From: an uncultured Eggerthellaceae bacterium
GTDB lineage: Bacteria > Actinomycetota > Coriobacteriia > Coriobacteriales > Eggerthellaceae
DNA: 56,500 nucleotides
Direction of reading: 5' to 3'
NCBI GenBank assembly: GCA_949840905.1
Contig: CATKXW010000014.1
Coordinates: forward strand, 1-56,500
A program made the position numbers and the translations under genes. Below the pieces are notes generated by a model that saw nothing but the letters and a program-made list of their open reading frames with translations, was not told the DNA's origin and did no database searches. Numbering within the stretch: the stretch's first letter is position 1; each line of letters begins with the position of its first letter. Of the stretch, positions 1 through 56,500 are shown piece by piece.

Positions 1-2072
1 AACGTCTTCCACACGCGCCAGTAGCTTGGATCGCTCGGGTCCTTGGAGGTGTCGGGCACCATGAACTGCATGTAGGCAGCCCCTGTGGCGGAGTCGGTCA
101 GGGTGCGCCTCGCAGAAGCGCTGTTGGCGGCGAACCAATTCTGGAGGTTCGCCGAAGGACCAGTGCAGTACGTGGCTATGACATCGCGCTCTGCCGGCAG
201 CCCAAGGAACTCAGGGGAGTTCGCACCCACAGCCGCGCTCGGGAAATCGAATCCTGCGGGCAGGATGCGCAGAGCGGATAGGTCGTAGAACATGTGGCTG
301 ACGTTCGTCGCGGATGCGGGGATGGGACTGATGGATGCGGGAAGAGAGGTCAGCGCCCAGCAACGCTCGAAAGCCGAGGCGAGCGACACCCCGCCCGGCA
401 GCGCGAAACCTTCCGGCAGCGACTCGAGCTTCACGCATCCTTCGAAGACGCTCTCGCAATCGGCACCTGCGACGCCCGACCCATCAGCCCCGGCGAGCGT
501 GAAGCCGTTGGGAAGCGAGGTCAGGTTCACGCAGGATTCGAACATGCCGGAAGCGTTCTTCACGGATGCAGGAAGCACGAAGCTCTCAGGAACGGACGTT
601 ATAGCGGAGCTTCTGAGCAGATGCCGCACATCGGTGCAACCATCGGGGATGAAGGCGGCCGAGAGGTCGGTGAGCTGGGTCATCGAACAGAACCAATACG
701 CCATCGAATCGGTTCTGACCGTATCTTCCATCGCGACGGCGGTCACGAGATTCCTCACGCCATACCAGGGAACATGGGCCTCATCAGCATAGGCACCCGA
801 GATGATGCTGCCCTCTTTGCAGCGGATGTGAAGGGTCGATCCCACCAGTTCCCAGCGAGCGGAGGCTTCGTCTCCATCCAGCGTCGGGAGGTCACCGGAG
901 AAGGCGATGGTGGAACCACCCGTCAAAGGCATGACCGACGAGAGGATAACGGGGGTCTGGTCGGAGGATGCCGCAGCAGGCTCGCTCTCGCGCACAGCCG
1001 CCACATTATCGTCGACTTGTTCGGAATAGCGAGCCGAGAAGAGCGCGAACAGAGCTCTCAAGGGTGCAGCAGAGGCCTCGTCGGGCGCAAGCTCAGTATC
1101 CTCGGTGACCCCGTTCTCACCAGCAACGGCCTCATCGAGGCCACTCCAATCAACAGACGAGCTCAGAGGAGCATCGATGGCCCGGGTCATCTCGGCATCT
1201 TCCACGACGACCGCGATGGGCTCGTCCTGGGCATTTCGTATCTCAGCATCCCTAGAGAAAAGAAAGGCTGCACCGTCCGCATCGACGGAGAGCGAATCCA
1301 CTGAGGAGCAATGCGAGAGAACCCCAGGATCCACTTCCGCGCCGGAAGCGATACGGACGGTGCCCGTTCTGCCCTCGGGAATGAGCAGAAGGCTGAATGG
1401 ATCGGCCCCATAGAGGCAGCCGTCAAAAGAGGAGTAGATATCGCTCTCAGGCGATACGAAGACCGCTTCGATCTTCTCGGCTCCGAACAACGCTTCGGGG
1501 TCGATCGTATCCACATGAGAGGAAAAGGCAACAAGACGCGCCTTGACGCCCGAAAGCGCACCTGCGGCGATCGAGGTCACAGGGTAGACGGCACCCTCGC
1601 GCTCAAGAGCGCTCGGCACAAGAAGGAAGCCTTCCTCGGTCAGCTCAGCGTTAGCGGCGTTCAGAAGGGAGAATGCTCCCGCATCCTCATCGAAGCCGTA
1701 AACGCAGCCATCCGCCACGAAGGTGGTGCGAAGGGTAGGAACAGCCTCTTCTTCCTTTCCCACCAACTCCATAGTAGCCGTTGCGATAGTGGTCACCGAG
1801 AAGTTCGCCAGGGCATCAGCAGGAAGAATATAGGTGCGGTTTTTGGCGAGCACGCTCGTCAAAGGAGCGGTCGCTTCAGATCCGCCTTCGGCAGGAGGGT
1901 TCGCTTCGCCCCCAAGGCCACCTTCCGTCGCATCCGACGCGACAAAGCTCGCTCCTTCCCCTTCATCGGCGAAGGCGAAGGCGGAGCTAGGCAGTACAAG
2001 AGCGCAGGCGATCAGCAAAAAGGCCAGCAACAACAAAGGCGTGCGCATGCGCGCAGCAACAGATGACCGCAT
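1..2072 (-). CDS. Secreted surface protein A, 3' end outside window
   Basis: The reading frame is open from an ATG at 2072 to the left edge (690 codons), so the C-terminus is not seen. The start follows a strong AGGAG site and gives a signal peptide: basic N-terminus, hydrophobic core and a cleavage-like SSAFAFA. Residues about 70-290 form a domain shared with the proteins starting at 30686 and 54509 (short marks GCVYGF, SIAAGALSG, LLIPEGR, GAEVDP). The stretch from about residue 440 carries three to four leucine-rich-type units of the form MF-x-x-C-x-x-L-x-SLP-x-x-F, like BspA/DUF285 surface proteins. Extracellular adhesin-like function is inferred; no enzyme motif is visible. Expression is probably controlled by the structured leader upstream. 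Confidence 0.85.
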   Translation of the reverse strand, partial: MRSSVAARMRTPLLLLAFLLIACALVLPSSAFAFADEGEGASFVASDATEGGLGGEANPPAEGGSEATAPLTSVLAKNRTYILPADALANFSVTTIATATMELVGKEEEAVPTLRTTFVADGCVYGFDEDAGAFSLLNAANAELTEEGFLLVPSALEREGAVYPVTSIAAGALSGVKARLVAFSSHVDTIDPEALFGAEKIEAVFVSPESDIYSSFDGCLYGADPFSLLLIPEGRTGTVRIASGAEVDPGVLSHCSSVDSLSVDADGAAFLFSRDAEIRNAQDEPIAVVVEDAEMTRAIDAPLSSSVDWSGLDEAVAGENGVTEDTELAPDEASAAPLRALFALFSARYSEQVDDNVAAVRESEPAAASSDQTPVILSSVMPLTGGSTIAFSGDLPTLDGDEASARWELVGSTLHIRCKEGSIISGAYADEAHVPWYGVRNLVTAVAMEDTVRTDSMAYWFCSMTQLTDLSAAFIPDGCTDVRHLLRSSAITSVPESFVLPASVKNASGMFESCVNLTSLPNGFTLAGADGSGVAGADCESVFEGCVKLESLPEGFALPGGVSLASAFERCWALTSLPASISPIPASATNVSHMFYDLSALRILPAGFDFPSAAVGANSPEFLGLPAERDVIATYCTGPSANLQNWFAANSASARRTLTDSATGAAYMQFMVPDTSKDPSDPSYWRVWKT

Positions 2073-2340
2073 AGCGATCAGCTCCTTCCGGTGTGTGTTC
2101 TCGTCACACCATGGAGGAAGCCCTGCTATCTATTCACGATCGTTTCCCGACGACTTGCGTGAGGAGGGCATCCACCACAGTCGCCAAACTGGGAGATCAC
2201 ATAGATTCGATATACCGCGAACCAGATATCTCGAAAGGCAGATGCCCTCTTCATCTCTGGTTTACGGCATTACGAAGCAGATTCGACCGCGCATATTCGA
2301 TTCTATGCAAACCTCTTTACAAGAGATTTCCCAATTTGGC
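2073..2340 (-). promoter_or_regulatory. Structured 5' leader RNA, copy A (candidate riboswitch-like element)
   Basis: This is the untranslated leader of surface gene A. Read on the minus strand it contains helix a (2340-2329 with 2194-2183, 12 pairs including one G-U), helix c (2262-2256 with 2226-2220, 7 pairs), an invariant loop GAGGGCATCTGCCTTTC whose GAGGGCATC (2249-2241) is complementary to GATGCCCTC at 2172-2164, and a terminal hairpin 2121-2081 that pairs the Shine-Dalgarno sequence. Helices a and c change sequence in copies B and C but stay paired. The loop-to-downstream pairing crosses helix a, which makes a pseudoknot. The ligand or signal is unknown and I cannot match it to a named riboswitch family. 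Confidence 0.75.
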
Positions 2341-2347
2341 TGACTGG

Positions 2348-2376
2348 AATATAGCAGACGCCCGACCAGCCTTCAA
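2348..2376 (-). promoter_or_regulatory. Promoter of surface gene A
   Basis: On the minus strand a -35 box TTGAAG (2376-2371) and a -10 box TATATT (2353-2348) are separated by 17 bp. The same hexamers and spacing occur at 30992-30964 and 54195-54223. The predicted start falls about at 2341, directly before GCCAAA, the 5' strand of leader helix a. From 2377 to 2627 I see no gene. Confidence 0.7.
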
Positions 2377-2627
2377 ACCGAACCGATGAAGTTGCTTGCT
2401 CTCATCTCAAGAAATACCTGTTCAGAAATATTAAATGAAGTTGTGTAGATTCGATTCACCGGCCGACCACCCCCCGCCCACGCCCGCACAAACGACGGCA
2501 GAAGGATCGCTCAGCAAGCCGAAAGCTCGCCTTCGAGCGATCGCGAACCGCTGGATGCTCACGAAGCCGGTGTGCACGAACGGGATAGCTCTCATCATCA
2601 AGACCGGAGAGCAGAAAGCCGGTTCGA

Positions 2628-2942
2628 TCACAGCACAGTGCCGTAGACCTGTCCCCAGGCGTGACCGGTGATAGCGGAGTTGAGCTGGTCGCAGAGAGCT
2701 GCGCGCGTGTAGGTGCCGGGCGGCAGAAGGCTCACGATGCGAAGCAGGTCCTCGGGAAGGTCGGCGGCTTCGGCGGCGATCACGGCATCGAGGCGGCGCA
2801 CGGTGGGTATCTCCTCTAGCTTGCCTGCTAGCACCAGAGCTTCCAGCATGCCGGGCGTTAACGCTTCCTCTGCGGGGCCGAACAGGCCGTCCACCACATC
2901 TTGCAGCGCTCCGTAATGCTCGCTCCGCTCACGGTTGCTCAT
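2628..2942 (-). CDS. Small conserved-looking protein of unknown function
   Basis: This gene encodes 104 residues, acidic and predicted helical, with no signal peptide or membrane segment. I do not recognise a family. The start is preceded by a purine-rich AAGGGAAGG. It begins 33 bp after the stop of the methyltransferase-like gene on the same strand, so the two are probably co-transcribed with lysA. The C-terminal half (PEDLLRIVSLLPPGTYTRA) might form a helix-turn-helix, but this is a guess. Confidence 0.6.
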   Translation of the reverse strand: MSNRERSEHYGALQDVVDGLFGPAEEALTPGMLEALVLAGKLEEIPTVRRLDAVIAAEAADLPEDLLRIVSLLPPGTYTRAALCDQLNSAITGHAWGQVYGTVL

Positions 2943-2975
2943 AGCGCACCTTCCCTTTAGAAACAGCCACGCGCC

Positions 2976-3857
2976 TCACGCGACCACGTCGGTGCCAAGG
3001 GTGGCAGCCACCAGCGCACCAGCGTAGGCAGGCGTGGCATCGCCAGCAGCGCGCAAGAACTGGGCACCGGCAGCACGCAAGGCGGCAGCGCAGTCCACCA
3101 TGGCATCGGGGTTCCCATAGCAGCCAGCATCCTCGTCTACCACCAACTGGGCGAGCACCGGCAGCGGCGTAGGGCCTTCCCCGGCCGCCCGCAGCCGCGC
3201 GACCAGATCGCACGCGGCCTCGATGGGCGCCGTGGTGGAAAAGCCCACCACCTGGGCACCGTACTCCTCCATCACGGCCGCCGCCTCTTCCAGCGTCTCC
3301 ACTGGTCCGTTGCCAGCACCGGCCAGCGTGCCGTCATCGCGCACTGCCACGCTCGCGAACACCGGCACATCGCTCACCTTCCGCACGCCCATGAGGGCGC
3401 ATTTCAGGTCGGTACAGGTAGTGAACTCGTTGAGGAAGAATGCGTCGAGCTCGCTGCGGGCGAACAGCTGGGCTGCGCGCGCATACTGGTCGCGATGCTC
3501 CACCAGCGACGCCTTAGAGGAGGGATCGAGCGGCAGTCCGCACGGCCCCACCTCTACTAATATATGTTGCGGCCTCAACGCCGCCACCGTGGCCAGCGCC
3601 ACCTGAGCCAGCTCCTCGGCGCGATCCTCCATGCGCCCATGGGCCAGCCGCGCAGGGGTGAGCGCCGCGGTACCGGTCACGATGCACTGCGCCCCGGCCA
3701 AAGCCTCCAGCTCGTAAGCCTTCTCAAGGGTGTCCGGTTCGAACAGCATGGTGAACTCCATGTCGCGCTGGGTGTCCACCCCGAATCGTTCGAGCACCGC
3801 CTGCACCGGCGAGCTGAGCACCAGCATATCCTTATGGAAGCGCAACCCTATGTCCAT
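2976..3857 (-). CDS. Homocysteine S-methyltransferase-like protein lacking zinc ligands
   Basis: The 293-residue product follows the fold pattern of the homocysteine-binding TIM barrel of MetH and BhmT. The start at 3857 is chosen because AGGAGG lies 8-10 nt upstream; an ATG at 3896 has no such site. Family members bind zinc through a Cys in a GxNC motif and a Cys pair in GGCCG. Here the aligned positions read GFSTTAP and RAAGDATP, so all three ligands appear to be missing. It may be a non-catalytic relative or use another chemistry. It lies between lysA and a small unknown gene, which suggests amino-acid metabolism without proving it. Confidence 0.75.
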   Translation of the reverse strand: MDIGLRFHKDMLVLSSPVQAVLERFGVDTQRDMEFTMLFEPDTLEKAYELEALAGAQCIVTGTAALTPARLAHGRMEDRAEELAQVALATVAALRPQHILVEVGPCGLPLDPSSKASLVEHRDQYARAAQLFARSELDAFFLNEFTTCTDLKCALMGVRKVSDVPVFASVAVRDDGTLAGAGNGPVETLEEAAAVMEEYGAQVVGFSTTAPIEAACDLVARLRAAGEGPTPLPVLAQLVVDEDAGCYGNPDAMVDCAAALRAAGAQFLRAAGDATPAYAGALVAATLGTDVVA

Positions 3858-3939
3858 AGAACCCTCTCCTCCTGGCCTGATGCCCAAGATCGCCACGGAG
3901 ACTTACTGCCGAGCAGCCAAGGCCCCGCGCCGTCGAAGC

Positions 3940-5295
3940 TCACATATCGCGGCTGTACAGGTCTTCGTAGGTCTCGCGACGCGTGGTCACGCGAGCCTCG
4001 CCGTCCTTCACGAACACCACGGCCGGCCGCGGCTGGCCGTTGTAGTTGCTCGCCATGGTGGCGTTGTACGCGCCGGTGGCGAACACGCACACGATGTCGT
4101 CCACGGCGGCCACCTGCAGTGGCATGTCGATCACCACCGCGTCGCCGCTCTCACAGTGCTTGCCGCACAGCGTGACGATCTCGGTGCGAGGCTGTCCCGC
4201 CTTGTTCGCGATGGTGGGCTCGTATTCCGCATGGTAGAGCGCCGTACGGATGTTGTCGGACATGCCGCCGTCGATGGCGACGTACTTGCGGATGCCCGGC
4301 AGTGTCTTCATGTTGCCCACCCGGTACAGCGTCACGCCGGCATTGGCGGTCAGGCTGCGGCCCGGCTCCACCAGAAGCCGCGGCAGCGGAAGGTCGTGCT
4401 CAGCGCAGCACCTCTTCACGGCCGCGGTGATCGTTTCCGCGAAATCGTCGACGGAAGAGGGCTCGTCCTCAGCAGTGTAGGCGATGCCCAGGCCACCGCC
4501 CATGTCGAGCTCCTCGATGGCGTAGCCGTACTCGTCGCGCACGCGCGCCATGAACGCCACCATCACCTCGACCGCCTCTGCAAAGGAATGCAAGGCGAAT
4601 ATCTGGCTGCCGATATGGCAGTGCAGCCCGACCAGGCGCACGTTGTCCGTGTTGATGGCCTCTTCCAGGCACGTGAACGCGAAATCCTCGCGCATGGTGA
4701 ACCCGAACTTGGAGTCTTCGCATCCAGTGCGGATGTATTCGTGGGTATCAGCCTCTACGCCGGGCGTGATGCGCAGGTAGATGTTCTGCGTAGTGCCGTG
4801 CTCCTTCGCGATAGCAGCCACCCGGCGCAGCTCGGTGCGACTGTCCACCACGATGCGGCCCACCCCGGCCGAGATGGCCTCGTTCAGCTCGTCGAACGTC
4901 TTGTTGTTCCCGTGAACGAACACGCGCTGCATAGGAAAATCGACCATGCGCGCGCACGCCAGCTCGCCGCCGCCCGACACGTCCAGGCACAGCCCCTCGC
5001 GCTCGGCCAGGCGCACCACTTCCTTGTTGAGGAACGACTTGCTCGCATAGATGATGTCGGAGTCGGGATAGCGCTCGCGGAAGGCGCGGCGATACTCCTG
5101 CATGCGGAACGTGAGGTCAGCCTCATCGAACACGTAAAGCGGCGTGCCCTGTTGCTGCGCGAGCTCCACCATGTCGACCCCGCCTATATGAAGGTGGTCA
5201 TCTTCCACAGCGGCGGTCTTCGGCAGCACCGCCCCCAAGTCCATGGTAGTGCGCTGATCGGCACGCTTCGAGGTATCAGAAGCAGGAAGCGACAC
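3940..5295 (-). CDS. lysA: Diaminopimelate decarboxylase
   Basis: This PLP enzyme converts meso-diaminopimelate to lysine in the cytoplasm, the last step of lysine synthesis. The 451-residue product shows the PLP lysine in YASKSFLN (about residue 85), the HCHIGSQ motif, the glycine-rich GGGLGI loop, EPGRS, and the C-terminal CESGD motif with the active-site Cys (about residue 380). I place the start at a GTG (5295) because AAAGGA lies 8 nt upstream; the longer frame to 5535 would cross the divergent promoter region and a neighbouring gene. It is first in a three-gene operon and divergent from the MoaE-like gene. Confidence 0.93.
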   Translation of the reverse strand: MSLPASDTSKRADQRTTMDLGAVLPKTAAVEDDHLHIGGVDMVELAQQQGTPLYVFDEADLTFRMQEYRRAFRERYPDSDIIYASKSFLNKEVVRLAEREGLCLDVSGGGELACARMVDFPMQRVFVHGNNKTFDELNEAISAGVGRIVVDSRTELRRVAAIAKEHGTTQNIYLRITPGVEADTHEYIRTGCEDSKFGFTMREDFAFTCLEEAINTDNVRLVGLHCHIGSQIFALHSFAEAVEVMVAFMARVRDEYGYAIEELDMGGGLGIAYTAEDEPSSVDDFAETITAAVKRCCAEHDLPLPRLLVEPGRSLTANAGVTLYRVGNMKTLPGIRKYVAIDGGMSDNIRTALYHAEYEPTIANKAGQPRTEIVTLCGKHCESGDAVVIDMPLQVAAVDDIVCVFATGAYNATMASNYNGQPRPAVVFVKDGEARVTTRRETYEDLYSRDM

Positions 5296-5392
5296 GGGTC
5301 GTCCTTTCTCGCGTGGGATGGTCCAGGGAATGTTCCGTACTATACTACCAATATATAAGAGCAACGACATGCAACGGGAAGGCGGATGCGAT

Positions 5393-5824
5393 ATGCCCAT
5401 CATGGTTTGCGGAACAGAATGCATGACCACCACCGAAGAGCCGAGCATCGACGCATGGCTGGCCGAGGCGAAAGCGAGCGAGAACGCCGGGGAATGCGGC
5501 ATGTTCCTCACCCACAACGGCGTGGTGCGCTGCACGGCGAAGGCTCAAGTGCGCGAAGGAGCGGAAGGGCTGGCGCCGGTGGAGGCCGTGAAGTTCTCCT
5601 ACGATGCGGAGGGACTGAAGGCCGCCGTGGCCGAAGCGCTCACCTGGGACGGCGTGTATTACGTGCGCGTCTGGCTGAACGAGGGCACCATGGAGGTGGG
5701 CGATTCGCTCATGTACGTGCTCATCGGTGCCGACATCCGCCCGCACTGCATCGACGCGCTGCAAGACCTGGTGGGCAAGATCAAGAACGAACTGGTCACC
5801 GAAGAGGAAGTCTACGCCGCTTAA
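5393..5824 (+). CDS. MoaE-like molybdopterin synthase large-subunit relative
   Basis: MoaE is the catalytic subunit of molybdopterin synthase and converts precursor Z to molybdopterin with MoaD. The 143-residue product resembles it in length and in the order of elements: an N-terminal helix, GVVR, a central VWLNEGTMEVGDSLMYVLIGA strand region, and a C-terminal helix with IKNE. The first C-terminal lysine of MoaE has a counterpart, but the usual second lysine (WKKE type) reads TEEEVYA. The start at 5393 uses GGAAGG upstream. No moaD or other cofactor genes are nearby, so activity is uncertain. Confidence 0.6.
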   Translation: MPIMVCGTECMTTTEEPSIDAWLAEAKASENAGECGMFLTHNGVVRCTAKAQVREGAEGLAPVEAVKFSYDAEGLKAAVAEALTWDGVYYVRVWLNEGTMEVGDSLMYVLIGADIRPHCIDALQDLVGKIKNELVTEEEVYAA

Positions 5825-5828
5825 CTGC

Positions 5829-5857
5829 TTGAACGAAGGCGGAGATTTTGCTAGAAT
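5829..5857 (+). promoter_or_regulatory. Promoter of tRNA-Phe
   Basis: A -35 box TTGAAC (5829-5834) and a -10 box TAGAAT (5852-5857) are separated by 17 bp and sit about 33 bp upstream of the tRNA. Confidence 0.65.
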
Positions 5858-5890
5858 AACGATTCGCACCTGACAGAGGTGCGCTTTTGT

Positions 5891-5966
5891 GGTCGGGTAG
5901 CTCAGTTGGTAGAGCAGCGGACTGAAAATCCGCGTGCCGAGGGTTCAAGTCCCCCTCCGACCACCA
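5891..5966 (+). tRNA. tRNA-Phe (GAA)
   Basis: The 76-nt sequence folds as a cloverleaf. The 7-bp acceptor stem (GGTCGGG with TCCGACC) has one G-U pair. The anticodon stem GCGGA/TCCGC holds the loop CTGAAAA with anticodon GAA. The T loop is TTCAAGT and CCA is encoded. One A-C mismatch lies in the T stem. It has its own promoter and a strong terminator. Confidence 0.95.
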
Positions 5967-5977
5967 TGAGCTTCGGA

Positions 5978-6004
5978 AGACCCCCTGAACAGGGGGTCTT
6001 TTTT
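5978..6004 (+). terminator. Rho-independent terminator after tRNA-Phe
   Basis: A 9-bp perfect stem AGACCCCCT / AGGGGGTCT with a GAAC loop is followed by a run of T. Confidence 0.93.
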
Positions 6005-6111
6005 CTGATAGAGCCAAGCGTCTAAAAACTATCTGACATCTCCAAATCAAAGCGACCTGAAACGCACAGAACAATACGAGGAGCGCACGCCTACCGCTCG
6101 TCGCTCGATGA

Positions 6112-6498
6112 GATCAACTGCTTCACTTCAAGGCAGAAATCCGATCGTCTCTTCAGCATCGCGATCATCGCATCGAGAAGGCTGCCATCCCTCATGCGGA
6201 ACCGCGTCCTCAAGCCAATCCCTTCCGCATCCAGTGTCTTCATTTCGAGGTCAACGCGTCCGAGATCGTCAACAAGAACCACAACCCTGTCATCGTCGAC
6301 GGCGTGAGCTACGGCCTCGATACCGTCATGAAGACCATGCACGTCGAGAATGCCGTAGCCACCACCGCCTTGAACGCCCTGCCTTTCGGCACCTATCGGC
6401 TTCGCGAATCGGTAGCGCTTGGCGAAATGCCGATAATCGGCGCAAACGCTTTGACTGTGTCCAGTAGTGAATCAGATGTCATATCTTCATACATGTAA
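6112..6498 (+). pseudogene. Possible remnant of a SpaA/Cna-B-like surface protein
   Basis: The frame is open from 6112 to a stop at 6498 but has no convincing start or ribosome site. The second half reads as surface-protein sequence: HNPVIVDGVSYG, then ALNALPFGTYRLRES. The latter resembles the L-P-x-GTY-x-L-x-E signature of prealbumin-fold SpaA pilin domains. It stops abruptly after about 30 more residues. A reverse-strand frame at 6091-6342 covers the same DNA and is less convincing. I read this as decayed coding DNA next to the restriction-modification pair. Confidence 0.35.
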
Positions 6499-6504
6499 AG
6501 CGCT

Positions 6505-7542
6505 TTAACCGGTCATAACAGCATATCCATAAGAGGCACCTGGCTCGCCAAGCAGGTCCGTTATCCAGGTTGGCTCCATTATCATCAACGATTTATCCAC
6601 TTCGCACGAGAAGATGCGCTCGTTGTAGCGACGAATCAAGGCGGCGATTTGCGTTTTTATCTCTTCTGCTGAAAAGCGCCCAAGTTCTTCGATATTCAAC
6701 CCTACAAAAGCCTCGATGCTTTGAGCTTCCACCTTACCGTCTAATCCTTCAGTGTTGAATAGCTCCTTTGTGAATTCTAGCTTCTCATAAGGCACTAATA
6801 CGATAGGTCGATATCCCTCTCGTATGTTCTCCCTTGCCCTTGGTATGAGTTTCACAGAAGGAGAAAGCGTCACATGGAATGCAGTATTGCCTAATTCGAA
6901 ATCACCTTGCCGGTTCGTTTGCATATCGGCTGCATTTGCCTTGTCACGCCCAACCTCGAGTTCTGGAAATCGAATCTCAAGCTTAGCTCCAACAAGATGC
7001 TGAGCAACTATTCCCGTCGGCTGATCCGGCCTTAGTCGCGCCTCAGCTAATATATCTTCCACTATCCTCTGTACAGGTTTTGCGATATCTATATCAACGC
7101 GCATTTTTTGTTTCGCAAAGTAGTCTGCTTGTATTCGCGCAACGAAATACCGTTGAAGCGTGTTCGCAATGGCGATTAGCTCTTGATCTTCAGGCTCTGC
7201 TTCATCGAAAAGCTTATTGAGCCTCTCGGCCAGTTCCAACGCTAAAACCAGAGAACCCCTTGAGGTCCTGCCGCCTTCAGAAGTGAACTCTTGATCGACT
7301 CCATTCTCCTTCAACACCCGCGAAATGAGCGTTCTGCTCAACCCACGAACCTGGCTTTGGTTCTTTGACTTGACGACATCTTCAGTGAGTGGAAAGTTCG
7401 TCTTCATCAGCTCTGCTACTGCGATGCCTACGGTCATAACATTCGTGTTGATGTTGCCGTTCTTGGATCTATGTCCTTCATACCAATTCGAGGCTTCTTC
7501 CAGAACCGCTTCCGGTGCTTGATATCCTGCGATCTTCAGCAT
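6505..7542 (-). CDS. Probable type II restriction endonuclease, DUF4928-like
   Basis: The 345-residue protein starts directly after the methyltransferase stop codon on the same strand, the usual layout of a restriction-modification pair. The central stretch ADMQTNRQGDFELGNTAFHV resembles a PD-(D/E)xK-type nuclease core and, from memory, DUF4928 proteins found beside cytosine methylases. The sequence cut is unknown. The base composition is richer in AT than the flanking genes, which fits horizontal acquisition. The endonuclease assignment rests mainly on gene context. Confidence 0.65.
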   Translation of the reverse strand: MLKIAGYQAPEAVLEEASNWYEGHRSKNGNINTNVMTVGIAVAELMKTNFPLTEDVVKSKNQSQVRGLSRTLISRVLKENGVDQEFTSEGGRTSRGSLVLALELAERLNKLFDEAEPEDQELIAIANTLQRYFVARIQADYFAKQKMRVDIDIAKPVQRIVEDILAEARLRPDQPTGIVAQHLVGAKLEIRFPELEVGRDKANAADMQTNRQGDFELGNTAFHVTLSPSVKLIPRARENIREGYRPIVLVPYEKLEFTKELFNTEGLDGKVEAQSIEAFVGLNIEELGRFSAEEIKTQIAALIRRYNERIFSCEVDKSLMIMEPTWITDLLGEPGASYGYAVMTG

Positions 7543-8649
7543 CTAACCTTCATTCTTCTCTAAGGCTGGTATTACAGCGGTTTTCATCAACCATTCAACT
7601 ACGGGCACAGCGACAGCGTCACCAAATGCATACTGAACCTGCGATTCCCGAAATCCATCAAATGCAAAATCATCAACGCCTTGCAGCTTTGCGTACTCGT
7701 TTCCCGTCATCCACCGAATATGAACCTTCCCTTCGCCCAAAAAGAGCACGGCCTGTTTCGATGAACCCCCTCGTGCCGTTCTGAGGCAGCCTGCAATATC
7801 GTCTTCGCGAATCTCCCACACCGGTCTTCCGTTGCGCGTTCTTCGATAAGCCGTTCTCGCCACGGCTTCTCCCTTTTTCAGTCTTTCGAACCGCAATGCT
7901 TGAGCCTGGCTTAAGGAAGCCACGAAAGAATCGACCCTCTCTTGACTCCACCAACGAGAATCATGCAGATCAATACTGTCCGTAAGGTCAGTAAATCCCT
8001 TAGATAACAGTTTTGGAATCGATCGAACAGGTGTTAGATGCGTTTTCAGCGAGTTGTCTGAATGGATCCATGCGAGCCTATCCGGTCGAATAGAGGTATC
8101 GATATTGCCTCCGTCAATCGGGTCCATTAGTCCGACCACGAACATCCTGGGTCTTGATTGGGGCAACCATCTTCTTGCATTCAGTTCGAATGCATCTATA
8201 GAGTATCCAAGCTCATTGAATTTTTCTATGACAAGCCTGAAATCGTTTCCAGAGTTCGAAGAGGCAAGTCCACAGACATTTTCAAGCACAACAGCATTCG
8301 GTTTCCGCTTTCCAAGTTTCTCAAGCACTCCAGTAAAGCCGAAAAATGCGCTCGATTGTCGCCCTTCTATGAGACCACCACGTTTACCAGCCAAAGACAC
8401 ATCTGTGCACGGGCTAGAGGCCCATGCTATATCAGCATCAGGAACATTCTTGATATCTATGTCGAACACATCAGAGTTGCATATATCTGCGCTGCCCCAC
8501 TGCGCACGATAAAGAGCGCATTTCGTTTCGTCTATATCATTCGCCCATACGACATCAATGCCGGCTTCATTCATGCCGGCTCGAGCAAGTCCTATTCCTG
8601 CAAAGAACTCTAATGCCCTGTATGTCTTATCGTCTTTCTCTGTCAGCAC
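7543..8649 (-). CDS. DNA cytosine-5 methyltransferase
   Basis: This enzyme methylates C5 of cytosine in a specific DNA sequence and would protect host DNA from the neighbouring nuclease. The 368-residue product has motif I (FFAGIGLARAG), motif IV with the catalytic Cys (SSPCTDVSLAG, about residue 80), motif VI (ENVCG), and motif VIII (QSRPRMFVVG). The start is a GTG at 8649 with a weak ribosome site. The endonuclease gene follows with no spacer. Confidence 0.92.
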   Translation of the reverse strand: MLTEKDDKTYRALEFFAGIGLARAGMNEAGIDVVWANDIDETKCALYRAQWGSADICNSDVFDIDIKNVPDADIAWASSPCTDVSLAGKRGGLIEGRQSSAFFGFTGVLEKLGKRKPNAVVLENVCGLASSNSGNDFRLVIEKFNELGYSIDAFELNARRWLPQSRPRMFVVGLMDPIDGGNIDTSIRPDRLAWIHSDNSLKTHLTPVRSIPKLLSKGFTDLTDSIDLHDSRWWSQERVDSFVASLSQAQALRFERLKKGEAVARTAYRRTRNGRPVWEIREDDIAGCLRTARGGSSKQAVLFLGEGKVHIRWMTGNEYAKLQGVDDFAFDGFRESQVQYAFGDAVAVPVVEWLMKTAVIPALEKNEG

Positions 8650-9075
8650 CTTAGACCTACTATCCTCTTTCTAACTCTTTATTATGACATGGGAACTGAG
8701 AAAGCATGTTTTCAGAAAGAGCCTTAGATGCTAGATGGAATACTCTTTGCTTCTCGTCGCCACTCGTGAAACCAGAAGCAGCTTAACGGATGGTGCGTTA
8801 TTCCATTATCCCAATAATAGCCCAGTATCTCGATTTGTTCTGTTGTGCCGAAGCGCCCATCATCATCGGCGGCGTCAGCTACGAGCCGCTCACTATATGA
8901 ATGCGATGCGAATGCGGGAGGCTGACGGGATCGAATGGGCCCTAGGAGCGCTCTCTGCCCTAGATTCTAGCGACAGCAGGAAATCGACCGATCTACGTTG
9001 GTCGCTCTCGGCGTCTGTCACATTGCCCGACACTCTCGGCTGCACTTCCCTTCCATCTCTAAGCTTCGCTGCTGG
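8650..9075. other. Intergenic stretch with decayed coding DNA
   Basis: No intact gene is supported here. On the plus strand near 8845-8892 a short frame reads APIIIGGVSYEPL and then stops. This resembles VIVDGVSYG of the remnant at 6112-6498 and may be another fragment of the same family. Confidence 0.3.
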
Positions 9076-9525
9076 CTATAGGACGGCCAGCGTCGTGCCT
9101 TGCTCATCTTTTCGAAGCGTTGCTTGCGCCATGTGTCCTAGTGCCCTGCGTTCTTCTTGAAAGGCTCTGGCATATTGAGCGAACGTTCCGCTGCCGTACC
9201 TGCCCCTTTTCGTCCTGATACCGATGGCATCGGTGGCCGTTATCCATTTCGTCGGGGTCATCGCGAACGAGTTCGAGCCCGCCTCTCCTTTGAAGGCCTC
9301 GATTTCGATGCCCTTGAGATCGGGGTCGTTCAGCGTTTCTCAAACACCGAGGAATTCGAGGGTGTTCCTATTGCGCATCCAGTTTTGGATCACCATCTTC
9401 GTCTCATCGCTCTTGTAACGCGCGATGTCGGTCAAGCTGATGCGATCGTCGGATGCTCCCGTCGAAGCAACGGATATCTCGATCCCTAGCGCCGATATCT
9501 TCTCGTTCATCTCTTTGGGAGCCAT
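9076..9525 (-). pseudogene. KilA-N domain gene broken by a stop codon
   Basis: From an ATG at 9525 with AGGAGG upstream, one frame encodes KilA-N domain sequence: ISLTDIARYKS, VIQNWMRNRNTLEFLGV, then a TGA at 9342-9340, then ETLNDPDLKG, EAGSNSFAMTP, KWITATDAIGI and KRGRYGSGTFA. The family has Trp at the stop position, so a TGG-to-TGA change explains the break. After GRYGSGTFA the sequence no longer matches the usual domain end, so the 3' part is also damaged. KilA-N proteins are common in phages and other mobile DNA. Confidence 0.8.
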
Positions 9526-9606
9526 TCGACCTCCTCCTTTTAACGCCTCTGATCGAAACGTGCCTCGACCCATCCGGTCGATGTTCGACAGGGTATCATC
9601 TTCTCT

Positions 9607-11463
9607 ATGATCAAGAAGCCGAATCATCCTTCCATCCCTTATGGAACCTCCTTCAAGGCGACCGCCTTTCGAGCGCGCGCTCTGGTGCGGACAGGTGTGG
9701 TGGCGACGATCGTTGCTTGGAGCGGAGCGATGGGGGCCTCTTATGGGCTAGGGCAGGGCACACCGGCGTTCGGCCCCCTCGTCGTGGGGGTCATCACGCT
9801 GGTCGGAGCCGTGTTCTTCGCCTGCTTGGCCATCTTGGCGAACATAGCCTACGACGAATACCTCACTCGCCCGCCGCGGCGAGGCCGGCTCTCCCGCTTC
9901 GCCCCGCAGTGGCAGCGCCGAAGCGTGGTGCGCTTCTCGCTCGTCATGGCCGTCTTCTGGCTGCCCTGGCTGATCGCCCTTTACCCCGGCGGCGCCTACT
10001 GGGACACCTACTATCAGATCCAGCAGGTGTTCCCCGAGAACCACCCCATCTCCATCATCCCCTTCGGCGACCACGGGAAGGACACCATCACCAGCGCCTA
10101 CTTCTGCGACCACCACCCGCTGTTCGACACCCTTCTCTACGGCGGGTTCGCAGCGGCGTCCCAGGCGCTCACTGGCGGCTGGAACGCAGGCTCGTTCGCC
10201 TTCGTCATCTTGCAAGCGGCAGCCACCATCGTCGCCCTCACAGCCAGCGTGGCCTACCTGCGCAAGCTGGGAGCGCCAAGCGCACTCTGCTTCGCCGCCT
10301 TCGCCTTCTTCTGCGTGATGCCGTTCATCTCCACCTGGGCCCTCACCATGGTGAAGGACAGCCTGTTCAGCTTCGTTTACATCCCTTATTTCATGATGCT
10401 CGTGGCTGCTGTGGCCACCCGTGGCCGCTCCCTCGAACGCGGCCGTTCCATCGCATTGTTCATCGGTCTGGGCGTGCTGCTGTGCTTGACGAAGAAGACC
10501 GGTATGTACGTGGTGATCCCCACCGCCCTGTTCGCCTGCGCGGCAACCTTGCTGCGCATCTGGCACGCGCACAAGGTGGCTGGCAGCCGATCGTACGCCC
10601 CTCGGCTCCTCGCAGCGTTCGGCGGTCAGGCCGTCGCGTGCCTGCTGGTCATGACGTTCCTTCTGCCTTGGGTGGTCTTCCCTGCGCTCGATGTGGCCCC
10701 TGGCGGCCGCCAAGAGAGCCTCGGCGTTGCGCTCCAACAGACAGCTGCTTTCGTGCACGAGCATCGCGACGAGGTCACTCCTGAGGAAATGGCCGCCATC
10801 GACGCGGTGATCCCTTACGGCCGCCTGATAGACGACTACGACCCGCTCTGTCAGGACGGCGCGAAATACCACTTCCGCCTCGACGCCAGCCCCCAAGCCG
10901 TGCACCGGTATCTGGAGGTGTGGGCCCAGATGGGACTGCGACACCCCGACACCTACCTAGGAGCCGTGTTCACCATCGGCGGCGGCTACCTCTCACCCTG
11001 CCAGTCGCTGAACATCCGCACCACCACCTGCGACACCTGGCAGGGCGATGCGCATGTGCTCTACAATCCCGAAGGTCTGAACTGGCTGCGAGAGGGACTG
11101 GCGGCCCTCTACGACAGCTACGCTTCGCTGCCCGTGATATGCCTGCCGGTGCAGGCGGTGGTATGGGTGTTCTGGCTTCCCGCCCTGCTCTGGCTGGTAG
11201 CGCGGCGCCATCATCCTGGCGATGGCCTGCTGTTCGTGCCCGGCGCTATCGTCCTCGCATTCTGCATCATCGGCCCTATCTTCGACGCCCGCTACTGCCT
11301 CCCCCTCCTGTATACTGTGCCCTTGATGGCCTGCTTCGTGTTCCGCGGAAGACCGGCGGAACGTCTGCAGCGAACGGAAGTTCCTCGCCATGACCCACCG
11401 AAGAAGATAGCGCTCGAGACCTCGATCTCGACGCATGAAGAGAGAGGCTGTTGCGATGGCTGA
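9607..11463 (+). CDS. Polytopic membrane protein, DUF6020/GT-C glycosyltransferase-like
   Basis: The 618-residue protein has about ten or more hydrophobic segments. The loop LYPGGAYWDTYYQIQ after the third segment resembles the D/E-bearing first loop of GT-C glycosyltransferases and the DUF6020 family. Such proteins move sugars from lipid carriers to outside acceptors. A second marked loop is SAYFCDHHPLFDTLLYG. The end overlaps the start of purE by 8 bp. The activity is inferred. Confidence 0.7.
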   Translation: MIKKPNHPSIPYGTSFKATAFRARALVRTGVVATIVAWSGAMGASYGLGQGTPAFGPLVVGVITLVGAVFFACLAILANIAYDEYLTRPPRRGRLSRFAPQWQRRSVVRFSLVMAVFWLPWLIALYPGGAYWDTYYQIQQVFPENHPISIIPFGDHGKDTITSAYFCDHHPLFDTLLYGGFAAASQALTGGWNAGSFAFVILQAAATIVALTASVAYLRKLGAPSALCFAAFAFFCVMPFISTWALTMVKDSLFSFVYIPYFMMLVAAVATRGRSLERGRSIALFIGLGVLLCLTKKTGMYVVIPTALFACAATLLRIWHAHKVAGSRSYAPRLLAAFGGQAVACLLVMTFLLPWVVFPALDVAPGGRQESLGVALQQTAAFVHEHRDEVTPEEMAAIDAVIPYGRLIDDYDPLCQDGAKYHFRLDASPQAVHRYLEVWAQMGLRHPDTYLGAVFTIGGGYLSPCQSLNIRTTTCDTWQGDAHVLYNPEGLNWLREGLAALYDSYASLPVICLPVQAVVWVFWLPALLWLVARRHHPGDGLLFVPGAIVLAFCIIGPIFDARYCLPLLYTVPLMACFVFRGRPAERLQRTEVPRHDPPKKIALETSISTHEERGCCDG

Positions 11464-11911
11464 AGCGCTCGTTGGCATCATCATGGGATCGAAGTCGGAT
11501 CTGGAGGCCATGCAGCCATGCATGGATCAGCTCGATGAGTTCGGCGTGCCCTACGAGGTGGTCATCGCGAGCGCCCATCGCACGCCCGATAAAGTGCACG
11601 CATGGGCAGGCGATGCTGCGGAGCGCGGCATGCGCGTGATCGTGGCGGCGGCCGGCAAGGCAGCCCATCTGGGCGGCGTGGTAGCAGCCTACACCCCCCT
11701 GCCCGTCATCACGGTGCCCATGAAGACCTCTGACCTGGGCGGGCTCGACTCGTTGCTGTCCATGGTGCAGATGCCCAGCGGCGTGCCCGTGGCCTGCGTC
11801 GCCATCAACGGCGCGAAGAACGCTGCTATCCTCGCCGTGCAGATGATGGGCACGAGCGATTCTGTCATGCGCGAGAAGATCGTTGCCTTCAAGCGCCAGA
11901 TGGCCGAGTAA
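11456..11911 (+). CDS. purE: N5-carboxyaminoimidazole ribonucleotide mutase
   Basis: PurE isomerises N5-CAIR to CAIR in purine synthesis. The 151-residue product shows the class I pattern: IIMGSKSDLE, ASAHRTP, and AAAGKAAHLGGV, with the active-site His in the SAHR motif. The start at 11456 has AGAGAGG 8-9 nt upstream; the ATG at 11435 has none. No purK is adjacent. Confidence 0.93.
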   Translation: MAEALVGIIMGSKSDLEAMQPCMDQLDEFGVPYEVVIASAHRTPDKVHAWAGDAAERGMRVIVAAAGKAAHLGGVVAAYTPLPVITVPMKTSDLGGLDSLLSMVQMPSGVPVACVAINGAKNAAILAVQMMGTSDSVMREKIVAFKRQMAE

Positions 11912-11966
11912 GGGCAACCGGGAGGCCGCCTCTTCCATCAGCAGCAGCTGACCGCATCCTCACACC

Positions 11967-11984
11967 GCCGCCTTCGCAGGCGGC
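11967..11984 (+). other. GC-rich hairpin between purE and uraA
   Basis: A perfect 7-bp stem GCCGCCT / AGGCGGC with a TCGC loop has no T-run after it. It lies 38 bp before the permease start and may be an attenuator-like or terminator-like structure. Confidence 0.4.
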
Positions 11985-12022
11985 AGGGACGAACGGTCAT
12001 CTTCGAAAAGGAGTTGATACCC

Positions 12023-13426
12023 GTGTCGAACCGGGAAGATATCGTGACCATGGGGACAGCCGACGCCGCCGACGCCATCCATGACGCCCGTGCGCTCGGC
12101 GCGCCGAAGATGGTGCTGTTCGGCTTCCAGCACATGTTCGCCATGTTCGGCGCCACCATCCTGGTGCCTGCGCTCACGGGGCTTTCCGTTTCGGCGACGC
12201 TGCTGTTCGCCGGGTTGGGAACGCTGCTGTTCCATTTCATCACGAAAGGGAAGGTGCCCGCTTTCCTGGGCTCGTCGTTCGCGTTCATCGCCGGCTATGC
12301 GGCCATCGCCCCCGCGGGCCAGCCAGAGCTGCTTCCCTATGCCTGCTTGGGCGTCGCCTGTTCGGGCTTGCTGTACTTCGTGCTCTCGGCGCTCTTCCGC
12401 GCATTCGGGCCCACGCGCGTCATGCGCTTCTTCCCACCCGTGGTCACCGGCCCCATCGTGATAGCCATCGGCCTGATATTGGCGAGCTCGGCCATCGCGA
12501 ACTGCCAGACGAACTGGCTCGTGGCCATCGTGGCTATCATCACCATCGTGGTGTGCAACATCTGGGGACGCGGCATGGTGAGGATCATCCCCATCCTGCT
12601 GGGCGTGGTGGTCTCCTATGTTTGCGCCGCCGCGCTCGGCGAGTGCGATTTCAGCGGTGTTGCGGACGCCGCCTGGATAGGGCTGCCCGTCATGTGGGAC
12701 AACACCGTGTTCTCCCTGTTCGGTGATGGATTCGATTCCGGCCTGGCCATCACGGCCATCATCACCATCATGCCCATCGCCCTCGCCACCATGATCGAGC
12801 ACATCGGCGACATGTCCGCCATCAGCTTCACCTGCAACCGCAACTTCATCGAGAAGCCAGGGCTTCACCGTACGCTTCTGGGCGATGGCCTGGCCACCAT
12901 CATGGCATCGCTCTTCGGTGCGCCGGCGAACACCACCTACGGCGAGAACACCGGTGTGCTTGCGCTCACTCGCGTGTTCGATCCGCGCGTGGTGCGCCTG
13001 GCTGCGCTGTTCGCCATCATCTTCTCGTTCTGCCCGAAGTTCGCCGCCATCGTGTCGGCCATGCCAGCGTGCGTCATCGGCGGTGTGTCGCTGGTGCTCT
13101 ACGGCATGATATCCTCGGTGGGCATTCGCAACCTGGTAGAGAATCACGTTGACTTCATGAAGAGCCGTAACATCCTCATAACCGCGCTCATCATGGTGCT
13201 CTCCATCGGCATCGCCTACTCCACGGCCGGAGCCATCCTCATCGAGGCCGGTAGCATCACCATCTCGCTCTCCGGTCTGGCGGTGGGCTCGGTGGTCGGC
13301 GTGGTGCTGAACATGATCTTGCCCGGCAAAGACGGCGATGGCATCGAACCTGCGATCGAGACCGCCGAGCTCGACTCCCCCGAAGAGCGCTTCCCCCTCG
13401 AAGGTCCTGCCCCGTTCAAAGGCTAG
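12023..13426 (+). CDS. uraA: Uracil/xanthine permease, NCS2 family
   Basis: This membrane transporter of about 14 segments imports nucleobases, probably uracil with protons. The 467-residue product has the NCS2 marks MIEHIGD (substrate-binding Glu) and NTTYGENTGV. The start is a GTG at 12023 with AAAGGAG 9 nt upstream; a TTG at 12014 is too close to that site. Its neighbour purE also belongs to nucleotide metabolism. Confidence 0.85.
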   Translation: MSNREDIVTMGTADAADAIHDARALGAPKMVLFGFQHMFAMFGATILVPALTGLSVSATLLFAGLGTLLFHFITKGKVPAFLGSSFAFIAGYAAIAPAGQPELLPYACLGVACSGLLYFVLSALFRAFGPTRVMRFFPPVVTGPIVIAIGLILASSAIANCQTNWLVAIVAIITIVVCNIWGRGMVRIIPILLGVVVSYVCAAALGECDFSGVADAAWIGLPVMWDNTVFSLFGDGFDSGLAITAIITIMPIALATMIEHIGDMSAISFTCNRNFIEKPGLHRTLLGDGLATIMASLFGAPANTTYGENTGVLALTRVFDPRVVRLAALFAIIFSFCPKFAAIVSAMPACVIGGVSLVLYGMISSVGIRNLVENHVDFMKSRNILITALIMVLSIGIAYSTAGAILIEAGSITISLSGLAVGSVVGVVLNMILPGKDGDGIEPAIETAELDSPEERFPLEGPAPFKG

Positions 13427-13474
13427 CTGGGTCGAACGTTGCCCTCCTTAAGGGCTAGGCGGGTCGAACGTTGC
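13421..13474 (+). repeat. Imperfect 22-bp direct repeat at the end of uraA
   Basis: Two copies of a 22-bp unit (GGCTAG, two variable bases, GGGTCGAACGTTGC) lie at 13421-13442 and 13453-13474, matching at 20 of 22 bases. The first includes the uraA stop codon. A small stem GCCCT/AGGGC lies between them. The region lies between convergent genes. Confidence 0.7.
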
Positions 13475-13570
13475 TCCCTTTCTTGGGCGATACGCTGACC
13501 GAAGGCCCTTCCTTCCGCAGCGCTCGTTCTTCCCCTCGTGCTCACGCCACTTCTCTGCTCGCTTCTTCCA

Positions 13571-14701
13571 CTACCGGTCGCAGAACTCCTTGACGACATC
13601 GAGACGATGCCGGATGCCAGTACGCAAATAGTCCAACCGCCATCGGGAAAGGTCTCCATCGGCGAGAATGTCACAGGCCCTTTCTGGAAAGTCATCGAAT
13701 TGAGATATATCGAGCCAGTCGAGAATGCTCGCATAGGATAGCTGCCGGTTGGGAACGCCTTCGAAAGGACGGGCGACGAAGGAGTGGTCGCCGCGGGCAA
13801 CAGCGCTCTCGTCTTTGTCGTACCACAAACTGTTACCCGTATCGAAGAGAGGCGCGAGCCGCCAACTCAGGTCGTCTATGTTGCGGATGAGCCCGAAGTT
13901 CCTCAGATGGCGATCGGTATTCGCAAGAATACTGTCGGTCACTATCATCTTCGCAAGGAATCGCTCTACCTTCTCCCGCTGAATACCCAGGTTGACGCAG
14001 GCGCGCACCACTGCATCGTATATCGGCTCGCCAGCACGCTTCCTTTCGGAATCGAGCACGAGGCTCATGGGCACGTATTCTTCCGATGAGCTGACGAAAC
14101 AAGGGCAGGCGCTCGCAACGCCCAGCCCTTCGTCCCAACCATCCGTCGCGCTCCCAAAATCGTTCTGAAAATAGTTGATGTCTTCCCAACGCAGGGTCTC
14201 GTTCACCGGACATATCCAGTATTGGTTCGTAAGAGAGAGTCCCAGGTTCCTAAATGGGATCTGCGCCGGGTCGCGAAGACCTAGTCGCTGGAGCTTGCGG
14301 TCCATGCCTTCCCGACCCTTGGGAATGCTCCGGCGCTCCCACCAGTCCTTCAAAGCAGCGTTTTTTCCTCTTCCGCTCCCGCTCACCGTTCCGATAGGAG
14401 CCCGCAGAGCATCGAATACCTCGCCCGTTTTGAATGTCATCGTCTCAAGCCGATAGGTGAACTCCATCACAGGATAGCGACCGTTCATCAGCACATATGA
14501 AACACCTGGCCACGGGCGTCCTTTCCGAGGCGGGTCGATGAGCGCCCTCTCGATCGACGATTCGTCCACTAGCCAGCGGCCGTTGAGCTTCACGGCATCC
14601 AACGTGCCGCTCTTTATGCGCTTGTGCACCGCCTGAGCCGAAATGCTTAACCGACCAGCAGCTTCCTGGATGCTCGCATAACGCTCCATACGATCCACCA
14701 T
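13571..14701 (-). CDS. HTH domain fused to HipA-like protein kinase
   Basis: The 376-residue protein begins with an excisionase/MerR-type DNA-binding domain (residues 7-50: ASIQEAAGRLSISAQAVHKR, then GRWLVDESSIE). It continues into a HipA-like Ser/Thr kinase with the catalytic loop ANTDRHLRNFG (about residues 256-267) and the metal-binding APLFDTGNSL. HipA is normally a toxin kinase held by a separate HipB repressor. No separate HTH gene is adjacent, and the HTH is built in here. The start has AAAGGAG 6 nt upstream. Short repeats in its promoter suggest autoregulation. Confidence 0.75.
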   Translation of the reverse strand: MVDRMERYASIQEAAGRLSISAQAVHKRIKSGTLDAVKLNGRWLVDESSIERALIDPPRKGRPWPGVSYVLMNGRYPVMEFTYRLETMTFKTGEVFDALRAPIGTVSGSGRGKNAALKDWWERRSIPKGREGMDRKLQRLGLRDPAQIPFRNLGLSLTNQYWICPVNETLRWEDINYFQNDFGSATDGWDEGLGVASACPCFVSSSEEYVPMSLVLDSERKRAGEPIYDAVVRACVNLGIQREKVERFLAKMIVTDSILANTDRHLRNFGLIRNIDDLSWRLAPLFDTGNSLWYDKDESAVARGDHSFVARPFEGVPNRQLSYASILDWLDISQFDDFPERACDILADGDLSRWRLDYLRTGIRHRLDVVKEFCDR

Positions 14702-14716
14702 CGCTTTCTCCTTTTA

Positions 14717-14760
14717 TATTTTGATTCTAAAGGTTGATTTCTATACTATAAAGATTGATT
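14717..14760 (-). promoter_or_regulatory. Promoter region with repeated operator-like sites
   Basis: In plus-strand terms TAAAGGTTGAT (14728-14738) and TAAAGATTGAT (14749-14759) are direct repeats spaced 21 bp, two helical turns. A third TTGATT is at 14721. A TATAGT -10 candidate lies at 14750-14745 on the minus strand. These would suit binding by the HTH domain of the adjacent kinase. Confidence 0.5.
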
Positions 14761-14847
14761 TTAAGTCGCCTCACTGATGGCAAAGGAGTGACAGAGGAAA
14801 CATCTCATGTCATCCTATGTTGTGCGATGACCGTGAGATGAGGTGCG

Positions 14848-15510
14848 ATGAACTGGCATATTCCCGAATATCATGAGCCCGACTCATGGGATGCGCTGCC
14901 TCGGCTGGAAGATCCGAGGGAGGTGGTGTGGCGCAACTTTCCTCGGCCTGTGAAGATAGCGCTCGTGCTGGCCTGCGGGGTCGCCCTTGCCTATATGGTC
15001 TGGTATCTCCTCTTCAGCACCTCGGTGGGCTTCATGAGCTTCATCGAAGAGATGCTCTTCTTTTCGGCTGGCACGCTGCTCGGTGTTTCAGCGGGGGTCG
15101 CCGGTCTGGTCGTGATGATAGTGGCTCTGCGCGAGCGGGTCATGGGGGATGCGATCATCCTTCGAATACTGGGCTTGTTCGGGATCTCTCTGCTCGCATG
15201 GCTGAGCGGTTGGTTGCTGCCACAATACTTCCTCGATCTGGAAGCGGGTCCTTTGGAAGCGACCGTGACGCTGGATAGCGTCGAGCTGAGAAGGGATTCG
15301 GTAAGACGCTATTTGGACACGGATGTCTTCCACTTCATCACCACCACTGGCGAGCACATCCCTATCACCATCAGAACCGCCGATAAGAGCATCATCGAAA
15401 AGCTCGAGGAATCCCATGAAGAACTGATCATCCGGTATTATCCCCGCTCAGAGATGTTGCTCGATGCCGCTCCGGCAACGCGGCCCAGCGATTCCCTGCT
15501 CGATCAATAG
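14848..15510 (+). CDS. Membrane protein of unknown function
   Basis: The 220-residue product has three to four hydrophobic segments between residues 35 and 130, followed by a C-terminal region of about 90 residues rich in beta strand (VTLDSVELRRDSV; GEHIPITIR). I do not recognise a family. The start is preceded by GAGGTGCG. It is divergent from the HipA-like kinase gene. Confidence 0.65.
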   Translation: MNWHIPEYHEPDSWDALPRLEDPREVVWRNFPRPVKIALVLACGVALAYMVWYLLFSTSVGFMSFIEEMLFFSAGTLLGVSAGVAGLVVMIVALRERVMGDAIILRILGLFGISLLAWLSGWLLPQYFLDLEAGPLEATVTLDSVELRRDSVRRYLDTDVFHFITTTGEHIPITIRTADKSIIEKLEESHEELIIRYYPRSEMLLDAAPATRPSDSLLDQ

Positions 15511-15702
15511 CGGTCAAAGCGACCGAGCCGTCGCCTTTCTGGGCGAGCGCGGCCGCAAGGTGGTGCCACGCCACCCGTCTTCGCTGTGGAGTAATAGGGG
15601 TTTATGGGTGTCTACCTGGTAGAAGTCGCGAAAACCCTCTATAATTATTGGACTTTGTCAGCTACACCATAAAACGTACGTCATATGAAGGAGCCGTGCA
15701 GC

Positions 15703-18700
15703 ATGACCGCCTTGAAAGAGCTCGTCGTAGAGCGCGCTTGCAGGATCGGCCTGGCCGTTCTGCTGGTAGCGTCCATGGTGCCCGCCGCGGCACTCTCCGC
15801 TGCTCCCGCATTCGCCGAAGATCCCTCAGCAGACCAGCTCATCGCCACGAGCGAACTGCTCGCCGAAGAGCAACTGACCTACCAGGCGGAAGCTTCCGAG
15901 GCCACTGATCTTAGCGTCGATGCGGATCCTATGAACACCGCCGAGAGCACGCCCCTCGAAGCACGCGCCGCCTTTGGAGCTGACGGCGAAGGTGCCGAGT
16001 CGCCGACAGGCGGTCCCATCGGCAATGTCGAGACCGCGACCTCTAACGGTGAAAACGCTGCCGAGCAAGAGGAAGCGCTGAGCATCTCCGACATCCAGCT
16101 CGAATCCCTGGAGACCACGGTGGAAGAGCCATGGTCGATCTTCGCTCCGTTCCGCCTGCTGTTCGGCGCCAACGATACGTTCACCGTGCCGCTGCGCGAG
16201 GGCACCTACACCGAATGGATCGACCGTCTCGACCTGAGCGAAGCGCCCTACGCACGCACCTTCTACAACATCCTCGACGAAGCGAGCAACAACGACGGCA
16301 CGAAGGACTGGCTGATCGAGAACATCGGCTTCTCGCCGGCTGCGTGCACCGTTCTGGCCACGAAGTCCCCGGCCTCCCGCGCTACGGTGGGCAACGTCTA
16401 CAAGGTCAACTCCACCACGTCTGGCATCCTGGCCGCCATCGTCGACGATGCCGATGCCGCCACGGCCACGAACACGCTCACCAGCACCGAGCAGCGCGTG
16501 AAGCGCTACATCAACGAGGCCTATGGTGCCTTCGATCGTGATTTTCCCGCATCGTTCTGGCGTGACGTGAAGTTCGGCACCGTGTTCGTGCGCGACAAGG
16601 AGCTGAACAAGACCCTGTGCTTCTTCGCGCTGAAGAGCGGTTCGTTCGACCTTCGCGCGGAAGGTTATCGTTCGGCAAAGGACATCAAGGCGGGCATCGC
16701 CACCATCGATGCGCGAGTGGATGCCATCAACGCGGCGTTCGACAGCTCCGATGCGCCCAACAAAGATTCCGACTACGCACGCGTGAGGTTCTACAACCAG
16801 TGGATATGCGAGAACAACCAGTACAACACGAAGTTCAACAGCGTCGCGAACAGCAGTGAGACCCTGGCCGCCTTCCAGGCCGCCAACCCCGACGTGTGGA
16901 GCGCCATGAGCGCACTATCGGGTCGCAAGGGCGAGACGGGGCTGGTGTGCGAGGGGTACTCGCGCGCGATGAAGCTGCTGTGCGATGAGGCGGGCATCGG
17001 CTGCGTGCTGGTAGACGGCAACAGCTCTGCCGGACCGCACATGTGGAACTACGTGCGCATGGGCAGCGGCTGGTATGCGGTGGACATCACCTGGAACAAC
17101 ACGGGCAACACAGCCGACTACGAGAGGTACTTCTTAGTGGGCGGCGATACCGTGGTAGGCAGCAGCTCGTTCCTCGCGAGCCATCCGGCCAGCAACCAGT
17201 TCGTCGCCAACGGCACGAAGTTCACCAACGGTCCCAACCTGAGCAAGGAAGCCTACAACCCCAACAGCGTATCGTTCGCGGGCATCATCACCAGCGCCGA
17301 CTCCTTCGCCTACGGCGACTCGTTCACGCTGGCCTACGACTCCACCACCGTGGGCACCGCGAAGTACACCGTGAAGAGCGGGCCGGCCACCATCACCGAG
17401 CAGAACGCGAACACACCGGCCCAAGCTGCAGCCGTAGGCTCAGGGCCGCTGCTGACCATCACGGGACTGGGCAGCATCACCGTATCTGTGACGCTGACTC
17501 CCTCAACGGGCGACCGCATCGCTCTCACCGACACCATCACGGTGAGAGCCAACGCACGTCCTTTGAAGGTCGCCGGCACCGAGCTGGCCCCTAAGGTCTA
17601 CGACGGCACCACCGACGCCTCCGTGCTGACGACCGGCCACCTCGTCTCCGCTCGCTCCGAGGCTTACGCCGCTGCTGGCGTGCTGGAGAACGACAGTACC
17701 AAGCTGGAATTGCGAGCGAAAGCTGCTTCCTTCACCGACAAGAACGCCGGCACGAACAAAGAGGCCACGGTCTCCTACGGACTCGCTGGCGATGCCGACA
17801 CGATGAAGCTCTACACCCTGGAAGGCCACGAGACCGACCAGTGCACGGGCACCATCACGAAGCGCCCGGCCACGGCCTACTTCGCCCTGTCGAGCAGCCG
17901 CATGTTGCTGAACGAAGCGAAGCCCACCGGCACCGTGCGCTACGAGGAGCCCACCGCTACCCCCACCGCTCGCGGCGTGGTGGCCGGCGACGACCTCACG
18001 CTGACCGGCACCGCCATCAGCATCGCAGGGCTGCCCGACCCGCTGACTCCCGGTACCTACAAGGTCACCTGGACGAAGCCGAACGACTACGTGCTGCAGG
18101 CCATAAACAAGCTGCCGGCTGCTGCCAACTACGACATAGCCTTGGCCGAAGGCGTAGCCGATGAGCCGGCCACCCTCGAAGTGGTCGACCTCGCAAACAC
18201 CGTAGTGGTAGAAGCCACCGGCGCGACCGATTCCCGGCCTTGCCGCGTGGAAGCTCGCGTGAACGGCATCAACGACGATACCCTGATGAAGCTAGCCGAT
18301 TCCGGCTTCTCGTCGGTGGAGGGCATCACGAGCAAGCTGATCGAAAGCCTGGCGACCCAAACGAAGGGCCTCGATGGCAATCGAGTGACGGTCTACGACA
18401 TGACGTTGTACGTGAAGGACGGGAAGGGTGCCTGGAAGACGGTCACGGCCGAGGACTTCCCCGATGATGGCGTACGCGTGACCCTCGACTACCCGGAGGG
18501 CACCTCTGCCACCAACAACTCGTTCTACGCAGCGCACATGTTCACCACCGAAGTGACCAGCGCTGGCGTGGTCCGCAAGCCCGGCGAGGTGGAAGCGCCC
18601 CAGGTGCAGAACACCGAAGCCGGCCCCAGCTTCACGCTCATGGGCTTCTCGCCCGTGTCACTGGCATGGGATAACACCCCGCCGCCCACCTCCACGGCCA

Positions 18701-18945
18701 ACGGCGATAGCAATGGCAATGGCAATGGCGGCGGAAGCGGAAGCGGGATCGGCAGCGGTTCCGGCGCCGGCAACAACACCACCAAAGCAGGCGTGAGCAC
18801 CGCCAACGGGAAGAACGCTGGGCTGAACACCACCGGCGATTCGATCCTCATGATCACCATGGGCGTGCTGGTAGCAGTGATATGCGTGGCGCTCGTGGCG
18901 CTGATCGCGTTTCTGATCATTCGTCGCAAGAAGGATCGGCGCTAG
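15703..18945 (+). CDS. Secreted transglutaminase-like surface protein with membrane anchor
   Basis: The 1080-residue protein has a signal peptide ending near APAFA. It has a transglutaminase-like domain with the triad Cys416 (LVCEGYSRA), His446 (GPHMWNY) and Asp461 (AVDITW). Two beta-rich modules of MBG/YDG type follow (KVYDGTTDAS; ATAYFALSS). Next are a Gly/Ser/Asn linker and a C-terminal helix with RRKKDRR. LNTTGD before the helix looks like a degenerate LPxTG sortase site. It may crosslink or cleave proteins at the cell surface. The start at 15703 is chosen because AAGGAG lies 9 nt upstream. A TATAAT -10 box is at 15640-15645. Confidence 0.82.
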   Translation: MTALKELVVERACRIGLAVLLVASMVPAAALSAAPAFAEDPSADQLIATSELLAEEQLTYQAEASEATDLSVDADPMNTAESTPLEARAAFGADGEGAESPTGGPIGNVETATSNGENAAEQEEALSISDIQLESLETTVEEPWSIFAPFRLLFGANDTFTVPLREGTYTEWIDRLDLSEAPYARTFYNILDEASNNDGTKDWLIENIGFSPAACTVLATKSPASRATVGNVYKVNSTTSGILAAIVDDADAATATNTLTSTEQRVKRYINEAYGAFDRDFPASFWRDVKFGTVFVRDKELNKTLCFFALKSGSFDLRAEGYRSAKDIKAGIATIDARVDAINAAFDSSDAPNKDSDYARVRFYNQWICENNQYNTKFNSVANSSETLAAFQAANPDVWSAMSALSGRKGETGLVCEGYSRAMKLLCDEAGIGCVLVDGNSSAGPHMWNYVRMGSGWYAVDITWNNTGNTADYERYFLVGGDTVVGSSSFLASHPASNQFVANGTKFTNGPNLSKEAYNPNSVSFAGIITSADSFAYGDSFTLAYDSTTVGTAKYTVKSGPATITEQNANTPAQAAAVGSGPLLTITGLGSITVSVTLTPSTGDRIALTDTITVRANARPLKVAGTELAPKVYDGTTDASVLTTGHLVSARSEAYAAAGVLENDSTKLELRAKAASFTDKNAGTNKEATVSYGLAGDADTMKLYTLEGHETDQCTGTITKRPATAYFALSSSRMLLNEAKPTGTVRYEEPTATPTARGVVAGDDLTLTGTAISIAGLPDPLTPGTYKVTWTKPNDYVLQAINKLPAAANYDIALAEGVADEPATLEVVDLANTVVVEATGATDSRPCRVEARVNGINDDTLMKLADSGFSSVEGITSKLIESLATQTKGLDGNRVTVYDMTLYVKDGKGAWKTVTAEDFPDDGVRVTLDYPEGTSATNNSFYAAHMFTTEVTSAGVVRKPGEVEAPQVQNTEAGPSFTLMGFSPVSLAWDNTPPPTSTANGDSNGNGNGGGSGSGIGSGSGAGNNTTKAGVSTANGKNAGLNTTGDSILMITMGVLVAVICVALVALIAFLIIRRKKDRR

Positions 18946-18988
18946 CGCTCAAAGCGCGACCCTAAGCAACAACTTGGCAACACCGCCC

Positions 18989-19018
18989 GAAAGGGGATGC
19001 GAAAGAGCGTCCCCTTTC
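18989..19018 (+). terminator. Terminator hairpin after the transglutaminase gene
   Basis: GAAAGGGGATGC and GCGTCCCCTTTC form a 12-bp stem with a GAAAGA loop. The T-run is short (TTTC inside the stem, then TATAC). Confidence 0.65.
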
Positions 19019-19057
19019 TATACATTTATATGACGTATCCATGGTGAAAGAGCAGCA

Positions 19058-21412
19058 GTGAACGATCTGGCCAAAGAGCAGAGCCGCAACTCGACCATCC
19101 TCTCACGGGTGACCGCGGCGGTGGTGTGCGCGCTGCTGGTCGTGTTCTTCTATCTGACCACGACCAACCTCGCCCTCATCAACACACAGGTGCAATCGAT
19201 CAAAGAAGGCCCCTACCCCGTATCGGTGGCGGCGGGCCGCGTGGAAACCTTGCTCGTCAGCCTTCATACCCTCACCGCGTATCCGGAAGCGCTCGTCGCT
19301 AGCGAAACGGCCCAAAGCCTTCAGAACGACTTCGCTGAAGTGAACCGCGACATGCACGAGCGCATCGAGGTCATCGCCAAGCTGTCGCCTGACAACCCCG
19401 AAGCACAGAACCTCTTGAAGCGCTATCACCGCCTGATGACCTACCAAGCCCACCTCATCGTGCTGCTGCAGCAGCCCAACGTCGACATGGAAGCGATCGA
19501 GCGCTTCATCGATAGCCGCGTCAATCCTCAGATAGAACTGCTCCTCACTAGCGACCTCTCTATCTTGGACGAATCGACCCAAGCGGTGAACGACGTCTAC
19601 GACACCGTCAGCCAGGCCACGCGCACCAATATCTTCGTCTCCTGCGCGCTGATGGGCGCGGTGCTCTTCTCCATCGTCGTATATCTCATCATCCTGAACC
19701 GCAAGAACCGCCACGAAGCCGCGCTTCGCGAGCAACTGGAAGTGGCCGTGGAACAAGCGCGGACAGCCAACGAGGCGAAAACGGCGTTCCTGGCGAACAT
19801 GTCCCACGATATCCGCACGCCCATGAACGCCATCATCGGGCTCACCTCCATCACCCGCGCCCATATCAACGAGCCCGAGCGCGTGGAAGAGTGCCTCAAC
19901 CGCATCATCATCTCCTCCGAGCATCTGCTCGGCCTCATCAACGACGTGCTCGACATGAGCAAGATCGAGAGCGGCACCATCGAGTTGACCGAAAGCCCGT
20001 TCTCGCTGCCCGAGATGCTGACCAACCTCTACACCATCGTAGAGCCGCAACGCCGCGCGAAGCACCTGACCATGGCTATGAACATCCGTGGCGTCTCCCA
20101 CGAAGCGCTCATCGGCGATGCCATGCGCATCAATCAGGTGCTGCTCAACATCACCAGCAACGCCATCAAGTACACCCCCGATGGCGGCCATGTGAGCATC
20201 TTCGTGGAAGAGGTGCCTCTCGCCACACTGGCCGAACCCTGCGATAGCGGGCTTTTGGGCGACGAGGACGCCGCTGAGGCGATCGACCGATCCAGACCGG
20301 GCCGCCGCTTTGAAGACGGCCGGTATACCGCGATGCGCATCACCGTCAGCGATGACGGCATCGGCATGAACGAGGAGTTCCTCGAACGCATCTTCGACGC
20401 TTTCGAGCGCGAGCGCAACGAGACGACGAACTTCACTCAAGGCACCGGCCTGGGCATGGCCATCACCAAGCGCATCGTGGATATGATGGGTGGCTCCATC
20501 AGCGTGGAGAGCGCCGTGAACGAAGGGTCCACGTTCCAGGTGGTGCTGCCGCTGAAGCTGGATGCGAACGCCACCTCTGCCCATGAGCTGCAAGGGCAAC
20601 GCCTGGCGAAGCCGCTGCGCATCCTGCTCGCCGACGACGACGAGCAGGCGCGCATCGACGCCGTGGCGGAAGCTGCAGCTCTTGGTATCGAGATGGTGGC
20701 TGTCTCTTCGGGCGAGGAAGCAGTACACGTGGCCGCCGAAGCTCGCGACAGCGCTCATCCCTTCGATGCCTACATCGTCGACTGGGTGATGGTAGGCACC
20801 GACGGCGTGGAAACCGCTCGACGCATCCTCGACGATCAGGAAGATGCCGCACCCGTGTATCTAGCGGCCTACGACCCGGTGAACGTAGAGGCCCACGCGC
20901 GGCGAGCTGGCGTGACCGATTTCGTCACCAAGCCGCTGTTCACCTCCCGGCTGCGCACCATAGCTGACCGCCTGCGCGGTCAAGAGAGCCCCGTTGCGCC
21001 CGCTACCGACCAAGACCCAGACGAGCCACTGGAAGGTCGCGTGCTACTGGTAGAGGATAACGAGATCAACTGCGAGATCGCCATCGAGCTCATCACCTCC
21101 TTCGGACCTACGGTGGATGTGGCCCGCGATGGCCTCGAGGCGGTGGAACGCATCAAGGCTGTGGAGCCGGGCTACTATCGATTGATATTCATGGACTGGC
21201 AGATGCCCCGCATGAACGGCATCGATGCCACCCATGCCATCCTCGACTACGAAGAGCAGAGCGGTATCATGCACACCCCCATCGTGGCCATGACCGCCAA
21301 CGCCTTCAACGACGACCGCGCCCGCGCCCTAGCCGCCGGCATGGACGACTTCATGACCAAGCCCATCAACCTCGCCGAACTGAAACAGAACCTTCAACGA
21401 TACCTCGACTAG
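19058..21412 (+). CDS. Hybrid sensor histidine kinase with two receiver domains
   Basis: The 784-residue protein has a membrane helix at about residues 15-37, an extracellular helical sensor to about 190, and a second helix at 190-213. The HisKA domain carries His250 in HDIRTPMNAI. An ATPase domain has SNAIKYTP, SDDGIGM and GTGLGMAI. Receiver domain 1 is from about residue 520 (RILLADDDE, Asp575), and receiver 2 from about 660 (RVLLVEDNE, Asp713 in FMDWQMP). No separate response regulator with DNA-binding output is adjacent. The start is a GTG, because a frame from an upstream ATG stops at once. Confidence 0.92.
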   Translation: MNDLAKEQSRNSTILSRVTAAVVCALLVVFFYLTTTNLALINTQVQSIKEGPYPVSVAAGRVETLLVSLHTLTAYPEALVASETAQSLQNDFAEVNRDMHERIEVIAKLSPDNPEAQNLLKRYHRLMTYQAHLIVLLQQPNVDMEAIERFIDSRVNPQIELLLTSDLSILDESTQAVNDVYDTVSQATRTNIFVSCALMGAVLFSIVVYLIILNRKNRHEAALREQLEVAVEQARTANEAKTAFLANMSHDIRTPMNAIIGLTSITRAHINEPERVEECLNRIIISSEHLLGLINDVLDMSKIESGTIELTESPFSLPEMLTNLYTIVEPQRRAKHLTMAMNIRGVSHEALIGDAMRINQVLLNITSNAIKYTPDGGHVSIFVEEVPLATLAEPCDSGLLGDEDAAEAIDRSRPGRRFEDGRYTAMRITVSDDGIGMNEEFLERIFDAFERERNETTNFTQGTGLGMAITKRIVDMMGGSISVESAVNEGSTFQVVLPLKLDANATSAHELQGQRLAKPLRILLADDDEQARIDAVAEAAALGIEMVAVSSGEEAVHVAAEARDSAHPFDAYIVDWVMVGTDGVETARRILDDQEDAAPVYLAAYDPVNVEAHARRAGVTDFVTKPLFTSRLRTIADRLRGQESPVAPATDQDPDEPLEGRVLLVEDNEINCEIAIELITSFGPTVDVARDGLEAVERIKAVEPGYYRLIFMDWQMPRMNGIDATHAILDYEEQSGIMHTPIVAMTANAFNDDRARALAAGMDDFMTKPINLAELKQNLQRYLD

Positions 21413-21445
21413 TGTAACAGGAGGTCAAACCTCCTGTTACACTAG
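21409..21445 (+). terminator. 17-bp perfect hairpin overlapping the kinase stop codon
   Basis: CTAGTGTAACAGGAGGT pairs with ACCTCCTGTTACACTAG around a CAA loop. The kinase stop codon lies inside the left arm. There is no T-run. Its core AGGTCA-AACCTCCTG resembles the hairpin at 31118-31146. From 21446 to 21740 I see no gene and only weak hairpins. Confidence 0.7.
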
Positions 21446-21740
21446 TCTTGCAGATGATACCACGCTCTACTGTACGATAAGTCCCATGCGCTTAACCACT
21501 GCGACGAAGTCATCGACCCTGGGGCGAGCCTGTCATGGCCGGATTCCATCAATCGTCGGTCAGACCCTATAGGCTTAGGCGCATCTGCCTGTTCGACACG
21601 AAGCCAACCTTGTCGCAGCCGACCTCCGTCCGCCGAAACGACAGACAAAGGTCGAGAGATCGAACACCGATAGATAAGATGTGTTCTTTTAGGCATCGTA
21701 GCTCGCCAGAACAAAATCACGATGCGACCAAAACTTCATA

Positions 21741-24700
21741 CTAGAAGCAGAAGAAGTAGCTGGCGGACTCATAGCCCCAACCGCCTCCTCCTCCGAGGAA
21801 AGGATCCCCATCAGGCCCGACAGTCAGATATCGTTCAGTTGTGCCCGGGGATAGAGACCTGAGAAGCCAGCTGTCCTTATCGTTCGTTCTCCACTCGAGT
21901 CTAACGAGAGCGTCATTGGCAGACATCTGATTGAGTTTTCCAAGGTGTGCGTAGAACTCATATTGAAAACCTTCATTTTTAAGATATGAACCGTGCGAGT
22001 TCATCCAAGATCCGACAACCTCAATGTAGCTAGGAAGGAATACGGTGTCGGTCGATACCCTTAAAGCTCCCGTGGCATCATCGGTTGTTGTGAAGTATTT
22101 CTTTAGCACCGGCCGAGCATGCTGTTTTATTACAGAAGGTATATACCCCCATTTGTCTCCTGAGTTCAATTCGGTTCTCATCTTGGAAGATCCCCAATTG
22201 GGGCTTTCAGCGATGTCGACCCCGGTTAAAATGTAGGCGGATCTAACGGTTTCAAACGTCAGGCCTGCTTTCGTAACTTGAGTTGATTGACCGAACTTGT
22301 TATTAGCTTGATATCCCGAAGCCAAATCATCGTGACGTAACCCAGCAATTCGTATGAACATGTATCCGGGAAAGTATCCGCCACTGGTATCCCACCCTTT
22401 AGAGAAGCCATAAACGCTCGAGCTCTTAGATAAGTAGGGATCATCCATGGCATTCATAAAGTTTCGATAAACCGGATAATAGTCAGACGAAACCCCATTC
22501 ACAGCAATATCGTTCGCTGCTGTCTTGATATTCGAAATAGTATAGAAACCCACCGCACCGTTAGAGCTATCACCGTTATAGATATAGAAGTCCCCAGCAG
22601 CACTCTCTGTAGAAGCGGAGGGTTTTATGATCCAATCCCAATGAGCATAGAGCGTCACACCGCTCGTTGTGTCCTTGTTCCAGTTACGGGCGCTCGCAAG
22701 AGCTGCGGTGTAATACTGGGTGCCACCGGTGGCTGCATCATAATAGCCCAGGAAGGTACACCCTGTTTTGGTAGGCTTGGTAGAGCCGATCGAAGGCATG
22801 GCACTTCCATAGGTAGCCTTCTTACCGGTGGGCATGGTGCCAGAGCCTCCGTTGGCGTTGAAGGTGAGGGCGCTCGTCTTGGGAGTCCATTTGGCATAGA
22901 GGGTAACGACATTCTTATCTATCGCCGTGAAGTTGTTCACGCGCTGGCCGTCGGAATACACGGTTCCGGTACCAGCCGAATTCGCTGTCCAGCCCGCGAA
23001 GGTATAGCCTGTGCGGACGAATCCATTAGAGGTAAGGTTCTTCGCTACAGCGTAGGTCATAGCCATAGACGCAGTGGATCCGGAAGTAGCACCATTTCCG
23101 TTAAAGGCAATGGTATAGGTATGGGGTTTCCAGCCGCCATAGAGCGTTGCGTCGCTTGCTTTGTTCCAAGTGCGCGCCGAAGCACCCGCCGCAGTATAGT
23201 ACTGGGTCGCCTTGGTATAATCACCGCCATCGTACCAACCCATGAAATCGAAACCAGCACGTACGGGAGCAGTGGTGGTGATGGGCGGCATAACGGCTCC
23301 GTAAGTGGCGGTCACATTGGCGGTCTGGCCGCCCGTTATCGTATCCGATCCAGTACCTCGCACGAAGCTCACCGTATACTTATTGGCCGTCCAATGAGCC
23401 CAATAGGTGGTATCGGTAGAGGGAAGCGGAGTATCGGCCGTTACCTGCGTATGGTCTTTGGCAAACCAACCGGCGAACGTGTAGCCTGTCGCCTCAGGAT
23501 CAGCAGACGGCATGGGCAGCTTGGCGCTCTCCGAATACACAGCAGAGGTGCTCGGGATATCTGGGCCTCCACCGCCATTCCTGTCCCACGTGATGGTGAT
23601 AGTGTTGCCCGTCCATTTCGCGTAAAGAATAGCATCGCTCGGCTTATCCCAGAACGTGGTCGCAGCACCGCTTCCGTCGTAATAGCACGTTCCTGCGCCG
23701 TTCGGTTCAGCATAATATCCCCCGAAGCTATAGCCAGGACGAGCAGGCAGCGTGATAGAAGGAAGCGCCGCATGATATGTCACGGATGCTTCCGCCGTGC
23801 CGCCCGTACCGCCTTGGCCATCGAATGTCACCGCATAGGTATTGGCCTGCCACCGCGCGTGAAGATACCCATAGCTGGCCTTATCCCATACATGAGCTGA
23901 ACTGCCATCGGCATTCAGATAGAGCGTGCCACTGTCAGGAGCAGAAGTGTCATAGAAGCCCACAAGGGTGTAGCCCGCGCGAACGGGCGCCATGTAATCC
24001 GCCGGGGCAGGCAATGGCTGCCCATAGGTCGCCTTGATGGAGCTGATGGTGCCTTCGCCCTGATTCGCACTGATGAACACATCGTAGACGTTGGCGGTGA
24101 ACTGCGCATAGAGCGTGGCGGCATTCCCTTCCTTGTCCCAGGCGCTCTTTTGGGGAGCAAGGCTCTCATCGTAATAGCATATCCCACCTGTCGCAGCGTC
24201 GTAGAAGCCCACAAAGCTATGCCCTGTCTTCGTAGGTACGCCCGATACAGCAGGAAGCTCGTCCTTATAGAGAGCGCTCGCCGTACCAGGGCCGCCAACG
24301 CCTCCGTTAGTGGCGACATCGAACGTGATAGTGCAGGGGTTCGGGGCCCAAGTCCAATGAGCATAGAACGTCGTGGAATCGGCCGAGAGGATGGTGGCTG
24401 GGCTCACCTTGGCACCCCCAGATGCCTCGGTATACCAACCGTCGAAGCGGAAATGAACGAGGCTCGGCTCAGGCAACGCATCTCCGTATTTGACCATCAG
24501 ACGCTGTCCGCGTTCCATGGCGATGGTGCCAGGTACGTTCTGTACGGCATGCTCGGCATCGGATGGCGTATTAGCAGCCCATGTCACCAATACCGGCTCG
24601 CCCTTCCAGCGAGCGTAGTAGGTAGTGGAGGCGGTGGGCGCAGATGGTGCGGGCGCTACATCCACGCGAGTACCCCCTACCTGTGCCGTCCACCAACCGG

Positions 24701-27700
24701 CGAACTCATAGCCCGCCCGCGTAGGGTTCTTGCTCGGCAACGACAGCGTGCCGCCGGCGATAGAGCTCTTCACCTCGAAGCGGTTACCGGCTGCGAAAGC
24801 GCCGAGCGTCGCATCGAAGGTGTTGACCACCTCGGTGTTGCCGCCACTATCAGGAGGCGTAGAGGTATACACCGCCCGAAGCGTACCATCCTTGAGCGTC
24901 ACCGAAGGTGCCGTGACGCCGGTAGCGAGGTTGGTGCCCTTTACTACGAAAGAGAACGAGGTTCCTGTTCTAAGCTCATCCCAGCCGATGAAAGAGCCGG
25001 TGGAGGCCACCTGGAAGCCCAATAGATACTTGCCATCGCCTTCAAAGCGCTTCGCAACGCTCGCTAGATCATTGCCCCCAGAAGGCTCATAGGAATCCAC
25101 TACTACGACCACATCATCGTCGGCTTTCGGTGCTTCTGCGTCACTCGCCCACATGAGCGCGCCAAGATAAGTGCCATCCAGTAATGACTCGCTCGTTCCC
25201 TTATGGTTCACCGCCGTTGAGAAAATGGTGCTGTTGCCCGTATCAGGGGTCACGACGATAGAAGGCCCTTGACCGGGCTTCGGGTCATCGGGATCGATCC
25301 CTGGGAAGGGATCGGTGCCCGGCTCGCCCGGAATGCCACCGGTGGACTCATCTATCCAGCGTGCATAGAGCGTAGCGTCTCCGGCTTTGTCGTAGATGCC
25401 CACCCCAGCACCAGAAGCACTGTAATAGAGCTTTCCGCCCGTAGCGTCTTTAGTGTCGAAATAGCCGATGAATCGATGATCCGCACGGGCAGGCATGGCC
25501 ACCCCCGAGGGCAGCGGCGAGTCGAACACGGCGTTGACGCTCTCGGTGCCCCCTGCACCGCCATTCGCATCGAATGTGATGGTGTAGGTGCGTGCATGCC
25601 AATGAGCATGATAGGTGGCATTGGCCGAAGGGGTCTCGTTCGGAGCCCCGATGCCTCCTATCGCCTGCGTGAACCAACCCTCGAACACATAGCCTGCGCG
25701 GACAGGATCGGTGGGTTTGGATAAGGTCTCACCCACCTTCGAGAACACCGTCTTATAGCGAGCTCCATCAAATGATCCCTCCCCGGCATCGTAGGTGATA
25801 GCGATGGAGCTACCAGCTATCGGCCCATCAGGACCCGGATCCGGATCGATGGGTGAATCTGCATAAACAGCCCGCAGGGAACCCTGTTTGAGGCCAACGG
25901 ACGGAGCTGCTGCGGAAGAGGACAGGTCGCTCCCCATCAGCAAGAGCTTGAATGCAGCCCCTGACGCCAGATCGCCCTTGGATACGAACGATCCCGTTGA
26001 GACCACTTCGAAACCGAGCAGATACCTGCCCTCCCCTTCGAATGCGGAAAGGGCACCTTGGAGCGGAGCGACGGTGGACGGCACGTAAGAGTCCACGCGC
26101 ACCACTACACGCTCAGAGTCGGCGGCCACACTGCCCACCCCTTCCCAAATGACCGAGCCATGATAGGTGCCATCAAGGAGGGTGCGCGATGTGTTCTTAT
26201 GGTCAAGAGCTTCGGCACGAATGGTGCTTCCAGATTGAGGCGTCGGCTCGATGGTGGGTCCCGCCACAGGAGCTGGTGGGAAGAGCTCTTCGCCCTCGCC
26301 GGCGGAGCCTGTGGAGCCATCTATCCATCGAGCATAGAGCGTCGCCCCTTCCGCTTTGTCCCAAACGCGGGCAGAAGAGCCAGAAGCGGTGTAATAGAGC
26401 TTGCCACCAGCCGCGGCGGAAACATCGAAGAAGCCTGCGAACACATAGCCCTCGCGACTCGGCATGCCCACCGAAATGGAAGGCATCGCGACACCATACT
26501 GCACATCTACCGTGACCGGATAGCCTGCGATCCCCTCAACATTGGCATCGAGGGTCACCTTGAAGGCAGCACCCTTCCAGTGTGCGTAGTAGGTGGTGGC
26601 CTTGTTAGGAACGAGCGTGGCTCCGTCCACCTTGATACCACCATCGGGCGCTGTCCACCAACCGTCGAAATCGAAGCCCGAACGGATCGGCTCTTCTTCC
26701 GGCACGTTCAGTCTCTCGCCCACTACCGAAGACACCATGATGGATGCAGCGCCATTCCCGAAGGTACCCCCGGCACCGTCGAAGGAATTGGTGACGCCGG
26801 AACCTTCCTCAAGTTCGTCATTCGGATCAGAAGGATCGACCGGCCGGACAGGGGCATCGCCGTAGACAGCCACAAGCGCGCCATCGCGAAGCGAAAGGCT
26901 CGGCAGTCCCGAGGTGGCAGCAAGGTCGGATCCTTTGACCTTCAGCAAGAAGGTCCCGCTGCTCAGCTCTTCCCACGAGATGAAGCTACCGCAAGAAGGA
27001 ACAGTGAAGCCGAGCAGGTGCTTACCGGTGTTGGAGGCGAAGCGATCCTTCACCTCAGCCAGAGCATTACCAGCATCCGGCTCGTAAACGGAGAGCGTCA
27101 CCACCACCATGTCCGACGCGGCCGGGGTCTCTCCTATGCTATTCCACATGAGCGAACCCCGATAGGCACCCGACAAGAGGGTTTTGGCAACGCCGGCCTC
27201 ATCGCTCGCCTTCGCAAAGATGTTCGATCCCGCATCGGGGATCACGATGATCGACGGCTTCTCGCCGGGCTTCGGGTAGTCGCCCGGGAACGGGTCGGTG
27301 GGATCGGTGCCGCCGGGACTCACCGGGACGGGCGGGTCAGTAGGAGCCGTGCCGCCTGTGGAGCCATTGATCCAGCGCGCGTAGAGCGTGCCTGTGCCGG
27401 CCTTGTCCCAAGCGCGCACCGAGGTACCGGCGGCTGTATAGTACATGGTGCCCTCCTGGCCAGCCGCTGTATCGAAGAAGCCGACGAGCTCATAGCCTTC
27501 GCGCACGGGGAGCTTGGCTAGCGTAGGTAGCGGATCGCCCTGCTTCACCTGCACCTCAGTAGTGCCAGCTACAGCGTCATTGGCGTTCTTATCGATAGCG
27601 ACCGCGTAATCAACGCCGGTCCAATGGGCGTAGAAGGTGGTCGGCTCGGAAACCACCGAGTCAGCGGTCACTTTCGTACCACCAGAGGCGGCGGTGTAGT

Positions 27701-30686
27701 ACCCATCGAACACATAGCCATCGCGCACCGGATCGCTCGCAGGCAGTCGCACGGGGACGGAGGTGGAAAGGGTCACCTTCGTGGTCTCAAAAGCATCGGT
27801 CCCATCATTCGTCGACCAAGTGAGATCCGCATCCCAAAACGCATGGTAGGTGGTATCCACGACAGGCAGGCGCGTCGCCGTGGTCACCTTCTCGCCAGAT
27901 GCCGTGCCGTCTTCCGCCTTGGCATACCAACCGTTCCATACGAAGCCCGCACCTCTATCCATGGCATCATATGCCCCACCTGAAGGGTAACCGACGTTGA
28001 TAGTGTCCTCATCGGTGTAAGTGTAGGTAGCCGAAGGGGGATCGGCCACGTTCCAACCGCCCGTGTCCCACGATACCGTGACCTCGTCTCCGATCCAGTG
28101 GGCATACAGCGTCATCGCGGCCAGCGTAGGAGGCACATCCTCTATCTTGACGCCGCCCACAGCCGCCGTATACCAACCATCGAACGTGAAGCCAGGGCGC
28201 ACTGCTTCGGGCAGCGATCCCATGAACTGGCCGAGCACGATGTTCTTGGTGATACGGTCCTCCCCTTCCACCTTCGCGTTCAAGCCATTAGCGACGAAAG
28301 TGACCGGAACGCTCGCCTCAGAGGCGCTCCAATGAGCATAGAAGACGATCGGCTCGTCCACATCATCCACGATCACCTGCGAGAAATCGTTTACCTGGGT
28401 GCCCGCGATAGGATCGGTGAACCATTCGTTGGAGGTGACATAACGACCATCGGAGCGGAACATGGCAGTGGGAACGAAACCTTCACCAAGCACGTCTGCC
28501 ACGCTCTGGCCATATTCCACGCTCTTCACGAGCTGCTTTTTGGAAGCATCGCCATCGAAGAAGCCGCCGTTACCGTCGAAGACCACCGTGCCGGATTCCG
28601 TATGCCAACCCGCATACAACACCGTCGCCGTCGTTTTATCCCAGTCCCTTACGGCTGCCCCATCAGCATCGAAGTACTGGATGGCTCCTTCTTGGGTGTA
28701 TAGCGGCTTGTCGAAGAAGCCCATGAAAGTATGCCCGTAATATTCAGGGGTCTTGAAGGGGCTGCCATCAGGCATAACGAGCGCATTCGGACGCTCACCA
28801 TAGGTGGCCTGCATCGGGTCGAGATAGTAATCGCTCGTCCCATCGTCGTTCACGTCGAACAGTATGGTGGAGCGCACCGCTTCCTCAGGAGCATCGGTAG
28901 CCTCGAACACAGTGATGAGCGAGGTATTGGAGACCACGTCGGTCTTCTCGACGGTCGCCTCGTTCATGCGCACTGTGTATTGGAATGATCTTTCGGTGGG
29001 TGTCGCCACCGAGCCTTTGGCCAACGCGATGAAGCCTATGTCTTCCGCTTGGGTGGTAGTGGCCCCTGGAGCGACCGATCCTGCGCAGTTCGGATCATCT
29101 GCCAGAGAGATGGAGAAGCGCAACGACGAAAGGTTGCCGAACATGTCAGCAAGGTCAGCGGTAGACCCCTGCAAGCTAGTGGTATCCCAAGTGAGAGAAG
29201 TGGCCTTCACATCCCAGGGCGACATGTTCTTGATAGTGGCCGTGGTAGAAGAAGGAACATCGATGGAAGGTTCGCTTCCCACTGCCACGGACACGCTCGT
29301 CGGAACGTCCACCGATATGGTGGGAGCCCAGCCGGCATAAAGGATCAGGCCATCGGTGCCAAGATCATATTCGGTGGTGCAGCCGTCTTGGGTGAAGTCA
29401 GGATTGTAGTAGCGGTTGGCCTTGGTGTAGTCGCTGCCATCGTAGAAGCCCATGAACGCATATTTGTCCCGCACGGGAATCTTAGCAGCGATATGCTGAT
29501 CGGAAAGAGAGGGCATCGACCCCTCGGAAGTGGTCCACACAGAATCTGGAATATGGCCCCCCACGCCGCCGTTGGCATCGAAGGTGACCATGTAGCTCGG
29601 TCGAGCGGTCATGAAACTGGAGACTTCCTCAACGTTCGAAGAAGAGCCCTCTTCTTCGAGAGAAGTTCCCGCCTCTTCCATTCCCTCGATGGGCTCGCCG
29701 GCGGGTGCGGAAGGCGATGTGGTCGAGTCGGCATCGCCTTCCAAGCGATCGTCGCCGTCCGCAGGTTCACTACCTGCAAAGGCCTCGTCAGTATCGGAAG
29801 GGAGGGTGATGGGCGCGAAAGCATCGTCATCGAAGTGGATGGCATCGGGGTCGAAAGACAAGGACTCATCTTCTATGGGAGAGCCCGCCACCCCTTCATA
29901 AGGAGCATCGTCTTTATCCTGGATATAGAGCACATCATGTCCAGAGAGAGAGGCTGCACCATCCACGCCAGCAGAGAGCGGCTCGACCGAGAGGCAATGC
30001 GAGAACTCCTCGGGATCCACTTCCGCGCCGGAAGGGACGCGGATGGTGCCCAGCCGACCCTCGGGAATGAGTCGGAGGCTAAAGGGGTCCTTCTCGTAGA
30101 GACAGCCGTCAGAGGAAAGATAGGTCTCATTGGAAGGAGCCACGTAGAACGCTTGCAGCGCATCTGCGCCTTCGAAGGCGGCCTTGTCGATAGAAGCCAC
30201 CTCAGAGGAAAGCGCGACGAGAATAGCATGGGAGCCAGAAAGAGCACCCGCAGCGATGCTCCTCACTGGATAGGAAGCGCCATCGAGCACGAGCGCTGAC
30301 GGGATGATGAGGTGGTCGTTCTCGGTCAGCTCAGCATTGGTGCCATTCACGAGCGTAGAGGATCTGGTTCCCCTGTCGATGACATAGACGCATCCACGAG
30401 CAACATAGGTGGTGCGCACGACGGAACCATCCTGGGTCTTCGCGCCACCTTTAGAGGAAGACAACGCAACGGTACCAGATGTGATCGTAGTCACCGCAGC
30501 ATCGCTCATAGCGGAAGCTGGCACCAAGACGGTGCGACTCGAAGCGAGCTCGCTCGCGAGAGGAGCTACGACAGCTTCCTTGCTCTCATCAGCGAAAGCA
30601 GATGGCACGATAAGGACGAAGGCCAGTACTAGAGCAAGCAGAGGGAGAGCGCCTCTTCGCAAGCGCGCGATAACAGATGACCGCAT
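21741..30686 (-). CDS. Giant secreted InlB-repeat surface protein B (2981 aa)
   Basis: The start at 30686 follows GGAAGGAG and begins a signal peptide ending near PSAFA; the frame continues upstream to 30839 only by chance through the leader. Residues about 50-260 are the N-terminal domain shared with surface proteins A and C, followed by an acidic linker. About twenty InlB/Listeria-Bacteroides-type repeats follow (pattern FDANGG, then GY-x-F-x-GWY, then LYA-x-W). Three copies of a 130-residue domain are interleaved. The last 290 residues form a distinct domain whose end (SWLLRSLSPG, ASYFFCF) resembles DUF6273. No LPxTG or C-terminal membrane helix is visible, so attachment is unclear. An adhesin-like role is inferred. 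Confidence 0.88.
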   Translation of the reverse strand: MRSSVIARLRRGALPLLALVLAFVLIVPSAFADESKEAVVAPLASELASSRTVLVPASAMSDAAVTTITSGTVALSSSKGGAKTQDGSVVRTTYVARGCVYVIDRGTRSSTLVNGTNAELTENDHLIIPSALVLDGASYPVRSIAAGALSGSHAILVALSSEVASIDKAAFEGADALQAFYVAPSNETYLSSDGCLYEKDPFSLRLIPEGRLGTIRVPSGAEVDPEEFSHCLSVEPLSAGVDGAASLSGHDVLYIQDKDDAPYEGVAGSPIEDESLSFDPDAIHFDDDAFAPITLPSDTDEAFAGSEPADGDDRLEGDADSTTSPSAPAGEPIEGMEEAGTSLEEEGSSSNVEEVSSFMTARPSYMVTFDANGGVGGHIPDSVWTTSEGSMPSLSDQHIAAKIPVRDKYAFMGFYDGSDYTKANRYYNPDFTQDGCTTEYDLGTDGLILYAGWAPTISVDVPTSVSVAVGSEPSIDVPSSTTATIKNMSPWDVKATSLTWDTTSLQGSTADLADMFGNLSSLRFSISLADDPNCAGSVAPGATTTQAEDIGFIALAKGSVATPTERSFQYTVRMNEATVEKTDVVSNTSLITVFEATDAPEEAVRSTILFDVNDDGTSDYYLDPMQATYGERPNALVMPDGSPFKTPEYYGHTFMGFFDKPLYTQEGAIQYFDADGAAVRDWDKTTATVLYAGWHTESGTVVFDGNGGFFDGDASKKQLVKSVEYGQSVADVLGEGFVPTAMFRSDGRYVTSNEWFTDPIAGTQVNDFSQVIVDDVDEPIVFYAHWSASEASVPVTFVANGLNAKVEGEDRITKNIVLGQFMGSLPEAVRPGFTFDGWYTAAVGGVKIEDVPPTLAAMTLYAHWIGDEVTVSWDTGGWNVADPPSATYTYTDEDTINVGYPSGGAYDAMDRGAGFVWNGWYAKAEDGTASGEKVTTATRLPVVDTTYHAFWDADLTWSTNDGTDAFETTKVTLSTSVPVRLPASDPVRDGYVFDGYYTAASGGTKVTADSVVSEPTTFYAHWTGVDYAVAIDKNANDAVAGTTEVQVKQGDPLPTLAKLPVREGYELVGFFDTAAGQEGTMYYTAAGTSVRAWDKAGTGTLYARWINGSTGGTAPTDPPVPVSPGGTDPTDPFPGDYPKPGEKPSIIVIPDAGSNIFAKASDEAGVAKTLLSGAYRGSLMWNSIGETPAASDMVVVTLSVYEPDAGNALAEVKDRFASNTGKHLLGFTVPSCGSFISWEELSSGTFLLKVKGSDLAATSGLPSLSLRDGALVAVYGDAPVRPVDPSDPNDELEEGSGVTNSFDGAGGTFGNGAASIMVSSVVGERLNVPEEEPIRSGFDFDGWWTAPDGGIKVDGATLVPNKATTYYAHWKGAAFKVTLDANVEGIAGYPVTVDVQYGVAMPSISVGMPSREGYVFAGFFDVSAAAGGKLYYTASGSSARVWDKAEGATLYARWIDGSTGSAGEGEELFPPAPVAGPTIEPTPQSGSTIRAEALDHKNTSRTLLDGTYHGSVIWEGVGSVAADSERVVVRVDSYVPSTVAPLQGALSAFEGEGRYLLGFEVVSTGSFVSKGDLASGAAFKLLLMGSDLSSSAAAPSVGLKQGSLRAVYADSPIDPDPGPDGPIAGSSIAITYDAGEGSFDGARYKTVFSKVGETLSKPTDPVRAGYVFEGWFTQAIGGIGAPNETPSANATYHAHWHARTYTITFDANGGAGGTESVNAVFDSPLPSGVAMPARADHRFIGYFDTKDATGGKLYYSASGAGVGIYDKAGDATLYARWIDESTGGIPGEPGTDPFPGIDPDDPKPGQGPSIVVTPDTGNSTIFSTAVNHKGTSESLLDGTYLGALMWASDAEAPKADDDVVVVVDSYEPSGGNDLASVAKRFEGDGKYLLGFQVASTGSFIGWDELRTGTSFSFVVKGTNLATGVTAPSVTLKDGTLRAVYTSTPPDSGGNTEVVNTFDATLGAFAAGNRFEVKSSIAGGTLSLPSKNPTRAGYEFAGWWTAQVGGTRVDVAPAPSAPTASTTYYARWKGEPVLVTWAANTPSDAEHAVQNVPGTIAMERGQRLMVKYGDALPEPSLVHFRFDGWYTEASGGAKVSPATILSADSTTFYAHWTWAPNPCTITFDVATNGGVGGPGTASALYKDELPAVSGVPTKTGHSFVGFYDAATGGICYYDESLAPQKSAWDKEGNAATLYAQFTANVYDVFISANQGEGTISSIKATYGQPLPAPADYMAPVRAGYTLVGFYDTSAPDSGTLYLNADGSSAHVWDKASYGYLHARWQANTYAVTFDGQGGTGGTAEASVTYHAALPSITLPARPGYSFGGYYAEPNGAGTCYYDGSGAATTFWDKPSDAILYAKWTGNTITITWDRNGGGGPDIPSTSAVYSESAKLPMPSADPEATGYTFAGWFAKDHTQVTADTPLPSTDTTYWAHWTANKYTVSFVRGTGSDTITGGQTANVTATYGAVMPPITTTAPVRAGFDFMGWYDGGDYTKATQYYTAAGASARTWNKASDATLYGGWKPHTYTIAFNGNGATSGSTASMAMTYAVAKNLTSNGFVRTGYTFAGWTANSAGTGTVYSDGQRVNNFTAIDKNVVTLYAKWTPKTSALTFNANGGSGTMPTGKKATYGSAMPSIGSTKPTKTGCTFLGYYDAATGGTQYYTAALASARNWNKDTTSGVTLYAHWDWIIKPSASTESAAGDFYIYNGDSSNGAVGFYTISNIKTAANDIAVNGVSSDYYPVYRNFMNAMDDPYLSKSSSVYGFSKGWDTSGGYFPGYMFIRIAGLRHDDLASGYQANNKFGQSTQVTKAGLTFETVRSAYILTGVDIAESPNWGSSKMRTELNSGDKWGYIPSVIKQHARPVLKKYFTTTDDATGALRVSTDTVFLPSYIEVVGSWMNSHGSYLKNEGFQYEFYAHLGKLNQMSANDALVRLEWRTNDKDSWLLRSLSPGTTERYLTVGPDGDPFLGGGGGWGYESASYFFCF
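24870..27360 (-). repeat. Three roughly 1-kb coding supermodules in surface protein B
   Basis: Each unit encodes two InlB-type repeats ending LYARWI-x-x-STGG and then a 130-residue domain. That domain has the marks LL-DGTY-x-G, V-x-SY-P, YLLGF, SGSF/STGSF and L-x-AVY. The domain copies lie at about 27240-26845, 26250-25860 and 25255-24870. The repeats are similar at protein level but diverged in DNA. Confidence 0.75.
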
Positions 30687-30956
30687 AGCGATCAGCTCCT
30701 TCCAGGTGTGTGTTCTCGTCACACCGTGGAGGAAGCCCCGATAAAGCTCTTCACAGTCGATTCCCGGCGAAAGTGAGGAGGGCATCCACCACAGTCGCCA
30801 AACTGTAGTCATCGCGATCGCTTCGAATATACGAGGCAAACACAGACAAGAAAGGCAGATGCCCTCTTCATTCTGTGTTCCCCTCGCTGAAACTCAACAA
30901 GTGAACGATATTCGATTTGATCGCAATCCGCCTTCACAGGAGGACTACAGTTTGGC
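30687..30956 (-). promoter_or_regulatory. Structured 5' leader RNA, copy B (candidate riboswitch-like element)
   Basis: Helix a is a perfect 12-bp pairing of GCCAAACTGTAG (30956-30945) with CTACAGTTTGGC (30808-30797). Helix c pairs AACACAG (30879-30873) with CTGTGTT (30845-30839). The invariant loop GAGGGCATC (30866-30858) is complementary to GATGCCCTC (30786-30778), which lies after helix a closes. A final hairpin 30736-30695 pairs the Shine-Dalgarno sequence. Compared with copies A and C, both helices keep pairing while bases differ. Confidence 0.78.
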
Positions 30957-30963
30957 AACGTGG

Positions 30964-30992
30964 AATATATCACGCGCCTCGAGCGACTTCAA
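30964..30992 (-). promoter_or_regulatory. Promoter of surface gene B
   Basis: TTGAAG (30992-30987) and TATATT (30969-30964) are separated by 17 bp, identical to the promoters of copies A and C. The predicted start lies just before helix a. Confidence 0.72.
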
Positions 30993-31117
30993 ACAGAAGT
31001 TTAGACGTGCCCTTCTGCATCTCGGAATGATGCCTGTTCAAAGCCTTGATTGTATTTTTTGTGACCCTTCCAAGACCCCTGTACCAGGGCGACCGACCGA
31101 GCATGTCGGGACTTCGC

Positions 31118-31146
31118 TGCACCAGAAGGTCAGACCTCCTGGTGCA
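31118..31146. terminator. Hairpin downstream of the M28-like gene
   Basis: TGCACCAG-A-AGGT pairs with ACCT-C-CTGGTGCA around a CAG loop, with one mismatch. The core matches the hairpin at 21409-21445. It lies between the stop of the minus-strand peptidase gene and the promoter of surface gene B. Confidence 0.55.
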
Positions 31147-31153
31147 TCAAGGT

Positions 31154-31190
31154 CGAACGCCTAGGTCGATCGTCTCGACCTAGGCGTTCG
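31154..31190. terminator. 16-bp perfect hairpin downstream of the M28-like gene
   Basis: CGAACGCCTAGGTCGA pairs fully with TCGACCTAGGCGTTCG around a 5-nt loop. No T-run is present on either strand. It probably ends transcription of the peptidase gene or insulates the surface-gene promoter. Confidence 0.6.
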
Positions 31191-31240
31191 TGAATCCTGT
31201 TCGCTGTGAGCTATGAGAAGCGGCGGAAAGGCGTAGGCGC

Positions 31241-34200
31241 TTAGATGCTCCTCAGCAGCTCGACGAGGAAATCCGCGTTGCGCTCGAGGGTGGCCTCGCT
31301 GATGTTGGCCATGGTGTCGTTGCGCTCAGCGTAGTAGGCGGGCTTGCCGTTCTCCATGCCCACCAGGTGCATAGCCTGGCTGCCGTTGCGCAGGATGGTG
31401 GCAACAGCGCTGTTCTTCCACAGCATCTTCGCGCGATCGACGTGCATGCCGCACCCCGCTGCCGCCTTGCGACTGTAACGCTCCATGCGGCTCGACGCCT
31501 TCACGGGGAAGTACATGCCCTCTTCCTCGATCAGGGTGAGCTCGCCGGCACCCAGGGCCTCCACGTCGATGAAGACGGCGCCCTTCAGCTCGTCACGGTG
31601 CTCGGCGATGAACGCATCGATGCCGCCGTTGCCGGCCAGCTCGGCACCCAGAGCAACGAACCATACCTCTATCTCGATGTTCGGCTCATGGAAATCATGG
31701 ATGGCCTGCTGGTCATCAAGAGGCTGGCTCAGCTCTGCCGAGAACGTCGCAGCCCGCTCGACCGCAGCGCTGCGACGGGAGGAGCGACTTGCTCGGCCAC
31801 CGCGACCGGAAGCTGCCTTGGGCTCCTCTTCGATGACGGGCAACGGGGCGCTATCATCACCATAGGCCTCGGGTTCGTAGAAGACCTCTTCACCCTCCAC
31901 CTCGGCCTCAGCGCTGTCGCCCTTCTTGAAGCGCGAAGCCACGCCGCCTATCTTGCCACGCACCTTGTTGAAGGACTCGCGAGAGAACGCACCGCCGTTC
32001 CAGCCGCGTGGACGGAACCCGGAATCTTCGAACTCGTCGTAGCCATCGTCGAACTCGTCGTCTTGGCGGAACGACTCCCATCCGCCGCGCGCCTCGCCCA
32101 CCGAGCGGGCATCGAAATCATCGTCCACATCGAGCCATTCGTGGGCCGATGTCTCGCGCTCGGCAGCCTTCTTGTTCTTGCGGAACTTCCCGAACAGACG
32201 CCCCGCACGAGACTTCGGCATCTCCACCAGGCCCGTGCTCTCAGCAGCACTGCCATCGAAGCCGGTCTCGTCCACGTCATCGGCATATTCTTCGTCGAGC
32301 TCCTCATAGTCGCTCTCGTCCACCGCCGAGAACACGGCTGTGGCCGTGAGCGGCGAGAACGAATCGGACAGCGAGTCGAGGGCGCGCTCCTTCTCGGTCG
32401 CCTCGTCTGCCTCTTCCTTCGTCACATCCGGCGCCTTGATAGAACCGGAGAGCGAGGGCAGTACCGAGCGCAGCGATGCCTGGCGCGCCTGCTGCTCTTC
32501 CGACGGCTTCTCCTTGGGAACGTTCAGCTGGGGGATCAATGATTGCAGCTTCACAGCTTGCGGGCTGGGAGCAGCCGCTTCCGGAGCTGTTGGGGCGGGT
32601 GCTGCGGACGCAGCGGCGGCCTGGGCGGTGGCGACCACGGGCAGCTCGCCCGTGGTCTCCGAAGAGGCACCCTGCACCACCACGCGCTTAGTGCCCGGAG
32701 CCTCGGTCTGCACAGCAGCTTCTTGCTTTAGCTGCTCGCCATCTATCATCACCGGTGCGAACGCGGTGGTGGGGTTCTCGATGTTGGCCTGATCGGCAGT
32801 GCCCGCTTCGGCAGCCTTCTTCGCGGCGGCAGCCGCAGCCTCGCTCGACGTGGGATAGTTCTCGATGATGGCCGCGCGCATCTCCTGCAGGCGAGCCTCG
32901 GTATCGGTGGGAGTGGTCTGGCTCTCGGCCTCGGCCCGCTCGGCTTCGATGCGGGCGTCTATCTCGCGCTGAGCCATCTCCATGGCCTCGGCATACCGGG
33001 AACGCTGGATCGGCGCGTCGTCGTCAAGATCGGCACCGTTCTGCTTCGCCTTGGCCCGCGCAGCAGTGAACCAATCGGGTACCGCGCTCTCTTCCTTCTT
33101 CTCCTCGAAGGCGAGGGTGGCCGTGGCGGGAGCAGCAACGGCTGCAGCCTGGGCGGCTTGCGCGGCAGCGGCCTGGGCGGCCTTGCCCATGAACGTGACC
33201 GGCGGCTCGTCAGTGGAGTTCTCGCCAGCGTAGGTCTCTTCCGCCACCGGCTGCATCGGCATCGGAGCCGAGGCTGCAGCAGAGGCGCCTAGGGGAGCGG
33301 GCACCTCCGCCCCTTCGAGCGCGTTCGCCACATAGGCAGCGTTCTGGGCAGCGTCGGCGGCCTCATCGGCAGCAGCCTCCTCTTCGAGGTCGATGTTCAC
33401 CGAAGCGCTCACCGGCTTGCCGGTGAGCATGGCCACGGCGGCCTTCGCGGCCATGAGCCTGTCTTCCGCGCTCCCCTCGTCCTCGTTAGCATCGGCTTCA
33501 TAGACCAGTTCGGCCCCTTCGGGCACCAGCCCGCTCGCCTTCGCAGCCGCAGCACCGTGGATGCGGGCACCGCCAGCGGCCTCTTCGGCCAAAGCCTTGG
33601 TGCGGCCGCTGCGCACGCGACGGGCCACTTCCATCATCACTGCCACGCCCGAGGCATTGCAGTTCGCACCCTCGTTATAAGGAGCGGTGCGCTTCAAGGC
33701 AATGGCGACGATGGGCAGCAGCGCCAGCACGATGCCGATGATGCTGAGCACGTTGACGACCACCGAAAAGGCCCCGGTGGGGATGAAGATGAGGCGGATG
33801 AGCAGCAGCAACGGCAGCAACACCATGCCACCGAGCTCGGCCCAATGCACGATGGGCAGCACGCCGATGAGGGTCGGGCTCAGCTCGCGCTGCACCTTTC
33901 CGCTATCGTAGTGAGACAGAAGGATCACCTTGCGGTGACGGCCCGGCGAGCTTTCCGCATACTCGTTCGGCTCGTAGCGAGCCACTACGTTCTGGCTGGC
34001 ACCGTGGCTGATAGCGCGGGCGATGATGGGGCGCAACAGCACTTCCACGCCGTAGAGCGCAGCGCACACCAGCGTGATGATGAACGCAGGGACCACCAGG
34101 ATGGAGAACACGATGGAGAGGATGGTGATGATCACCGAGATGCCGCAGAGGATGGCGCGGGGAAGATCGAAGTCGATGGGACAGGTGAAATCCTCCACCT

Positions 34201-34333
34201 GCGACTGCAAGCCAGCCTTGCGCTGGAGCGTTTCCGCGACGTAGAGCGCGGCCTGGCGCTCCTCTTCGGTACCGGCGGGGCGTGCCCCGATGGTCTCGGA
34301 CAAATACGCTGCGTGATCGAACATATCCGACAT
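31241..34333 (-). CDS. M28-like membrane peptidase with a very large acidic/Ala-rich insertion
   Basis: The 1030-residue protein starts at 34333 (AGAGG 7 nt upstream). Residues 1-60 and the hydrophobic segments near 60-110 and 165-215 precede an M28-like half-domain with LLSHYDSG and GANCNASGVAVMM. About 600 residues rich in Ala, Glu and Asp follow. The second half resumes near residue 885 with WFVALGAELAGNGG, FIDVEALGAGELTLI and YAERNDTMANIS. M28 enzymes bind two zincs. Here the Asp of the usual GAxDNASG reads Cys and the last His is not evident, so activity is uncertain. The insertion is low-complexity and probably disordered. Confidence 0.7.
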   Translation of the reverse strand: MSDMFDHAAYLSETIGARPAGTEEERQAALYVAETLQRKAGLQSQVEDFTCPIDFDLPRAILCGISVIITILSIVFSILVVPAFIITLVCAALYGVEVLLRPIIARAISHGASQNVVARYEPNEYAESSPGRHRKVILLSHYDSGKVQRELSPTLIGVLPIVHWAELGGMVLLPLLLLIRLIFIPTGAFSVVVNVLSIIGIVLALLPIVAIALKRTAPYNEGANCNASGVAVMMEVARRVRSGRTKALAEEAAGGARIHGAAAAKASGLVPEGAELVYEADANEDEGSAEDRLMAAKAAVAMLTGKPVSASVNIDLEEEAAADEAADAAQNAAYVANALEGAEVPAPLGASAAASAPMPMQPVAEETYAGENSTDEPPVTFMGKAAQAAAAQAAQAAAVAAPATATLAFEEKKEESAVPDWFTAARAKAKQNGADLDDDAPIQRSRYAEAMEMAQREIDARIEAERAEAESQTTPTDTEARLQEMRAAIIENYPTSSEAAAAAAKKAAEAGTADQANIENPTTAFAPVMIDGEQLKQEAAVQTEAPGTKRVVVQGASSETTGELPVVATAQAAAASAAPAPTAPEAAAPSPQAVKLQSLIPQLNVPKEKPSEEQQARQASLRSVLPSLSGSIKAPDVTKEEADEATEKERALDSLSDSFSPLTATAVFSAVDESDYEELDEEYADDVDETGFDGSAAESTGLVEMPKSRAGRLFGKFRKNKKAAERETSAHEWLDVDDDFDARSVGEARGGWESFRQDDEFDDGYDEFEDSGFRPRGWNGGAFSRESFNKVRGKIGGVASRFKKGDSAEAEVEGEEVFYEPEAYGDDSAPLPVIEEEPKAASGRGGRASRSSRRSAAVERAATFSAELSQPLDDQQAIHDFHEPNIEIEVWFVALGAELAGNGGIDAFIAEHRDELKGAVFIDVEALGAGELTLIEEEGMYFPVKASSRMERYSRKAAAGCGMHVDRAKMLWKNSAVATILRNGSQAMHLVGMENGKPAYYAERNDTMANISEATLERNADFLVELLRSI

Positions 34334-34451
34334 AGCGGTGCCTCTCATCGTTCGTTTCGGGTCATGTTTCGAGAGTTGTCGATCCTGCCTTCGCACCAAC
34401 ATGAACCTGCGCGCAGACACAATCGTCTAGATTATACGCGAAATCGGCTGG

Positions 34452-35843
34452 TTAGCTGCTCACACGGGTCAAATAATCGCTCAGATGAGCATCGGCCTGA
34501 GCAGCACGGGAGCGAGCTTGCTCGTATCCGACGAACAGCTGCTGCCGTTCCAACTCGAACAGGCGCACCACATGCTGCAACGGCTGGTCCTCAGCCCCGC
34601 GGATCAAGCCCACGGCCTGGGAGTCGAGATAGTTGTAGGAATCGTTGGCTTCCTTCGCCGCCGTAGCGTCATGATCGATGATGGCCTGGGTCGAGCGCTT
34701 GGCCTCGTACTGCGCGTCGATGCGCAGCTCCACGTAGTCGAGATACAGGCCCAACGCCTCGTCAAGAGCGTGCAGCGCGGCCATGGGATCATCTTCGGGA
34801 GAAGCCCCTTGCGGCACTTCAGGCGCTTCGCCACCGTGCAGGTCGGCCTGATAGGTGGTCTGCTCGGCCACGTCCTCCTTCGCTTTAGCGAAGGCTGCGC
34901 GAACCGTCGCGAAGGCATCGATGGCCTCGTCGGTCTTCGCGAGGGCGGCTTCCAAGGTGGCGGTGGTGGTGTAGGCGGAAAGGGCGGCGGCGTCGCGGGC
35001 GAGGGCATCAGCATCCAACAGCCCGTTCCAACCGCTATCAACGCTCTCGTACAGGTCGATGATGACCACCGTCTCATCCATGGCCGCCGTTCCGCTGTCG
35101 ATCAGCTCTTGGCGCGCGTTCAGCGTGACCAGGATCTGGTTGGCCACCTCACGGCCTTCGGCAGATGCGAGGTTTCCCTGGGCCTGCTCGACGATGGTGC
35201 GAGCCTTCCCCAGCTGCTCCTCGGCAGGCTCCAAGGTGGGCAGACAGGTGTCGTAGCGCAGCGAGATATCGTCGGTGACCATCTGCTCTAACGAAGAGCC
35301 CATGGCGCTCACCACCACGCTATCGAAGGAGAACAGGGTGGTGTCCGCTTCCTCGATCAGGCCGATGGCGTCGGTCAGTTGGTCATGTCGCTGCTGGCTC
35401 ATCGACATGCTGGAGAGCACGGTAAAGGCCACCACCGCCACCGAAGCGCATACCACAGCGGCCACGGCCGCGATGCGGACGATGCGCTTGCGGGTGCGCT
35501 TGCTCTTGCGCAAGACGGCCTCGTCGGAAGAGCCTGCCAGGCCCAAAGCGGCATGGGCTTCGTTGCGCGCCTCCTCCGCGGCCACCTCTGCCATGGTCTT
35601 GGGAGTGAGGGCCACACCGCGCTTGCGTTTCGACTCCCCCTCGTCGGCACGAGCACGCAGAGCGTGCAGGACGCTGAACGATATCTCGTTGGAGGTCCCT
35701 TGGGTGTGCCGCTTGATGTGGGTCGAGGGCGCCCCGCTCAGCGAGCCTTGGTCAGCAGTGCTGCGGCGGGCGGCGCGGGCAGCTTCCTTCTGGGCCTTGC
35801 GCACGGCTTTCGCCGTGGAGGTGTTCTTCGAGTGACGGGCCAT
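34452..35843 (-). CDS. Single-pass membrane protein with long helical domain
   Basis: The 463-residue product has a basic N-terminal region of about 150 residues. One membrane helix follows (VRIAAVAAVVCASVAVVAF), and then about 290 residues of mostly alpha-helical sequence that could form a coiled coil or a four-helix bundle like a chemoreceptor sensor domain. No signalling output domain is present. I do not recognise a family. The start at 35843 is the ATG that fits the spacing to the helicase gene (25 bp after its stop). It is probably in one operon with dinG. Confidence 0.6.
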   Translation of the reverse strand: MARHSKNTSTAKAVRKAQKEAARAARRSTADQGSLSGAPSTHIKRHTQGTSNEISFSVLHALRARADEGESKRKRGVALTPKTMAEVAAEEARNEAHAALGLAGSSDEAVLRKSKRTRKRIVRIAAVAAVVCASVAVVAFTVLSSMSMSQQRHDQLTDAIGLIEEADTTLFSFDSVVVSAMGSSLEQMVTDDISLRYDTCLPTLEPAEEQLGKARTIVEQAQGNLASAEGREVANQILVTLNARQELIDSGTAAMDETVVIIDLYESVDSGWNGLLDADALARDAAALSAYTTTATLEAALAKTDEAIDAFATVRAAFAKAKEDVAEQTTYQADLHGGEAPEVPQGASPEDDPMAALHALDEALGLYLDYVELRIDAQYEAKRSTQAIIDHDATAAKEANDSYNYLDSQAVGLIRGAEDQPLQHVVRLFELERQQLFVGYEQARSRAAQADAHLSDYLTRVSS

Positions 35844-35868
35844 GGGCGCTCGCGTTCTTCCAGCTCCC

Positions 35869-38800
35869 TCACTGCTGCTCAGCGGCAGCAGCGATGGCCT
35901 CCACGATGGTATCGGTGGAGCACACATGGATGTTCTTGCTGGGCAGCGAGGAGAGGAACGCGTTGCCGTAGCTCTTCGTGAGCAAGCGCTTGTCAGCGAT
36001 GATGATGAAACCCTGGTCGTCGGCCTTGCGGATGAGACGACCCGCGGCCTGCTTCACCTCGATGACGGCCTGGGGCAGCGCATAGCGCTTCCAAGCGCGG
36101 TCCTCACGGGCAGCGCGCTCACACGACAGCGGATCGCTCGGCTTTGCGAAGGGCAGCTTCGGGATGATGACGCCTTTCAGCGTGGTGCCCGGCGCGTCGA
36201 AGCCCTCCCAGAAGCTCTTCAGGGCGAACAGTGACAGATGCTCGTCGGCAAGGAACTCGTCGCGCAGCCCCTTCACCGACAGGCCCCATTTCTGACACAG
36301 CAGTCGGAGGTTGGCTTCTTTCAGCGGCTCTCGCACCGCGTCGAAGCTGCGCTCCATCTCGCGCTTGTTCGTGAACAGCGTGAGCAGAGAGCCGCCTTGG
36401 GCGAGATGGACGCGACGCAAGAGGTCCTGCAGCCGCTCAAGATATCCGCCCTCGTTGGGTTCGGGCATGTCGCTTGGAACGTAGACCACCATGTTGCGAT
36501 CGAAGTCATAGCCCGAAGCTAACAACAGCTCGTTGCAACGGGAATCCTCGGAGGTGTTCAGGCCCATGGATTCCTCGAAGGAGGAGAAGGAGCCTTCCAC
36601 GGTAAGGGTGGCCGAAGTGAACACGACGGAGAACGTGGAGGCATAAAGGTCCTCGTCGAGGCGGTTGTCCACATTGAACAGCAGCGCTTCCAGCTTATCG
36701 ACGCCACGGTCGGGCTTGCGACTGAGGGTGGCGGCATAAACGTAGGCATCGCCGCCATCGAACAGGATGATCTCGATAGCTTCGATGACCGCCTTCAATT
36801 CGAGGGCACACGAGGCTATCTCACGCTGGACGATGCCGGCACCATCGCAGTTCTCTAGATATCCTACCAGCTCCTGACAGGCACCCACCGCGCGCTCACA
36901 AGCTTCCAACAGCGTGCGACCGTGAGCCACGAGCGCTGCAAAGCGTTCGCTGCGGCGCACCTCGTCGTTGATCCATATCTCCACCACGTCGTAGTTCTTA
37001 TGCTTGCGGCTCGAACCTCGATCGAAGAACAGCAGCTCGCGCATCTGCGCGCAGAACTCCTCGGCAGCTTCTCCGTAAGCGCGCCCGGTGGCCTTCGCTT
37101 TCGCAGTGAGCCCATAGAACAGAGTGCCGGAATTGTCGTTATCGGGCGCTACCACCTGACGTTCAGCGCGAACGAACACGTTGCGGGTCGACTCGTCCGA
37201 TCCTATACGACCAGCCAGGTTCTTCAAAGCGTCAGCAGAAAGCTCCAATGAGAACGCGCGCCGTGCCTCGGCTTCCGCGCCATGGGCCTCGTCCACCGCC
37301 CAGAATCGGATGGGGGGCAACAGCCTGCGCTCAGCTGCTAGGTCACAGAAGAACAGGCTGTGGTTGGTCACCACGATATCCGACGCCTCGGCCTTCTTCC
37401 GCGCGCCATGGACGAAGCACAGGCTGCCGTAGAACGGGCATTTGCGCCGCAGACAATGACGGCTGGTAGTGGTATAGGCGCTCTTCGTCACCAAACGGCC
37501 ATCCACTTTCAGCGTGTCGATGTCGTCATACTCGGTCTGCTCGACGAACGACAGCAACGCACCGAACGCGGGGGCTTGGGATCTTTGCACCACACCCACC
37601 GTTCGCACCTCGGGACCGTCGGCCACTAGGCGTTCGAGGCGACGCAAGCAAAGGTAGTGCGAGAAACCCTTCAGCGGGGCGAAGGTGAGCTCGTCGATGG
37701 GAGCGTCAACGGACTCGGCGGCCCGAGCCATCTGAGAGGCCAGCGCGGGCAGTTCGTGATAGACCAGTTGGTCGAGCAAAGCGTTGGTCTTCGTGGCGAT
37801 GCCCACGTTGATGCCGTTGCGCTTGGCTGTCTGAGCGAGCGGCACCAGATAGGCCATGGACTTGCCCACCCCGGTACCCGCTTCTACCACCAGGTTCGTC
37901 GAGGTGGCGAGGGCATCGCGAACGGCCTGGGCCATCAAGCGCTGCTCAGTACGCTGCTCGTAATCGTCATAGAGGCTTCCCACCAGGCCGTCAGCCGTGA
38001 ACGCCTCATCTATCTCCTCGGTCGTCGGGAACAGCAGAGCACCCTGCTCAGGAGCCTGTTGAAGACGGGTCTCCAACACTTCAGCGGCATCGGGTTTCGC
38101 GCGCAGATCCAGCTCTCCTACGCGTTCGCGGCGCAGGTTCCGCAGGCTGAAGGACAGCTCGGGGTCACGGGTCTCATCGGCGGCTTCCCCCTCAACCAAC
38201 GCCTGCCTCTCGGCGATGACGGCGAACACCACTGCGGTGTTCCACTGCGCCTGATCGGTGAGCTCAGCGATGCGACGCGTCAATGCCGGGGGCATCGCTT
38301 GCACCGCCGCGAGCAGTATGCGGTAGAGAGCGCAGGTTGCTTCCACATCGGCGTCGGCACGATGGGTGGACAAGGGAGCATCGAAAGCTTGCACCAGGTC
38401 GATGAGGCGATGGGAGCGCATACGCGGGAGCGCGATGCGCGCCAGATCGAGCGAGTCTATCCACTTGTTCTCCAGCAGAGGATAACCGCTCGCGCGCTTG
38501 GTCGTGAAATGCTTGTCGAAGTCGGCATTATGGGCCACCAGCTTCGCATCGCCCACGAAAGCCACCAGGTCAGCTAGCGCTTCTGAAGGCGTCGGTGCAT
38601 CAGCCACATCGGCATCGGTTATGGCCGTCAGGCGCGCCACTTCTTCGGGAATGGGACGACCCGGGTTCACGAATGTGATGAACCAATCGGTGACCTCCCC
38701 TTTCTCGATGCGAGCCGCCGCTATCTGGGTGAGCTCGTCGTGCTGGTAGGAGATGCCGGTGGTCTCGGTGTCGATGACCACCACGTTGCTATCGAGGTCA

Positions 38801-38922
38801 CCGAAATCGGTGTTGTGGGCTATCTCGGGCAGACGCGCGTAACGCTCGATCACAGTGCGCGGCGTGCCGTCAGTGGTGTGGCGACGCATCCTCTCGCACG
38901 CTTCGATGAAATCCTTCGCCAT
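35869..38922 (-). CDS. dinG: DinG-type helicase with N-terminal DnaQ-like exonuclease
   Basis: The 1017-residue protein joins two enzymes. Residues about 45-210 are a DEDDh 3'-5' exonuclease with DTETTG, HNADFD and HRADADVEA. The rest is an XPD/DinG superfamily-2 helicase with Walker A EAGTGVGKS (about residue 347), a cysteine set including CLRRKCPFYGSLC (about 490) for an iron-sulphur cluster, and DEAH (about 542). The same domain order is known from Firmicutes DinG. It acts in DNA repair or R-loop removal. The start at 38922 is internal to a longer frame that has no better ribosome site. Confidence 0.88.
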   Translation of the reverse strand: MAKDFIEACERMRRHTTDGTPRTVIERYARLPEIAHNTDFGDLDSNVVVIDTETTGISYQHDELTQIAAARIEKGEVTDWFITFVNPGRPIPEEVARLTAITDADVADAPTPSEALADLVAFVGDAKLVAHNADFDKHFTTKRASGYPLLENKWIDSLDLARIALPRMRSHRLIDLVQAFDAPLSTHRADADVEATCALYRILLAAVQAMPPALTRRIAELTDQAQWNTAVVFAVIAERQALVEGEAADETRDPELSFSLRNLRRERVGELDLRAKPDAAEVLETRLQQAPEQGALLFPTTEEIDEAFTADGLVGSLYDDYEQRTEQRLMAQAVRDALATSTNLVVEAGTGVGKSMAYLVPLAQTAKRNGINVGIATKTNALLDQLVYHELPALASQMARAAESVDAPIDELTFAPLKGFSHYLCLRRLERLVADGPEVRTVGVVQRSQAPAFGALLSFVEQTEYDDIDTLKVDGRLVTKSAYTTTSRHCLRRKCPFYGSLCFVHGARKKAEASDIVVTNHSLFFCDLAAERRLLPPIRFWAVDEAHGAEAEARRAFSLELSADALKNLAGRIGSDESTRNVFVRAERQVVAPDNDNSGTLFYGLTAKAKATGRAYGEAAEEFCAQMRELLFFDRGSSRKHKNYDVVEIWINDEVRRSERFAALVAHGRTLLEACERAVGACQELVGYLENCDGAGIVQREIASCALELKAVIEAIEIILFDGGDAYVYAATLSRKPDRGVDKLEALLFNVDNRLDEDLYASTFSVVFTSATLTVEGSFSSFEESMGLNTSEDSRCNELLLASGYDFDRNMVVYVPSDMPEPNEGGYLERLQDLLRRVHLAQGGSLLTLFTNKREMERSFDAVREPLKEANLRLLCQKWGLSVKGLRDEFLADEHLSLFALKSFWEGFDAPGTTLKGVIIPKLPFAKPSDPLSCERAAREDRAWKRYALPQAVIEVKQAAGRLIRKADDQGFIIIADKRLLTKSYGNAFLSSLPSKNIHVCSTDTIVEAIAAAAEQQ

Positions 38923-39010
38923 GAATATGATGTCTTTCGTCCTGTTCCGCCCGGATGTTTCCTGTAGTCTGACTATTGTACCAAGGGAACCCAGCAGCAG
39001 GAGGACGGAC

Positions 39011-39661
39011 ATGACCCAGCGATACTTCGGATGCTACGAGACCTTCGACACCACCGGCAAGGACCAAGGTGGCGCGCTCTTGAGCGCCGACAACCTGGTG
39101 GGTGACGAGTTCACCGTACAGATGGAGATGACAGAGGAGGGTCATACGGCATGGCTCGTCAACCGCTTCGGCAAGCGCGTCGGGTTCTTCTCTCCCTCTT
39201 TCTCGCGGAAGCTGGGCATCTTGCAAGCCGAAGGGCTCACCATCAAGGCGGTGCTCTCCTTCGTAGCATTCAGCACCGAGCCGGAACCGGGGCATTATTG
39301 GGGCGAAGCGGCGGTCATCGCCTATGCACCGGCCTACGCTACCGAGTTCGAACGATTCATCGCCCAGGTGGGTGCCCGTATGGCCGACAGCGTGCGCACC
39401 AACGTGGCGTTCGATAATACCGCCGTCGATCGCATCATCGACAGCGGCGGCGAATGGATGCCTTCTCAGACCGTACCTCTTCCGAAGAAGAGCAAGGGCA
39501 TGATGGTGATGAAGGATAAGCGTTCCTTCACTGATAAGCTCGTTGAACAGGGCCGGGCGCGCAACAAGGGCTGCTACGTCGCAAGCTGGCTTTTCATCAT
39601 CGCCCTCGCCGTCTTGATCGTATGGGGCATCTACTCTTTGTTCTTCGCTTCGGGAGCATGA
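39011..39661 (+). CDS. Tail-anchored protein of unknown function
   Basis: The 216-residue product starts after AGGAGGACGGAC and ends in one C-terminal membrane helix (WLFIIALAVLIVWGIYSLFF), with the rest predicted to be cytoplasmic. The body has GEAAVIAYAP and GARMADSVRTNVAFD but no family I can name. It is divergent from dinG and convergent with ddl. Confidence 0.7.
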   Translation: MTQRYFGCYETFDTTGKDQGGALLSADNLVGDEFTVQMEMTEEGHTAWLVNRFGKRVGFFSPSFSRKLGILQAEGLTIKAVLSFVAFSTEPEPGHYWGEAAVIAYAPAYATEFERFIAQVGARMADSVRTNVAFDNTAVDRIIDSGGEWMPSQTVPLPKKSKGMMVMKDKRSFTDKLVEQGRARNKGCYVASWLFIIALAVLIVWGIYSLFFASGA

Positions 39662-39696
39662 TCTGAACGGTAGGCTGAGCAGCTGATAATATACGT

Positions 39697-40653
39697 CTAT
39701 TCCTTGTTCTTCGCTTCGAGCGCGTAATCGATCAAACGTTCGCATAAGGCGGGGAACGGGATACCTGCTGCCCGAGCGGCATCAGGGAGCAGCGAGGTCT
39801 CCGTCATGCCCGGCAAGGTATTCGTCTCCAATATCCAAGGTCGAGCCTCGTCATCGAGGATGAAGTCCGTACGAGAGACACCCGAGCAGCCAAGGCTCTT
39901 ATGAGCTGCAACAGCATGATCCTGCATGGTCTTGGTAATAGCATCATCCAAAGGCGCGGGACAGATATGCTGGGAACCACCAGGGGCGTACTTCGATTCG
40001 AAATCATAGAACTCGTTAGCAGGTATGATCTGGATGATGGGCATAGCTTCGGGCTCAGAGGCTCCCAGTACCACGATGGTGAACTCGGGACCCTTCACAT
40101 AGCGCTCGATGAGCACTTCATCGTCATAGTCGAAGGCAGACTGGATGGCATCTTCCAGAGCGTCCTTACCTTCTGCCATGTATATGCCGATGGTGGAACC
40201 CTCATGGATAGCCTTCACCACGCAGTGGGAACCGAGCTGTTCGATGATGGCATCAACATCATAAGGAACGCCCTTTCTTACCGTCGTCGCCGGGGGCGTG
40301 GGCAATCCTGCCTGCTCGTAGCAGAGCTTTGCCTTGCCCTTGTTCATCGCTAACGCACTGGCGAGCACGCCAGAACCTGTGTAGGGCAGACCGATCGTTT
40401 GAAGGAACCCTTGCAAGCTCCCATCCTCGCCGCCGCGGCCGTGCATGCAAAGAAAGGCCACGTCAAAGGAACCTTCGACCAAGCTCACTAGGTCAGCGGC
40501 TACAGAAGGATCAAGAAGCGTGACGTCATAACCAGCTTCTTCTAAGGCTTTCTTTGCACCCTGGCCCGATGCGAGCGATATCTCGCGCTCTCCGCTGTTT
40601 CCCCCTGATAACAGCGCGACCTTGCAATTCCGGGGATCATGATATGCGCCCAT
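39697..40653 (-). CDS. ddl: D-alanine--D-alanine ligase
   Basis: This ATP-grasp enzyme joins two D-Ala for peptidoglycan precursors in the cytoplasm. The 318-residue product shows GGNSGEREISLASG at the N-terminus, HGRGGEDGSLQG, the ATP-grasp lysine region VVKAIHEGSTIG, and the C-terminal SRTDF and ILETNTLPGMT metal and phosphate motifs. The start at 40653 is preferred over a GTG at 40671, because AAAGG lies 10 nt upstream of the former. Confidence 0.93.
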   Translation of the reverse strand: MGAYHDPRNCKVALLSGGNSGEREISLASGQGAKKALEEAGYDVTLLDPSVAADLVSLVEGSFDVAFLCMHGRGGEDGSLQGFLQTIGLPYTGSGVLASALAMNKGKAKLCYEQAGLPTPPATTVRKGVPYDVDAIIEQLGSHCVVKAIHEGSTIGIYMAEGKDALEDAIQSAFDYDDEVLIERYVKGPEFTIVVLGASEPEAMPIIQIIPANEFYDFESKYAPGGSQHICPAPLDDAITKTMQDHAVAAHKSLGCSGVSRTDFILDDEARPWILETNTLPGMTETSLLPDAARAAGIPFPALCERLIDYALEAKNKE

Positions 40654-40782
40654 GGACCTCTGACCTTTCACGCGATGGAATTCGTTGATGATAAGCTACC
40701 ATAACAACACCGAAAGCGGAGCCGTGATAGGGGGTCACCTCACCGGCACCTCTATTCTCGACCCTTTTCCCTAAGGAGCATG

Positions 40783-41823
40783 ATGGCTGTCAGCATCAAG
40801 ACCTATTCCCTGCAAGAGCTCGAATCTATCATCGCAGACTATGGTCTCCCACGGTTTCGAGCAAAGCAGGTGCACCAGTGGCTCCATAGCCACCATGTGA
40901 AGAGCTACGACGCCATGACCAACGTTCCGAAGGCCTTGCGCGATAAGCTGGCACAGGATTTCCCCCTCTACAGCGCTGAAGTGGTGGAAAAGCAGATATC
41001 TGCCGATGGAACCCGTAAGTACGTGATCCGCCTGAGCGATGGAGAGCTGGTCGAGATGGTGGGCATCCCTACCTTCGATGAAGAAGGCGAGGTGGACAAG
41101 CTGACCGTTTGCTTCTCAACGCAAGTAGGTTGCTCTATGGCCTGTGCTTTCTGCGCTACTGGCCAGGAAGGTTTCACGCGGAATCTATCCTCAGACGAGA
41201 TGGTCGACCAAGTCGTGCTCGTCGGTGAGGACTTCCAAGCACGAGTGAGCAATGTGGTAGCTATGGGTCAGGGAGAACCGTTCCTCAACACCGATGAAGT
41301 GCTCAAGGCCCTCCGCATTATGAACGATCCGAATGATCTGAGCATCGGTGCCCGCCATATTACGGTCTCATCATGTGGCATCCTCTCAGGTATCGAACAA
41401 ATGTCCAATATTCGCGAGCAATTCACCTTGGCTATCTCTCTTCACGCAGCGCGTCAGCAAACACGGAACGAGTTGATGCCTCGCCTTGAGAATCAGCCGC
41501 TCGATGGATTGAAAGAGGCGCTCATCTCCTATATCAAGAATACCAATCGTCGCGTGACCATCGAATATCTTCTTCTCGATGGTATCAATGATTCCGATGA
41601 TGATCTTGAAGCGCTCATGGACTTCTGTGATGGTCTGCTCTGCCACATCAATCTTCTTCCGTTCAATGCTGTGGAAGGCGCTCGATTCTTCCCTACGAAA
41701 AAAGAGCGCCTGCTTCATTGGCAGAACGCTCTTTCTGGATCAGGTATCGAAACGACCGTCCGGCATTCTCGTGGGTCCGATATCGCAGGAGCCTGTGGTC
41801 AACTGAAGAACACTATCCTTTGA
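40783..41823 (+). CDS. rlmN: Dual-specificity 23S rRNA/tRNA adenine-C2 methyltransferase
   Basis: This radical-SAM enzyme methylates A2503 of 23S rRNA and A37 of some tRNAs. The 346-residue product has the cluster motif Cys117, Cys121, Cys124 (CSMACAFC), the SAM region GQGEPFLN, and a C-terminal Cys in GACGQL that carries the methyl group. AAGGAG lies just before two adjacent ATGs, and the second (40783) gives better spacing. Its 3' end overlaps the convergent parB end by 11 bp. Confidence 0.93.
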   Translation: MAVSIKTYSLQELESIIADYGLPRFRAKQVHQWLHSHHVKSYDAMTNVPKALRDKLAQDFPLYSAEVVEKQISADGTRKYVIRLSDGELVEMVGIPTFDEEGEVDKLTVCFSTQVGCSMACAFCATGQEGFTRNLSSDEMVDQVVLVGEDFQARVSNVVAMGQGEPFLNTDEVLKALRIMNDPNDLSIGARHITVSSCGILSGIEQMSNIREQFTLAISLHAARQQTRNELMPRLENQPLDGLKEALISYIKNTNRRVTIEYLLLDGINDSDDDLEALMDFCDGLLCHINLLPFNAVEGARFFPTKKERLLHWQNALSGSGIETTVRHSRGSDIAGACGQLKNTIL

Positions 41824-43018
41824 CGAGCTCGTCGAATATCCTCTCAAGGTCGCGTTCGTCCTTGAACTCGATCTCTATCTTATTCTTCCCGCCAGAGCTC
41901 TTCACCTTTACATTAGTGTTGAGCACATCCTTCAACGTTTTAGCGACGCTCTTATAGGCAGCGGGCATCGGCACACGAGATGCTGCCGATTTGTTAGGCT
42001 TGCCCGAATAGAGCCGAGCAAGATTCTCTGCTTCGCGAACGCTCAGCTTGTCATCCACTATCTTCTGTGTCAGCTTATGACGGCCCTCGCGAGAGAGCAC
42101 TGAAAGGATCGCACGGGCATGGCCAGCAGTGATCTTATCCTCGAAGAGCAACTGCTGAGCTTCCTCTGGCAGTTCGAGCAAGCGAAGCGCATTAGCGATG
42201 GTCGAGCGACCTTTCGCCATCGCTTGGGCAACATCAGCCTGGGTCATACCATTGCGCTCCATCAAGCGCTTATAACCATAGGCCTCTTCTATCGGATTCA
42301 GATCAGAACGCTGCAAATTCTCGACGAGGGCGAGCTCAAGGGCCTTACCCTCATCCACATCTATAACGCGTACAGGCACTGTCTTCATATCCGCAGCTTT
42401 TGAAGCCTGCCAACGACGCTCGCCCGCGATTATCTGATACATACCATCTTCCATCGGTCGAACGACGATAGGTTGAAGAAGACCATCTCTCTCGATAGAA
42501 GTAGACAGCTCATCCAACTCGTCAGCCTTGAAGTTGGTACGAGGCTGATCCGGATTAGGAGCGATAACATCCACCGACAATTCCGTGATGACCTTATCGC
42601 TCTCTTCCTCTACTTCCTCCGTCATCGGTCGAGCGGAAGGGGTCTTAGCCAGTGGCTCTTCACGCACCATTGGCACCACATCTTCAATGTCGATTTCACG
42701 TGAAACATTCTCAGAAGGATTCTTGACCGTGAAGGTCTGACGACCCACGGGGGGCAGAGGACTTGTAACATCCGGACGGCGAACATCGTCAGCCTGTACC
42801 ACGACCCTCTCGCGAACTACCGGTTCCGATACCGGTGCAGGAATTGGAGTAGGAACAGAAGAAGGATTAGAAGTAGACGTAGAAGTAGACGTGGACGTAG
42901 ACGTAGACGTAGACGTGGATCCAGTTGACTCTTGTGCAGAAGAACGGGATTCCTCATAGGAATCACCGAGAAGGGAATTCAGGCCTCTTCCTAAACCACT
43001 TCGCTTATCCCTAGCCAC
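41813..43018 (-). CDS. parB: Chromosome-partitioning protein ParB
   Basis: ParB binds parS and loads condensin near the origin. The 401-residue protein starts with RSGLGRGLNSLLG, the ParA-activating N-terminus. It continues through a low-complexity Ser/Thr/Pro linker, then the CTP-binding and HTH core: NPDQPR, IIAGERRWQA, LVENLQRSDLNPIEEA. The C-terminal dimer domain follows. It is longer than usual because of a linker of about 120 residues. It overlaps parA by 8 bp. Confidence 0.95.
   Translation of the reverse strand: MARDKRSGLGRGLNSLLGDSYEESRSSAQESTGSTSTSTSTSTSTSTSTSNPSSVPTPIPAPVSEPVVRERVVVQADDVRRPDVTSPLPPVGRQTFTVKNPSENVSREIDIEDVVPMVREEPLAKTPSARPMTEEVEEESDKVITELSVDVIAPNPDQPRTNFKADELDELSTSIERDGLLQPIVVRPMEDGMYQIIAGERRWQASKAADMKTVPVRVIDVDEGKALELALVENLQRSDLNPIEEAYGYKRLMERNGMTQADVAQAMAKGRSTIANALRLLELPEEAQQLLFEDKITAGHARAILSVLSREGRHKLTQKIVDDKLSVREAENLARLYSGKPNKSAASRVPMPAAYKSVAKTLKDVLNTNVKVKSSGGKNKIEIEFKDERDLERIFDELVKG
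42692..42707. promoter_or_regulatory. parS-like site inside parB
   Basis: GATTTCACGTGAAACA matches the parS consensus TGTTTCACGTGAAACA at 14 of 16 positions. Confidence 0.6.
42873..42920 (-). repeat. Hexamer repeat in the parB linker
   Basis: Eight GTAGAC-like hexamers lie in tandem and encode an alternating Ser-Thr run. Length changes would keep the frame. Confidence 0.85.
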
Positions 43019-43910
43019 GGTTTATCACTTCCTTTGCGAGTTCGAGGTAAGCGATAGAGCCCTTACCTTTAGGATCGTAATAGGTGATAGGTTGACCAAA
43101 GCTCGGAGCCTCCGATAACTTCACCGTTCGAGGAATCATAGTATCAAAAACAACAGAACCGAAATAGCCACGAACCTCATCAACTACCTGTTTGGAGAGC
43201 GTAGTTCGGTTATCGTACATAGTAAGAAGCACGCCATATATATCCAAAGACGGATTGAGACGACTTTTGACACGTTTCATCGAATCAAGAAGTTTTGTCA
43301 CACCTTCCAGTGCATAGAACTCACACTGGATAGGAATGAGCAGCTTATCAGCCGCGACGAAAGCATTGACCGTCAAAAGTCCCAAAGAAGGTGGGCAGTC
43401 GATGATGATGAAATCATACTTACCACGTAATGAGCCGATAGCTTCTTTAAGACGATTCTCACGAGCCATCTCAGATACGAGCTCGACCTCCGCACCAGCA
43501 AGGTTGATGGTCGCAGGCGCAAGATCAAGACCAGGATATATATCCGGGATGATGATATCTTCGATAGGTACATCATCAAGGAGCACATCATAGATGCAGT
43601 GCTCCAAGTCATTCTTCTCGATACCGAGGCCGCTCGAAGCATTACCTTGGGGGTCGAGGTCAACAAGAAGAACAGCCTTATTCAATTCACCAAGAGCTGC
43701 TGCAAGGTCGATGGCAGTAGTCGTCTTACCGACGCCGCCTTTTTGATTGATGATGGCGAGTATCTTCGTTTGCCCTATTACATGATCGACAGGTTTCTTA
43801 TCTTTATAAGACCTCAGAGCCTCCTTCTCTACTGGCTCGCTCACAACAGGACGCGGATCCCTGACGATGACCTCAACGGAATCTATGTCGATATCCTGAC
43901 CGTTTGGCAT
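43011..43910 (-). CDS. parA: Chromosome-partitioning ATPase ParA (Soj)
   Basis: The 299-residue deviant-Walker ATPase drives origin segregation with ParB. It has KGGVGKTT, VDLDPQGN and DCPPSLG. About 45 extra residues precede the usual ParA start. It is co-transcribed with parB. The 150 bp upstream hold two parS sites and no gene. Confidence 0.95.
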   Translation of the reverse strand: MPNGQDIDIDSVEVIVRDPRPVVSEPVEKEALRSYKDKKPVDHVIGQTKILAIINQKGGVGKTTTAIDLAAALGELNKAVLLVDLDPQGNASSGLGIEKNDLEHCIYDVLLDDVPIEDIIIPDIYPGLDLAPATINLAGAEVELVSEMARENRLKEAIGSLRGKYDFIIIDCPPSLGLLTVNAFVAADKLLIPIQCEFYALEGVTKLLDSMKRVKSRLNPSLDIYGVLLTMYDNRTTLSKQVVDEVRGYFGSVVFDTMIPRTVKLSEAPSFGQPITYYDPKGKGSIAYLELAKEVINRG

Positions 43911-43942
43911 GATTCCCCTCTCTTAGATGGCTTTATGATCAA

Positions 43943-43958
43943 TGTTTCACGGGAAACA
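43943..43958. promoter_or_regulatory. parS site
   Basis: TGTTTCACGGGAAACA matches the parS consensus at 15 of 16 positions. It is exactly 100 bp from the next site. Confidence 0.88.
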
Positions 43959-44042
43959 TTCGATACCGACAGACCACATCCAATACACCATCTTGAAGAT
44001 GGTCGCAGGATTCATCTATATGGTTGAAATATGGGAGAAGAA

Positions 44043-44058
44043 TGTTTCACGGGAAACA
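44043..44058. promoter_or_regulatory. parS site
   Basis: TGTTTCACGGGAAACA is identical to the site at 43943 and lies 2 bp from the rsmG stop codon. Confidence 0.88.
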
Positions 44059-44060
44059 TT

Positions 44061-44720
44061 CTATGAGAGCAAAGGTTTCTTCTGAGCAAGACCCACTCGA
44101 CGTGGCAGCTTCAAAGAAGGCCTATGAATCTTTTCGAAAACGAGTATACACCGTTTTGTCTCGTTATCAGAGAGAATGAACTCTCTTTTGCTCTTCATCT
44201 TGAAACCCAGCTTATCCTGAATACGAAGAGCTTGTTCGAGCTCTTCATCGAGGGGAGCTTTATAACAGATAAGATGCCCCCCTTTCTGTAAAAGAGGAGA
44301 GGCGAGCTCAAGGAGAGAAGGTAATGCCGTCAATGCACGAGCAGTGAGCGCAGAAAAGATTTCTTTCTGTTCCTCAGACAATTCCTCGATACGGCCACCA
44401 TAGGTGCTTATCTGGTCATCGAGGCCCATAGAATCGATGATACCTTGTACTGCGCTCATCTTCTTCTTAACAGAATCAACGAGAACGGTCTTTCTTCCCG
44501 ATGCAAGAGCGAGGGGAACACCAGGAAATCCACCACCTGAGCCTAGATCACCATAAAGGCCTTCAGGAGATTCCTGTAGCTCCTGAAGGCCGGAGAGGGA
44601 GTCCTCGATATGAAGAAGTCGCGCTCGCTCGCCGCCAGTGATGCGCGTGAGATTCATAGTCTCGTTCACAACGAGTATCTTATCAAGATAGCGTTGAATG
44701 AGCTCCTCAGAGGATGACAC
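44061..44720 (-). CDS. rsmG: 16S rRNA (guanine527-N7) methyltransferase
   Basis: This SAM-dependent enzyme modifies G527 of 16S rRNA. The 219-residue product has the SAM-binding GDLGSGGGFPGVPLA and LTARALTALPSLLEL, typical of RsmG/GidB. It lies 24 bp downstream of jag on the same strand. Confidence 0.93.
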   Translation of the reverse strand: MSSSEELIQRYLDKILVVNETMNLTRITGGERARLLHIEDSLSGLQELQESPEGLYGDLGSGGGFPGVPLALASGRKTVLVDSVKKKMSAVQGIIDSMGLDDQISTYGGRIEELSEEQKEIFSALTARALTALPSLLELASPLLQKGGHLICYKAPLDEELEQALRIQDKLGFKMKSKREFILSDNETKRCILVFEKIHRPSLKLPRRVGLAQKKPLLS

Positions 44721-44744
44721 TGATCATTCCTTCAATAGGAAGCG

Positions 44745-45284
44745 CTAGAGAGGCATGATGACAACGCAGCGGTTCGAGCCTTCACCCTCGGATTCGGTCT
44801 CTACCCTATCATCATCACGCAACACCATATGGACGATACGGCGTTCATATGGTGTCATCGGACGAAGCTTTATGTTCCTCTGCTGATTGACCGCCTTACT
44901 AGCTGAAGAACGAGCGATGGACTCTATCTTCTGACGCTGGCGGCTCTTATAACCTTCAACATCTACTACCACCGGATAACGGAAACCTATCTTCCGTGTA
45001 GTGATAGCCGACACCAAGAACTGCAATGCTTCGAGGGTACGGCCATGACGACCGATGAGCACCGCAAGATCATCACCAGTGATATCAAGGATGAGCTCGC
45101 CCTCGTCACCTTCGTACTCGTCGATGGTTATCTCACCAACATCGAAGCTCCTGAATATATCTTGGAGCACGGAGATGGCAGTATCAGCTATCTCGTCGAG
45201 TTGCTCGTCAGTGATCTCTTGGTCATCTTCTTCGACAACCTGTTCCACTTCGCTATTCTGCTCTTCCTGAATTTCATCGGTCAT
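44745..45284 (-). CDS. jag: RNA-binding protein Jag/KhpB
   Basis: The 179-residue protein has an acidic N-terminus, a KH domain with LIGRHGRTLEALQ, and a C-terminal R3H domain (PMTPYERRIVHMVL). It binds RNA and influences cell division and wall growth in Gram-positives. It sits in the conserved yidC-jag-rsmG order. Confidence 0.92.
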   Translation of the reverse strand: MTDEIQEEQNSEVEQVVEEDDQEITDEQLDEIADTAISVLQDIFRSFDVGEITIDEYEGDEGELILDITGDDLAVLIGRHGRTLEALQFLVSAITTRKIGFRYPVVVDVEGYKSRQRQKIESIARSSASKAVNQQRNIKLRPMTPYERRIVHMVLRDDDRVETESEGEGSNRCVVIMPL

Positions 45285-45304
45285 GGAATATCATCCCTTC
45301 AGAA

Positions 45305-45320
45305 TGTTTCCCGTGAAACA
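45305..45320. promoter_or_regulatory. parS site between yidC and jag
   Basis: TGTTTCCCGTGAAACA matches the consensus at 15 of 16 positions. Confidence 0.85.
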
Positions 45321-45338
45321 TCTAACGTTCTTCTTAGA

Positions 45339-46115
45339 TCAACGCTTCTTCGTCGGGCGCTTCTTCTTCTCTTTACGGGTGACATTGACTTCGACAGGCT
45401 TCACTTCTATAGGAGCGTTCTCTTCCTTCTGACGATCCGCCAGACGGCAACGATACATGGTGAACTGATTCTGGCCGATGCCGATGAGAGACGACACGCC
45501 CCAGAACAACAGAACACCAGCAGGAGAGCTCCAACTGATCCAGAGCATGAAGATGGTCATGATGCCAGCCATCATCAACGTCTGATTCTTCTGCTGTTTA
45601 TTCTCGCTCTTCAACTGTTGCAGTACCATCGGGATGAAGGTAGCGCCAGCGAAGATGATCATAAGGATAAGATAGGGAACAAATGTTCCAAATCCCTGTT
45701 CAAGAGCCTGACCAGGGGTCATGACCAGATTCGGCACGATATTGTAGAACGTGAATTGGTCTGCTCCGATGCGATCGCCCATCTCACGGAGCGTTTGGAA
45801 CAGCGCGATAAAGATGGGCATCTGTAGCAACATAGGAAGACATCCAGCGAGCGGATTGAACTTCGCCTCTGCGTAAAGCTTCTGAAGCTCTTGCTGCTGA
45901 CGCACCTTATCATCAGCGAAGCGCGTCTGTATCTCTTGCAGCTTCGGCTGTATCTTCTGCATCTGATAGCTCGACTTCGCCTGCTTATGCATGAGCGGTG
46001 CGACGAGGATACGGAAGATGATGGTAACGATGATGATGGCCAGGCCCCAGTCACCGCACAGATTATCGAAGAACTGGATGACGCTGAATATCCAATCCTT
46101 GAATATATCCCACAT
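45339..46115 (-). CDS. yidC: Membrane protein insertase YidC
   Basis: The 258-residue protein is of the short Gram-positive type, with about five membrane helices (ILVAPLMHKQAKSS, PLAGCLPMLLQMPIFIAL, SSPAGVLLFW) and a basic tail. It inserts proteins into the membrane alone or with Sec. It lacks an obvious lipoprotein signal peptide. Confidence 0.92.
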   Translation of the reverse strand: MWDIFKDWIFSVIQFFDNLCGDWGLAIIIVTIIFRILVAPLMHKQAKSSYQMQKIQPKLQEIQTRFADDKVRQQQELQKLYAEAKFNPLAGCLPMLLQMPIFIALFQTLREMGDRIGADQFTFYNIVPNLVMTPGQALEQGFGTFVPYLILMIIFAGATFIPMVLQQLKSENKQQKNQTLMMAGIMTIFMLWISWSSPAGVLLFWGVSSLIGIGQNQFTMYRCRLADRQKEENAPIEVKPVEVNVTRKEKKKRPTKKR

Positions 46116-46150
46116 GAAAGTCCCCTTTTATTCTTCTCTGTGGTCCCGCG

Positions 46151-46390
46151 CTACTCTTCAGGCACCGGATCGAACCCATAAGGACCGCCCGGTCGGCAGC
46201 GGAGTATCCTTCTCACGGAAAGAGAGATGCCCCGTCGGAACCCGAATCGTCGCAACGCTATCAAACTGTACTCCGAACAGGTCGGAATATACCGACAGCA
46301 AGAGGGAAAGAGCGGTGAGATGGCAGCACGATAGAACTTGACGAAGCCGATAGCCATGGCGGTCGGTATGTTCTTGAGCGTCTCTTTCAT
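46151..46390 (-). CDS. yidD: Membrane protein insertion efficiency factor YidD
   Basis: The 79-residue product has the family pattern FYRAAISPLFPSCCRYIPTC and GGPYGFDPVP. It overlaps rnpA by 4 bp. Confidence 0.94.
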   Translation of the reverse strand: MKETLKNIPTAMAIGFVKFYRAAISPLFPSCCRYIPTCSEYSLIALRRFGFRRGISLSVRRILRCRPGGPYGFDPVPEE

Positions 46391-46764
46391 GATCCGCTCT
46401 TCACTGCCCTCTTCGCTCTTGTGATGCTCGTTATCCTCTTCCTACACTGGTCGAGTACCTCTTGATACGGTCGTTCAGTAATGCCTCGCTTGGCAAGGAA
46501 TATTACCTCATATCCCTGCCATGGCCCTCCTAAGTCGTGACAAATGGCGCGCATACGGCGTTTCGCTGCGTTCCTCCACACCGCATTGCCGCCCTTTTTC
46601 CCTGCAATAAAAGCAACACGACCCGGAAGGTCGTGTTCTTCTGCCTTGTCATCTGCTGTTCTCTTCGCTGTGTGTCCGACGATCAACGTCACCGAAGGCG
46701 TCTTATACCAACTACCCTCATCGAAGAGAGCGGCGATGTCACCACTTGAGGTAATGGTCTCCAA
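46387..46764 (-). CDS. rnpA: Ribonuclease P protein component
   Basis: The 125-residue protein is basic in its second half and carries the RNR-type motif AVWRNAAKRRMRAI. It assists the RNase P RNA in tRNA 5' maturation. It follows rpmH by 9 bp. Confidence 0.93.
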   Translation of the reverse strand: METITSSGDIAALFDEGSWYKTPSVTLIVGHTAKRTADDKAEEHDLPGRVAFIAGKKGGNAVWRNAAKRRMRAICHDLGGPWQGYEVIFLAKRGITERPYQEVLDQCRKRITSITRAKRAVKSGS

Positions 46765-46773
46765 TGCAGCGAG

Positions 46774-46908
46774 TTACACGCTGAGGCGCTTGCGACCCTT
46801 AGCGCGGCGAGCAGAGAGCACTGCGCGGCCGGCTTTGGTGGACATGCGATTACGGAAACCGTGGCACTTAGCGCGCTTGCGCTTGTTCGGTTGGTAAGTG
46901 CGTTTCAT
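46774..46908 (-). CDS. rpmH: 50S ribosomal protein L34
   Basis: The 44-residue product ([20 protein letters not shown] start, KGRKRLSV end) is a clear L34. It is the first gene of the operon reading to rsmG or beyond. Confidence 0.97.
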
Positions 46909-46949
46909 CTGAATGAACCTTTCATCATGAAAAAATGCGTAGCCTGACG

Positions 46950-46977
46950 ATTATATCCCAACGATGACCACTGTCAA
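46950..46977 (-). promoter_or_regulatory. Promoter of the rpmH operon
   Basis: On the minus strand a consensus -35 TTGACA (46977-46972) and -10 TATAAT (46955-46950) are separated by 16 bp. Confidence 0.88.
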
Positions 46978-47012
46978 AGGGGGGTTCTGCTTTGGTTCTG
47001 GTCTTTGGAGTC

Positions 47013-47122
47013 GGATGTTGTCAGGGATATAACGTATCCTCGACGTATCGAGATCGATGATTCAAGATATCGTCGATCTTTTTTGGCTTGACCTCGTCTG
47101 CGTTGTGTCCCTGACAACATCC
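47013..47122. repeat. 15-bp inverted repeat around a hairpin, between dnaA and rpmH
   Basis: GGATGTTGTCAGGGA (47013-47027) and TCCCTGACAACATCC (47108-47122) are perfect inverted repeats. The spacer holds the hairpin at 47051-47084. No gene lies between 46978 and 47393. Weak DnaA-box-like 9-mers occur near 47336 and 47375. Confidence 0.8.
47051..47084 (+). terminator. Rho-independent-type terminator reading plus-strand
   Basis: AGATCGATGAT pairs with ATCGTCGATCT (11 pairs, one G-U) around a 7-nt loop and is followed by TTTTTT. No plus-strand gene ends here; both neighbours are on the minus strand. Confidence 0.7.
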
Positions 47123-47393
47123 TCTGTTTCCATAGTTGGGAAGAACCGACTCTTCGTTTGAGATAGAAGAGCGTAAAAAGATAAGAGGTAATGACAATAA
47201 TAACGACGGTTCATTTGTTGATAGGTTAAGTTTCAGCTGGTGAGATATGGAAATGAATGAGACATGGGGTGTGAGTTTCCGCATGAGATGTCCCCAATGG
47301 GCCTGAAGGGAGGAGAAGGGATATTCACAACGAACGTGGAAAGAAACAGCGGTTATCAAAAGGTTAGGCGCATCCTTTCCACTATATCTTCGC

Positions 47394-48959
47394 TTACAGT
47401 TCGCGGATTATCTGCTTGAGCACTTCCACTTCTTCTTGCACTTCGCGGTTGTTGCGCACCATCTCTTCTACCGAGGTGACCGAATGCATGGCGGTGGTGT
47501 GATCGCGATTGAACTTCTTGGCGATGTTATTGAACGGCAGGTCGAGCAGCTGGCGGCACAGATATATGGCGATATGTCGCGGATAGACGATGTTGCGGGC
47601 ACGAGAACGACCAACCAGGTCGGCGTGCTTTATCTTGTAGAAGTTCTCTACCTCGCGCATGATGTCCTCGACGGTGAGGTTCTTCGACGAGCCACCGGAG
47701 AAATGGTCCTTCAGCAACACGCGCACCTCGTCGATGGATAGGTCGTATTGATTGAAGAACTTTATCTGGTAGACCACTTTGGTGATGGCGCTCTTGAGCT
47801 CACGGATGTTAGAGCTCGAGTTCTCTGCGATGTACATCTGGATATCTTCTGGGATGGAGAAGCTCTCAAGGCCCTCGTTGCGCTTGTACTCGTTGATGAA
47901 GCTCTTGACGATACCTAGCTTCGTCTCTATCTCGGGCGGCTGGATGTCGATGGTGCCGCCACGGTTGAAGCGGGAGTGATATCGCTCGTCGATGTCGATG
48001 TTCTTCGGTGCGCGGTCAGCAGAGAAGACGATCTGGCGACCCTGGTTCGTGAGCTTGTTGAATATCTGGAACACGATGTCGAGGGTCTGTTTCTTGCCTT
48101 GGAGATACTGGATATCATCTATGAGCAGCACATCGGCTTCTTCGTAATGGGTCTTGAAGTTCTTGTAGCTGGCCTTGTCCTTGTCGTGGGCTGCACCGGC
48201 ATCCATGTAATCGCTCAGCAGCTCCGCTGAATCGACGTAGACCGTGCGCAGGTGCGGCTGGGTCTCATAGATGTAGTTTTGGATGGCGCGCATGAGATGG
48301 GTCTTGCCCAAGCCGCTCTTACCATAGATGAACAGGGGATTCAGCGGCGTCTTGCCTGGCATCTCCGCCACGTCGACCGCCATGGAATACGCCATGCGGT
48401 TCGAGTCTCCGATGACGAAGTTCTCGAATGTGAGGGAAGAGATCAAGTTGTCATCGTCGGTGGCATGACGCTGGGAGTAGTTCTCGTAAGGGTGAGGCTC
48501 TACGACAGTGGGCCGTTCGAAGGTGCTCGCTCCTGAGAGAGGAGCAGGGGCGTCGGTCGCAGCTGCGGCTATCGTTTCCGGTGCGAAGCTTTGAGGTCGG
48601 GTAGCAGGTATGGGCTGGGCGGGTGCGGGTTCAGGGGTCTCCGTGGTGGGAGCCAGCGTTGAAGAGGGTGTCGGTTGAGCAGACGCTGCAGAAGAGCCTG
48701 TCATGTCCACTTCGATGATGACCGTATAAGGGTTTCCGAAGACCTCTTGCAGCCCGCGCTTTATCAGGTCGAGATAATGGGTGCTCACCCAGCTCTTGAT
48801 GAAGTCGTTATCGGCGGTCAGCATGAGGAAACCGTCGCTCATAGCTTGTGGCTGCAAACGCGAGAAGAACGCCTTCACCTGGGAGGCGTCCACGTCGTCA
48901 TAGGAGCTGACCTGTTCGCATACGCGATTCCAGTTATCAGTGAGCGCACTGAAGTCCAT
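47394..48959 (-). CDS. dnaA: Chromosomal replication initiator DnaA
   Basis: DnaA opens the origin. The 521-residue protein has domain I at the N-terminus, a variable linker, the AAA+ core with GKSGLGKTHLM (about residue 215) and LLIDDIQYL, and the C-terminal DNA-binding domain with DHTTAMHS (about 490). The start at 48959 (MDFSAL) is chosen over the ATG at 49010 because it matches DnaA N-termini. It points toward rpmH and away from dnaN, which is unusual. Confidence 0.96.
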   Translation of the reverse strand: MDFSALTDNWNRVCEQVSSYDDVDASQVKAFFSRLQPQAMSDGFLMLTADNDFIKSWVSTHYLDLIKRGLQEVFGNPYTVIIEVDMTGSSAASAQPTPSSTLAPTTETPEPAPAQPIPATRPQSFAPETIAAAATDAPAPLSGASTFERPTVVEPHPYENYSQRHATDDDNLISSLTFENFVIGDSNRMAYSMAVDVAEMPGKTPLNPLFIYGKSGLGKTHLMRAIQNYIYETQPHLRTVYVDSAELLSDYMDAGAAHDKDKASYKNFKTHYEEADVLLIDDIQYLQGKKQTLDIVFQIFNKLTNQGRQIVFSADRAPKNIDIDERYHSRFNRGGTIDIQPPEIETKLGIVKSFINEYKRNEGLESFSIPEDIQMYIAENSSSNIRELKSAITKVVYQIKFFNQYDLSIDEVRVLLKDHFSGGSSKNLTVEDIMREVENFYKIKHADLVGRSRARNIVYPRHIAIYLCRQLLDLPFNNIAKKFNRDHTTAMHSVTSVEEMVRNNREVQEEVEVLKQIIREL

Positions 48960-48998
48960 AGCTGCAAGCCTTAATGCCGGAAATGAGAAAGTGCCTTG

Positions 48999-49022
48999 AT
49001 TGTAAACCAAAGCGGTGGAAAA
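48999..49022 (-). promoter_or_regulatory. dnaA promoter with overlapping DnaA-box-like site
   Basis: A TACAAT -10 candidate (49004-48999) lies about 40 bp before the dnaA start. TTTTCCACC (49022-49014) lies in the spacer or -35 region and could allow autoregulation. Confidence 0.5.
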
Positions 49023-49061
49023 CGGTAAAAGGGAACAGGTGATGGAACGCGCTCGTCGTGC

Positions 49062-49907
49062 CTACGGAAGGAGCGATTCGGCAGCAGCATGGCCGAGCGG
49101 GGTAAGAGCGCGCTTTTTCGAGGCCACGGTCTCGATGAGCCCGGCTTCCTCTAACTTCTTCAACAAGACGTGCGTGGAGGATGGCGGCGTTTCGCTCAGC
49201 TGTGCGAGGGCGGTCACACCGAGAGGGCCATCACTATAAAGAAGGACGAGCAGCGCTCGCTCTCGCGGGGAGAGCGGGGCCACGGCGAGGGAAGCCTGGG
49301 CCGATTCGTATTCGTGATAGCGCTCGCGGATGGCCGTTGCGGGAGAAGGGGTGCTCGTGGGCGGCTCTTCTTGGTGATGGACCTTGCTGATGGTGACCAC
49401 TGCACCGTCGCCTATGTTGTCCTCTATGGTGATGGTTCCCTCTGAAGCATCGAGGTAGTCCTTCACGATAGGAAGCCCGGATCCGACGCCTCGAATATAG
49501 CGCTTCATCGGTTCGATAGCGGAAGTGAAGCCTGGTTTTTGAGCCTTTTCCGCCTCGGCGATGCCTGGCCCTTGATCGGCGAAGCGGATAGTGTTCCCTC
49601 CATCGAGGATAGATACGGTCACTTCGCGAAAATAGGCATGGATGAAGTTCTCGGTCACCTCGCGTATGACGGTATAGGGAAGAGTGCCACCGGCGAGCTT
49701 TGCTTGTTCGTAGATGACATTGGTGAGAGATTCGATGTATTGACCGGTCTCGGCGGGAGGCACTTCGGTGATGCGGGGGGCGCTCTTCAGGTCATCGTAG
49801 AGAGCAACGCGAGCCGGAGTGGTAACGAGCGAGAAATCAGATATGCTACCGCCTAGGGCAGTGAAGGATCCGCTCTTCTCTATGGTCTGCTCGTTCGTCG
49901 TGTTCAT
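49062..49907 (-). CDS. GHKL ATPase domain fused to a C-terminal winged-helix domain
   Basis: The first 160 residues resemble an anti-sigma/histidine-kinase-type ATPase (REVTENFIHA N-box, DQGPGIAEAEK G1-box, GVGSGLPIVKDYL G2-box). A linker follows, then a MarR-like winged helix (LSPRERALLVLLYSDGPLGV, ETPPSSTHVLLKKLEEAGLI). It has no sensor, histidine or membrane segment. It lies just upstream of dnaA. Two starts are possible, 49907 (weak AAAGA upstream) and 49928. TGATTCA repeats in its promoter may be its operator. Its role is unknown; control of origin genes is a reasonable guess. Confidence 0.75.
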   Translation of the reverse strand: MNTTNEQTIEKSGSFTALGGSISDFSLVTTPARVALYDDLKSAPRITEVPPAETGQYIESLTNVIYEQAKLAGGTLPYTVIREVTENFIHAYFREVTVSILDGGNTIRFADQGPGIAEAEKAQKPGFTSAIEPMKRYIRGVGSGLPIVKDYLDASEGTITIEDNIGDGAVVTISKVHHQEEPPTSTPSPATAIRERYHEYESAQASLAVAPLSPRERALLVLLYSDGPLGVTALAQLSETPPSSTHVLLKKLEEAGLIETVASKKRALTPLGHAAAESLLP

Positions 49908-49928
49908 CGGTCTTTCATATTCATTCAA

Positions 49929-50031
49929 AATGATTCAGAGAAATTCAAGAGTATTCTAACGAAGAAATGAGATAGAAGGCACGTGAAGTGCGGTAATGAA
50001 TCATTCATTCAGGGTGATTCATGATTCATGA
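49929..50031. promoter_or_regulatory. Cluster of TGATTCA sites upstream of the ATPase-HTH gene
   Basis: TGATTCA or its complement TGAATCA occurs at 49929, 49997, 50015 and 50022. The last two are directly adjacent. They lie in the promoter region of the ATPase-HTH gene and may be operators for it. Confidence 0.5.
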
Positions 50032-50560
50032 AGATATAAAATCGGATTCAATCAGGTGAAATAGAAAGTTATGAACAAATAATTCACTAAAAGTGGAAAA
50101 CCTTGAAAGTTCGGAATCAGGTTCAGGGGAAAACCAGAAAGAGCTGTGAAAAAGTATTCGAGAAAGTTGTTGACTTTTTAGGATTCTAAGTTTCTCCTGC
50201 TCGACGTTACGGAACTGTTAAAAGATGAGCCAAAGCCTCCTCACAAGAGTTCGTTTAGGGCGCTCGTTTGTTCGTTTCAGTTCTAGGATAAAAGTTTTAC
50301 CAGTTCAAAGGTCATATAGAAGAAGCGAAGAATAATATCGCTCAAAAGTAATCAACAGAGAGATCCCTCCATCATTTTTAAAAAAATGCTCATTTTAGTG
50401 GGGGTTGAGTCGCGATATCGAGTCGGTTCAAAGCCCTTCGCAAAGTTTTCCACTTTTTCCACAGAGGCATTGCATAGTTTTGGGGAAAACTAGTCCCATG
50501 AAGTTCCTCTTGGAGCGGTGGTACTATACACGTCAAGACATTCACAGCCATTCATTCATA
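49930..50560. other. Probable replication origin (oriC) region
   Basis: This AT-rich, gene-free stretch separates the divergent dnaA-side and dnaN-side genes. DnaA-box-like 9-mers include TTTTCCACT (50446-50454) directly followed by TTTTCCACA (50455-50463), AGTGGAAAA (50092-50100) and TGTGAAAAA (50145-50153). The most AT-rich part is 50280-50400. An inverted repeat TAGTTTT/AAAACTA lies at 50475-50492. Confidence 0.75.
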
Positions 50561-50579
50561 TATGAAAGAGGAACGTTCC

Positions 50580-51680
50580 ATGAGATTCAGCATCAATCAA
50601 AGCGAATTGCAGAACGCTCTCGCCATCGTATCCAAAGGCATATCCACTCGTTCCACATTGCCCATCCTTTCGGGCATCTTGATAGAAGCGAACGAGGATG
50701 CCATCACGTTGCAGGCGACCGATCTGGAACTGTCCATCCAATATTCTGCTGCGGCGTTGGTGGAAGAGCCCGGCAAGACCGTCGTTCCTGGCAAGCTGTT
50801 CTCTGACATCGTGAAGAGCCTGACCGACGCAGCGGTGCATGTGGAAGCCACCGACGAGCAAGCGGTCATCACGTGCGACACGTCTTCGTTCTCCATTAAG
50901 GTGATGAGCGCTGAAGATTTCCCAGGATTCCCTCAGGTGAGCACCGAGGAACGCATCGAGATACCGTTCGTGCAATTCTCTTCCATGGTGAAGCGCGTAG
51001 CGCGCGTGGTATCGAAGGACGAGTCGCGGGCTATCCTCACCGGTGTGCTCATCACCGCTTCGGAAGGCCAGCTGCGCATGGTCGCCACCGACTCCTACCG
51101 CTTGGCCATCGTGGATGCTGAGCTGCCCGAGAACGCGGCAGCCGATTTCGAGGCGGTCATCTCCGGCACCTTCCTCACCGACATCGCGTCGCTGCCGAAG
51201 ACCGAGTCGCCCGTTACCTTGGCTTTAGCCGAGAACCAGATCGTGGTCACCTGCGATAACACCATGTTCATCAATCGGCGCATCGAGGGAACCTATCCGA
51301 ACTATCGCCAATTGCTTCCCGATACCTACAGCACACGCGCAGTAGTGGAGACCGATCACTTGGCGGCTTCCGTTCGCCGCGCCGCACTGCTCGGCTCTGC
51401 GAGCTCGCCGGTGCGCATCGATCTGAACGCCGATACGAACACCGCGCATGTGTCCGCTATGTCCCAAGATGTGGGTTCGGCTCAGGAGACCATCAAGTGC
51501 GAGGTGGAAGGCGAACCTATCGAGATAGCGTTCAATTATATGTATGTGCTCGATGGTCTGTCCTCTATGGGTAGCGGCACCGTGGCGCTCGAATTGCTGA
51601 ATCCCATGAAGCCGGGTATCTTCCGCGCGACCGACGGCGACGACTTCCTCTATCTGGTCATGCCGGTGCGCATCTCCTAG
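50580..51680 (+). CDS. dnaN: DNA polymerase III sliding clamp
   Basis: The 366-residue beta clamp encircles DNA and tethers polymerase. It has the three-domain clamp pattern, with MRFSINQSEL, ATDLELSI, ATDSYRLAI and the C-terminal YLVMPVRIS. The start at 50580 has GAGGAA 7 nt upstream. Confidence 0.96.
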   Translation: MRFSINQSELQNALAIVSKGISTRSTLPILSGILIEANEDAITLQATDLELSIQYSAAALVEEPGKTVVPGKLFSDIVKSLTDAAVHVEATDEQAVITCDTSSFSIKVMSAEDFPGFPQVSTEERIEIPFVQFSSMVKRVARVVSKDESRAILTGVLITASEGQLRMVATDSYRLAIVDAELPENAAADFEAVISGTFLTDIASLPKTESPVTLALAENQIVVTCDNTMFINRRIEGTYPNYRQLLPDTYSTRAVVETDHLAASVRRAALLGSASSPVRIDLNADTNTAHVSAMSQDVGSAQETIKCEVEGEPIEIAFNYMYVLDGLSSMGSGTVALELLNPMKPGIFRATDGDDFLYLVMPVRIS

Positions 51681-51704
51681 AAGCGCTCGGCTGTCCGTCG
51701 CATC

Positions 51705-52826
51705 ATGGCGCTGCGCATCACTTCTCTCGACCTTCAGCGGTTCCGCTCTTACGAGCGGTTCACGTTGGATGATATAGGTATGCTCACCGTGTTCTCGGGT
51801 CCGAATGCAGTAGGGAAGACGAACATCATCGAGGGAATACAGCTGCTAACAGCGCTGACCACTTTCCGCAATGCGCCCATTCGCGAGCTAGTGCATCATG
51901 GGAATGAGAATGCGCTGATCGCTGCTGACTACGAAGGGGACGGTCGGGAGCTAGAAGTGAGGCTGACCTTGGCTGAACATGCCAAGCGGGCGACGTTGAA
52001 CGGCAAAGCGAAGCGCGCCGCCGATTTGAAGGGGTTGATGCCGTCGGTCACCTTCACCCCTGATGACCTTGACCTGGTGAAAGGCTCTATGAGCAAGCGT
52101 CGTCACGAGCTGGACGTGCTGGGCAGCCAGCTTCATAAGAACTACCATCTGATCCAGAAGGATTATGAGAAGGTGGTCCGTCACAAGAACCGTCTCCTGA
52201 AAGAAGCGCCCGATCCCTTGATGTTAGCGTCTATCGACCAGATGGTGGTAGAAGTGGGTTCGCAGCTATGTTGCTATCGTGCGGCATTATTCGAGAAGCT
52301 CGCCGCGCCGCTGCAGCGCATCTATGGAGAGATAGCTCAAGGGCGTGAAGAATTGCAGGCCAGCTATCTTCCGTCGTGGGCCTTGGAAGAGGAAGGGGCG
52401 GCGCCGTTCACGCGTGAAGAGGCCCGCGCTTTTCTCGAACGTGATCTGGTGGCGCGCAGCAGCGAAGAACTGCGGCGCGGCCGTGCCCTGGTCGGTCCTC
52501 AGAAAGATGCGATCCGTTTTCGCATCGACGGCCACGACGCCGAGGCGTTCGGCAGCCAGGGGCAACAGCGTTCCATCGTCCTCGCATGGAAGCTGGCCGA
52601 AGCGGCCACCATCGAAGAGATGCTCGAACAGTCGCCGGTACTGCTGCTCGACGATGTCATGAGCGAATTGGACGGTGCCCGCCGCGAAGCCCTGGTGACC
52701 TACATCGCCCGCGACGTACAGACCTTCATCACCACTGCCAATCTCGCCTACTTCGACCCGACCATGCTCAAGGATGCCCGTGTAGTCGATCTGCAAGGGA
52801 AAACGGACTTATCTACCCTCTCCTAA
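51705..52826 (+). CDS. recF: DNA replication and repair protein RecF
   Basis: This SMC-like ATPase helps load RecA at gaps. The 373-residue product has Walker A GPNAVGKTN, the GSQGQQRSIVLAWKLAEA signature, and Walker B VLLLDDVMSELD. It follows dnaN by 24 bp, so the two are probably one transcript. Confidence 0.95.
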   Translation: MALRITSLDLQRFRSYERFTLDDIGMLTVFSGPNAVGKTNIIEGIQLLTALTTFRNAPIRELVHHGNENALIAADYEGDGRELEVRLTLAEHAKRATLNGKAKRAADLKGLMPSVTFTPDDLDLVKGSMSKRRHELDVLGSQLHKNYHLIQKDYEKVVRHKNRLLKEAPDPLMLASIDQMVVEVGSQLCCYRAALFEKLAAPLQRIYGEIAQGREELQASYLPSWALEEEGAAPFTREEARAFLERDLVARSSEELRRGRALVGPQKDAIRFRIDGHDAEAFGSQGQQRSIVLAWKLAEAATIEEMLEQSPVLLLDDVMSELDGARREALVTYIARDVQTFITTANLAYFDPTMLKDARVVDLQGKTDLSTLS

Positions 52827-52832
52827 TAAGAG

Positions 52833-52872
52833 CCATTACCGATTTTCCCAACTTTCCATTACCGATTTTCCC
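52833..52872 (+). repeat. 17-bp direct repeat after recF
   Basis: CCATTACCGATTTTCCC occurs at 52833-52849 and 52856-52872, separated by 6 bp. Confidence 0.85.
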
Positions 52873-52952
52873 GATATACTGTGAAGCGTCGTGAGGAATG
52901 ACCGGGACGCCCTCTCCTTATCCATGCCTTTAGAGAACAGAGGAGGAATGCC

Positions 52953-53914
52953 ATGGAGGTGGCAGGATATCTTCCGCGGATCGCCGATGCACAATTGGTC
53001 GATCATCTGCGACTCTTCGGTGCTGTTGAGATAGCGGGGACTCTACCGGAAGCATATCTCTGAAAGGCTTGTTCGATGGGGAGTTTCAGCCGAACAAGGT
53101 CGAGACGAGCGCCGCAGAGCTCGTCGCTCTCATCTGTCGCGGTGGCTGGCCTGAAGCTATCGACATGGCTTCTTCCGATGCACTGAGGATCGCTCAAGAA
53201 TACCTGTATCTGGTTCTGGAAGATTCTATAGCGAAACACGGGAAGGATCCTAATATCGGGCGCCGTACGATCATGTCGCTCGCTCGAAATCTCGGCCAGG
53301 CGACCACCTATAAAACATTGAAGAAGGACATGTTCGGATCGGAAGATGAACCAGATCAGTTCATCACCGATAAGACGCTCGCTAGTTATATCGATCTATT
53401 CCGTTCGCTCTACCTCATCGAAGAAGTGCGTGGTTGGGTGCCTCAAACTCGTTCTCCGAAACGCTTCGCCATAAAGCCGAAACGATACTTCGCAGATCCC
53501 TCCCTTCCGATAGCGATGCTACATTTGAACGAAGCCTCGTTATTGAAGGATCATCAGACGCTCGGGCTCGCTTTCGAGAATCTTTGTGTGAGAGACTTGT
53601 CCGTATATGCATTGGCTCTTGGCGCAGATCGGATGAATCCGTTGCGCTATTATCACGATACTGCAGGATTAGAAGTCGATATCATCATTGAGCTCGCTGA
53701 TGGAAGATGGGCCGCGATCGAGGTGAAGCTTGGTGAAGATCGGGTACCGGAAGCCGTCGCATCTTTGAAGCGCTTGAGGGGGAAGGTGTCCGAGAATCCT
53801 CTAACGCGCTCTACGCCCCCTGCTTTCATGGCCGTTCTGACTGGCCTTGGAACCTATGCGCACGAATGTGAGGAGGGTATCTATGCGATACCTATTCGTT
53901 GTCTCAAGGACTGA
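52953..53914 (+). pseudogene. AAA/DUF4143 ATPase with its ATPase core deleted
   Basis: An ATG at 52953 (AGGAGG 6 nt upstream) encodes the typical start of this family, AGYLPRIADAQLVDHL, then FGAVEIAG, and stops at 53063. In another frame DSGDSTGSISLKGLFDGE begins at about 53030 and continues for 290 residues to 53914. That part covers the end of the ATPase and the DUF4143 nuclease-like domain (DPSLPIAML, LGLAFENL, EVDIIIELADGRWAAIEVKLG). The P-loop and ATPase core are missing, so an internal deletion plus frameshift has inactivated the gene. Confidence 0.82.
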
Positions 53915-54006
53915 TGGGCTGAGGGAGATCGAAAACATCTATAGCGGTCGGCTCTTCACGGAGTTCGGGCTCGCGTAACTGCTTGGCGCATATCTGTTCC
54001 TTTGAG

Positions 54007-54038
54007 GGCACTCGCTGTTGTGAGCGGGTGCCTTTTCT
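54007..54038 (+). terminator. Rho-independent terminator
   Basis: GGCACTCGCT pairs with AGCGGGTGCC (one G-U) around a GTTGTG loop, followed by TTTTCT. It separates the broken ATPase gene from surface gene C. Confidence 0.8.
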
Positions 54039-54194
54039 ATTGAGGTGGGAATACCCTGGTCGGCTAGTCGTTCGTTATCGATGGCTTTCTGGGGTGGGTC
54101 GCAGAATATTCACAAAAGGAAGAGAAAGATGCTTTGGCCTGGTCTTTCCTGATCGTTGTCATTACAGGTGAGCCGTGGGGGGCAGACATTCTGT

Positions 54195-54223
54195 TTGAAG
54201 TCGCTTCGGGGGCATGCTATATT
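54195..54223 (+). promoter_or_regulatory. Promoter of surface gene C
   Basis: TTGAAG (54195-54200) and TATATT (54218-54223) are separated by 17 bp, as in copies A and B. Confidence 0.72.
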
Positions 54224-54229
54224 CCGGCT

Positions 54230-54508
54230 AGCCAAATCTGCACCTCTCAAAAGAGAGTTGTACACAGTTGAATATCAGTTTTCACGTAGAAGTCATTTCT
54301 CGCGTCGAATACAGAATGATGAGGGCATCTGCCTTTCATGGCTGTATTTGGCCGAGAATGTGAATTCCAGGTCTGTGTGCAACCGTGCAGGTTTGGCGAC
54401 CGTGGTGGATGCCCTCCTCACTCTCGCCGAATCGATCGTATAGCGGTTGCGAATAGGGCTTCTTCCACTGTGTGATGCAGTTGTGCGTGTTGGAAGGAGC
54501 GGATCGCT
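54230..54508 (+). promoter_or_regulatory. Structured 5' leader RNA, copy C (candidate riboswitch-like element)
   Basis: Helix a pairs GCCAAATCTGCAC (54231-54243) with GTGCAGGTTTGGC (54385-54397). Helix c pairs AATACAG (54308-54314) with CTGTATT (54342-54348). The loop GAGGGCATC (54321-54329) is complementary to GATGCCCTC (54408-54416). The final hairpin pairs GCTTCTTCCA (54458-54467) with TGGAAGGAGC (54491-54500), covering the Shine-Dalgarno sequence. The helices differ in sequence from copies A and B yet remain paired. Confidence 0.78.
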
Positions 54509-56500
54509 ATGCGAGTCCCTGTTGCCCCTCTTACCAAAAAGCTCATATCGACGTTCTTCGCGGTCACGCTGGCTTTCGGTCTTGTACCCGTTTCGGCTTT
54601 TGCTGAACCTGTACAAGATGGTGCGGCATCTGCCGAGTCTCAAGATGGAATGGACACTACCGAGCTGATCTCGAACGATACTGATGATGTTCTTGGTGAT
54701 GAAGATGAGAATGGTCCTGCTGCAGGAGATATCATCAACCAAGAGATGCCCCTCGACAATGTAGTGGCCCAAGCAGAATCCACTCGTACATTCTTCCTCG
54801 CCCAGACCTTGGAGAGCGCACGAGGCATCCCCATGGTGAGCGCGAAGCTCCCTATCGACAAGGGCGGAAGCGTCGATGGCGCTGAGCTCGAGCAAGGTGA
54901 TGAAGATGGCGCTGAAGAGGAAGGCGAGGGCTCTGACGAGCCTGACCTGGGCTCTGGCGTCTCTAGCGAATCCACCGTCGTGGGCTCTTTCACGGTCGAT
55001 GGCCTCACCTATGCGATAGAGCCTGGCGGAGAGTCCGTCGCCGTGGTAGCAGCTGACTACGGAAAGCTGCCGAGCGATCAGGCGAGCGAGAACATCCTCG
55101 CCATACCTTCTGCGGTCTCTGCTGATGGGGTCGATGGCTATAGCGTGAACCGCATCGCCGATGGGGCCTTCTCCGGTCCCACCAAGGATGCAGCAGGAGC
55201 TTCTGCGACCAGAGAAGGAACATCCGGTAGCTTCGATGAGGAAGCGACAGGCCTCGATCCGTCCGTCGAGGGAGAAGGAGCCGAAGATGCGGAAGAGCTC
55301 GAGAGCTCAGAAGGTCAAGAGAGCTTCATAGGCATCGTCGCTCTAGGCATCCCGGCTTCCGTCTCCTCCATAGAAGACGGAGCGTTCTCAGGCTCTGATA
55401 CCTTGCAATACCTCGTCGTCTCCGACGATAACCCAACATACGCAACTTATGATGGCGCTCTGTATAGCGCTGACCTTGCCACTTTGCGGCTCATTCCCGA
55501 GGGCCGAGTGGGCGCTGTCCGCATCGCTCCTAGTGCGACCGATGTCGATCCTGAGGTGTTCTCGCATTGCCCCTTGGTGGACGCCGTGGTCGCTGATGCG
55601 GACAGCGCAGCTTTCTATTCTGAGGACGGTTGCTTGTATGAGAAGAGTACGGACGAGCTTGTTTGGAAATCTTTAGCAGACGCTTCGATTGACGGATCCT
55701 TGAGTCTTAACGAAAAGTATGACGAACTGTCCTCGATCGTAGATGATTATTTCGATCGAGGGGTACGAAACGATGTTCTTTTGCAAACAAAGATGACCGA
55801 GCGTGGGGTATATGCGGTTTCATCTGGTAATTGTACCTGGGTCGCGAATGCTCCTTGTTGGTTTATCAAACGCTTTTACACGGCGGATGGAAAATTTCAA
55901 GCAGAGAGCGTGCAGCATTCGGGTCATATGATCCCTAATGTCTCATGGGCTACACGGTATGATACTTATATTAGTGCCGAAAACGGTAATCACAATTGGG
56001 ACGACATGGTGACCCAAACCCCAGCTGGTTACAGTTTCGATGGAATATTTTCTGATGCGGCTTATCGCAATCCGTATCCGAACAAATCGAAACAAACGAT
56101 CTCATCTCCGACTACTTTCTATCATAAATTCACGCCCATCACATACAACATTTCGTATTGGGACAATGGAGGTTATCTGACCGGACATCGGTTAACTTAC
56201 AATGTCGAGTCTCCTAGCTTTACATTAGCGCAGCCTGTTCGCCAAGGATATACCTTTGCTGGTTGGGAGGTGAGCGGTGCTTCGGGGGTCGGTATAGCCA
56301 ATCAAGGGCAACCCAATGCTACAGTACAGAAGGGAACCATTGGTAATCTATCCGCTTCGGCCAGATGGACCCCCAACACCTACGCCCTCTCCTTCGATCC
56401 CAACGGAGGGACAGGAGGCCAGCCCGGAAGCGTCACCGCCACATACGATGCGAACATGCCGGCCATATCGACCACGGCTCCTGTGAGGGTCGGATACACC
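54509..56500 (+). CDS. Secreted InlB-repeat surface protein C, 3' end outside window
   Basis: The frame is open from an ATG at 54509 to the right edge (664 codons). A signal peptide (basic start, hydrophobic core, PVSAFA) leads to a long acidic stretch. The N-terminal domain shared with A and B follows (SVNRIADGAFSG, LRLIPEGR, DVDPEVFSHC). After about residue 520 InlB-type repeats begin: GYTFAGWEV, then YALSFDPNGGTGG. Function is inferred as a surface adhesin-like protein. Expression is probably governed by the leader just upstream. Confidence 0.85.
   Translation, partial: MRVPVAPLTKKLISTFFAVTLAFGLVPVSAFAEPVQDGAASAESQDGMDTTELISNDTDDVLGDEDENGPAAGDIINQEMPLDNVVAQAESTRTFFLAQTLESARGIPMVSAKLPIDKGGSVDGAELEQGDEDGAEEEGEGSDEPDLGSGVSSESTVVGSFTVDGLTYAIEPGGESVAVVAADYGKLPSDQASENILAIPSAVSADGVDGYSVNRIADGAFSGPTKDAAGASATREGTSGSFDEEATGLDPSVEGEGAEDAEELESSEGQESFIGIVALGIPASVSSIEDGAFSGSDTLQYLVVSDDNPTYATYDGALYSADLATLRLIPEGRVGAVRIAPSATDVDPEVFSHCPLVDAVVADADSAAFYSEDGCLYEKSTDELVWKSLADASIDGSLSLNEKYDELSSIVDDYFDRGVRNDVLLQTKMTERGVYAVSSGNCTWVANAPCWFIKRFYTADGKFQAESVQHSGHMIPNVSWATRYDTYISAENGNHNWDDMVTQTPAGYSFDGIFSDAAYRNPYPNKSKQTISSPTTFYHKFTPITYNISYWDNGGYLTGHRLTYNVESPSFTLAQPVRQGYTFAGWEVSGASGVGIANQGQPNATVQKGTIGNLSASARWTPNTYALSFDPNGGTGGQPGSVTATYDANMPAISTTAPVRVGYT

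Follow-up and report, generated by a model that had tools for sequence, protein, structure and literature searches.

A pseudoknotted leader RNA family of the Eggerthellaceae and related bacteria, with a probable two-state translational mechanism

Leaders and genes in the window

The window, a 56,500-nucleotide stretch of a contig from an uncultured Eggerthellaceae bacterium, carries three leaders at 2340-2073 (-), 30956-30687 (-) and 54230-54508 (+), here called copies A, B and C. An earlier note, made from the letters alone, had placed leaders at these positions and had reported the blocks GAGGGCATCTGCCTTTC and TTTGGCGAC.GTGGTGGATGCCCTCCTCAC as invariant; neither block varies among the three. 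A 30-base conserved block has exactly three occurrences, where shuffles give an expectation of 0.00. The start codons, at 2072 (-), 30686 (-) and 54509 (+), lie one base beyond the leader ends given in that note, and 54195, where the region it singled out begins, is the first base of the copy C -35 hexamer. Common to all three are a promoter, the helices P1 and P3, and a 13-bp pseudoknot (PK) in which the P3 loop pairs with the strand just 3' of P1. The arms of P1 (helix a of the note) and of P3 (its helix c; AACCAGA/TCTGGTT, AACACAG/CTGTGTT and AATACAG/CTGTATT) are those quoted there, the proposed pseudoknot joins GAGGGCATCTGCC and GGTGGATGCCCTC in 13 bp with two G-U pairs, and a terminal hairpin does cover the ribosome site. 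The features are as follows.

1-2072 (-), exported protein with signal peptide MRSSVAARMRTPLL..., open at the contig end, behind copy A
2070-2376 (-), copy A, promoter to start codon: -35 2376-2371, -10 2353-2348; P1 2340-2325/2198-2183, P3 2270-2257/2225-2212, PK 2249-2237/2176-2164; P4 2188-2180/2154-2146, S2 2180-2171/2118-2109; Shine-Dalgarno (SD) 2089-2082, ATG 2072-2070
21742-30686 (-), 2981-aa exported protein with ten Flg_new (Listeria-Bacteroides) repeats, behind copy B
30684-30992 (-), copy B, promoter to start codon: -35 30992-30987, -10 30969-30964; P1 30956-30943/30810-30797, P3 30887-30874/30844-30831, PK 30866-30854/30790-30778; P4 30802-30795/30770-30763, S2 30794-30785/30733-30724; SD 30703-30696, ATG 30686-30684
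54195-54223 (+), promoter of copy C, TTGAAG-17-TATATT with extended TG
54231-54397 (+), P1 of copy C: 5' arm GCCAAATCTGCAC 54231-54243, 3' arm GTGCAGGTTTGGC 54385-54397
54304-54352 (+), P3 hairpin of copy C: arms 54304-54314 and 54342-54352, the loop holding the PK 5' strand
54321-54333 (+), PK 5' strand of copy C, GAGGGCATCTGCC, with covariation
54404-54416 (+), PK 3' strand of copy C, GGTGGATGCCCTC, with covariation
54390-54433 (+), P4 of copy C, alternative to P1: GGTTTGGCGA 54390-54399 with TCGCCGAATC 54424-54433
54400-54470 (+), S2 of copy C, alternative to PK and the SD hairpin: CCGTGGTGGA 54400-54409 with TCTTCCACTG 54461-54470
54457-54500 (+), anti-SD/SD hairpin of copy C, SD GGAAGGAG 54492-54499
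54509-56500 (+), exported surface protein with signal peptide and one Flg_new repeat, open at the contig end, behind copy C

A -10-like box stands immediately 5' of P1 in nearly all copies. Since copy C has its promoter at 54195-54223 and no terminator-like site, its RNA should begin at the foot of P1, and the start is expected about 6-8 nt 3' of the promoter. No intrinsic terminator was found in the leader within the stretch around copy C, and a transcription attenuator was rejected on that ground. An SD within a hairpin and a leader free of terminators agree with the translational control that the earlier note had suggested. Locus L162 of another genus carries a terminator-like stem ahead of the SD, so that single members may differ with regard to attenuation.

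Helices supported by covariation

The structure was parsed in 76 copies from the window's own genus (g1) and in 67 order-level loci, which represent dozens of genera. As a control, helix arms were swapped between copies, and all z values given here ignore the relatedness of the copies. For P1, complementarity with its own partner averaged 12.3 against 6.6 between copies within the genus, and 14.8 against 8.7 among the 67 order-level loci (z = 21-33). The corresponding values for P3 were 10.1 and 5.7 (z = 16-29). At order level the PK reached z = 8.6. In a sequence-only alignment (A5) 97.6% of its cells were paired and compensatory double changes occurred at 9 of 15 pairs; sliding the partner by 1-3 columns reduced pairing to 43-56%. 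The PK strands hardly vary in the sister species (G001), which leaves the swap test powerless there (z 1.1); in many copies of that genome the PK extends past the core into P3-adjacent sequence (PKext z 7.8).

Within g1 the core sequence is nearly invariant over about 76 copies while the arms vary freely, and the loop GAGGGCATCTGCC is unchanged in most copies. A GAATA motif was considered as a family-wide feature and rejected: it occurs in 30/32 and 35/42 copies in g1 and in 11/67 elsewhere, against 6.8% in shuffles, and is thus mainly a motif of one sub-form.

Two further helices, which the earlier note had missed, compete with this fold and give it the look of a switch. In P4, the P1 3' strand (...TTTGGCGAC) re-pairs downstream, with z = 3.0, 7.9 and 4.0 against swapped arms in the window's own genome (G000), G001 and the order, respectively. 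In many copies the P1 5' arm, the middle strand and the P4 3' arm change in concert. Examples are TGTTTTCGCAAAC/GTTTGCGAAAACA (L118), the 13-bp ACAGTTTGGCGAC/GTTGCCAAACTGT (L114) and CATCGAC/GTCGATG (L087); in some copies P4 is short or missing. S2 joins CTGTGGTGGA, a segment overlapping the 3' strand of PK, to TCCTCCACGG, the anti-SD strand. The C in CTGCGG stands opposite G in 9 of 9 cases and U opposite A or G (Fisher p 0.003). The S2 arms are nearly invariant within the genus, so the swap has little power there, and z was 1.4 and 1.7 in G000 and G001 and 4.8 in the order. Distant members retain S2 with other letters (ACGAAGGG/CCCTTCGT in L189, CTGTAGGATGGAT/ATCCTTCCTATAG in L194), and ACTTAGGGtGGA/TTCtCCCTAAGT is a further order-level example. 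Otherwise the anti-SD strand forms a hairpin with GGAAGGAG of about -13 to -25 kcal/mol. From these comparisons we regard P1, P3, PK and P4 as established and S2 as moderately supported. P1 plus PK excludes P4 plus S2 because strands are shared, which is the logic of a translational switch. A 5' leader whose conserved fold is backed by covariation is a trait shared with riboswitches.

Copy number, distribution and downstream genes

The earlier note had proposed a covariance-model search, and three models were run: R1 from the leader's 3' half, R2 around the pseudoknot (50 copies) and R3 from 41 order-level members. R1 found 36 copies in G000, a minimum for that genome, and 43 in G001, the sole other g1 genome examined and 85% complete. 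The three copies of the note are all real, but they undercount a genome with at least 36 and a divergent copy of the order type on contig C21 (L242 1525-1640, G000:C21:30492-30632). This last copy stands before a small non-exported protein (MATEKDYSISASAVNAVVES...) and probably represents the ancestral form, alongside which the surface set has expanded.

R2 recovered the family in 67 of 397 order genomes and 38 of 123 genera, usually with 1-5 copies each. With R3 it was recovered from 62 of 398 genomes of the class, two of which (family f13) do not belong to the order, and a sample of 296 genomes from the phylum yielded 4 carriers, each a member of the window's own family (f1). These large runs scored few candidates per genome under strict filters, so their copy numbers are lower bounds; the weakest matches of the order, class and phylum runs may be due to chance. 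The impression from R1 that the family is limited to one genus was wrong, as R2 and R3 recover it class-wide; R1 gave a nearly genus-restricted picture because it models the less conserved 3' half. In an exact-pattern scan of named genomes, matches other than those in one MAG resembled chance, many of them in GC-rich genomes. Viral, plasmid and phage collections gave no match save one IMG/VR contig with a copy associated with an EcoRI-type methylase.

Both ends of the window's contig (1 and 56500) fall inside leader-controlled surface-protein genes, and many other contigs of the genome end beside leader copies (C1:423, C7:71, C18:52, C34:325). Such a pattern would arise if the gene family had interrupted the assembly, and the true copy number is probably higher. 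Within the genus, the promoter, leader and signal-peptide start are duplicated as one conserved cassette. An artefact of recent duplication was ruled out, since the arms of different copies are wholly different and still complementary.

The earlier note described the controlled genes as surface-protein genes. This holds in the window's own genus, where the leaders stand before exported proteins with signal peptides; 18 of 39 leader-linked proteins there have BspA-type LRR_5 repeats. Two of the three window proteins contain Flg_new repeats, and the copy A protein (1-2072) has no Pfam match within the 690 aa present. The description is too narrow for other genera of the order, where the first gene codes for secreted proteins, lipoproteins, zinc-ribbon/SHOCT/TM2 membrane proteins, DUF6273 or ankyrin proteins or, at three order-level loci, an EcoRI-type adenine methylase. 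Overall, the downstream genes specify mainly secreted, lipoprotein and membrane proteins, and with functions so varied they do not single out a metabolite.

The loci with the leader 5' of the methylase gene are L147 (5347-5481, -), L153 and L162, all from different genera. In L147 a DUF262/HNH-like ORF follows the methylase, and perhaps the two constitute a restriction-modification pair under the leader switch. For some leaders at order level, no start codon within 170 nt is convincing. In a sub-group with P1 ACCACACTGCG... (L155, L159, L164, L168, L188 and L213), no convincing ORF was found within about 170 nt; here the RNA may act without a near downstream gene, or the genes may have decayed.

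Mechanism, alternatives and candidate signals

We propose, as a fairly probable reading of the comparative evidence, that the leaders form a new cis-acting 5' RNA family of two-state translational switches that answer a trans-acting signal common to all of them; this signal is most likely an ion or small molecule. Transcription would begin just 5' of P1. In the first state P1 and P3 would form and the P3 loop would fold back into the 13-bp PK with the strand after P1; the anti-SD strand CTTCCTCC would stay free to mask the SD, and translation would be off. In the second, the P1 3' strand would shift to P4 and the PK open, and the released GUGGUGGA would pair with the anti-SD strand as S2, freeing the ribosome site and turning translation on. 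We infer that cells pass from one state to the other, which of the two is on, and that the equilibrium is shifted by a ligand, namely a small molecule. In the window's genus, one switch would have been copied before some 40 exported repeat proteins, so that much of the cell surface could depend on a single signal; the family probably switches cell-surface genes on and off together. A more specific version, which we put forward tentatively, is a class-specific riboswitch for a ligand or signal sensed by no known class, with about 40 loci in one 2-Mb genome and one molecule setting the translation of the whole surface-protein repertoire.

The same RNA architecture could instead be recognised by an RNA-binding protein dedicated to it. 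Such a protein would be a global, class-specific surface-gene regulator, and on binding it would stabilise the pseudoknot and shut off translation. The nearly invariant core of the g1 copies and their freely varying arms fit one shared factor, as do many targets of one kind; the conserved core is, however, largely explained by internal pairing in PK and S2, and the PK letters vary in compensated pairs. We think such a protein unlikely. Rather less probable is a non-switching structured 5' UTR, whose fold would stabilise the mRNA or set a low translation rate, with P4 and S2 as by-products. When the two states were imposed on the 3' part with ViennaRNA, which cannot represent the PK energy, mean SD exposure was 0.19 against 0.26 in the S2 state, and 39 of 65 copies had the greater exposure with S2 imposed; the direction is right, the effect weak. 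That imposed states barely alter the predicted exposure suits a static leader, as does the copying of promoter, leader and signal peptide as one cassette in the genus. A static fold leaves unexplained, on the other hand, why P4 and S2 covary beyond the arm-swap controls, in distant genera too.

If a small RNA acting in trans paired with the PK 3' strand or the invariant loop, this would account for the constancy of GAGGGCATCTGCC in most g1 copies. A search with the 22-base PK strand, allowing up to 3 mismatches, found 30 places in the genome; all look like leaders and none like a separate small RNA, and across the order the PK letters change in compensated pairs, which makes this explanation very improbable. 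An RNA thermometer, in which heat melts the SD hairpin or the pseudoknot, is slightly less likely still: the hairpin that holds the SD is indeed stable (about -13 to -25 kcal/mol), but a 13-bp GC-rich pseudoknot, P1 and two exclusive helices exceed what a thermometer needs. Finally, at the DNA level GAGGGCATC...GATGCCCTC likewise reads as an inverted repeat, but a DNA element bound by a protein or recombinase was rejected as strongly disfavoured by the frequent, tolerated G-U pairs and by paired arms that differ between copies, and the repeat lies between promoter and gene in the transcribed orientation.

Returning to the two-state switch, we compared the family with known systems. As the earlier note had proposed, Rfam 15 was searched with the whole window at the gathering cut-off, with copy C at E<=5 and with 20 order-level loci at E<=0.5. 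The window returned a tRNA only (a tRNA-Phe (GAA) lies at 5891-5966), copy C gave no match, and the order-level loci gave tRNAs and sub-threshold chance matches outside the leaders. No leader matched an Rfam family and the helices are backed by covariation, in keeping with the note's view of an undescribed pseudoknotted leader RNA. The preQ1, SAM-II and cobalamin translational riboswitches are 5' leaders with a pseudoknotted aptamer, a strand shared by exclusive helices and an SD hairpin downstream. The new leader has the same general SD-sequestering layout; it lacks an Rfam match, and its 13-bp loop-to-downstream PK, P4/S2 pair and core sequence are not theirs.

GEMM-I/II c-di-GMP riboswitches occur in many copies per genome and control surface and adhesion genes. 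The present leader is likewise multicopy before surface genes; it differs in having no Rfam match and in a copy number that does not follow the GGDEF counts. GGDEF had no match in G001, with its 43 leader copies in an 85% complete genome, and one in G000, so that c-di-GMP is disfavoured as the ligand; a genome with 39 GGDEF matches has one leader copy. The ydaO/yuaA c-di-AMP riboswitch has an envelope-related regulon in Gram-positives. Envelope-related genes are a shared trait, but our leader is without an Rfam match and the diadenylate cyclase domain, present in controls, is missing from most genomes tested (16 of 20), the two g1 species among them. This makes c-di-AMP unlikely, and it was rejected as the ligand for most carriers.

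In order-level loci of f1, L159 and L164 among them, the PK 5' strand AAGGAGGGYATC resembles an SD sequence and its partner GATRCCYTCCTT resembles the 16S rRNA 3' tail; in families other than f1 this likeness is lost. A bolder variant of the switch is that in part of the family the SD-like P3 loop and the 16S-like strand may let the RNA sense free 30S subunits.

To our knowledge, about 40 copies in a single small genome is a number that few leader RNAs attain. A riboswitch-like leader is known as a kind, and the family itself is new; we regard it as a well-supported structured leader RNA family whose two-state translational mechanism is probable from the sequence comparisons. It resembles orphan riboswitch candidates (PMC2864571, PMC8632094, PMC11109978, PMC8040213) in being a conserved leader RNA recognised from covariation. 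A literature search found no description of it, nothing joining riboswitches and the Coriobacteriia and nothing relevant for Eggerthella lenta and riboswitches. The main texts of two genome-wide RNA discovery studies (PMC8632094, PMC11109978) contain none of six taxon names, from Eggerthella to Actinobacteria. PMC8040213 reports thousands of microbiome candidates, and an unnamed earlier listing among these is possible. With this leader, a group of bacteria for which no relevant riboswitch literature was found gains a regulatory RNA family that covariation supports and Rfam lacks. One switch appears to command a large family of exported proteins, and its signal would reveal how these bacteria remodel their surface. 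With members in dozens of genera, the structure, the alternative states and the ligand are directly testable.

In many g1 copies the start codon lies inside a small hairpin directly after the SD (GATCGC-TAT-GCGGTC or GGTCGC-CAT-GCGAGCC; in the window at 2060-2090, 30674-30704 and 54490-54520), which suggests that the first codons (MRSS/MRAP) may be kept for RNA reasons.
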